IMG/VR virus record: IMGVR_UViG_3300025661_000015 | Location: 1-31,615 of that record | From: a virus | Direction: 5' to 3' (one strand) | Length of the DNA stretch: 31,615 nucleotides | In this document: one piece after another, positions 1 through 31,615 of the stretch | Numbering within the stretch: the stretch's first letter is position 1 | Layout of the letters: each line of letters opens with the position of its first letter | Translations under genes and position numbers: made by a program | Notes under the pieces: model-generated | What the model saw: the letters and a program-made list of their open reading frames with translations, nothing else | Database searches by the model: none | What the model was told of the DNA's origin: nothing

Positions 1-3000
1 TAATTAAAGTTATGCATAAAAGGAGTTGCACCTTTATAAATAATACCATTTAAATCAGCGTTAGTAGTATTGGTAAGAGTTAAATCACTACTTAAATCTA
101 AACTTGTTCCAGTAGCAACTCCTATCTCTGGAGTAACTAAAGTTGGGCTTGTATCAACTACAAATTTTGTGCCAGTTCCTGTTTGTGAAGCAATAGATGT
201 AGCATTACCCACAGAAGTTATTACTCCAGTTAGATTAGCATTAGTAGTTACATTTCCAGCAGTAAAACTAGCCCCTGTTCCAGTTATATTAGTTCCAATT
301 AGTGTCGTTGGAGTTCCCAAATCTGGTGTTGTTAAAGTCAATCCAGCTAAAGTTAATGCTGATGAAGCTCTATTTATCGCCACACCAGTTGTTCCTATAT
401 ACATTGTTTGGTTAGCTTCTGCTTTTTCATTAAAAGTATCCCAATCAGTATCAGTCAAATAACCACTAAGAGCAGTAGTAGCTGCTTGTGTTGCTATTGC
501 ATGTTGTGCTGATGTTAAATGGTAGTATTCTGCACTTGTTCCTCCTTGTAAGCCTGTTGTATTATTATGGCTTACAGTTGAGCCTAATTCTACCCAAGAA
601 GTTCCATTAAATGTAAAATTAGTATCTTCTGTTTTGTTCCAACAAGTATCAGCTTCTTCAACTATTTCAAAATCCCAAGTAGCACCATTATATTCTGCAA
701 AGTTATCATCTTCTCCTGCGAAAGCTCCTGACCCTGTTCCAACTATATATCTATCTCCTGTTGTTGGACTTTCTGGAGGAGCGTCTGTAAAGTCTATTAC
801 TGCTTCTTTCCAGTGTAATCCCTCAAAAAGACTAAGAACTTGGTCCCATCTAGGTGTGTCTGAGTTATCAACAGCATTAGTGTTCAACGTAATCTGGTTA
901 AATGATGGCGTAGATGTCTCTGTTATATCTTGAATGGTATTTAATTGGTCAGACGTAATCTTTAAGTTATCAGTATTGTGTCCTAAAGAAGCAACAAAAT
1001 CTGTAATAGATAAAGGTAAAGAAGCTGTGACATCTCCAGTGTTAGTACCACTTAAGTTATCAGCCTCTATATCCTCTGCAACAACAACACCAGTTGATGT
1101 TACAGTTATTGCAGTGGTATCGTTAACGTCTATTACTCCACCACTTGGTAAATTTATAACAGTTCCTAATGACGGCAAAGTTAATACTTCGTTTGTTTGA
1201 ATTTGAAACATATAATATCCAGGATCAGTTATCCATTGTGAAAATAAAAATTTATAATATGTTCCTGTTACCGTGCTGCGTATTACAGTCTCATCCCCAA
1301 CAAGGTCAGGTAGCGCTTGTGTGCCGTAAGCAGTAACCCAGTCGCTTGTGTATGTTCTAGATTCTATATTAGATAAGTCAGTCCATCCACCGCCACCCAT
1401 GTACTCTGTATTAAATTCAACATTATCTACTGTACCATCATAAGACGCTTGGTAAGGATAGTTGTATAAACCTGTTCCACCATCAGCTAATCCTAACATT
1501 ATGGAACCGAATGCTATAGGTGCTAAATTATCGCCCCCATCCGAATGTCCAGCATAATTAGTAGCAGTAGAACCGAATGAAATGGATATAGAAGCTCCGT
1601 TTAATTCCACACCTAAATCAAATATAGGCACCCCATTAATTATAGTCTGAGGAGTTGTCTGGTCTAATAACATGTATGGGTCTAAGTCTTGATCGCCAGT
1701 GTTAGTACCACTAGTATTAGCTAGTCTAGTTATGGCTGTATCATCAGTAAACCTATTTGTGGCTGTGTCAGTAATGTCGTCAGTAGTGTCTACTGACTTA
1801 TAGAATACATCAGATAAGTCTTGGTCTCCTGTGTTAGTACCGGATAGGTTAGCTCCTGTTACATCACCACCACCTGTTATGTCACCACCAGAAATTAAGT
1901 TCTCTGCCTCTACATCACCAAATACTTTAACTATGCCAGTGTCTATATCAACCGTTTTAGTTCCAGCTACACTAATAACTCCACCGTTTGTAAAGTTTAT
2001 TGCATCTCCTGAAGACGGTGTTGTCTCTATTTCATAGGCTGTAGCTTTATATGTTCCTGCTGCAGTAGAGCCCCATGCTGTAAACTCTAATTTATAATAA
2101 GTACCCGTGCTAATAACACGGATTATAGTTTCATCACCTACTATATTACCAGCTATATCATCATCATACGCTGTGTCCAAATTAGTAGTATATGTTCTAA
2201 GAGCTATGTCAGTTAGGTCATCCCAACCTCCACCCATAGTTTCAGTATTAACCTCACATCCAGATAGAATACCAGGAGTAGACCCAGCATTAAGGTTTAT
2301 CCAATATTCTGACCCTGCATCACGCCATATTGTTACGTTACCATCTAGATTGAGTCTATCAGAATCACCGTATATTGCGTCTCCTAGTTCAATAGCTATG
2401 TCAGCTACATCTATAACTACTTCTCCACCAGCATACATAGCGTAGTTATTAGTTCCTACAGTTTGTGCGGCTAGATATAATCCATAAACATTTGTTGTAG
2501 TACCACCAACGTTGGTAACATCTGCTACTTTAATACCATAATAGTTTGTGATATCACCAGAAGTTGTGTTTAATGCGTTATCAACATACACTCCATAAGC
2601 TGAAGCTACTAAAGAAGTTGGAGTAATTACAGTATGGTCATAAATACCACCTGGAAAATCACTGCTAAAAGCACCGCCTATATCAATTTGTGCATAAGAT
2701 GAGTCAGCGACAGGTTTGCCTTGAGAATTATATGTAAACCCACCTATGCTAAGGCCATCTTGAAACACTACTGTATCAGTTGCTGATAAAGTAACAGCTG
2801 ATATGTTAGTACTTGACACTATAAAAGGGCTAGTAAAAGTACCAGTAACGATAACATCGTCACCATCTGTAGATGGTGTCAGTGTTGTCCCTGTCCTAGT
2901 CCAGTACTCCGCTCCTGCAGGTCCTTGTATCCCTCTATTTATCTCGAGTATCCTACTCTGACTACTAGTGCATATGTCTAATAAGTTTGCTGATGTAGTT

Positions 3001-3014
3001 ACTGTTAGTATCAT
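1..3014 (-). CDS. Long tail fibre protein, 3' end outside the window
   Basis: One frame is open from the ATG at 3014 to the left edge, 1004 codons with no stop, so the gene is partial at its C-terminus. The start is set by AGGAAGGGG seven bases upstream and by an ATGA overlap with the gene before it. The protein is rich in Thr, Gly, Asn and Ser, as beta-rich fibres are. Three copies of SGTNTGD lie near residues 389, 434 and 654. Two related modules (MGGGW near residues 260 and 538, each followed by VGDET and TGTYYK) show an internal duplication. Near residues 735-805 is a DUF2793-like stretch (GDRYIVGTGSGAFAG, then FNGTSWVEL), followed by a typical fibre segment, YYHLTSAQH. These features are common in phage tail fibres that bind the host surface. 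The C-terminal receptor-binding or chaperone part cannot be seen. Confidence 0.9.
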   Translation of the reverse strand, partial: MILTVTTSANLLDICTSSQSRILEINRGIQGPAGAEYWTRTGTTLTPSTDGDDVIVTGTFTSPFIVSSTNISAVTLSATDTVVFQDGLSIGGFTYNSQGKPVADSSYAQIDIGGAFSSDFPGGIYDHTVITPTSLVASAYGVYVDNALNTTSGDITNYYGIKVADVTNVGGTTTNVYGLYLAAQTVGTNNYAMYAGGEVVIDVADIAIELGDAIYGDSDRLNLDGNVTIWRDAGSEYWINLNAGSTPGILSGCEVNTETMGGGWDDLTDIALRTYTTNLDTAYDDDIAGNIVGDETIIRVISTGTYYKLEFTAWGSTAAGTYKATAYEIETTPSSGDAINFTNGGVISVAGTKTVDIDTGIVKVFGDVEAENLISGGDITGGGDVTGANLSGTNTGDQDLSDVFYKSVDTTDDITDTATNRFTDDTAITRLANTSGTNTGDQDLDPYMLLDQTTPQTIINGVPIFDLGVELNGASISISFGSTATNYAGHSDGGDNLAPIAFGSIMLGLADGGTGLYNYPYQASYDGTVDNVEFNTEYMGGGGWTDLSNIESRTYTSDWVTAYGTQALPDLVGDETVIRSTVTGTYYKFLFSQWITDPGYYMFQIQTNEVLTLPSLGTVINLPSGGVIDVNDTTAITVTSTGVVVAEDIEADNLSGTNTGDVTASLPLSITDFVASLGHNTDNLKITSDQLNTIQDITETSTPSFNQITLNTNAVDNSDTPRWDQVLSLFEGLHWKEAVIDFTDAPPESPTTGDRYIVGTGSGAFAGEDDNFAEYNGATWDFEIVEEADTCWNKTEDTNFTFNGTSWVELGSTVSHNNTTGLQGGTSAEYYHLTSAQHAIATQAATTALSGYLTDTDWDTFNEKAEANQTMYIGTTGVAINRASSALTLAGLTLTTPDLGTPTTLIGTNITGTGASFTAGNVTTNANLTGVITSVGNATSIASQTGTGTKFVVDTSPTLVTPEIGVATGTSLDLSSDLTLTNTTNADLNGIIYKGATPFMHNFN

Positions 3015-3361
3015 AGTGTAACCCCTTCCTGAACATTAAATGAACCGCGTATATAAATATCGTTTAGACTACTGGATACCAGAATTAAATCGTACACTCC
3101 ACTAGTGAACTCATAAGCTAAACTAGTAACAGCTGGAAACTTTAATGTAACATCCCAAAAATCGTCTACTTCTAATATAGTTATTCTATCGTTCTCAGTA
3201 GTTAAACTATCCAACTCCGTACCATCTATTCTATTTCTAACTTGCATCTTAGCAGTGTATCCAGATAGATCTACAACTGAACCATCGTCTTCCTTAGGCG
3301 TGATTGTAATATCGTTAAAATCAGAGTTTTGTTTTATTGTTATATTATATTCTGGTGTCAT
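3011..3361 (-). CDS. Small virion-associated beta-rich protein, BppU-like
   Basis: A 116-residue protein with the pattern of a common small phage protein found beside fibre and lysis genes: an N-terminal strand with a TIKQNSDF-like start, then VDLSGYTAKMQVR, and at the end GVYDLILVSS followed by a strand ending FNVQEGVTL. This resembles the N-terminal domain of baseplate upper protein (BppU) and related fibre-base proteins. The stop overlaps the fibre start by ATGA, so the two are probably translationally coupled and may work together, for example in attaching the fibre. The assignment rests on the general pattern and position, not on a unique motif. Confidence 0.6.
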   Translation of the reverse strand: MTPEYNITIKQNSDFNDITITPKEDDGSVVDLSGYTAKMQVRNRIDGTELDSLTTENDRITILEVDDFWDVTLKFPAVTSLAYEFTSGVYDLILVSSSLNDIYIRGSFNVQEGVTL

Positions 3362-3870
3362 TATACTTTCCTTTCTATTAATTTGCTTCCTGTTTTAGGA
3401 CTCCATAGCAATATTTTGTTATCAGTTACCGCGCTTCTCTTTGGATGGTCTTCCCATCCCATTACATCTAAGTGTACCCAGTTTATGTCAGTTTCTAAAC
3501 ATCTAACATAGCAAAACTTATTTATGTTATCTAAAATATATTTACGTACATCAGAGGGTTCAATTCTTTTTCCAGCCCTATATGCATCAAAATCTATGGC
3601 CATCCCCAAATAGTGTGCTCCACCCTTGGCTCCTGTGCCACTTCGCTTACTCCTGTATCCTCTTTGACTAAACAAAGGGCTTCCTGTTGATTTAAAGCTC
3701 CAAGTGTTAGCGATAATGGTCCAACCAGTCTCTCTTTTAAGATTATCTAAGGTCATAATGAGTCTTATGTCCAGAAGTTTCCACGCCTCTTTGCCTAGTA
3801 AGGAATAAGTTTCCTTGTCTACTAGCTCTTTAATTCCGAAACCATTTGGCGTAAATCTATTTCCGTACAT
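3361..3870 (-). CDS. Endolysin, zinc M15 peptidase (D-Ala-D-Ala carboxypeptidase-like)
   Basis: A 169-residue enzyme with the zinc-site pattern of peptidase family M15. GAHYLGMAIDFD places His86 and Asp93 in an H-x6-D arrangement, and NWVHLDV gives the third ligand, His133. This family cuts peptide bonds in peptidoglycan cross-links and is a common phage lysin type. The catalytic acid is probably Asp128 or Glu126, but that is inference. There is no signal peptide or separate wall-binding domain, so release would depend on a holin, and a holin-like gene lies directly upstream. The start is supported by AGGAG six bases before the ATG. The size is normal for a single-domain M15 lysin. Confidence 0.88.
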   Translation of the reverse strand: MYGNRFTPNGFGIKELVDKETYSLLGKEAWKLLDIRLIMTLDNLKRETGWTIIANTWSFKSTGSPLFSQRGYRSKRSGTGAKGGAHYLGMAIDFDAYRAGKRIEPSDVRKYILDNINKFCYVRCLETDINWVHLDVMGWEDHPKRSAVTDNKILLWSPKTGSKLIERKV

Positions 3871-3879
3871 CTGTTACTC

Positions 3880-4140
3880 CTATTTCTTCTTCAATAATAA
3901 AAACAATATATCATCTAACTTCTTTTCTATCCTCACAAACCTTCCACATGTTTCCTCTATGTGGGCACGATAGTCCTCATAAGCTACTTTAGTATCGATT
4001 GTAATATGGTTTATCCTTACTTGTTCCATAGTACCATTTAAATTACTCCATAAAACTCCACATGCAAATATAACCCCTACTAAAAATATAACGTTCTTAA
4101 CCCAATCCGTGCTTACAAAGTTCTTTACTTTCTCAGACAT
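3880..4140 (-). CDS. Putative holin
   Basis: An 86-residue protein with one hydrophobic segment at about residues 15-33 (NVIFLVGVIFACGVLWS), then a charged helical stretch that could form a coiled coil, and a basic end (LLLKKK). It sits between the glycine-rich adhesin and the endolysin, nine bases before the latter. Holins form holes in the inner membrane and release the endolysin. They are recognised by size, membrane segment, charged tail and location rather than by sequence motifs, and all of these fit. A small membrane-anchored lysis accessory of the XhlA type is the main alternative. The ribosome site AGGAGG is strong. Confidence 0.68.
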   Translation of the reverse strand: MSEKVKNFVSTDWVKNVIFLVGVIFACGVLWSNLNGTMEQVRINHITIDTKVAYEDYRAHIEETCGRFVRIEKKLDDILFLLLKKK

Positions 4141-4153
4141 CTTTTATCCTCCT

Positions 4154-5518
4154 CTATATTGTAAACAACAAATTCGAATTAATTACCTGCAGCGTTCCGC
4201 TTTCAGTAAACGTATGTATTGTTTCGTGTGGTGCCACCAATTTTTTCGGTGTCCATGTATAATCCTCTGACATTGTTATCTTAATCCCATAGCAACTATC
4301 TTGTGTATTCCATGCGTCATTACTTTGCCACCCACTACCATAATAGACATCATAAATTTGAGCGTTTGTAGCTATAGCTCCTATCTCATCTTTAATCTCT
4401 CCTAGTGTGTAAGAAACACCTACTGGTAATCCGATTTCATTATCACCAGTAACCAAACTAAACGAACCTCCCAAGTACTGAGTACAAGGAATCTGATAAG
4501 AACCGGACTTATTAGACTGAATCCAATACCCATCACCAGCACTAAACGTATGCGTATCTACATTAGTAGTAACATACGCCTGAGTTGTTGGGTTCCAATA
4601 CTGCATAGCAGTTACTGGTGCCCCAAAAATTCCATCCCACATTGTTCCTATTTCACTACCTGTCATGGTAGTTCCATTAATAGTGTTTACAAACAACCAC
4701 CCATTTAAAGCATGCAAAGTTGTTGTTTTTGTTTCTGTCTGTTCCGTTCCCTCATTAGTTGTTATTGTTCCACCAATTACTTTGTATCCACCAGTAACAT
4801 ATCTTATTATAACTATACCAGACCCGCCTTTTCCACCATCTCCACTAGTAGAAGCAAATACATAGTATCCACCTCCTCCGGCTCCAGCTCCTGTGTTGTC
4901 ATCACCGTCTCCTCCATCAACATAAGAAACGTTATTATATCCACCGTTTCCACCGATACTTGATCCACCGTTTCCTCTAGTTGTATCTATTCCTGCACCA
5001 GCTCCTCCTCCAGCAGCATACCTTTTTGGAGTACCAGAGATAGCATTAAGTTTTCCAGGTCCACCACTACCAGCATAGTAAATACCACCATCTTCTACAA
5101 AGTCTTCTCCTACTCCATCGGATGCTCCTCCTCCGCCTGCGCCCTCATGAACTGTAGCTCCAGGAATGTATCCGCCACCTGTTCCTCCATCGTTTCCTTG
5201 ATCAGCCACAGCTTCCCCTGGGTTACCAATATATGATGGAGCTCCTCCACCAGATGCTCCGTCTCCTCCGTCTTCACCCCATGAACCACCAAAGCCACCC
5301 CCTTTAGAAGTTATTGTATTAAAAACTGAATCTTCACCGTTTTCAGCTGCACCCGCAGAAGTAGCACCTTCTCCACCGTCTCCTACAGTTACATCATATA
5401 CGCCTACTGCTAAATCCATATCAGTATCAGTTTCGTAGCCACCAGCAGCTCCACCACCACCTACCCTGTGTCCGCCTCCTCCAGCTGCTGCTACTACTAA
5501 TACTTCACAATTTAACAT
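4154..5518 (-). CDS. Glycine-rich tail adhesin with permuted domain order
   Basis: A 454-residue protein. Residues 1-240 are a phage glycine-rich domain, from CEVLVVAAAGGGG at the start to GGSGIVIIRY at about 231-240. Such domains occur in tail-tip adhesins and fibres. Residues 265-430 form a different domain with many Trp and Tyr (NGWLFVNTI, GDGYWIQSNKSGSY, EIGLPVGVSY). The last 23 residues begin ETIHTFTESGTLQV, which matches the strand that normally comes directly before the LVVAGGGG segment in this domain family. Here it is at the opposite end, so the domain looks circularly permuted. The ATG follows directly on the stop of the gene before it. The role is probably binding of the cell surface or tail-fibre tip formation. 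Confidence 0.75.
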   Translation of the reverse strand: MLNCEVLVVAAAGGGGHRVGGGGAAGGYETDTDMDLAVGVYDVTVGDGGEGATSAGAAENGEDSVFNTITSKGGGFGGSWGEDGGDGASGGGAPSYIGNPGEAVADQGNDGGTGGGYIPGATVHEGAGGGGASDGVGEDFVEDGGIYYAGSGGPGKLNAISGTPKRYAAGGGAGAGIDTTRGNGGSSIGGNGGYNNVSYVDGGDGDDNTGAGAGGGGYYVFASTSGDGGKGGSGIVIIRYVTGGYKVIGGTITTNEGTEQTETKTTTLHALNGWLFVNTINGTTMTGSEIGTMWDGIFGAPVTAMQYWNPTTQAYVTTNVDTHTFSAGDGYWIQSNKSGSYQIPCTQYLGGSFSLVTGDNEIGLPVGVSYTLGEIKDEIGAIATNAQIYDVYYGSGWQSNDAWNTQDSCYGIKITMSEDYTWTPKKLVAPHETIHTFTESGTLQVINSNLLFTI

Positions 5519-6037
5519 TTAGATTTCCTCTGCAAAGGCTACGCAGCCCCATTTACTTGTATCATCATTATATATAAATCCTATAGTCATAAGCTTACCC
5601 GCTGTTGTTGTAGTGGGTAGCGGAACTCCCGCAGATTCCCAATTAGTAGTACCCCAAGTTATCGCTCTTAAAGTACCGTTATCTTTTATCCTTATCGTTA
5701 ACCTATCAAAATCAGAAGCAGTACCAGAATAACCAGAATCCATACTAGTTATAGCTGTAGCTAAAGCTGTTATGGTTACTGAATTATATAGCTCTACATC
5801 TATTGTAGGTGTAGCACTGGAAGTTATTGTTAATACTGTTGGTGGATATATTATCCCTGTCTTTTCTAAATAATTCTTAACGTACGCAGCTATACTACTA
5901 CCACTAGCCCCTAATGAGGAGTTACCTAATATAGGTGCTTTTGTTGCCCCACCCGATACTTTATCTTCTAATAGTATCTCAGCACCAGTTAAGGTGTTGT
6001 CCGGATCAGATGCTCTTATTTCACTTAGTGTTGCCAT
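5519..6037 (-). CDS. Small tail fibre or tail-tip structural protein
   Basis: A 172-residue protein. The N-terminal 50 residues are a linker-like head (MATLSEIRASDPDNTLTGAE). Residues 68-168 match a widespread phage structural module: LTITSSATPTIDVELYN, then VTITALATAI, LTIRIKDNGTLRAITWG, and finally IGFIYNDDTSKWGCVA. The module is beta-rich and is found in many fibre and appendage proteins, where it probably forms a trimeric tip or shaft. Its exact role is unknown to me. It is coupled by position to the glycine-rich adhesin, which starts right at its stop codon. The ribosome site is AAGGAGGAG. Confidence 0.7.
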   Translation of the reverse strand: MATLSEIRASDPDNTLTGAEILLEDKVSGGATKAPILGNSSLGASGSSIAAYVKNYLEKTGIIYPPTVLTITSSATPTIDVELYNSVTITALATAITSMDSGYSGTASDFDRLTIRIKDNGTLRAITWGTTNWESAGVPLPTTTTAGKLMTIGFIYNDDTSKWGCVAFAEEI

Positions 6038-6049
6038 TCTATCTCCTCC

Positions 6050-6463
6050 TTACGTAGATACGCTACTAGTCATTGTCCAAGCATAAGTACCTGTACTAAC
6101 CTTCAAAAGCGTAGCGTTCTCGTATACATTATCAATTACAAAAACTCCTGTAGCTAATGCCCATTTAATATTGTTGCCTGTAGCACCAGTACTATTATGT
6201 ATATTAACTGTAGCTCCTGTTGATGACTTAATAATTATACTCTGTCCTATACAACCTCCTGTAAAACCATACAGAGTAGTTGTAGCTGTACTATTTATTA
6301 CGTACATGTTTCCTGTTCTTGTAATACCGTTTAATGCTGCTATGCCTGAAGTTGATAGTGTTAAAGAAGGTGTTATCGATGTACTTAAACCAAAGTTCTC
6401 ATCTATTCTTCTTCCTATTACCTCACTGTTGGCCGAAATAACCGTTGAATGCATTTGTGCCAT
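6050..6463 (-). CDS. Small beta-rich fibre-associated protein
   Basis: A 137-residue protein rich in Thr, Ser and Gly. The N-terminus (IGRRIDENFGLS) could be a short anchor helix. The rest is regular beta strands (MYVINSTATTTLYGF, SIIIKSSTGATVNIHN, VFVIDNVYENATLLKV), as in small tailspike or fibre domains. It has no catalytic motif. It lies in a series of small tail-appendage genes. A strong AAGGAGG site precedes the start. The role is inferred from context. Confidence 0.6.
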   Translation of the reverse strand: MAQMHSTVISANSEVIGRRIDENFGLSTSITPSLTLSTSGIAALNGITRTGNMYVINSTATTTLYGFTGGCIGQSIIIKSSTGATVNIHNSTGATGNNIKWALATGVFVIDNVYENATLLKVSTGTYAWTMTSSVST

Positions 6464-6464
6464 G

Positions 6465-7343
6465 TTATACCTCCTTAATTTTTTCTATCAATCGCAATCT
6501 AGTTGTGGTTCCGTCTTGCGCATGGTCAATCCCTATAATATAGAATGATTTATATCTATATATTTCACCCTCATCCCAAGACTTATAATGACCACCCTCC
6601 TTAAACCTACCAAATTGTCCAACATTCTGTAACTGCAATCTGACTTCAACCTCGTCTAAAAGAGTTACTTGACTTGTTTCTGTATAATCAAAAGGTATGT
6701 CTAAGTAACACCTTGCCTTTGGATCTTTTAATTCTGCTAGTTTATTGTCTAATGTAGCTTGTTTTTCATCAGGACTGGTAAGCATTTCATAGTTCTCTAA
6801 AGAATATATCTTAGAACCGTAATTTAATATAGATGTGTAGTCCCTTGCTAGTATCCCTGAATTATCTCCATCAGGTAATAGAGTAAAGTATGTTCTATAG
6901 AAGTCACCACCTGTTTGTGAATACCTCACCGACTGACCAGCAAAAGTATACCCAGTACCCTCATTAACTTCACATGCTATTGTTTTATAATCAGTAAGAT
7001 AATCACACGTAATCCTCACAACCTCTGCGTATTCAGTTCCCTCTAGAGTTATGTCTTGTAATAGTTCCATGTCTATACCGTCTTCTCTTAAAGCAGTAGT
7101 AGCATGAACAGCAATAACCAACCCCTTTAGAGTAGTATTATTTGGAAACATATAACCAGTAGAACCAACAAATATGGCGAAAGAAAAAGAAGTAGCATAC
7201 GGTTCTACATAAAATGTAAATGAACCATCAGTGCTTGTGTTGCTATCAAATATAATAAGATTACGCACTAGCTGAACACCTGAAGTATATCCAGTAAGAT
7301 TTAATATATTATTCTTATCGTAATCATCTAGTATCAATACCAT
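6465..7343 (-). CDS. Tail-tip or baseplate protein
   Basis: A 292-residue protein downstream of the two tail-tip genes and upstream of the fibre genes. It has no motif that I can name. The first 120 residues are strand-rich. The last 100 include a segment (LLDEVEVRLQLQNVGQFGRF) and a final GIDHAQDGTTTRLRLIEKI that look like the end of phage hub or baseplate proteins, in which a conversion or coordinate-like domain closes the gene. A structural role at the distal tail is the most likely reading. The start has AAGGAG at good spacing. Confidence 0.55.
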   Translation of the reverse strand: MVLILDDYDKNNILNLTGYTSGVQLVRNLIIFDSNTSTDGSFTFYVEPYATSFSFAIFVGSTGYMFPNNTTLKGLVIAVHATTALREDGIDMELLQDITLEGTEYAEVVRITCDYLTDYKTIACEVNEGTGYTFAGQSVRYSQTGGDFYRTYFTLLPDGDNSGILARDYTSILNYGSKIYSLENYEMLTSPDEKQATLDNKLAELKDPKARCYLDIPFDYTETSQVTLLDEVEVRLQLQNVGQFGRFKEGGHYKSWDEGEIYRYKSFYIIGIDHAQDGTTTRLRLIEKIKEV

Positions 7344-7353
7344 TAATATCTCC

Positions 7354-7653
7354 TTAGTGGTGTATATTAACTACCCCTGAATGCAATACAGTGCCACCAG
7401 GATTAGTCCAATATAAAGTATAGTTACCGCTGCTAAGACCCATATCACTAAAATAAACAAAATTCTTTCCTTGTCCTCCTGCAGGAAATCCACCCTTTGG
7501 CGTGGTATAAACTGTTCCAACAGTTGTAACACCACTTTTCCAAGTAAGTGTTACCGCCTCATCATCACTTTGATCCCACGTCACAGTTAAAATCGCACTG
7601 TTATATGTATCCCACGGAATAGCATAAGCTGATACATTTGTTACAGTTGTCAC
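7354..7653 (-). CDS. Small Ig-like beta-sandwich tail protein
   Basis: A 99-residue all-beta protein beginning at GTG 7653, supported by AGGAGA upstream. The alternating strands (AILTVTWDQ, AVTLTWKSG, NYTLYWTNPGG, VLHSGVVNI) suggest an immunoglobulin-like or fibronectin-like fold, common as a decoration or surface-binding domain on phage tails. It lies one base from the stop of the LamG-containing tail-tip gene, so the two are co-translated. No specific ligand can be inferred. Confidence 0.55.
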   Translation of the reverse strand: MTTVTNVSAYAIPWDTYNSAILTVTWDQSDDEAVTLTWKSGVTTVGTVYTTPKGGFPAGGQGKNFVYFSDMGLSSGNYTLYWTNPGGTVLHSGVVNIHH

Positions 7654-7654
7654 T

Positions 7655-9235
7655 CTATTCTCCTAACGCAAACCCAGAGCCAAATAGCTGGGTGTATTGT
7701 GTAAAAATTTCTGAGCTTGTCTTTACAACATCAGAAATTTTCATTCCGTGATAATATATTACTCCAAGATCATCTGTTTTAATTGTAAAATCTAATGTAG
7801 CACCATTGCTTTTTTCCATCTGATTAAACCCACAACCAGCAATCTTTTCTCTACTAGAATCAGCAGACACATACCCAAGTTCAGCAATATATGCTATCTG
7901 TATTAGTTTCCCATTTATATAAAACGTTAGATATTTTTCTGTAGTATCAACTGTTATAGCAATATAACTTATAAACTCTTCGCCTAAAGTATATCCTATA
8001 GGCTCGTTAGTAATTTCAGATATGTAATACCCATACCCAAAAGAAAATGCTGTTGTGCCTGTAACATAGTTTACATCACCATTTTCATCAACCATAAAAC
8101 CCTCAAACTTATGACCTGAACCTGTCTCGTTAGCAAACCCTAAATTATCATTAGCATCATAAGTCCATACAAACAACGGATAATACTTATACGTGGTAAA
8201 CCCATATGTTATATCTTTAATAGGAAGTCTGTTTATTTTAGAAGATACCATCATCTCTATTGTATAGCTTCCTAAACCTGAGAATATATCAGTCTCAGCT
8301 CTGTACCAGTTATTAGCTGCATATCCAAAAACTCCTGGAGCCCAGTAATCATCAACCGTATTATCAATACTTAAGGTATTCCCATTACCTGTCTGGTCAA
8401 CTATAGACGTTCCTGTACCACCATCATAATCAGTTGCATCCATAGAATACAAGGCTATACAATCGGAGTCATCTTGAAAGTTTTCTTTATCAACAATAGT
8501 AGCCCCAAAGTAAGTAAAGAATAAATCGTTTCCTCTTGTAAGACCAGCTATACCCCCACCGTCGGTAGCTATAGTATTCATCATAGCTAATAAACTATCG
8601 CTATAAGGAGTTACATCATCATATATAATTTCTTTCCTTAGGAATCCGCCTAATGAATTAATTCCTAATTCTGGATAATAATTATCAAATATATCTTTTA
8701 CATACTGTATTATGGATTGCCCGCTTGTTCTCTTAACTCTACTCGTAATGTTTTCTAAAATATAATGATCTCTTAACATATCCAATTTAGAGTTTACAAG
8801 CATCTCACATATGAAACCGTCTTTATATTTAGGTTCTAAAGTAAGTACACCATCGATTAAAGGAAGACGTTCTATCTCTTCACCATCTGCAATAGATTCT
8901 TCATACTCATAAAACTCATAAAACCTTAGTCTACTGTGATACATATAGTATGTTTTTACCCCTGTACTGTCAGTCCATAGTGAATCAACAGTTCCTTGTG
9001 GATTAAACGAACCTAACTCGTTAGTAAATCTTAGTGTAGTAGATGTCTGCTCAAACTTTCCTTCAAGTTTTTGGTCATCTAAATCAACTGATACTCCACT
9101 GACTCTCTCTACAAATAAAGAAGTAACATCTTGCCACTCAGGTTCCCACACTAATCCGTCTACAAGATTATCTTGGTTACCAACTCGTCGCTTAATCTCT
9201 ACTCTAAATACTTTTTGGTTAGTTCTAGTTAACAA
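7655..9235 (-). CDS. Tail-tip protein with LamG-like (concanavalin-like) domain
   Basis: A 526-residue protein starting at a TTG (9235) with GGAG seven bases upstream; the start overlaps the end of the preceding gene by 11 bases. Residues 1-255 look like a tail-hub or tail-associated protein (EWQDVTSLFVERVSGVSVDL, LRFTNELGSFNP). Residues 258-505 look like a laminin-G or concanavalin-type domain. It opens with CIALYSMDATDYDGG and VDQTGNGNTLS and continues with SYTIEMMVSS and KYLTFYINGKLI, the strands typical of such jelly-roll domains. These domains often bind glycans, so the protein may help the tail recognise a surface polysaccharide. The hub role comes from position, and the LamG call from the strand pattern. 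Confidence 0.7.
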   Translation of the reverse strand: MLTRTNQKVFRVEIKRRVGNQDNLVDGLVWEPEWQDVTSLFVERVSGVSVDLDDQKLEGKFEQTSTTLRFTNELGSFNPQGTVDSLWTDSTGVKTYYMYHSRLRFYEFYEYEESIADGEEIERLPLIDGVLTLEPKYKDGFICEMLVNSKLDMLRDHYILENITSRVKRTSGQSIIQYVKDIFDNYYPELGINSLGGFLRKEIIYDDVTPYSDSLLAMMNTIATDGGGIAGLTRGNDLFFTYFGATIVDKENFQDDSDCIALYSMDATDYDGGTGTSIVDQTGNGNTLSIDNTVDDYWAPGVFGYAANNWYRAETDIFSGLGSYTIEMMVSSKINRLPIKDITYGFTTYKYYPLFVWTYDANDNLGFANETGSGHKFEGFMVDENGDVNYVTGTTAFSFGYGYYISEITNEPIGYTLGEEFISYIAITVDTTEKYLTFYINGKLIQIAYIAELGYVSADSSREKIAGCGFNQMEKSNGATLDFTIKTDDLGVIYYHGMKISDVVKTSSEIFTQYTQLFGSGFALGE

Positions 9236-10112
9236 CTTTACTCTCCACTAAACTTATTTCAGCAATACCTTTGGTCTTATTGCCGTATTGATTTCTACCA
9301 TAAGACCCACTAGCAACAACATAATGTATATCATCTATAGATAATGTGTTATCAATATCAGAACCTGTATCAGGACAAGGGAAAAAATCATATATCCCAC
9401 CGTTAATTTCTATTGATTTTAAGAAGGCAGACTCATCAGCATCAGGTCTCATAATAGTCATGCTAGAATTGTATTGAGCCTGTCGTCTATTCTTAACCAT
9501 AGTTCCATTATAATCTTCATACGTAGATGCTTTAGGGTCAGTTACTTGTTCACTATAGTTTATAACCTTACCCTTAATTATTTTTGCTTCTCTTTGACCT
9601 ATGTACAATTCACCAATATATTTTTCTTGGTCTGGTGTCTGTGTAGCAGTAAGAGTTACTCTAATATATCTACCATGATTAGCGCTCTCCACTTCTATTC
9701 TTTCACCAGCAGCAGTAAGTACTAAAGAACCATCGTCTAATTGTACATACTCAACACCTGTTAACGCATCTGTATACCAATGTATACTAGATAAAGTATT
9801 AGTTGTGAACGAATACAAGGTAGACCATGTAGCATTATCATCACTTACTTCTATTGACCCTGATTTAGCGTTTATCTTTAGTAACTTAATAGCAGTTATA
9901 TAGTTTATACCGCCCATATCAAAGGTAATATAAACTGAAGTAGTATCATCATCAGCCCCTGTTGTGTATAAGAGACGGTCAGACCTGTGATCGTATATTA
10001 ATTTCTTATCTACCTCATACCAATTAACAGCTGGTAACAAAGTTAATGTAAAGTTAGTATTGACATTTAAGTCAGCGTAATTTGATTGACAAAATTCTGG
10101 TTGAAATGTCAT
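9225..10112 (-). CDS. Distal tail protein with discoidin-like domain
   Basis: A 295-residue protein encoded directly after the tape measure gene, the normal place of a distal tail protein. About residues 55-175 resemble a coagulation factor 5/8 type C (discoidin) domain: YITFDMGGINYITAIKLL near the start, IEVSDDNATWSTLY in the middle and GRYIRVTLTATQ near the end. Such domains often bind sugars. The C-terminal part (MTIMRPDADESAFLKSI and a YDFFPCPDTG segment) suits a tail protein that forms a ring under the tube. The ATG has a GGAG upstream. Confidence 0.62.
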   Translation of the reverse strand: MTFQPEFCQSNYADLNVNTNFTLTLLPAVNWYEVDKKLIYDHRSDRLLYTTGADDDTTSVYITFDMGGINYITAIKLLKINAKSGSIEVSDDNATWSTLYSFTTNTLSSIHWYTDALTGVEYVQLDDGSLVLTAAGERIEVESANHGRYIRVTLTATQTPDQEKYIGELYIGQREAKIIKGKVINYSEQVTDPKASTYEDYNGTMVKNRRQAQYNSSMTIMRPDADESAFLKSIEINGGIYDFFPCPDTGSDIDNTLSIDDIHYVVASGSYGRNQYGNKTKGIAEISLVESKVVN

Positions 10113-10113
10113 A

Positions 10114-12561
10114 TTATACTCCCATCTCAGAAATTAAGAAGTTTTGATTATTGATTGCTTTAGTCAATATCCTTAATTCTGTATCACCGATTATCATAGT
10201 ACCCTTTTCTTTTGCTATCTGTCCTATGGCAGATAGTTTAGAAGATATTGTAGCCAGCATGCCTGTTGTATCTCCTACAGATGACCCAGCCCTTATATCG
10301 GCTGCTTGAGATGCGGGTATAATCATCTCACCTTTATGTATATTTGCTACCATATCTCTAGGAACATAATCAGTTCCAGTGGCAAAACTACCATCTGCTT
10401 GCATTGGACCTTCAGCCCCTCCTGATCCCAGACGAAGCATTGTTTTTATAAGGCTGCCAACTCCTGGGAGAAAAAAATCTATAAAGAATGCAATAATTTC
10501 AGTAGCTAAGAAGTCAGCTATCTTCTTATATATTAAATCCAGAATAGTTTCCCATAATGTTTTAAAAAATTTGGTTAAGGTAACAGCATTCTTATCCCTG
10601 TCCTTCTTGGCTTGTCTCTCAGCCTCGTCTATATCTCTTTGTCTTTTCTTATCCAAATCAGCCAAGTCATCTTGTAACTGTTTATAAGCTGCCCTACGCT
10701 CTTCAAAAGATGTAAATACTTTAGTGTTATAATCCTCTAATAAATCTTCTCTTTTTAAATTTGAAGCTAAATCTATATCCGCTAGGTCTTCCCCTAACTT
10801 CTCGTTTATCTTATCTTTTTCTGTGTTTGTGAATAACTCAAAAAACATATCAGACATTGCCTCACCTAGTTTTTTTCTTATATCTAAAACATCAACTAAA
10901 AAATCTTTAAACCTTGTTTTAACATCATCAAAATAAGTAAGCAACGTTGGAGGAGCGTCTGCTTTTCCTCCCTTTCCGTTAACCCCTTTTCCGTTAACCC
11001 CTTTTCCGTTAACCCCCTCGAATAGAGTATTCTTTAACTCAGCATAAGAACCTTTAAACTCTTTAATATATTTTATAAACGATTCGGAACCATCCTTTAA
11101 ATGTTCTGTTAAGTTTCCTATGAATGCATCCATAGGTGTATTAGTTGTAACGCCAGGATTATCAGTCTCAAATTTAGCTAAAGTAACTTGCAATGCTTGT
11201 AACTTTTTATTTGTAGCTTCTATTTCTTTAGGGGTAAGTGGCTCATACTTTCTTTCTGTTATTCCAAATATAGCCCCCCAATCTTCCCATGCCCAACCGC
11301 TTTTTACTTTTCCTTGTGATAGAGCATTATTAAGGGTCTTTATTTTATTTTCAATGTCAGCCTTCTTCATTATCTTTTGAAATTTTTCTATTCCTCCAGA
11401 TGCCATAACAATAGCTACATAAAATATACCAAGAGAAACAGATAAACTAAGTATCCCAGCCATTAATCCACCAGCAGCCAACACTGATAATGCGCCAGCT
11501 ATACCGTATATAACGCCCTTAACCATAGAAACCGTCTTAAATAGAGCTAGAACTATAACTAAATCAAACAATACGTTTAAGAAGTCTTTTAGTTTCTTCA
11601 TATCCATGGCTTCAATAGCAGCGGCTATACCATTCCAAAATCCGTGTATCTTTTCTGAAATCTTATAAGTATTATCTTCTAAAATATCGTTAACTGATTT
11701 TAGCTTCTTTAGAATTATTTTAAAGGAATCAGCAAAGGCTAATCTCTGTATATTCTCTACCGTAGTAGAAATAGCAGACCCTATAGCAGCCCATGTCATT
11801 TTAAACTTTAAAGAAGCTTCATCAAATCCTTTTAAATAACTAGCTAGTTTTTCTAAGAAATTTCCGTCCTTCTTCCATTGAGCTGTTATATCTCTCCATG
11901 TAGGACCCAACTGAGCCTTTAAGAACAAAGATAAAGTTGTACCTTGTCTTGCTAGTCCCTCCATAACTGCGCGCATTTCTTGCGCATACTGTATATTCTG
12001 ATTAGGCATACCAGCAGTTAATACAGCAATAGTATTAACAATAGTCTTAAATCCTTTTATCTGTTTTGCATTATTTAAATCTAAGAAAACTCCCTGCTTC
12101 TGTAGCTCTCTATTAACTAATGACATCTGATGTCTATTAGCCAACGTATCTTTATTTATTTCTATTAATGTTAACTGAAGATCGTGGGCATATTTGTAAG
12201 ATTGCTGAAACGCACCAGCAAGGTCATCAGTACCTTTTCTAGCAACGAAGGATGTAACTAGAGCAGCACTCTGTGCTACGTCCATATTGAACTTCTCAAC
12301 CGCTTTAAAACTCTGCATGAACGTCTGCTTAACAGCATTAATAGCAGCTCGATAAGCATAAAGCCTAATTATAGCTCCCACAATACTGCCGCTAAGTAGA
12401 TTAGTAGAGCCAGCATACCTTGAACTAGCTCTAGAAGCCCCACCCATGGTATTGCTAAACTGACTGAATTTAGTAAGCATTCTATTCATAGAGCCTACTA
12501 ATTGGGTAGTATCCCCTCTAAATTTTACTGTTACACTATCGGTCAATCCTGCCATACCCAT
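10114..12561 (-). CDS. Tail tape measure protein
   Basis: An 815-residue protein, the longest complete gene here, encoded just after the tail assembly chaperones as in most siphophages. It sets tail length and is ejected ahead of the DNA. The N-terminus is helical and alanine-rich; hydrophobic segments at about residues 327-388 may cross the membrane at infection. The C-terminus has the common tape measure pattern GTDYVPRDMVANIHKGEMII (near 730-750). At 516-531 the pentapeptide VNGKG occurs three times, from a 15-bp DNA repeat. At roughly 0.15 nm per residue the tail would be about 120 nm. No lysozyme or peptidase motif was seen. Confidence 0.93.
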   Translation of the reverse strand: MGMAGLTDSVTVKFRGDTTQLVGSMNRMLTKFSQFSNTMGGASRASSRYAGSTNLLSGSIVGAIIRLYAYRAAINAVKQTFMQSFKAVEKFNMDVAQSAALVTSFVARKGTDDLAGAFQQSYKYAHDLQLTLIEINKDTLANRHQMSLVNRELQKQGVFLDLNNAKQIKGFKTIVNTIAVLTAGMPNQNIQYAQEMRAVMEGLARQGTTLSLFLKAQLGPTWRDITAQWKKDGNFLEKLASYLKGFDEASLKFKMTWAAIGSAISTTVENIQRLAFADSFKIILKKLKSVNDILEDNTYKISEKIHGFWNGIAAAIEAMDMKKLKDFLNVLFDLVIVLALFKTVSMVKGVIYGIAGALSVLAAGGLMAGILSLSVSLGIFYVAIVMASGGIEKFQKIMKKADIENKIKTLNNALSQGKVKSGWAWEDWGAIFGITERKYEPLTPKEIEATNKKLQALQVTLAKFETDNPGVTTNTPMDAFIGNLTEHLKDGSESFIKYIKEFKGSYAELKNTLFEGVNGKGVNGKGVNGKGGKADAPPTLLTYFDDVKTRFKDFLVDVLDIRKKLGEAMSDMFFELFTNTEKDKINEKLGEDLADIDLASNLKREDLLEDYNTKVFTSFEERRAAYKQLQDDLADLDKKRQRDIDEAERQAKKDRDKNAVTLTKFFKTLWETILDLIYKKIADFLATEIIAFFIDFFLPGVGSLIKTMLRLGSGGAEGPMQADGSFATGTDYVPRDMVANIHKGEMIIPASQAADIRAGSSVGDTTGMLATISSKLSAIGQIAKEKGTMIIGDTELRILTKAINNQNFLISEMGV
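10971..11016 (-). repeat. 15-bp tandem repeat in the tape measure gene
   Basis: The unit CCCCTTTTCCGTTAA (plus strand) occurs about three times in a row, the first slightly degenerate. It encodes VNGKG in the minus-strand tape measure gene. The unit length is a multiple of three, so gain or loss of copies keeps the frame and changes protein length by five residues. It lies in the flexible linker between the membrane segments and the C-terminal helices. Confidence 0.85.
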
Positions 12562-12562
12562 A

Positions 12563-13239
12563 TTATTTTCCTTTTTGAACTATATTAGTAATGTTCTCCA
12601 ACAAAGCTATATTCTCTGGAGATTTCTCATCTGTATCAACAGGATCAGACATCTCCATTTCTTCCTCAGCTAAAATAGCGTTCAGTCCCTCGTAACCCTT
12701 TTTGCTGCCCGCTATCTTTAACTTAGTATCCAATTCTAGCGCTTCCGCTTTTCTTAGATATTTTAATGTGTAATATACCTCTTTAAACGTAAACGTCAGA
12801 ATCTCTTGTGGAGACATCTTCAATTGGTGACATAACTTAAAAACTATTTCGTTCCATTCAATCTCTGGAGCACCTACTTCTTCTGAGTCTGTACTCCCTT
12901 GTCGTTTTTTGGGTTAGGTCTTGAATCTTCGATTGTTAACATCAAAGCTTCTCCTAAAACATTTAAAGTTTCTATATCCAGCAACGACCTAAAGACATCA
13001 ATACTGTCATTAAACTCGTCCTTCTCTACTAACAAATCCCATCCTACCTGTGTAGCCCATGTAGCAGGTTGATTCTGCATATTTTCCATAAGCTGTTCCA
13101 TGGATTGTCCTCTTTTTTCATACTCAATCATTTTTGCTAAATCAAAACGACTTAGCGTCAATTCTTTAGTTACTTCGCCAATAGTTAACTTAAATGTATT
13201 ACCTACTGGTTGACTTACTAGTTCATATAATTTTGCCAT
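12563..13239 (-). CDS. Tail assembly chaperone, long form by -1 frameshift (G-T type)
   Basis: The frame that ends at 12563 has no good start of its own: its first possible codon (TTG 12823) has no ribosome site. The same frame stays open upstream to the slippery heptamer at 12904-12910, so a -1 slip joins the first 112 residues of the upstream chaperone to about 113 residues of the second frame. This gives a product of about 225 residues. It matches the lambda G/GT arrangement, where the short form is abundant and the frameshifted form is rare, and both help the tape measure protein and the tail tube assemble. The stop lies two bases before the tape measure start. Confidence 0.85.
12874..13239 (-). 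CDS. Tail assembly chaperone, short form (G type)
   Basis: A 121-residue protein between the tail tube and tape measure genes, the fixed place of this chaperone. It is acidic and helical with no known enzyme motif (LTIGEVTKELTLSRFDLAK, then DLLVEKDEFNDSIDVF). Lambda gpG is the model. Nine codons before its stop lies a canonical slippery site that produces the longer form. The ATG at 13239 is preceded by GGAGAG. The identification rests on position, size and the frameshift site together. Confidence 0.85.
   Translation of the reverse strand: MAKLYELVSQPVGNTFKLTIGEVTKELTLSRFDLAKMIEYEKRGQSMEQLMENMQNQPATWATQVGWDLLVEKDEFNDSIDVFRSLLDIETLNVLGEALMLTIEDSRPNPKNDKGVQTQKK
12904..12910 (-). promoter_or_regulatory. 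Programmed -1 frameshift site A AAA AAC
   Basis: On the coding strand the bases at 12910-12904 read A AAA AAC, with the codon boundaries of the upstream frame at AAA and AAC. This is the classic X XXY YYZ heptamer on which ribosomes slip back one base. Zero-frame reading reaches TAG at 12874-12876. After the slip the frame runs CGA CAA GGG and onward without a stop to 12563. I checked each codon between 12904 and 12821. Confidence 0.9.
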
Positions 13240-13250
13240 TTTTTCTCTCC

Positions 13251-14153
13251 TTATGTAAGTTCTTGAATAGTATCATAACGCTTGAACGCATAGCCCAAAT
13301 CGTTATCAAACATGACTTTAATTGATAAATCTACATTGGCCCATTCTTTAGCAGCCATTCCTGCAGGTACTGAGTTCATTTTAACTCTTGGAAACCTGTC
13401 CATAACAAACTCTCCATTTGACTTCTTCTGTGAAACTAACCACATATCAAACTCAACTGGAACTGGATTTTCACCAAATGAATATTCATTGTAACCCTCG
13501 TTAGGTTTACGAACATCAAAGAAAGCTACATCGCCTGCAGTCATTCCAATAGTTCCTGATCCTCCTGTTAATGCAAATCCTACAGCAGGAACATTAACAG
13601 TATCTCCTGTTACAACAGTTAAAGCAGCAGTAGTAATCTTTAATGTATCAGTAGTAAAAACTTCATCAGTTCCTCTAGTGAAATCATTATCAGTAACAGC
13701 ATATACATCAACAGCTGCAGCAGCAGATGTGCTACAAGTTATCATGTATCTACCTTCTTTTAAATTAGCTACTCCATTTCCTGAAGATGTTGATAAAGCA
13801 ATTGATGCAATACCAGTAGTAGCATTTGAAACAGAAGTTCCGTAATCATTAGTTAAAGTTGTAATATTACCACTAACTTCAGCAGCTTCGCTTGTGCTAA
13901 CTGTGTAACCAGCAATAGTATACAAAAACGGTTTAAACTCAGAAATAGTCAACGCAATATCATTACTGATATTACCGTCTGACGAATCCCAAGCACTAGG
14001 ATTACTACCACCATAAAGGTCGATTTGTTCACGTTCCATAGTCGGGTCATACGTCTGAACAACTTTTACCATACCGTAAGGCAACTTAGTTGTCTTATTA
14101 ACAGCAGTCATTGACGTTATACCAAAACTTGTTCTTGGTTTATTTAGTGCCAT
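13251..14153 (-). CDS. Major tail tube protein
   Basis: A 300-residue protein encoded just upstream of the chaperone genes, the usual position of the tail tube subunit, which forms the hollow tube of a long non-contractile tail. The N-terminal third and the C-terminal quarter (VPVEFDMWLVSQKKSNGEF) would make the tube fold. Residues of about 95-225 are Thr, Ser and Ala-rich strands and look like an inserted surface domain (SIALSTSSGNG, LKITTAALTVVTGD), an Ig-like decoration common on tube proteins. The start has CTCC (GGAG) upstream. The call rests mainly on position and size. Confidence 0.78.
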   Translation of the reverse strand: MALNKPRTSFGITSMTAVNKTTKLPYGMVKVVQTYDPTMEREQIDLYGGSNPSAWDSSDGNISNDIALTISEFKPFLYTIAGYTVSTSEAAEVSGNITTLTNDYGTSVSNATTGIASIALSTSSGNGVANLKEGRYMITCSTSAAAAVDVYAVTDNDFTRGTDEVFTTDTLKITTAALTVVTGDTVNVPAVGFALTGGSGTIGMTAGDVAFFDVRKPNEGYNEYSFGENPVPVEFDMWLVSQKKSNGEFVMDRFPRVKMNSVPAGMAAKEWANVDLSIKVMFDNDLGYAFKRYDTIQELT

Positions 14154-14168
14154 GATTTTTCTCCTTTC

Positions 14169-14339
14169 TTAAATTATCTTTTCTTGAGTCAAAGTGGGCT
14201 TCCACTTTTTATCAATACCAGAATATTTTTTACCCTTTTCGAATTTGAGGTGTACATCATTATGATGTATCTCAAAACTGTGTTTAGCCACGAAAGAAGG
14301 AATATTCTTTGTTTCCTTAATAGAGCTAGATTTTTCCAT
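14169..14339 (-). CDS. Small protein between tail terminator and tube genes
   Basis: A 56-residue basic protein starting MEKSSSIKETKNIPSFVAKH. The start at 14339 is chosen because AAGGAGGAC precedes it by five to ten bases; a longer frame from TTG 14363 would place the ribosome site inside the gene. It contains several His and Lys residues but no known motif. Small genes at this position are seen in other siphophages and may be virion or assembly factors; that is inference only. Confidence 0.6.
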   Translation of the reverse strand: MEKSSSIKETKNIPSFVAKHSFEIHHNDVHLKFEKGKKYSGIDKKWKPTLTQEKII

Positions 14340-14352
14340 TCTGTCCTCCTTA

Positions 14353-14835
14353 CTAAAACGCAAACGTTACATTAAATGCTATAGAAGCTATATCATAAAC
14401 TGTACCGGCTGCTGTTTCTAAAAGCTTAGAATCCATTTTACTGATTTCTGGATTTAAATCCTGAAATGTTTTAACGATTTTCTCTTGTACTAATTCTAGT
14501 AAGACACGATTCATTCTAGCTTTAATTTTCCCAACATTACCTTCCCCTGTATCCAATATAAAACAAGTTAGTCTTATAGGATATGTAAGTGAATGAGCAT
14601 AACCAGTACTACTAGCTGCTCCAATCACAGGGTCTCCTCCAACAAACTGAAAAAACGACATAGGATACGGTGGTATGTCAGACATACTCCAAGTGTAATA
14701 AGAATCACAATTAAAGCCTCCTAACAGATAGTCACTTTTTTCTTTATCAATAGCGTACATATAATCGTTAAGGTTCTCTTTCATAAGAGTCTCTAGTTCA
14801 CCCATAAATGTTTCTAAATCATACTTAGTAACCAC
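14353..14835 (-). CDS. Probable tail terminator protein
   Basis: A 160-residue protein starting at GTG 14835 (GGAGG eight bases upstream), overlapping the gene before it by 11 bases. It is located between the neck protein and the tail tube, as tail terminators are. The central segment (YPIRLTCFILDTGEGN, then a helix MNRVLLELVQEKIVKTF) suits the alpha/beta fold of terminators of the lambda gpU or HK97 gp12 type. No distinctive motif, so position and fold pattern carry the call. Its role would be to cap the tail tube at fixed length and join it to the head. Confidence 0.6.
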   Translation of the reverse strand: MVTKYDLETFMGELETLMKENLNDYMYAIDKEKSDYLLGGFNCDSYYTWSMSDIPPYPMSFFQFVGGDPVIGAASSTGYAHSLTYPIRLTCFILDTGEGNVGKIKARMNRVLLELVQEKIVKTFQDLNPEISKMDSKLLETAAGTVYDIASIAFNVTFAF

Positions 14836-15598
14836 CTTTTTTACCTCCAGATATAATATAATCGTTTAGGGTATTAACCCATCTTTCCTGTCTATTAGTT
14901 CCTATCGGATTTAATTGAACAGGGTTTCTAGAAGGAACCTGCGTTCCTCCAAGACCAGGGTGACCATCAGCATTCCATTTAGCTTTAGGATTTGTTGTAC
15001 CTATAGTTAATTGGTTACCAGTAATCTGTTCTACCCTCTCACTTGAATCTCCTGAATCAGTTAATGAATCCATTAACTGCCCACTATCCACTAAAATAGG
15101 GTATAACCCTCCAGTTATGGAGTTCCTCTTATACCTTGCAGACATTCCAAGAGGATTATAATCATCGAAAAATGGGGTTTTCCCATTTCCGTACTGACTA
15201 AAGATTTCCTCCGTGTTAGTAGCAAAAAAATCTGCACCTAATTTTTGTAATGCCGGACCAAGTGATAGCGAACTTTTTTTAATTTCTCTTAACTTTTTAA
15301 CTAGTAAAGATGATACTCCTTTAGTGGCACCACCAGAGATGAATCTAAATAAGTCTGTTTCAAAATCTAAGTCTTTTACACGAAGAACTTGTACATTACT
15401 TTCCTTAGAAGTAACCGTTACTATTTTTTCAGAGTAATCTACAACTATTCTAGGAATTCCAAATTCACCTGCTCTTGCAATAGCTGCATTAGCTTTACCT
15501 GTAGACAACCATCCCTTTGACTCCCACAATTTAATACGTGTTAAGTATTTCCTTTCATAAGCTGGGTTTTCACCCCTACCTATTAACTGGGTTACCAT
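14825..15598 (-). CDS. Virion morphogenesis / neck protein (Mu gpG-like)
   Basis: A 257-residue protein. The C-terminal half has the phage virion morphogenesis pattern: LYPILVDSGQLMDSLTDSG, then a strand TIGTTNPKAKWNADG and QVPSRNPVQLN, the equivalent of the L-x-DTG-x-L, YA-x-H-x-G and PAR-x-F series in this family. The N-terminal 60 residues (GRGENPAYERKYLTRIKLW) are an extra helical region. Such proteins are neck or tail-completion factors. The start has GGAG upstream. Confidence 0.72.
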   Translation of the reverse strand: MVTQLIGRGENPAYERKYLTRIKLWESKGWLSTGKANAAIARAGEFGIPRIVVDYSEKIVTVTSKESNVQVLRVKDLDFETDLFRFISGGATKGVSSLLVKKLREIKKSSLSLGPALQKLGADFFATNTEEIFSQYGNGKTPFFDDYNPLGMSARYKRNSITGGLYPILVDSGQLMDSLTDSGDSSERVEQITGNQLTIGTTNPKAKWNADGHPGLGGTQVPSRNPVQLNPIGTNRQERWVNTLNDYIISGGKKGGY

Positions 15599-16038
15599 TG
15601 GGCAGTCTCCTTTGTTGCTTCAGCAGTAATATCGTTAGCAGCTGTGTAGCTGTAAGAATTTACTGTAGAAGCAGCGGCTGTATTCAACAATCTGAAACTA
15701 CCATCTCTTATTTGATCTAGTTTTTTCTGAAAGCCACTATGACTAATCCCCCTCGGTACGAGAGCTTGATTAACAGAAATATTGACTCTATTCTTTCCTA
15801 GAACAAAATTTACTTCGTCCCTGACATATTCAACACATAAATTCTTAAGTATTAAAAGGTCAGTCGCATCAGTAACTGGTACTACATATTCTTGAGCTAC
15901 AGCAGAATATATCAAAGCAGTTGCCTGATCAATCCAACCTTCAACAACATCTTTAGATGGTTTAGTACTAGCGGACAGTACTACTCCTTGATAGAAAGCA
16001 TCTAAATCAGTAGTTAGACAAAGCCTTGTATATGCCAT
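15592..16038 (-). CDS. Head-tail connector (DUF1320 / Mu gp36-like)
   Basis: A 148-residue helical protein. The pattern YTRLCLTTDLDAFYQGVV, then EGWIDQATALIYSAVAQEYV and a long helix ILKNLCVEYVRDEVNF, resembles Mu gp36-like (DUF1320) connector proteins, which sit between portal and tail. It lies in a neck cluster beside a Mu gpG-like gene, which supports the call. The C-terminus is a Ser, Thr and Ala-rich extension. The start site is weaker than most here; AAGGAG is about 11 to 14 bases from the ATG. Confidence 0.7.
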   Translation of the reverse strand: MAYTRLCLTTDLDAFYQGVVLSASTKPSKDVVEGWIDQATALIYSAVAQEYVVPVTDATDLLILKNLCVEYVRDEVNFVLGKNRVNISVNQALVPRGISHSGFQKKLDQIRDGSFRLLNTAAASTVNSYSYTAANDITAEATKETAQW

Positions 16039-16040
16039 TT

Positions 16041-16385
16041 TTAGTACCCCGCTCCTTGAGTAATCACAGTAGCGCTAACTGTTGTAGCAGTACTTAAAAC
16101 TGTAGTAACTCTAGCTCGTATATAAGTATACGGAGCAGTGATTCCTACATTATAAGATGATGTACTAGCGCTTGATGTACTATCAATAGTTACATAACTC
16201 CCTGTAGAGGTAGCTGCTGTAGTACCATCAATAATAACAACTTGAGCAGCAGTATTACCTGTTACTACTACTGAAACATTACTCTTCTCAGTTTTAGCAT
16301 AGGATAATGCAGTTCCAGTGTTTACACCAGCTGATGAACCAGCTGCAACTGTTAACAATGTATAATTCGCGTTCATTAAAACCAT
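16041..16385 (-). CDS. Small beta-rich structural protein, decoration-like
   Basis: A 114-residue protein made of Thr, Ser, Ala and Val-rich strands (VSVVVTGNTAAQVVIIDG, YIRARVTTVLSTATTVSATV). It resembles Ig-like or decoration proteins of phage heads and necks. It lies between the glycosyltransferase-like gene and the connector gene. GGAG lies six bases before ATG 16385. Its surface-exposed Ser and Thr residues would make it a plausible target of the neighbouring glycosyltransferase-like protein, which is speculation. Confidence 0.5.
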   Translation of the reverse strand: MVLMNANYTLLTVAAGSSAGVNTGTALSYAKTEKSNVSVVVTGNTAAQVVIIDGTTAATSTGSYVTIDSTSSASTSSYNVGITAPYTYIRARVTTVLSTATTVSATVITQGAGY

Positions 16386-16399
16386 AATGGTCTCCTTTC

Positions 16400-17110
16400 T
16401 TATTGATACTTTGGTCCTTTACGTACGTAACCGTACATATTACTTTTAGTTCGTCCTGCATACATTAAATAAGATGGTACCATGACTTGTATACCTTTTC
16501 CGTAAAGATAAGGAATCCAAAAATCAACACACGCTGTTTGATTATTATATTCATCTTCGTCAAAAGATGCCCATATTTCAATACCATAAATATTCAACGT
16601 ATCAATCTTCTTAAAACCTAAAGCCTCTTGTGCAGCCACATATGCTAAAACATGTGCGATTGTACTTGTAAAAAATGTTCCAGGAATAAGAGAAGTAGTT
16701 ACGTCTTTTGGAAATGTTTCCATAGTACGAACATTATTCCCTTTAGAATCTACTAACGTCTCAGCAAAAGACCCAATAATTTGGGTATCTGTAGCTTCGC
16801 GCAAGTACTTCATGTACTCCTCTTGGGGTATGCCATCAGTTACGCATTCATTTAACATAGCTTTCCAGCCATCCATAATGAATAACTTATCCATTTTATG
16901 CCCATATGCCCAAGAATGATTCACTCCCCATATTTCTCCATAAGGCGGTATAACTAAACCAGACGGTGCTCTGCCCATAAAATTTACTACTCGTAAATCA
17001 GACCTAACAACATCAGTTTGTGCAACCACTCCAGGAACCTTATAAGGGTGAATAATCGGCTTCTTTACTTCTTTAGATTTTTGTTCATTTAATATAGGTT
17101 TTTTAGTCAT
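16400..17110 (-). CDS. Glycosyltransferase-like protein (GT42 / DUF115-like pattern)
   Basis: A 236-residue protein inside the head-neck operon. After a basic N-terminal 35 residues it has LRVVNFMGRAPSGLVIPPYG, then EIWGVNHSWAYGHKMDKLFI, later FFTSTIAHVLAYVAAQEALG and a strand-plus-loop KKIDTLNIYGIEIW ending in a Tyr- and Asn-rich segment. An early GxAPS loop, a W-x-VN strand, a helix of S-T-x-x-x-x-x-A-x-x-x-x and a GIE/GID strand are the layout of GT42 sialyltransferases and of DUF115 proteins. I infer a nucleotide-sugar-binding Rossmann fold. The gene begins one base after the HeH-like gene. A non-catalytic phage family of the same fold is possible. Confidence 0.5.
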   Translation of the reverse strand: MTKKPILNEQKSKEVKKPIIHPYKVPGVVAQTDVVRSDLRVVNFMGRAPSGLVIPPYGEIWGVNHSWAYGHKMDKLFIMDGWKAMLNECVTDGIPQEEYMKYLREATDTQIIGSFAETLVDSKGNNVRTMETFPKDVTTSLIPGTFFTSTIAHVLAYVAAQEALGFKKIDTLNIYGIEIWASFDEDEYNNQTACVDFWIPYLYGKGIQVMVPSYLMYAGRTKSNMYGYVRKGPKYQ

Positions 17111-17533
17111 TTAAACTCCTTTAACCTCTTCTATTGCTCCACGATCAAGCAGTTGCTCAATCTGGCTTGCGCTACTTTCAAAAGGTTGCCCTATTGAAAA
17201 CCCTTTAATATTTGCTTTCACAATATATTTCTTGTCAGTAACAACAACTTCTTCTACTTCCATATCTCGATGGTGTCTTTTTTTCTTGGCCACTGGTGTT
17301 TTCCTTTCAGATGCCTTTAACGCTTTAGCTTCATCTTCCTTAGGGGATTCTGTAGCCTTCCTGTCAACAAGCTGCACCTTATCCTCTTTAGCCTCAATAA
17401 TCTCTTTATCTTGGACTTCTTTACTAGTATCGGGTAGTAAAGATTCAAGTTTAGTTCTCGTTGCGTTCTGAGGGAAATCAATGTTTAACCCAACCAATTT
17501 TTCTTTAAGTTCATATAATTCTAATTTTTTCAT
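17111..17533 (-). CDS. Head-associated protein with N-terminal HeH/SAP-like motif
   Basis: A 140-residue charged protein. The first 35 residues (ELYELKEKLVGLNIDFP, then NATRTKLESLLP) match the short helix-extension-helix pattern seen in HeH/LEM or SAP-like domains, which bind DNA or protein. A Lys, Glu and Asp-rich linker to about residue 95 follows. The C-terminal 40 residues (IVKANIKGFSIGQPFESS, then IEQLLDRGAIEEV) form a second small domain. Proteins of this layout follow the capsid gene in many phages. The role is not known. The start has GGAG at seven bases. Confidence 0.6.
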   Translation of the reverse strand: MKKLELYELKEKLVGLNIDFPQNATRTKLESLLPDTSKEVQDKEIIEAKEDKVQLVDRKATESPKEDEAKALKASERKTPVAKKKRHHRDMEVEEVVVTDKKYIVKANIKGFSIGQPFESSASQIEQLLDRGAIEEVKGV

Positions 17534-17543
17534 CCTGTACTCC

Positions 17544-18521
17544 TTACGCTACTACAGCGTCTATATAATAAGCTGCTGTTACGTCTAATAAAACATCATC
17601 ATATTCTTCTTCCATTCTTACGAACTTAGAATATTTAGGGTCTGTATTATCATACGAATCTACTTCAGCATCATCTAAAACAAAACTGTAACCCAAAGAA
17701 CGTTGAAATTCTTGTGGTTGTGGATCTTGGTTAACATATGCCAATAGCATACCTTTACCCCATACTTCAGTTAGACTTGAAGTTGCTCCTTTAATAGCAG
17801 TTTCATATTGAACGTCACCAACTATTAGTTTTTCTAAACCGAATGCTTTTGCTACTTCAGCTTCTGTAAGTGATCTAACTGGAACTGTTCCATCTGGAGC
17901 AATACCGTTAGTTTTCTTGATTTGTGGGTGGTCTTGTATAATTTCAAATACCTCAATACCCATAATCCCAACATTAGCTTTCATGTGAGCTGCACTTCTG
18001 ATTGTCTGTTTAGCCGTTCTTACATCACCAATTGGGTCAGAATTAACAAAATCACTCCACTGGTCTGCACCTGATAAAGTAACATTATTAGTAATGTTTG
18101 ATGTACTAAATAAAGCATCTGCTATTGCATACTCTTTACCCATTAACACTGCGCTTCTTAACATTTTAGTAAACATGATTTCAGCGTCCCTCATGCCCGC
18201 TCTCCAATCACTATTACTGAACTTAAGACCATCGTCTTTTGTAACCATAATCTTCAATGAATGCTTCTCTGTGTGCCAAGCATCTGCCTTAGTTAATTGA
18301 ACGTTAATTTCTGGAGATTTTGTTCTTCCCACTATAACGTCATGATAAACTTTCAAAAATTCTTGTGATGTAGTTCCAGAATTGATAACCTGACCGTCTT
18401 TTGATCCAACACTAATTGTTGGTAAAATCATGTCATGTATAAAACTCTGATCTTTTGGCATATAGCCACGGAATAAGTTCGTTAGGACTTCATCCGGCAT
18501 AATTGCAATATTATTACCCAT
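17544..18521 (-). CDS. Major capsid protein (HK97 fold)
   Basis: A 325-residue protein after the protease/scaffold and decoration genes, the fixed place of the major capsid. Features that fit the phage capsid fold include an N-terminal arm (PDEVLTNLFRGYMPKDQSFI), a helix with EYAIADALFS, a stretch VRTAKQTIRSAAHMKANVGI, the loop IQDHPQIKKTNG and a C-terminal strand KFVRMEEEYDDVLLDVTA. Length is normal for a capsid of the lambda gpE type. Cleavage by the protease cannot be judged from the sequence. Start ATG 18521 has GGAG upstream. Confidence 0.88.
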   Translation of the reverse strand: MGNNIAIMPDEVLTNLFRGYMPKDQSFIHDMILPTISVGSKDGQVINSGTTSQEFLKVYHDVIVGRTKSPEINVQLTKADAWHTEKHSLKIMVTKDDGLKFSNSDWRAGMRDAEIMFTKMLRSAVLMGKEYAIADALFSTSNITNNVTLSGADQWSDFVNSDPIGDVRTAKQTIRSAAHMKANVGIMGIEVFEIIQDHPQIKKTNGIAPDGTVPVRSLTEAEVAKAFGLEKLIVGDVQYETAIKGATSSLTEVWGKGMLLAYVNQDPQPQEFQRSLGYSFVLDDAEVDSYDNTDPKYSKFVRMEEEYDDVLLDVTAAYYIDAVVA

Positions 18522-18541
18522 TTTTATTCTCCTTTCTTATT

Positions 18542-18943
18542 TTAAGTTGATTGACCCGTTAAAGTCGCAACAACGATTATATCACCAGCTGCAGTAGATA
18601 CGTCTTTTGCTTTAGCATAAAACATTCCACCAGCTGTACTTAACTTACCTGCTCCGCCTGTTGAGGCTGCTAGGTTTGCACCAATAGTAACTGCACCTGT
18701 AGCAATAGCGAGAAATGAATCCCCTGTTCCTAAAACACCACAGTCAGCTTCTTCTCCAGCTCCTGGAGTATTCTGCAAAATGAACACGTTCATTCCAGGT
18801 TCATTTTGTGCAACAGCAGAAATTTTAACGTGATTTACATCACTCTGATATACGAAATTGTATTGTTTAGATGCCAATGTGCCAGTTGTCAAAAAGGTAA
18901 CTGTATCACATGGATTCTGTAGTGGTAAACTTGGTATAGCCAT
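18542..18943 (-). CDS. Head decoration protein (DUF2190-like)
   Basis: A 133-residue strand-rich protein with CDTVTFLTTGTL near the start and VTIGANLAASTGGAGKLST near the middle, ending in a strand IIVVATLTGQS. This is the pattern of DUF2190-type decoration proteins, which bind the outside of heads. The start (ATG 18943) overlaps the stop of the protease by one base (TAATG), a sign of translational coupling. It lies directly before the capsid gene. Confidence 0.72.
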   Translation of the reverse strand: MAIPSLPLQNPCDTVTFLTTGTLASKQYNFVYQSDVNHVKISAVAQNEPGMNVFILQNTPGAGEEADCGVLGTGDSFLAIATGAVTIGANLAASTGGAGKLSTAGGMFYAKAKDVSTAAGDIIVVATLTGQST

Positions 18944-19422
18944 TATTTATCTCCTTTCTTCTTATTGTTTTCTCTTATAGACGTAAGAGCCGATTCATAC
19001 GTTACTTTGTTTTCTGCAGCGTATGCTTTAACTTCTTTATCTTCTTTTTGCGCATCTGTTATTTCTGACTCATCTTCATTAGCGCTTGAGCCTGTTTGTT
19101 CGAATTTTGCAATAGCTGGCATCTTTTCTGCTAATTCCTTAGCTGCAGTATACCCTATAGCATCGAATGCTAGTTTGTTTACCTCATTGGTAGCTTGAGT
19201 AGCTTTACCCTCAGTAATTAAGCTTGCAAGAAGGCGTTCTACGTTCTCACTTTCCTGTGCTTCATTATGATCTGCTAATACTTTCTCAGCATTAACCTTT
19301 GCTTCTAGAGACTCTTTAACTGATTTTTCCATTTCTGGAATACGAGCAGCATCAACTATTAGTTGTGCAACATCACAATCAAAATTGTCCTTTAAAGCAG
19401 CGAACATTTCTTTCTTATCCAT
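18943..19422 (-). CDS. Nested scaffold protein from an internal start
   Basis: In frame within the protease gene, ATG 19420-19422 (codon 245) is preceded by AAAGGAG with eight bases to the start, as good as the sites of whole genes here. Initiation there would give a 159-residue acidic helical protein identical to the C-terminal part of the protease precursor. This is the lambda C/Nu3 layout, in which scaffold is made in excess of protease. The site could also be chance in a purine-rich gene, but its fit and its position at the domain border speak for use. Confidence 0.65.
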   Translation of the reverse strand: MDKKEMFAALKDNFDCDVAQLIVDAARIPEMEKSVKESLEAKVNAEKVLADHNEAQESENVERLLASLITEGKATQATNEVNKLAFDAIGYTAAKELAEKMPAIAKFEQTGSSANEDESEITDAQKEDKEVKAYAAENKVTYESALTSIRENNKKKGDK

Positions 19423-20154
19423 AACTTTTTCTCCTTTCATTAATTTATTTAACAAACGGGTTGAACCCGCATTATTAACATCTTTACCACCAAACGCAGT
19501 GCTCATTTTTGGAGCGTCCACGGCTCCCATAGATGAATTATAGAACACTTTACCGTAAGTTCCATCTTTTATATGACCATCAAAATTTCCTATGAACGAC
19601 TGTACCTTATTAGTAAAAACATCCGATTCTTTAGGTTCCGATAGTACATCATCTACTAAATTCATTTCTTTGCTTTTTGTAGCATCTAAAAACGTATCTT
19701 TCTTCATCATGCTCTTTAATGAGTCAAACTCATTACCAGTATTATCAGATAAGTGTTGAATCAACTTATCATTAATCTCTTGAGCGCTTTTTAAATCTTC
19801 TTCAATCTCAGAAACTTTACCATAAGTAAAGGTTGAAACTTCATGAATCATCGTTCTTGAATTCTCACCTATATATCGTTTATTTCCTGCTGACAATAAG
19901 ACTGCACCACAAGAGTCAGCTTCTCCCAAACATATTGTGTTAACGTTTGATTTAAGGCCTTTCATTGCATCTAAAATAGCGAATAAAGAAAATACCTCAC
20001 CTCCCCAGGAATTAATAACTATATTAACATCCTCACTATTTTTAGCATCTAGTTTCATCATATTTTTAATTAATGTTTCAGAAGTTTCTTGATTGAAGTT
20101 ATCAAACAAGAATAACGTTCTTTGCGCATCAAAATCAGATAAACTAATTGTCAT
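18943..20154 (-). CDS. Head maturation protease, ClpP/S49-like, fused to scaffold
   Basis: A 403-residue protein. Residues 1-180 are a ClpP-type serine protease: INSWGG near 48 (oxyanion and strand), Ser81 in GEADSCGAVLLSAG, His104 in TMIHEVS, and Asp168 in MNLVDDV. This gives a Ser-His-Asp triad at the usual spacing. Residues 245-403 are highly charged and helical and look like scaffold. The protease cleaves scaffold and capsid during prohead maturation. An internal start at codon 245 would make the scaffold separately. The start overlaps the DUF5659-like gene by 11 bases and is preceded by AGGAGG. Confidence 0.88.
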   Translation of the reverse strand: MTISLSDFDAQRTLFLFDNFNQETSETLIKNMMKLDAKNSEDVNIVINSWGGEVFSLFAILDAMKGLKSNVNTICLGEADSCGAVLLSAGNKRYIGENSRTMIHEVSTFTYGKVSEIEEDLKSAQEINDKLIQHLSDNTGNEFDSLKSMMKKDTFLDATKSKEMNLVDDVLSEPKESDVFTNKVQSFIGNFDGHIKDGTYGKVFYNSSMGAVDAPKMSTAFGGKDVNNAGSTRLLNKLMKGEKVMDKKEMFAALKDNFDCDVAQLIVDAARIPEMEKSVKESLEAKVNAEKVLADHNEAQESENVERLLASLITEGKATQATNEVNKLAFDAIGYTAAKELAEKMPAIAKFEQTGSSANEDESEITDAQKEDKEVKAYAAENKVTYESALTSIRENNKKKGDK

Positions 20155-20404
20155 TTTCGTCCTCCTTTACTCTAGTATTTTGTATCTGAGACTTTAAGCC
20201 TCTCATATGACCAGCGAAACTAATAAAGTCCCCTGTTCCTTTAAAAAATCCATCGACTTCTTCCTGTTGTGCTTCGGCATAGTAAAATATACCTCTACGT
20301 CCTACTCTATCGACTTCTAAGGGAAACCCCTTTGTTTTTAGATATGCTGCACATGCTAAGTCGCGTGTGTAAAATTTACCTTGTTTGTTAATTTCATTGC
20401 TCAT
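20144..20404 (-). CDS. DUF5659-like phage protein
   Basis: An 86-residue protein with KFYTRDLACAAYLKTKGFPL and then VDRVGRRGIFYYAEA, which match the small phage family DUF5659 (YxTxDLxLAxYL, followed by a strand with a FYF-like end). The C-terminus, with GHMRGLKSQI, is a helix. The function is not known. It lies between portal and protease and overlaps the latter by 11 bases. GGAG precedes the ATG. Confidence 0.68.
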   Translation of the reverse strand: MSNEINKQGKFYTRDLACAAYLKTKGFPLEVDRVGRRGIFYYAEAQQEEVDGFFKGTGDFISFAGHMRGLKSQIQNTRVKEDENDN

Positions 20405-20413
20405 TTTGTACTC

Positions 20414-21763
20414 CTATTTGCCTTCATCTGGCGATTCTGCTGGTTTTTTCTGTTTATCAGGATTCTCCTTATCTTGGTCATCCTGATCTTCTTTATAGTC
20501 AGGAGTCTCATTTATATCTCTAATAGATGTATCGTCAATATCTGGTAGATTAAGATCATCTCTGACTCTTTTTTCCAGCCTATCATCTGGCTGTATAATT
20601 TTAGATGTCACATATCCTCTCATTACTTCCATCATCGCTCTGGCATCTTTTCTGGCAATACCTGTCACTAACATATCTAGTCTCTCTTCTGGTTCACCAA
20701 AGTTGAGTACATAATATGAATGTGTTAAAGGATCAATTTTACTAGCAATATACTTACCAATAAATAAAAGGCTGTTTAAGAACATTTCCATCTGTCCCTC
20801 GTTCTGTGCGTTACCACCAGACTTCTGAGTACCGATTGCGAGGAATCCTGCTAGTATGGAGTCCAGAATACCCATATCTTCACGTTTAATGGATGTATCC
20901 ACCGCTTCTGAGTTATATTCACCTTTTTCTATCATAAAGCCATCTTCTTTCAATCTCTCGTCTAAAATGACGAATGCTTGCTCATGTGACGTATATGACT
21001 CTCCAACTGCTTTAACAGCAGCAAGTTCTGTATCATCTAAAATCATACTCTTAGGAAGGAAGAATATCGGAGTTCCAACAGACATTTTTTCCTGACCTAT
21101 CATATCTAATCTTAAATAAAGGTCTTTTCTAATATAATTACCATATGCGGCTCTTAGTACAGAAATTCCCTCAAAGTTGTCTCCTTCTTTCTCATTTGTG
21201 AAAATCATCAGCTCATCGCCTTTTATTGTCACATCATTCTTTCCATATGCTTTTTGAAGTATACTTACAACCTCAGCATCTTTTACATCCCATTTATCTA
21301 TTGTGCTCTGTTTCAAGAATCCCAAACTCTTTAAAGTTACTACCGAACCTAATTTAACGTCTTCAACTACGTGTGAGTACGGTTCGAAGATAGAAAACCC
21401 CATTGGCAGGAATGACAGTATCTCATGAAGCATTTCGCTCCATTTCTGTGTTCCCCAGTTATTTAGCAGTTGATTCTTAAAATACGCCTGTTCTATCTGT
21501 TTTTCGTCTTTATCGTCTTTTGGGGAATATTTGAACGTTCCAGACTTAATAGGAGTCATTAGAACGTTTAACAGCCGTTTTATCTGATAATCAGACCTAC
21601 GCATCTTATCATATATTGGATAGGAGGCTGCTGGTGTAGTAAGTGCACCAAGATACTCCTCATATATACGACCGCTCACAAATTTCGTTCCCGGATTACT
21701 CGCTCTATTATTAGTGTACTTACTCGCCTCAGCCTGATTTGTTTCTTTTGTTTTCTCTACCAT
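20414..21763 (-). CDS. Portal protein (DUF935 / Mu gp29-like)
   Basis: A 449-residue protein, the 12-fold ring at the packaging vertex. It has the signature of DUF935-type portals: YPIYDKMRRSDYQIKRLLNV near the start, LPMGFSIFEPYSHV near 120, then GISVLRAAYGNYIRKDLYLR, and later KREDMGILDSILAGFLAIG and FIGKYIASKIDPLTHS. The C-terminal 50 residues are acidic and disordered. The start ATG 21763 is chosen because TTGGAG lies just upstream. A longer frame from TTG 21802 has no ribosome site and would overlap terminase by 38 bases. Confidence 0.9.
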   Translation of the reverse strand: MVEKTKETNQAEASKYTNNRASNPGTKFVSGRIYEEYLGALTTPAASYPIYDKMRRSDYQIKRLLNVLMTPIKSGTFKYSPKDDKDEKQIEQAYFKNQLLNNWGTQKWSEMLHEILSFLPMGFSIFEPYSHVVEDVKLGSVVTLKSLGFLKQSTIDKWDVKDAEVVSILQKAYGKNDVTIKGDELMIFTNEKEGDNFEGISVLRAAYGNYIRKDLYLRLDMIGQEKMSVGTPIFFLPKSMILDDTELAAVKAVGESYTSHEQAFVILDERLKEDGFMIEKGEYNSEAVDTSIKREDMGILDSILAGFLAIGTQKSGGNAQNEGQMEMFLNSLLFIGKYIASKIDPLTHSYYVLNFGEPEERLDMLVTGIARKDARAMMEVMRGYVTSKIIQPDDRLEKRVRDDLNLPDIDDTSIRDINETPDYKEDQDDQDKENPDKQKKPAESPDEGK

Positions 21764-21764
21764 T

Positions 21765-23168
21765 TTAATACTCCAATGCGTAAACGTGAGTTTTAGCTTC
21801 AACTATCGGAACCAGCGTACTTTGTGTACTGGAACTCTTAGTTCTCGCGCTTCCTTTAGATACAAAAAGAATTTTACCACCAATTTGCTTATTTCTTATA
21901 TAGTTACCTATAATAGCAGCTTCTGCCGTATCTGGTGAATATCCTAATTCTTTCTTGAAGGTCTTTTTATCCTGTATCTTAATAAACTTCTCTTCTACGT
22001 AATATTTAAGAGAAAGTGTCTGTTTCTGTAACTCTGGGTCATCACATAGATCAATATTGCCATTTTGTATATCCATTCTCCAAAGCCAGTGAGCTTCGGC
22101 TCTTTTATTTCTAAAAACAAAATGTTCCATCCCATCTGGATGTGACGTTGGTGATTCTGAAGATTTAAAAACTTCTATATAAATTCTATCCTGTGCGAGC
22201 AAGTCTATAAGGGCGGCACCGAGACCTATGCCATCAGCTGCCACATTATACATTCTCATACGATAATCCTTAATTCTTTCCTTAACTATCTCTTTTAGTG
22301 GTATACACGTGTCAAATTTATACCGTTCTATCCATAAAAGCCTATGATCGTCAAAAAACGCCAAAGTTGAGTAATCGTTACCTTCTCTAGCCACATCGAT
22401 GCCTAAAAACGTTGGTTGGCAGTCCATCTTGTCAATTTCGACTTTACACTCCTTATACCACGCAAATTGGACCAATTGGTTCGGATCTCCGCCATATTCC
22501 CAGTTTCCTTTAACATATCTCTGATATTCAGCTTCTGGCAGGTTTTCTAGCGATTCTAAGTACTCTTTTGTATTATAAGGGTTATCATGCGGCAGCGCTT
22601 GTTGGAAATAATAAGGAGCTTTGAGTTTCCCTTCACTCCATGGGTCGTACCATTTAAACTTCACCCAATTATTATCAGGGTTACATGTTAGTAATATGAA
22701 TGGTGGTATGTCGTACTCGAAGTTCTTCCATCTCCCAACACGAGTTATAAGAGTTGAGAACGCAATCTCCGAACATTCATTAGCCTCTTCTATATCAACG
22801 CCAGTTATCTCTAAACCACGTAGTTTGTTCAACTCAGGGTCATTTGCGATATCTGCCTCTACAAACACTATTTCTGAACCATTTCCGTAATTAGCCGTAA
22901 ACTCGGACTTATTGAACTTCATCCTGTTTGGATCTCCGTTCATTTCTAAAATCTTTCTGTAAGAAGGTAGTGTGTTACGACGTATGGTAGATAATGATTT
23001 CCTTACAACAGCATACCGTGTTCCAGGATACTGTTGTGCCATCTCATCGAGGAAACCTATAGTTACAATCGTTTTCCCGCCTGCAACACCACCTCCATAA
23101 AGTAGATATTTGTATTTTCTTGATTTTATCGCCTTTACATATTCTAGTTGTTTCGCGCTTAAAGGCAT
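21765..23168 (-). CDS. terL: Large terminase subunit (packaging ATPase and nuclease)
   Basis: A 467-residue packaging motor. The ATPase domain has Walker A GGGVAGGKT (Lys32), Walker B near 121-128 (ITGVDIEE, Asp125 and Glu127) and the coupling motif LLTCNPDNN at about 159-167. The nuclease domain has RNase H-like acidic residues: Asp258 (FLGIDVA), Asp312 (AADGIG) and Asp413 (SPDTAEA). It pumps DNA into the prohead and cuts it. GGGGG seven bases before the ATG serves as the ribosome site. The stop lies just before the portal start. Length and order of motifs are complete. Confidence 0.95.
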   Translation of the reverse strand: MPLSAKQLEYVKAIKSRKYKYLLYGGGVAGGKTIVTIGFLDEMAQQYPGTRYAVVRKSLSTIRRNTLPSYRKILEMNGDPNRMKFNKSEFTANYGNGSEIVFVEADIANDPELNKLRGLEITGVDIEEANECSEIAFSTLITRVGRWKNFEYDIPPFILLTCNPDNNWVKFKWYDPWSEGKLKAPYYFQQALPHDNPYNTKEYLESLENLPEAEYQRYVKGNWEYGGDPNQLVQFAWYKECKVEIDKMDCQPTFLGIDVAREGNDYSTLAFFDDHRLLWIERYKFDTCIPLKEIVKERIKDYRMRMYNVAADGIGLGAALIDLLAQDRIYIEVFKSSESPTSHPDGMEHFVFRNKRAEAHWLWRMDIQNGNIDLCDDPELQKQTLSLKYYVEEKFIKIQDKKTFKKELGYSPDTAEAAIIGNYIRNKQIGGKILFVSKGSARTKSSSTQSTLVPIVEAKTHVYALEY

Positions 23169-23179
23169 TCAAAAACCCC

Positions 23180-23701
23180 CTACTCGTCAAACAAACGTTT
23201 TTCGAAGGTAATATTTCCTTTATGCTCCGTTATATCATGTGAAAGTTCTAAAATCTTAACTAGGTCTCTTAGAGCACCCTGTTTGTCATATAATACGAAG
23301 TGTACGTTTTTATTCCCCATCTTATCAAAAGTTATCTTTACGTCTTTTATACATGCTTTATCAGCTCTTGTTAGATTTGACCAATCTTCGAAGGACATTT
23401 TGTTGTCTTTGTATTCCCCATAGTCTGCAAGATTACTAAAAGCTATATTTTTTATTTCAGCAAGAACACGCAGTTTATCTATGTCTCCTTCTTTCAGATA
23501 CTCTCTGACTTTTTGTTCTATGTATTTTTTATTTTTTACGATTATTTGTCTGACTGATTGTTTTGTGAGTTTCGGAAACTCGTCGGCTGTGGATATTACT
23601 GGGTATTTTTCGCAAAATAGGGTGTTCTTTAGATACGCGTCGAGGATCGGCAAGTCTTTGTGATGTGGCTTATACGTATTATCGTTGGATTTGTTACCCA
23701 T
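23180..23701 (-). CDS. terS: Small terminase subunit (Terminase_2-like)
   Basis: A 173-residue DNA-recognition subunit directly before the large terminase. LAEIKNIAFSNLADYGEYKD, then DKACIKDVKITFDKMGN and FVLYDKQGALRDLVKIL are typical of the Terminase_2 family. The N-terminal 70 residues contain a region for DNA binding (TKQSVRQIIVKNKKYI). It would recognise the packaging site, which in many phages lies in or beside its own gene; the GC-rich region at 23853-23935 is a candidate. TAAGG seven bases before ATG 23701 is a weaker ribosome site. Confidence 0.85.
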   Translation of the reverse strand: MGNKSNDNTYKPHHKDLPILDAYLKNTLFCEKYPVISTADEFPKLTKQSVRQIIVKNKKYIEQKVREYLKEGDIDKLRVLAEIKNIAFSNLADYGEYKDNKMSFEDWSNLTRADKACIKDVKITFDKMGNKNVHFVLYDKQGALRDLVKILELSHDITEHKGNITFEKRLFDE

Positions 23702-23710
23702 ACTGAAACC

Positions 23711-23827
23711 TTACACTATTTTTGGGTGAAAGTACAATTTTTTATATTTTGTTTTTCTAATGTGTTTTGTGCTTTTTGAGACTCTTGAGAATCTGCCCTT
23801 GCGGTATGATGTGCCTATCCATGGCAC
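23711..23827 (-). CDS. Possible very basic micro-protein, uncertain
   Basis: A 38-codon frame starting at GTG 23827 and ending nine bases before the small terminase. It reads PWIGTSYRKGRFSRVSKSTK at the front, and 12 of 38 residues are Lys or Arg. A basic micro-protein in front of terminase would make sense as a DNA-binding factor. Against it, there is no ribosome site before the GTG, and the frame overlaps a GTGCC/GGCAC hairpin. I list it only as a possibility. Confidence 0.2.
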   Translation of the reverse strand: MPWIGTSYRKGRFSRVSKSTKHIRKTKYKKLYFHPKIV

Positions 23828-24025
23828 TATTAAAATAAACAAAATCGGATAATCCCCGCCTACGCGCGACAGCCTGCTTTGATGGCGCGGGAATAACAAA
23901 ACGGAGAGTTGGCCAAGATCATTACGGCACTCGCGGACTTAAAAAACAATAACAGCAAGTGTAATGCTGTAGGCCTTACAAGCCATAATACAGCACCACT
24001 AAAAACAAGATGTTCAAGCAGTTCC

Positions 24026-24048
24026 GGCTGGTCTGCTAAAAACCAGCC
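24026..24048 (+). promoter_or_regulatory. Hairpin just upstream of the first plus-strand gene
   Basis: GGCTGGT (24026-24032) and ACCAGCC (24042-24048) pair perfectly over 7 bp with a 9-base loop. The hairpin ends 12 bases before the AAGGAG ribosome site of the gene at 24070. It has no T-run, so it does not look like an intrinsic terminator. It may stabilise the leader of the early message or bind a regulator. Confidence 0.5.
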
Positions 24049-24069
24049 AATAATATATAAGGAGTTAAT

Positions 24070-24258
24070 ATGAAAGCTAAAGCAACGGGTACATTCGAAC
24101 GTATGATATCTTCGGGAGGCCGTCCACCTAGAGGAACGCATACTATGAAGATGACCAAAGGTAGAGAGATAACAGCAATGCGCGCTCGACATGGAGCAGA
24201 ACAGCCAATGAAAACATATGTACTATGGGACTTAAAAGCAATGGGACTAAAAGACTAA
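24070..24258 (+). CDS. Small basic protein, first gene of the plus-strand operon
   Basis: A 62-residue protein starting MKAKATGTFERMISSGGRPP, with AAGGAG five bases upstream. It is rich in Lys, Arg and Met and has no known domain. Being first in the early operon and basic, it could act on DNA or host protein. That is inference from position only. Confidence 0.7.
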   Translation: MKAKATGTFERMISSGGRPPRGTHTMKMTKGREITAMRARHGAEQPMKTYVLWDLKAMGLKD

Positions 24259-24281
24259 GAGACACAGAGACACAGAGACAC
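24258..24281 (+). repeat. Three tandem AGAGACAC repeats before a ribosome site
   Basis: The 8-bp unit AGAGACAC occurs three times without gaps right after the stop of the gene at 24070, followed within five bases by the GGAGGAGGTG ribosome site of the next gene. A partial fourth unit (GAGACAC) lies directly at that start codon. Such repeats can slip and so change the spacing or structure at a leader. Confidence 0.8.
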
Positions 24282-24297
24282 GGAGGAGGTGAGACAC

Positions 24298-24471
24298 ATG
24301 GACATTGAGTTACAGAAGCAACTCACTAGCACTATAGTCACCCTTACGCAGGGTATACTAAAGACTAATGAGAGACTTGAAGCTCTAGAGCTTCAAGTTA
24401 GAGTACTCGAAGCTAAAGAAACAACGAACCATATACTAGACAGCTATTTCCTGAATACTAATAGTAACTAA
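24298..24471 (+). CDS. Small coiled-coil protein
   Basis: A 57-residue protein from ATG 24298. GGAGG lies eight bases upstream, while a GTG at 24289 would fall inside the ribosome site. The sequence has heptad-like Leu and Glu patterns (IVTLTQGILKTNERLEALEL, then VRVLEAKE), so a two-helix coiled coil is likely. The function is unknown. Such short coiled-coil proteins in early regions often act as dimeric host inhibitors or adaptors. Confidence 0.68.
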   Translation: MDIELQKQLTSTIVTLTQGILKTNERLEALELQVRVLEAKETTNHILDSYFLNTNSN

Positions 24472-24486
24472 AGGAGGTCGGACGGT

Positions 24487-24660
24487 ATGAAACGAGCAAC
24501 TAGAGAAGAAATGAAAAAGATAAACAAGTTCCTTGATAGCAAGGATAAAGAGGAAGCAGATGAAAAGTTTGCTTGGGAATCTGAACAAGCTTGCGAGAAC
24601 AACCAAGAATTTCAAGACACATTAAATCCTATTGGAAAACTATTAAGAGAGAGAGAATAG
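24487..24660 (+). CDS. Small charged protein
   Basis: A 57-residue frame from ATG 24487 with AAAGGAGGT eight bases upstream. It begins MKRATREEMKKINKFLDSKD and is mostly helical and charged, with many Glu and Lys. It ends at TAG 24658-24660, before the long inverted-repeat region. No motif was recognised. Confidence 0.65.
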   Translation: MKRATREEMKKINKFLDSKDKEEADEKFAWESEQACENNQEFQDTLNPIGKLLRERE

Positions 24661-24774
24661 AGGCTACTGAGTCTCCTGAGACCCCGTATAAATGAGCAGG
24701 ACGGCGTTATTACTAAACAATCGATAGTCTCCTATGCCTCGGGTGAATCTCGTGGCAGAATGAAAAAAAAAAAC

Positions 24775-24995
24775 TTTCCCAGAAAGCATAGGGGGGGGGG
24801 TACGATATTCACTAATATGACTACAAGTCTAAATGAAGACAAACTAAAATGAAGATAAACATAAATAAAATAAAAAGCAGTAACCTTTATAGCCTTATAT
24901 GTGTATCACTATATAGGCTTAATCACGTTTAAGCTTGTCTATATATTAGTGAATATCGTACCCCCCCCTAGTCTTTTCCTTCAAAAGTTGGGAAA
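24775..24995. repeat. Large inverted repeat with G10/C8 tracts
   Basis: Left arm 24793-24818 (eight of ten G, then TACGATATTCACTAATAT) pairs perfectly over 26 bp with the right arm 24943-24968 (ATATTAGTGAATATCGTA, then eight C). Pairing continues inward with ACAAG (24823-24827) and CTTGT (24934-24938), and outward with TTTCCCA (24775-24781) and TGGGAAA (24989-24995), with GAAA and TTTC between. TA borders both arms. Each arm also contains a small dyad (ATATT, four bases, AATAT). The G10 length may vary or be an assembly error. Confidence 0.9.
24891..24919. promoter_or_regulatory. Hairpin nested in the large inverted repeat
   Basis: AGCC, then T, then ATAT and GTG pair with CAC, ATAT and AGGCT around a TAT loop, leaving one or two bulged T bases. 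The stem has about 12 bp. It forms the tip of the large dyad, so the whole region could fold into a branched cruciform or an RNA with one long and one short stem. Confidence 0.7.
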
Positions 24996-25000
24996 AAGGT

Positions 25001-25024
25001 GTTTCTTGAAAAGTCTCAAGAAAC
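25001..25024. promoter_or_regulatory. Perfect 9-bp hairpin after the inverted repeat
   Basis: GTTTCTTGA (25001-25009) and TCAAGAAAC (25016-25024) pair fully with a six-base loop AAAGTC. There is no T-run, so it is unlikely to be an intrinsic terminator. It lies 6 bp beyond the outer arm of the large inverted repeat. Confidence 0.75.
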
Positions 25025-25114
25025 TCAGTGACCCTACCGTATTTGACTTATAACATGGAAAAACACGTAAAGACATGTTAAAATGACTACAAATTGAAAA
25101 AAGGAGGTGTTAAA

Positions 25115-25177
25115 CTGGAATTAATCGTCTTATTATGCGTTGTAATTGTGTGCACTAATATGCTCTACAAGTTATAA
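25115..25177 (+). CDS. Possible 20-residue membrane peptide with CTG start
   Basis: AAAGGAGGTG lies five bases before CTG 25115, a very strong site with no ATG, GTG or TTG start in range. The frame reads MELIVLLCVVIVCTNMLYKL if CTG is read as Met: one hydrophobic segment. It closely resembles in kind the 21-residue peptide at 28870. The stop overlaps the GTTATAAC palindrome at 25171. CTG starts are rare in bacteria, so confidence is moderate. Confidence 0.4.
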   Translation: MELIVLLCVVIVCTNMLYKL

Positions 25178-25178
25178 C
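25171..25178. promoter_or_regulatory. Palindromic GTTATAAC motif, copy 1
   Basis: TACAAGTTATAACT here shares 14 bases with the copy at 29209-29222. The core GTTATAAC is self-complementary and extends to AGTTATAACT. It lies 29 bases before the gene at 25207. It could be an operator for a dimeric regulator, a -10-like promoter element (TATAAC), or both. A weaker relative, CTTATAAC, is at 25047-25054. Confidence 0.5.
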
Positions 25179-25206
25179 TCACTCGCTTAAAGAATGGAGA
25201 ACTAAA

Positions 25207-25368
25207 ATGCAACAGTGGTTATATGAAGTAAAAGTAATAAATGAACCAGATACTTGGCACGGAAACTCAAGAGTCTTCGAGACAAAAGAAGACGCAGAAT
25301 TCGAAGGACGCGCTCTTTATATGAAATGGAGCATGACGACAGACTACAGAGTTAGACAAATAAAATAA
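25207..25368 (+). CDS. Small uncharacterised protein
   Basis: A 53-residue protein from ATG 25207, GGAG eight bases upstream. It begins MQQWLYEVKVINEPDTWHGN and continues with RVFETKEDAEFEGRALY and MTTDYRVRQIK. Strand, helix and strand suggest a small alpha/beta fold, as in phage proteins of the type that read YEV...F.TxEEAE. No function is known. The same general pattern is seen in the 48-residue protein at 28947. Confidence 0.7.
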   Translation: MQQWLYEVKVINEPDTWHGNSRVFETKEDAEFEGRALYMKWSMTTDYRVRQIK

Positions 25369-25384
25369 AAGATGAGGTGAAATG

Positions 25385-25486
25385 ATGACAATATGGAGCT
25401 CAGAAGAATGGGAAATCAAACAAGAAGCATTAATATTAGCTGATATAGAGACAAACGAAGATGAAGATGAGGAGGAAGAGCTATGA
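25385..25486 (+). CDS. Small acidic protein
   Basis: A 33-residue frame starting at ATG 25385, with GAGG seven bases upstream; ATG 25382 is an alternative adding one Met. It reads MTIWSSEEWEIKQEALILAD and ends in a run of Glu and Asp. The stop overlaps the next start (ATGA), so translation is coupled. The strong acid tail is notable. The function is not known. Confidence 0.6.
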   Translation: MTIWSSEEWEIKQEALILADIETNEDEDEEEEL

Positions 25487-25701
25487 AATTAGTACTTGAA
25501 TATAATGATAACAGTTGTTTATTCGCAAAACCGGCCAACGAGGAAGAGTTTGTGGCCATAGTAGAAGCTTTAAACAGGCAATTACAAGAAGCTAAGGAGA
25601 CTAAGAGACTCCCTAAGCAAGCGTTACATAGTATAGAATTAGCGATACTTTTAGCAGGAAGGTTATTTATACCGTTATTAACAGTAGAGGAGGTGAGATA
25701 A
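25483..25701 (+). CDS. Small uncharacterised protein
   Basis: A 72-residue protein with MKLVLEYNDNSCLFAKPANE, a central helix FVAIVEALNRQLQEAKE and a hydrophobic C-terminal helix (IELAILLAGRLFIPLLTV). It overlaps the previous gene by ATGA and has GAGGAGG upstream. The stop is followed by the GTG start of the next gene. No family is recognised. Confidence 0.68.
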   Translation: MKLVLEYNDNSCLFAKPANEEEFVAIVEALNRQLQEAKETKRLPKQALHSIELAILLAGRLFIPLLTVEEVR

Positions 25702-25941
25702 GTGAGAAGAGATATTAAGAAGTTAATGGATACGTGCATCAAGATAAATGAGACTACCAAGACAGACGTGTTCTTTAGTATATCCCCACACGTGGAAGGT
25801 ATAGCTATTTATGCGTATAGAAATGGATGGGATAGAGGAGGAGAGCCAGAATTCCACAATACTATTTACTACAGTGGAGAGTTAATGAGGCCTAGGAAGA
25901 TAATGGTCTTGCAGGAGAAGTTAAACAGATATTTAGTATAG
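25702..25941 (+). CDS. Small uncharacterised protein
   Basis: A 79-residue protein from GTG 25702 (AGGAGGTG upstream). It has an N-terminal helix (RRDIKKLMDTCIKINE), then strands DVFFSISPHVEGIAIYAY and FHNTIYYSGELM, and a C-terminal helix KIMVLQEKLNRYLV. The alpha-beta-beta-alpha pattern resembles small phage proteins of unknown role. No catalytic motif was seen. Confidence 0.68.
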   Translation: MRRDIKKLMDTCIKINETTKTDVFFSISPHVEGIAIYAYRNGWDRGGEPEFHNTIYYSGELMRPRKIMVLQEKLNRYLV

Positions 25942-25951
25942 GAGGTAAGGA

Positions 25952-26152
25952 ATGGGTAAGTATAAGTTGATTAATTGTAATGGAATAGTTATAACACCGT
26001 CTGACATAACCAGACAGCAAGGGTTAAGTGTTTTATGGGGTTATTCAGAAGTCGCAGAGGATATGGACAATCCAAAGTCAGCAGATGTATTAAGAGAGAT
26101 ACATAGTATATTAGCGTGTGTATTACATGGAAAAGTAGAGGAGGTTACCTAA
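25952..26152 (+). CDS. Small uncharacterised protein
   Basis: A 66-residue protein after an AGGAGG site, beginning MGKYKLINCNGIVITPSDIT and with a C-terminal helix DVLREIHSILACVLHGK. Its stop TAA overlaps the next ATG by one base. No known family. The pattern could be a small fold with one helix packed on strands. Confidence 0.65.
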   Translation: MGKYKLINCNGIVITPSDITRQQGLSVLWGYSEVAEDMDNPKSADVLREIHSILACVLHGKVEEVT

Positions 26153-26391
26153 TGGAAGAGTATGATGAGCGTATAGCTAAAATCAAAGAGGTAATAGCTA
26201 ATGAAAAAGAAAAAACGTTTGTAGCAAGCTATGAGGCTTCAGACGCAGAGGCAATGGGATTAGTAATAGCCAAGGGTTTAGAGTGGGATGGGAAGCAGAT
26301 AATAGAGGCGTGTTGCTATGCCTTAGAGGATGCTAACTATCATATAGAGATGCGAGAGATAAGGAATAAGTATTTAGGAGGTGTTTTATGA
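26152..26391 (+). CDS. Small helical protein
   Basis: A 79-residue protein from ATG 26152, chosen because GGAGG precedes it and TAATG couples it to the gene before; a longer frame from 26116 would lie in the upstream gene. It starts MEEYDERIAKIKEVIANEKE, and is almost all helix. It ends in ATGA overlap with the next gene. No function is known. Confidence 0.68.
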   Translation: MEEYDERIAKIKEVIANEKEKTFVASYEASDAEAMGLVIAKGLEWDGKQIIEACCYALEDANYHIEMREIRNKYLGGVL

Positions 26392-26624
26392 AAGTAGCAG
26401 ATATGACACCAGAGCAGAGGCAAGGCAGGATAGTAGAGCTTGAGGCGCTAGGCTTTGAGTTTCCAAACAAGCAAGGCAGAGCAGTTAAGAGCGTTAAAGA
26501 GATAAAAGAAGCGCTTGATGAGTGTATTGGTGCAGTAGAGGCCTATGAACTAAGTAATGAGGGTGAAGACTCATATATAAATCAAGGTTGGATAGAAGCA
26601 TTAGAGTATGTACTAAATATATAG
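26388..26624 (+). CDS. Small uncharacterised protein
   Basis: A 78-residue protein overlapping the previous one by four bases. It begins MKVADMTPEQRQGRIVELEA and includes a segment VKSVKEIKEALDECIGAVEA. The first half has a helix-turn-helix-like charge pattern, but I see no clear motif. The function is not known. Confidence 0.62.
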   Translation: MKVADMTPEQRQGRIVELEALGFEFPNKQGRAVKSVKEIKEALDECIGAVEAYELSNEGEDSYINQGWIEALEYVLNI

Positions 26625-26637
26625 GAGGTGAAATAGT

Positions 26638-26943
26638 ATGCAAAAGGATTATACAATGTACAGCGACCCAGCGCATGGGTGGTTAGCAGTCCCTTGGGAA
26701 GATGCTAGAGAGTTAGGGATATTCAGAGATATAACGTGTTTTAGTTATGTATCTAGAGACTTGAAGACTCTGTATCTGGAGGAGGATTGTGACGCTAGTC
26801 TATTTATGGACGCGTATAAAGATAAGTTTGGGAGTTATCCTAAAATAGGAGAGCATTATACTGATGATAGAGAGAAGATACGTAGCTATCCCTCGGTAGC
26901 GAATGTAAACTTTAGTAAAGTAAATATAGTAGGAGTGAGGTGA
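26638..26943 (+). CDS. Conserved phage protein of unknown function (YSDPxHGW type)
   Basis: A 101-residue protein with MYSDPAHGWLAVPWEDAREL, then TCFSYVSRDLKTLYLEEDCD and later a segment with EHYTDDREKIRSY. I recognise this layout from many phages: an aromatic-rich start with GHGWL, a central YLEEDCD and a C-terminal T-D-R-x-x-I-R-x-Y. No role is known to me. AGGAGGTG lies upstream of the start. Confidence 0.72.
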   Translation: MQKDYTMYSDPAHGWLAVPWEDARELGIFRDITCFSYVSRDLKTLYLEEDCDASLFMDAYKDKFGSYPKIGEHYTDDREKIRSYPSVANVNFSKVNIVGVR

Positions 26944-26946
26944 GAT

Positions 26947-27555
26947 ATGAAAGTAAATGATTTTGAGTATAAAATAGGTAATCATAAGATAGGTAGAGAC
27001 ACGCTCATATTTAATATGGACAGTGCTACCGATTGTAGGAGCAAAGAGTTAGGGCTATGTGAAGTATGTAAAGCAGGGAAAGTATGCTATGCACTGAAAG
27101 CAGAGATACAGTATAAACAGACACTACCGTTTAGGAGAAGACAGGCAGAGTATTGGAGTAGTCATTCAGCACTAATAATAGCTTTAGATATTATAGATGC
27201 ACTGCAAAAGCATAAGAAGATAAAGTATATAAGGTTTAATGAGTCTGGAGACTTTAGAAAACAGTTTGATATAACTAAAATGAAACTGGTAGCTACTACA
27301 GTAGCAGAGAAAATGCATCACAGCTACGGCAGAGACATAAGATTCTATGGATACACGGCAAGAAAAGATTTATCCTTTGGTCTGGTTTATGACTGTCCTA
27401 GTCTGGTCTTAAATGGCAGTGGATTCTATTTAGATAATAAGTTTACAGCAGTTAAGGAACTGACAGAGGGTAAGAAGCATTGTAAAGGAGATTGCAGAGT
27501 CTGTAACTACTGCAAGGAATTTGGTAAATATGATATAGAGATACTATATCACTAA
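26947..27555 (+). CDS. GP88-like cysteine-rich protein
   Basis: A 202-residue protein with features of the phage GP88 family: CEVCKAGKVCYALKAE near 38-53, IRFNESGDFRKQ at about 95-105, and IRFYGYTARKDL near 131. It has two cysteine clusters: Cys30, 38, 41 and 47, and Cys179, 183, 186 and 189 (CKGDCRVCNYC). These could bind zinc or an iron-sulphur centre. The family has no established function that I know. The gene starts three bases after the stop of the previous gene. Confidence 0.72.
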   Translation: MKVNDFEYKIGNHKIGRDTLIFNMDSATDCRSKELGLCEVCKAGKVCYALKAEIQYKQTLPFRRRQAEYWSSHSALIIALDIIDALQKHKKIKYIRFNESGDFRKQFDITKMKLVATTVAEKMHHSYGRDIRFYGYTARKDLSFGLVYDCPSLVLNGSGFYLDNKFTAVKELTEGKKHCKGDCRVCNYCKEFGKYDIEILYH

Positions 27556-27568
27556 AGGAGGTAATAAA

Positions 27569-27955
27569 ATGAACACGGAAACAAAGAAACAGCAAGTGAT
27601 CAAACGCAAAGAGCTAATAGAAGCAATGAGTCAATGTTATGGGTCAATTAATATCTACAAGCATTGGACTGGATTAGGATATACAGACGGTATACACGCA
27701 ACAGCAGAGATTGCAAACGCGTATTGGTTACTGGATATAATAGCAAGTTATCAGGTTAAGTCATGTGTTAGGCGTGAAGAGTTCCAAGTATGGAGTTTAA
27801 CAGTGGATACAGATGAGGGCACAGGTCGCATAGTGTGCACAGATGGTAATAGTAAGGAGTTAGCTAGTCAGGTTATACATTATACAGACTTCCTATTAGA
27901 AGAGTGGAGCTGTTACGTAATCGATAAAGTAATGTTACTACCGAGCGAGTACTAA
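27569..27955 (+). CDS. DUF6876-like phage protein
   Basis: A 128-residue protein with YKHWTGLGYTDGIHATAEIA, then NAYWLLDIIASYQ, EFQVWSLTVD and the end HYTDFLLEEWSCYVIDKVML, finishing LLPSEY. This is the pattern of DUF6876, found in phages and mobile elements without a known role. The start has AAAGGAGG upstream. Length is usual for the family. Confidence 0.75.
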   Translation: MNTETKKQQVIKRKELIEAMSQCYGSINIYKHWTGLGYTDGIHATAEIANAYWLLDIIASYQVKSCVRREEFQVWSLTVDTDEGTGRIVCTDGNSKELASQVIHYTDFLLEEWSCYVIDKVMLLPSEY

Positions 27956-27974
27956 AGAAGATTGGAGGAAAGCA

Positions 27975-28220
27975 ATGAAAGTTGAAGTATGTTTGACATT
28001 AGTGAGAACGATAGAGTTAGATATTGATAGGGACAGCTACGAGGATAAAATAGACTTTGAGAGTGCAGTTGTCTGTGGAGTAGAGGCGTTCCTTAAGCCA
28101 GAGAACTTTGATATTGAGAGAGATGGTTACGAGTACGTTATCTATGATGCTGATGAGGGAGATTTAATAGAGGGACTAAGCTTTGTTCCTACTAAGAAGG
28201 GAGTAAATAGTCATGAGTAA
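27975..28220 (+). CDS. Small acidic protein
   Basis: An 81-residue acidic protein beginning MKVEVCLTLVRTIELDIDRD, with ESAVVCGVEAFLKPENFDIE in the middle. Its end overlaps the next start by eight bases. It has no known domain. The strand-helix-strand pattern and the high acid content could suit a DNA mimic, but this is a guess. Confidence 0.62.
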   Translation: MKVEVCLTLVRTIELDIDRDSYEDKIDFESAVVCGVEAFLKPENFDIERDGYEYVIYDADEGDLIEGLSFVPTKKGVNSHE

Positions 28221-28437
28221 GAAAAAAGAAGAAAGGTCACCGAGATACTGTGATGAGTGTGGAGCAGGTATGTGGGATGGTTACTGTATCTTTGCAGGTG
28301 AACAATACTACTGCTCAGAGAAATGCTTACATAAGCATTTTACAGCAGAAGAATGGTTAGAGATGTATGACGATGGTGAAGGTGAGAGTTACTGGACAGA
28401 GTGGTACGAAGAAGATATATACGATGAGGATGAGTAA
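28213..28437 (+). CDS. Zinc-ribbon phage protein (CxxC/CxxxC)
   Basis: A 74-residue protein with Cys13 and Cys16 (RYCDECGAGMWDGYCI) and Cys34 and Cys38 (YYCSEKCLHKHF) as likely zinc ligands. It then has EEWLEMYDDGEGESYWTEW and an acidic tail. I know this family from many phages, but its role is not known. It overlaps the gene before it, and its stop is followed directly by the next ATG. Confidence 0.75.
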   Translation: MSKKKEERSPRYCDECGAGMWDGYCIFAGEQYYCSEKCLHKHFTAEEWLEMYDDGEGESYWTEWYEEDIYDEDE

Positions 28438-28647
28438 ATGAAAGAGCAGACTAGAAAAACTATTGTGTTTTATTATACAGAAGATAAGTACGAAATAATT
28501 CAGAAATTGATGAACGACTTGCCTTATAAGTTCTCTTTATCAGAGTTGGTATCTATTTGTGCCCACTCAGTATTAGAGCTTGGTATGACAGGTGTTATGA
28601 ATGACTTCTTAAAAACAGTGGAGGATGTAGGAAGGGGAGGTGAATAA
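28438..28647 (+). CDS. Small helical protein
   Basis: A 69-residue protein from ATG 28438, placed directly after the previous stop. It begins KEQTRKTIVFYYTEDKYEII, then a helix MNDLPYKFSLSELVSICAHS. There is no separate ribosome site, so translation is probably coupled. It resembles short ribbon-helix-helix-like proteins only in general size and order. The function is not known. Confidence 0.58.
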   Translation: MKEQTRKTIVFYYTEDKYEIIQKLMNDLPYKFSLSELVSICAHSVLELGMTGVMNDFLKTVEDVGRGGE

Positions 28648-28648
28648 T

Positions 28649-28870
28649 ATGGATTTAATAATAGGTGATTTTTACATTAGTGAATACGGTATATGTCAAT
28701 ATACTGGAGTCTTAGAGGAAAAGAACCTCTTCAAGTTCAAAGATCTTGACTGGTACTTGCCTTTTGGGAGTGAAAAGAGGGTCATAGTTACAGAGTTTAA
28801 GGACATGACTAAATATATGACAAATAAAGAGATGGACAGATGGGTAATAAAAAAGATGGGAGCAGCGTAA
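28649..28870 (+). CDS. Small uncharacterised protein
   Basis: A 73-residue protein from ATG 28649, with GGAGG eight bases upstream; GTG 28640 lies inside that ribosome site and is rejected. It begins MDLIIGDFYISEYGICQYTG, and has strands and a C-terminal helix KEMDRWVIKKMGAA. It has the strand pattern of small SH3- or KOW-like domains, as far as can be judged. The stop overlaps the next start (TAATG). Confidence 0.6.
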   Translation: MDLIIGDFYISEYGICQYTGVLEEKNLFKFKDLDWYLPFGSEKRVIVTEFKDMTKYMTNKEMDRWVIKKMGAA

Positions 28871-28935
28871 TGGAGATTTTAGTATTATTTTTTGCTACAA
28901 TAGTAATAGCAGGGTTTATTAATAAGAATTGGTAA
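28870..28935 (+). CDS. Tiny membrane peptide
   Basis: A 21-residue frame from ATG 28870 (TAATG overlap, GGGAG seven bases upstream): MEILVLFFATIVIAGFINKN plus a final Trp. Residues 2-16 form one hydrophobic segment, so it should sit in the membrane. Tiny membrane peptides like this can act as regulators or as exclusion or lysis factors. A similar peptide is encoded at 25115. Confidence 0.55.
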   Translation: MEILVLFFATIVIAGFINKNW

Positions 28936-28946
28936 GGAGGTGATCT

Positions 28947-29093
28947 ATGTGGATTGTAGAGGTACTGAGTGATAATGCTTATGTTAATAAAACAGAGTGT
29001 GACTCTGAGGCACAGGCTAAACGATTTGCTAAACTACACTTGCCCACATTTAAGTCCATAATATATAAGGAGGAAAAAGATGGTAATGATTAA
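28947..29093 (+). CDS. Small uncharacterised protein
   Basis: A 48-residue protein from ATG 28947 after AAGGAGGTG. It starts MWIVEVLSDNAYVNKTECDS, then a helix EAQAKRFAKLHLP. The order is strand, helix, strand, like the 53-residue protein at 25207, so the two may be distant relatives. Its end overlaps the next gene in another frame by 14 bases. Confidence 0.62.
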   Translation: MWIVEVLSDNAYVNKTECDSEAQAKRFAKLHLPTFKSIIYKEEKDGND

Positions 29094-29193
29094 CCCAGAG
29101 GTTAAGATTATTAGAACCTTGGTGTTTACAAAGCAACCAAGAAAAGTAGATAAGACAGTTGAGACAACGAAAACGAAAGAATGGAGTGCGTAA
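29080..29193 (+). CDS. Small basic protein
   Basis: A 37-residue frame from ATG 29080 (AAGGAGG six bases upstream). It reads MVMINPEVKIIRTLVFTKQP and continues with many Lys and Thr. It is the last of the short genes before the control region at 29194. The role is unknown. Confidence 0.52.
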   Translation: MVMINPEVKIIRTLVFTKQPRKVDKTVETTKTKEWSA

Positions 29194-29296
29194 CAAATAA
29201 AGTGCTGTACAAGTTATAACTTACATGTTAATATGGTTTTTAAGTTATAACACACTATTATAACGTTGAGATATTAAAAACAAAGGAGAACAAAAC
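29194..29296 (+). promoter_or_regulatory. Control region with two GTTATAAC palindromes
   Basis: The gap before the SSB-like gene holds AAGTTATAACTT (29211-29222), a perfect 12-bp palindrome, and TAAGTTATAACA (29241-29252), whose cores lie 31 bp apart, about three helical turns. A third partial TTATAAC is at 29258-29264. Equal helical phasing suits cooperative binding of a regulator. No -35 consensus is present, so a phage-coded factor or a weak promoter is likely. AAAGGAG serves the gene at 29297. Confidence 0.55.
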
Positions 29297-29869
29297 ATGG
29301 CAATAATCAAAATCCCAGTAACACCAAACAACGAAAGAGCTCTAATAGATCTATTAGTAGAACCTATTATAGAGGATAACAAATGCATAGTTGAATATGA
29401 TTCATCTAAGATAGGTGACACCTTCGTAATTAAGGTAGGAGAGAATATTTCAGGTGAATGTACTATAGGAGTAGAAAAAGCTATTAATCCGGACACAGGA
29501 GAGGAATTTACATTATTAAAAGAGTATACATACTCATTTGAATTAAATGATGGTGCAACCTTCGAACTTAAATCAACTTACCTATACTCAATAGGTAATA
29601 TGGTAACTAGAATGTTCTATAAGGTTTTAGCAAAGGCAAAATCACAATATCCCCCAATAAGATCAAACATTAAAAGTATAAATAGAGCCAAGCTTAAAGA
29701 AGAAAGAGACAAATATAATGAAGCTAAGAAAATTAAGCCCATTACTGAGGCTGAAGCTGAAGTTATAGAAGTTACAGTAATTGATGCTGTAGTTGTGGAG
29801 CCTGAAGAAATAGCTCCAGAGGTTACAGCACCAACTGTTGAAGATGTAGAGTCAAACGACGACTTCTAA
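29297..29869 (+). CDS. Possible single-stranded DNA-binding protein (acidic-tail type)
   Basis: A 190-residue protein. Residues 1-100 are strand-rich (MAIIKIPVTPNNERALIDLL, CIVEYDSSKIGDTFVIKVG, YTYSFELNDGATFELKSTY), compatible with an OB-like fold. Residues of about 105-145 are a basic helix. The end is a long acidic Glu and Val-rich tail that finishes VESNDDF. An acidic tail with a terminal Phe is the mark of SSB-type proteins such as T7 gp2.5, which use it to recruit replication partners. No sequence family was recognised. The gene is preceded by its own control region and followed by the pseudoknot. Confidence 0.45.
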   Translation: MAIIKIPVTPNNERALIDLLVEPIIEDNKCIVEYDSSKIGDTFVIKVGENISGECTIGVEKAINPDTGEEFTLLKEYTYSFELNDGATFELKSTYLYSIGNMVTRMFYKVLAKAKSQYPPIRSNIKSINRAKLKEERDKYNEAKKIKPITEAEAEVIEVTVIDAVVVEPEEIAPEVTAPTVEDVESNDDF

Positions 29870-29876
29870 TTAATTT

Positions 29877-29939
29877 GTGCCCCAGAGTAGAGCCACATCC
29901 TCTACCCCCCGCTCTGGGGCACTCAATTAGGGTAGAGGA
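29877..29939 (+). ncRNA. Predicted H-type RNA pseudoknot in the intergenic leader
   Basis: Stem 1 pairs GTGCCCCAGAG (29877-29887) with CTCTGGGGCAC (29912-29922), 11 perfect bp. Its loop contains TCCTCTACCC (29898-29907), which pairs perfectly over 10 bp with GGGTAGAGGA (29930-29939) downstream, giving stem 2. A short alternative pairs TAGAG (29888) with CTCTA (29900) within the loop, so the element could switch. It lies between the SSB-like stop and the ribosome site of the gene at 29956. No T-run follows, so it is not an intrinsic terminator. Confidence 0.7.
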
Positions 29940-29955
29940 AACATGGGAGGATCAA

Positions 29956-30264
29956 ATGAACGATAGGCAGTTAAATTGTAAGATATCATATCTTGTTAGC
30001 TCATTAGCACAATCACTCGTAATATATAATTTCAAATGTAGATATAATAAATATGGTAGCGATACATGTTTCACTAAATGGATAAGTCAAAGCTATTATC
30101 ATTACAGGTCAATATATAATGAGGCATGGTGTCTATTAGACATGTATACCTTAAGACTAAACAAAGAGCACAAGTCACAAGAGGTGTTCGACCAATTTCC
30201 AGTGTATCCTTTAGGGATGCCACTACAAGAATTTCAAAGATATAAATATAAAAGGAGTAGATAA
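29956..30264 (+). CDS. Small Tyr/Lys-rich protein, unknown
   Basis: A 102-residue protein from ATG 29956 (GGGAGG five bases upstream). A longer frame from TTG 29875 would include the pseudoknot and is rejected. It begins MNDRQLNCKISYLVSSLAQS, contains YNKYGSDTCFTKWISQSYYH and ends in a basic segment (RYKYKRSR). The function is not known. The gene's leader carries stem 2 of the pseudoknot only about 9 bases before the ribosome site, so its translation may be controlled by that structure. Confidence 0.65.
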   Translation: MNDRQLNCKISYLVSSLAQSLVIYNFKCRYNKYGSDTCFTKWISQSYYHYRSIYNEAWCLLDMYTLRLNKEHKSQEVFDQFPVYPLGMPLQEFQRYKYKRSR

Positions 30265-30449
30265 TGGAAAATTCTGAGCATTTGAAAAAAATTATACCTG
30301 ATTTTGATTGGGTTGATGGCTATTGCGCTAGTATAATTTGTCCTGAGTGTGGTAAAGATCTATTGATAAATGATATGGAAATAACCACCTGTGACTGCGG
30401 TAATAAGTACATGTTTCAACAAAATAACGAAGTTTTCAAAATAATTTAG
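30264..30449 (+). CDS. Small zinc-ribbon protein
   Basis: A 61-residue protein overlapping the previous stop (TAATG). Cys26 and Cys29 (IICPECGKDLL) and Cys43 and Cys45 (TCDCGNKY) form a zinc-ribbon knuckle pair of the type CxxC and CxC. It probably binds nucleic acid or protein. The N-terminus is acidic. The role is not known. Confidence 0.68.
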   Translation: MENSEHLKKIIPDFDWVDGYCASIICPECGKDLLINDMEITTCDCGNKYMFQQNNEVFKII

Positions 30450-30460
30450 AGGAGGATACA

Positions 30461-30751
30461 ATGAGCTACGAAGAAAAGTACGGTAATAAGCCTTGTGAAT
30501 TTTGTGGGAGAAGTTTCCCTTATTCAGAACTAGTCGAACATGAAGAGAATTGCACTATGAATAGAGCTAAAGAATTAAATTTAAACCAACCAGAAGACAA
30601 TTGGATAGAGTTTTGTGGTGTAGAGGAGGTACTGAGAATATCACCAGAGGGTTTTATATATAAAGGAGAAACAATACATGATGCTGGTGAGGCACATAAA
30701 ATATTTATAGAATTTTTTACTAAAATTAGAGACGCAGAGGCAGAAGAATAA
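30461..30751 (+). CDS. C2HC zinc finger protein
   Basis: A 96-residue protein with Cys12, Cys15, His27 and Cys31 in KPCEFCGRSFPYSELVEHEE, a C2HC zinc-finger pattern. The rest (IEFCGVEEVLRISPEGFIYK) ends in a helix with an acidic tail. It may bind DNA or protein. GAGGAGG lies upstream of the ATG. The stop overlaps the next start by one base. Confidence 0.68.
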   Translation: MSYEEKYGNKPCEFCGRSFPYSELVEHEENCTMNRAKELNLNQPEDNWIEFCGVEEVLRISPEGFIYKGETIHDAGEAHKIFIEFFTKIRDAEAEE

Positions 30752-31113
30752 TGAACCACGAAGAGGCAATAGTAATAGATATTGATGGTGTTATTGCTGG
30801 AGTAGCCCCATTCGATTGGGATTATAGTTTTTGTCCTTGTATGGCTGGTGCTAAAGAGGCAATAGATACTATAAGAAAAGAATATGTAGTTATTCTGCAT
30901 ACAGGTAGACATGTTAATTGGGCACTTATAACCATAAAATGGCTAAAGGAGCATAAGATAAAGTACGACCATATACAGTTTGGTAAACCACCAGCAATAT
31001 TGTATATAGATGATAAAGGAATGGAGCATAAATCATGGGAAAAAACACTAAAGCAAATGAGAAAAGGAAAGATAATAAAAACGTTGGTAGATACTCAGAG
31101 CAACAAACACTAA
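30751..31113 (+). CDS. HAD-type phosphatase
   Basis: A 120-residue protein with HAD motif I IVIDIDGVIAG (Asp10, Asp12), motif II ILHTGR (Thr51), motif III Lys79 in FGKPPA and motif IV YIDDKG (Asp87, Asp88). The order and spacing match a small HAD phosphatase without a large cap, as in phage polynucleotide kinase 3'-phosphatase domains or nucleotidases. The substrate cannot be told. The gene's end overlaps the next gene by 79 bases in another frame. Confidence 0.82.
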   Translation: MNHEEAIVIDIDGVIAGVAPFDWDYSFCPCMAGAKEAIDTIRKEYVVILHTGRHVNWALITIKWLKEHKIKYDHIQFGKPPAILYIDDKGMEHKSWEKTLKQMRKGKIIKTLVDTQSNKH

Positions 31114-31598
31114 TAGGTAATCAAGGATGGTTATTTTACGACGCTCCTTATAAGGCAGCAAGACACATAGCTAAAAGGATGTGGGGAGACAAATGCATTG
31201 ATTTAGGTGGTGGCACAGGAATCATGGCTAGTATTATATCATCTGTTACTGATAAGAATATAAGAGTTTATGAAGGTGATTTAACTAAAGTAGATGCGAA
31301 AGATGGAACTTACGATACAGTATATAGTTCACATGTATTAGAGCATGTAGCTGACCCATTAGCTGTAGTTAATGAATCAATCAGAATATCTAAGAAAAGA
31401 ATTATTCACGTAGTACCACAAGGATACACTGAAGATATTAATTTAGGAACGGAACATAAGTATATGTTTAATAGAGGAAACTTTATGTCTCTTATGTATG
31501 AGGCTATTAAAGATAAGCCTAATGTACAGGTTGTTGAGTTTGATGTGATTACTGATTACCATGTTAACAGTTTAATATGTGTACTATTAAAAGATTAG
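31035..31598 (+). CDS. SAM-dependent methyltransferase (class I)
   Basis: A 187-residue protein with motif I CIDLGGGTGIMAS at about 54-66, an acidic residue near 80 (YEGDL) and the second motif YDTVYSSHVLEHVADPL at 93-109, typical of Methyltransf_11 proteins. These use S-adenosylmethionine; the substrate could be small molecule, lipid or protein. It lacks the NPPY or PPxY motif of DNA adenine methylases. The ATG 31035 has GGAG eight bases upstream, so the long overlap with the phosphatase gene is real. The gene ends 17 bases before the window edge. Confidence 0.85.
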   Translation: MGKNTKANEKRKDNKNVGRYSEQQTLIGNQGWLFYDAPYKAARHIAKRMWGDKCIDLGGGTGIMASIISSVTDKNIRVYEGDLTKVDAKDGTYDTVYSSHVLEHVADPLAVVNESIRISKKRIIHVVPQGYTEDINLGTEHKYMFNRGNFMSLMYEAIKDKPNVQVVEFDVITDYHVNSLICVLLKD

Positions 31599-31615
31599 CT
31601 GAGCAGATTTATAAA

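Follow-up and report, generated by a model that had tools for sequence, protein, structure and literature searches.

A branched inverted repeat in a gene-free stretch of an uncultivated phage and its positional counterpart in a relative

The 31.6-kb virus record that makes up the window is classified as linear and is probably a fragment. The genes for terminase, portal, and protease lie on the minus strand up to position 23701 and constitute the late block; further on, there is a weak match to a tape-measure protein. From about 24070 onward, the plus strand carries small early genes, mostly of unknown function, that are provided with strong Shine-Dalgarno sites. Between two of these genes, at 24251-24290, tandem 8-bp repeats (GAGACACA) are present and end in a Shine-Dalgarno sequence. 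The dyad-containing stretch is preceded by three small genes and lies 1.1 kb inside the early block, next to the late block (Table 1). No relatives were found for the proteins encoded beside the dyad, and the public phage collection contains nothing closely related to this phage group. To the right of the terminator-like site at 24763-24786, no leftward gene was recognized.

Table 1. Features of the gene-free stretch and of the dyad within it (positions in the window)
Feature	Position	Strand	Remarks
Gene-free stretch, ~450 bp	24661-25114	+	Flanked by a small gene with its end at 24660 and by the micropeptide ORF at 25115; includes further hairpins besides the dyad; from ORF lists and sequence
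Terminator-like hairpin, CTTTC-TGG-GAAAG followed directly by T11 (24763-24773)	24763-24786	-	For leftward transcripts; not seen in G003
Outer left arm, TTTCCCA	24775-24781	+	Pairs with 24989-24995
Left core arm, 26 bp	24793-24818	+	Contains ATATT-CACT-AATAT; G tract reaches 24791
Dyad interior, 124 nt	24819-24942	+	Inner helix ACAAGUcUAAAUG / CGUUUAaGCUUGU; terminal hairpin around 24889-24925
Right core arm	24943-24968	-	Pairs perfectly with the left arm; includes C8 (24961-24968)
Outer right arm, TGGGAAA	24989-24995	-	Pairs with 24775-24781
Separate hairpin, 9-bp stem GTTTCTTGA / TCAAGAAAC	25001-25024	+	Between dyad and micropeptide
Extended -10 promoter-like site, TGGAAA-17-TAAAAT	25056-25084	+	Before the micropeptide
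Putative 20-residue hydrophobic micropeptide, LELIVLLCVVIVCTNMLYKL	25115-25177	+	Strong Shine-Dalgarno (AAAGGAGGT), but CTG start

Direct reading of the sequence bears out the perfect complementarity over 26 bp between the core arms (24793-24818 and 24943-24968) that had been reported in an earlier sequence-only reading, and the outer pairing described there is present as TTTCCCA and TGGGAAA. The tract of ten G (24791-24800, as assembled in the contig) faces eight C (24961-24968). That reading had considered these tracts very unusual and, indeed, they are the sole runs of G or C of at least 8 in the whole window. Each arm holds a small internal palindrome and the previously noted ATATT, four bases, AATAT, the four bases being CACT in both, and TA flanks the G/C tracts on either side (24789-24790 and 24969-24970). 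As an ungapped inverted repeat, the dyad extends to as much as 71 nt per arm with 72% complementarity. This agrees with the weaker inward pairing proposed earlier, but the inward part alone is within chance in a gapped arm-arm test (p about 0.11). The core stem, 26–28 bp long when folded as RNA, encloses a branched interior that is A+T-rich and contains two A-rich near-repeats, AAATGAAGACAAAC and AAAATGAAGATAAAC. Still further out, 24666-24682 and 25013-25029 are complementary over 17 nt (88%), a pairing that may be due to chance because similarly good pairs occur nearby. Near-identical 14-mers are found at the inner end of the left arm (TAATATGACTACAA, 24813-24826) and at 25079-25092 (TAAAATGACTACAA), where the second overlaps the promoter-like site before the micropeptide.

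The 26-bp stem is the longest in the record; across 20 dinucleotide-shuffled versions of the complete record, the maximum length of a perfect stem ranged from 10 to 16 bp. The sequence-only reading had proposed that the RNA fold be assessed, and for 24760-25010 the fold is strong, with z scores of -8.3 on the plus strand and -9.3 on the minus strand; the corresponding value for a DNA fold is -8.6. In a scan with 240-nt windows, the dyad is the top fold of the record on both strands. A search with the covariance models of Rfam 15 gave zero families at the gathering threshold, and the best likeness, a long-hairpin match to a microRNA family, was far below the cut-off. The dyad is thus real and non-random, and as a structural element it is probably conserved in a little-known phage group.

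Homopolymers such as G10 and C8, together with a fold-back shape, are typical trouble spots of assembly, and none of the other assemblies recovered here covers the segment. Close TerL proteins are encoded by four viral contigs, the same four being recovered in TerL searches and with two degenerate TerL patterns; the second pattern gave no match against genomes. Three of these contigs (G001, G002, and G004) share near identity with the window but break off within terL, and they are therefore uninformative on the dyad. More distant terL phages (25%–29% identity over the full alignment) have other gene layouts and no comparable junction. An origin of the dyad as an assembly or chimera artefact is nevertheless hardly credible. 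A fold-back chimera would be perfect throughout, whereas here just 26 bp are perfect and the interior has diverged, and a comparable dyad was assembled independently in the relative G003.

TA-duplicating MITEs of the Tc1/mariner-IS630 type are characterized by terminal inverted repeats that are flanked by TA at either end. The segment 24791-24968 resembles such a non-autonomous transposable element in its 26-bp terminal inverted repeats, in the flanking TA, which could represent a target duplication (weak evidence alone), and in the combination of perfect ends with weaker interior symmetry. A TA-flanked element was among four ideas offered without choice in the sequence-only reading; it is very unlikely here, and the position of the dyad and its counterpart in G003 lend support to others of the four, a structured early RNA and an origin or regulator-binding dyad. 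The dyad differs from MITEs in being present as a single copy, with no second copy in the record, and in having no relatives that could be found. A blastn search with 24700-25060 against phages and plasmids, as had been suggested, gave no match, the exact 22-mer arm pattern was absent from 2.9 million viral contigs, and the exact 21-mer pattern was absent from 84,980 genomes. An 18-mer search of the viral contigs returned one match to a single arm, which is attributed to chance because the partner arm is missing. All of these copy searches were exact or used blastn, and diverged copies would escape the exact search. Moreover, G003 has its own dyad at the locus and does not present an empty site, the interior symmetry alone is not significant, and the pairing extends beyond the TA, a point already raised against simple element ends.

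Perfect inverted repeats of 26 bp around a short spacer, with a small palindrome in each arm, also have the geometry of an invertible promoter, in which recombinase sites in both arms would flip the 124-bp interior. Such a switch has little probability. No recombinase was recognized among the window proteins scanned (a subset of ORFs), no promoter motif lies inside the inverted-repeat segment, and the outer pairing continues past the repeats.

Relatives lacking complementary arms had been named as evidence that would count against the dyad; the one relative that covers the region, G003 (contig 3300020048_001187; TerL 72% identical), has a dyad. No similarity was detected between the early DNA of G003 and that of the window, and there is no firm similarity in the early genes or in the dyad stretch. 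The longest perfect stem of G003 has 15 bp (AATATCTAATATATA / TATATATTAGATATT, 3075-3089/3149-3163) and sits between terS and a 24-residue hydrophobic micropeptide (MVRLVSLSIMIAIAISILIMYRGL, ATG start), the positional counterpart of the 20-residue peptide of the window. The distance from dyad to micropeptide is 157 bp in G003 and 146 bp in the window, and in both phages a second strong hairpin (25001-25024 in the window) lies between the two. Four of the seven best perfect stems of G003 are within 2363-3163. When G003 was scanned for folds on the early-RNA strand, the top 8 among 380 windows (180 nt) and the top 7 among 284 windows (240 nt) were all located in this stretch; for the opposite strand, this was true of only some of the top windows. 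The G003 dyad is located directly at the early/late junction, on the early side of terS and 454 bp from its start, a location that would suit a packaging (cos/pac) structure. In the window, however, the dyad is 1089 bp from terS with three small genes between, and the contig is continuous through the dyad with no break, so that a packaging function is at best a marginal prospect.

The 3′ arms of the two dyads have the sequence TATATATTAG in common. In addition, CTAATATATA is found in the right arm of the window and in both arms of G003, followed a few bases on by GCTTA. When the 3′ half of the window dyad (24887 to 24956) was aligned with that of the G003 dyad, the score was reached by 15 of 300 shuffles (p about 0.05); the 30-nt arm alone matches at 21 of 30 positions (p about 0.007), and the right arm of the window aligns with each of the two G003 arms at p about 0.01. 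These p values are modest, and alignment in the reverse orientation scores as high or slightly higher, A+T-rich symmetry inflating such scores. An extra 3-bp step, TCA/TGA, is present in both arms of the window and in neither arm of G003. A difference matched in both arms, which bears on the compensatory change among relatives that had been proposed as a test, is expected if pairing is kept or if the arms are homogenized at the DNA level. The sequence comparison is suggestive of a single element with two members. A positionally conserved cis-acting structure is favored over a MITE or an artefact because the G003 dyad is at the matching place, the arm sequence TATATATTAG is shared, and the 3-bp difference is matched in both arms. 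The dyad probably represents a functional signal, for control or for replication, and not a mobile element or artefact.

Action as RNA and action as DNA are not separable by the fold because the two phages lean to opposite strands. For the gene-free stretch of the window (24661-25114), the minus strand folds better (z -9.5 versus -7.3 for the plus strand); in G003, the early strand is slightly better (z -4.35 versus -3.8). The hairpin cluster of G003, dense and confined to the untranslated stretch that precedes the first of the small early genes, favors an RNA. The core stems (26 and 15 bp) are purely Watson-Crick in both phages, with no G-U pairs, as is also expected of DNA-level inverted repeats; this property, together with the arm sequence shared on both strands, favors DNA. 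On balance, a structured non-coding RNA or leader is preferred, with a probability close to, though below, an even chance.

Less probable, if still a serious contender, is an element that acts at the DNA level, either as a regulator-binding dyad whose arms are protein-binding inverted sites (ATATT-CACT-AATAT) or as a replication origin where replication proteins load on a cruciform. Besides the perfect arms, the CTAATATATA-type sequence common to three arms and the A+T-rich interior with its two near-identical repeats are consistent with this possibility; the repeats, however, are absent from G003, and no replication gene was recognized among the window proteins scanned. The skew analysis suggested in the sequence-only reading does reveal a change of sign in GC and AT skew at about 24 kb, but this switch alone is not evidence for an origin because it coincides with the change of gene direction.

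A possible parallel is provided by the lactococcal phages of Ceduovirus (c2-type), where the origin is in the non-coding junction of divergent early and late blocks and the origin types of close phages are mutually dissimilar, having diverged beyond recognition (PMC7150918). The stretch studied here is likewise non-coding, near the early/late boundary, and strongly diverged between phages; it lies directly at the junction in G003 and 1.1 kb away from it, inside the early block, in the window. In bIL67, the genome's two longest stems, of 14 bp each, are in or beside the origin region, whereas no long stem is present in the origin region of c2, which is also not its strongest fold. The architecture of the dyad and its fold is not matched in c2 or bIL67, and there is no sequence relation. 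The window stretch also differs in lying within the early block, and origin activity here is hypothetical. An origin of the Ceduovirus type is flanked by two early promoters that give rise to a non-coding transcript. In the window, there is one extended -10-like site (25056-25084); a motif search upstream of the dyad gave no convincing promoter, and motif matches in the dyad region were no commoner than in shuffles. By analogy, the dyad may work like a Ceduovirus origin; membership is not claimed.

Returning to the preferred RNA, we infer from structure and position that the dyad would form the center of a cis-acting, gene-free stretch with a control function, located at the early/late boundary in this group of phages. 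Early transcription in the rightward direction would yield from this stretch a non-coding leader with extensive folding, made up of the long stem, the branched interior, and the second hairpin. The folded leader may determine how the first early message is processed, how stable it is, or how it is translated; this message would begin with the tiny membrane peptide. Cleavage is conceivable, as a ribonuclease specific for double strands, such as RNase III, would find a suitable substrate in the long perfect stem. In phages such as T7, early messages carry stems that are processed by RNase III; these stems, like long-stem leader RNAs, feature a long perfect duplex in an intergenic position of an early operon. 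The window dyad, known from its structure, is like them in having a long perfect duplex in an early intergenic region and unlike them in the much longer interior that it encloses. In a related scenario, the transcript would serve as a primer for replication, as proposed for PE1-T, the non-coding PE1 transcript of c2-type phages, for which a role of its sequence or structure has been suggested (PMC7150918).

It is conceivable, if rather unlikely, that the two dyads define a class of phage element not described before, either a non-coding RNA or an origin primed by transcription, with a large dyad upstream of a micropeptide, arms that change together, and a structure and position that persist through almost complete sequence change. 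If confirmed, the dyad would be a small testable cis-acting element controlling early expression or replication in uncultivated phages. It would also be a case of structure and position kept through near-complete sequence turnover, for which two members constitute a lead.

Other structured or repeated sequences were observed away from the dyad. At 29870-29940 of the window, a GC-rich hairpin (GTGCCCCAGAG, 29877-29887) precedes a Shine-Dalgarno sequence and an ATG and encloses CCTCTACCC (29899-29907), which is perfectly complementary to the downstream GGGTAGAGG (29930-29938); this arrangement is possibly a pseudoknot leader or translational switch. In G003, an open-ended early protein (L010 3-542, minus strand) looks by eye like a sliding-clamp (beta clamp) subunit, with no match in Pfam. 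Between terS and the dyad of G003 (L005 859-922), there are two direct 32-bp repeats, CCGnAAAAAAATAAAAACTGAAAACCAATGTT, which may be iterons or packaging repeats.
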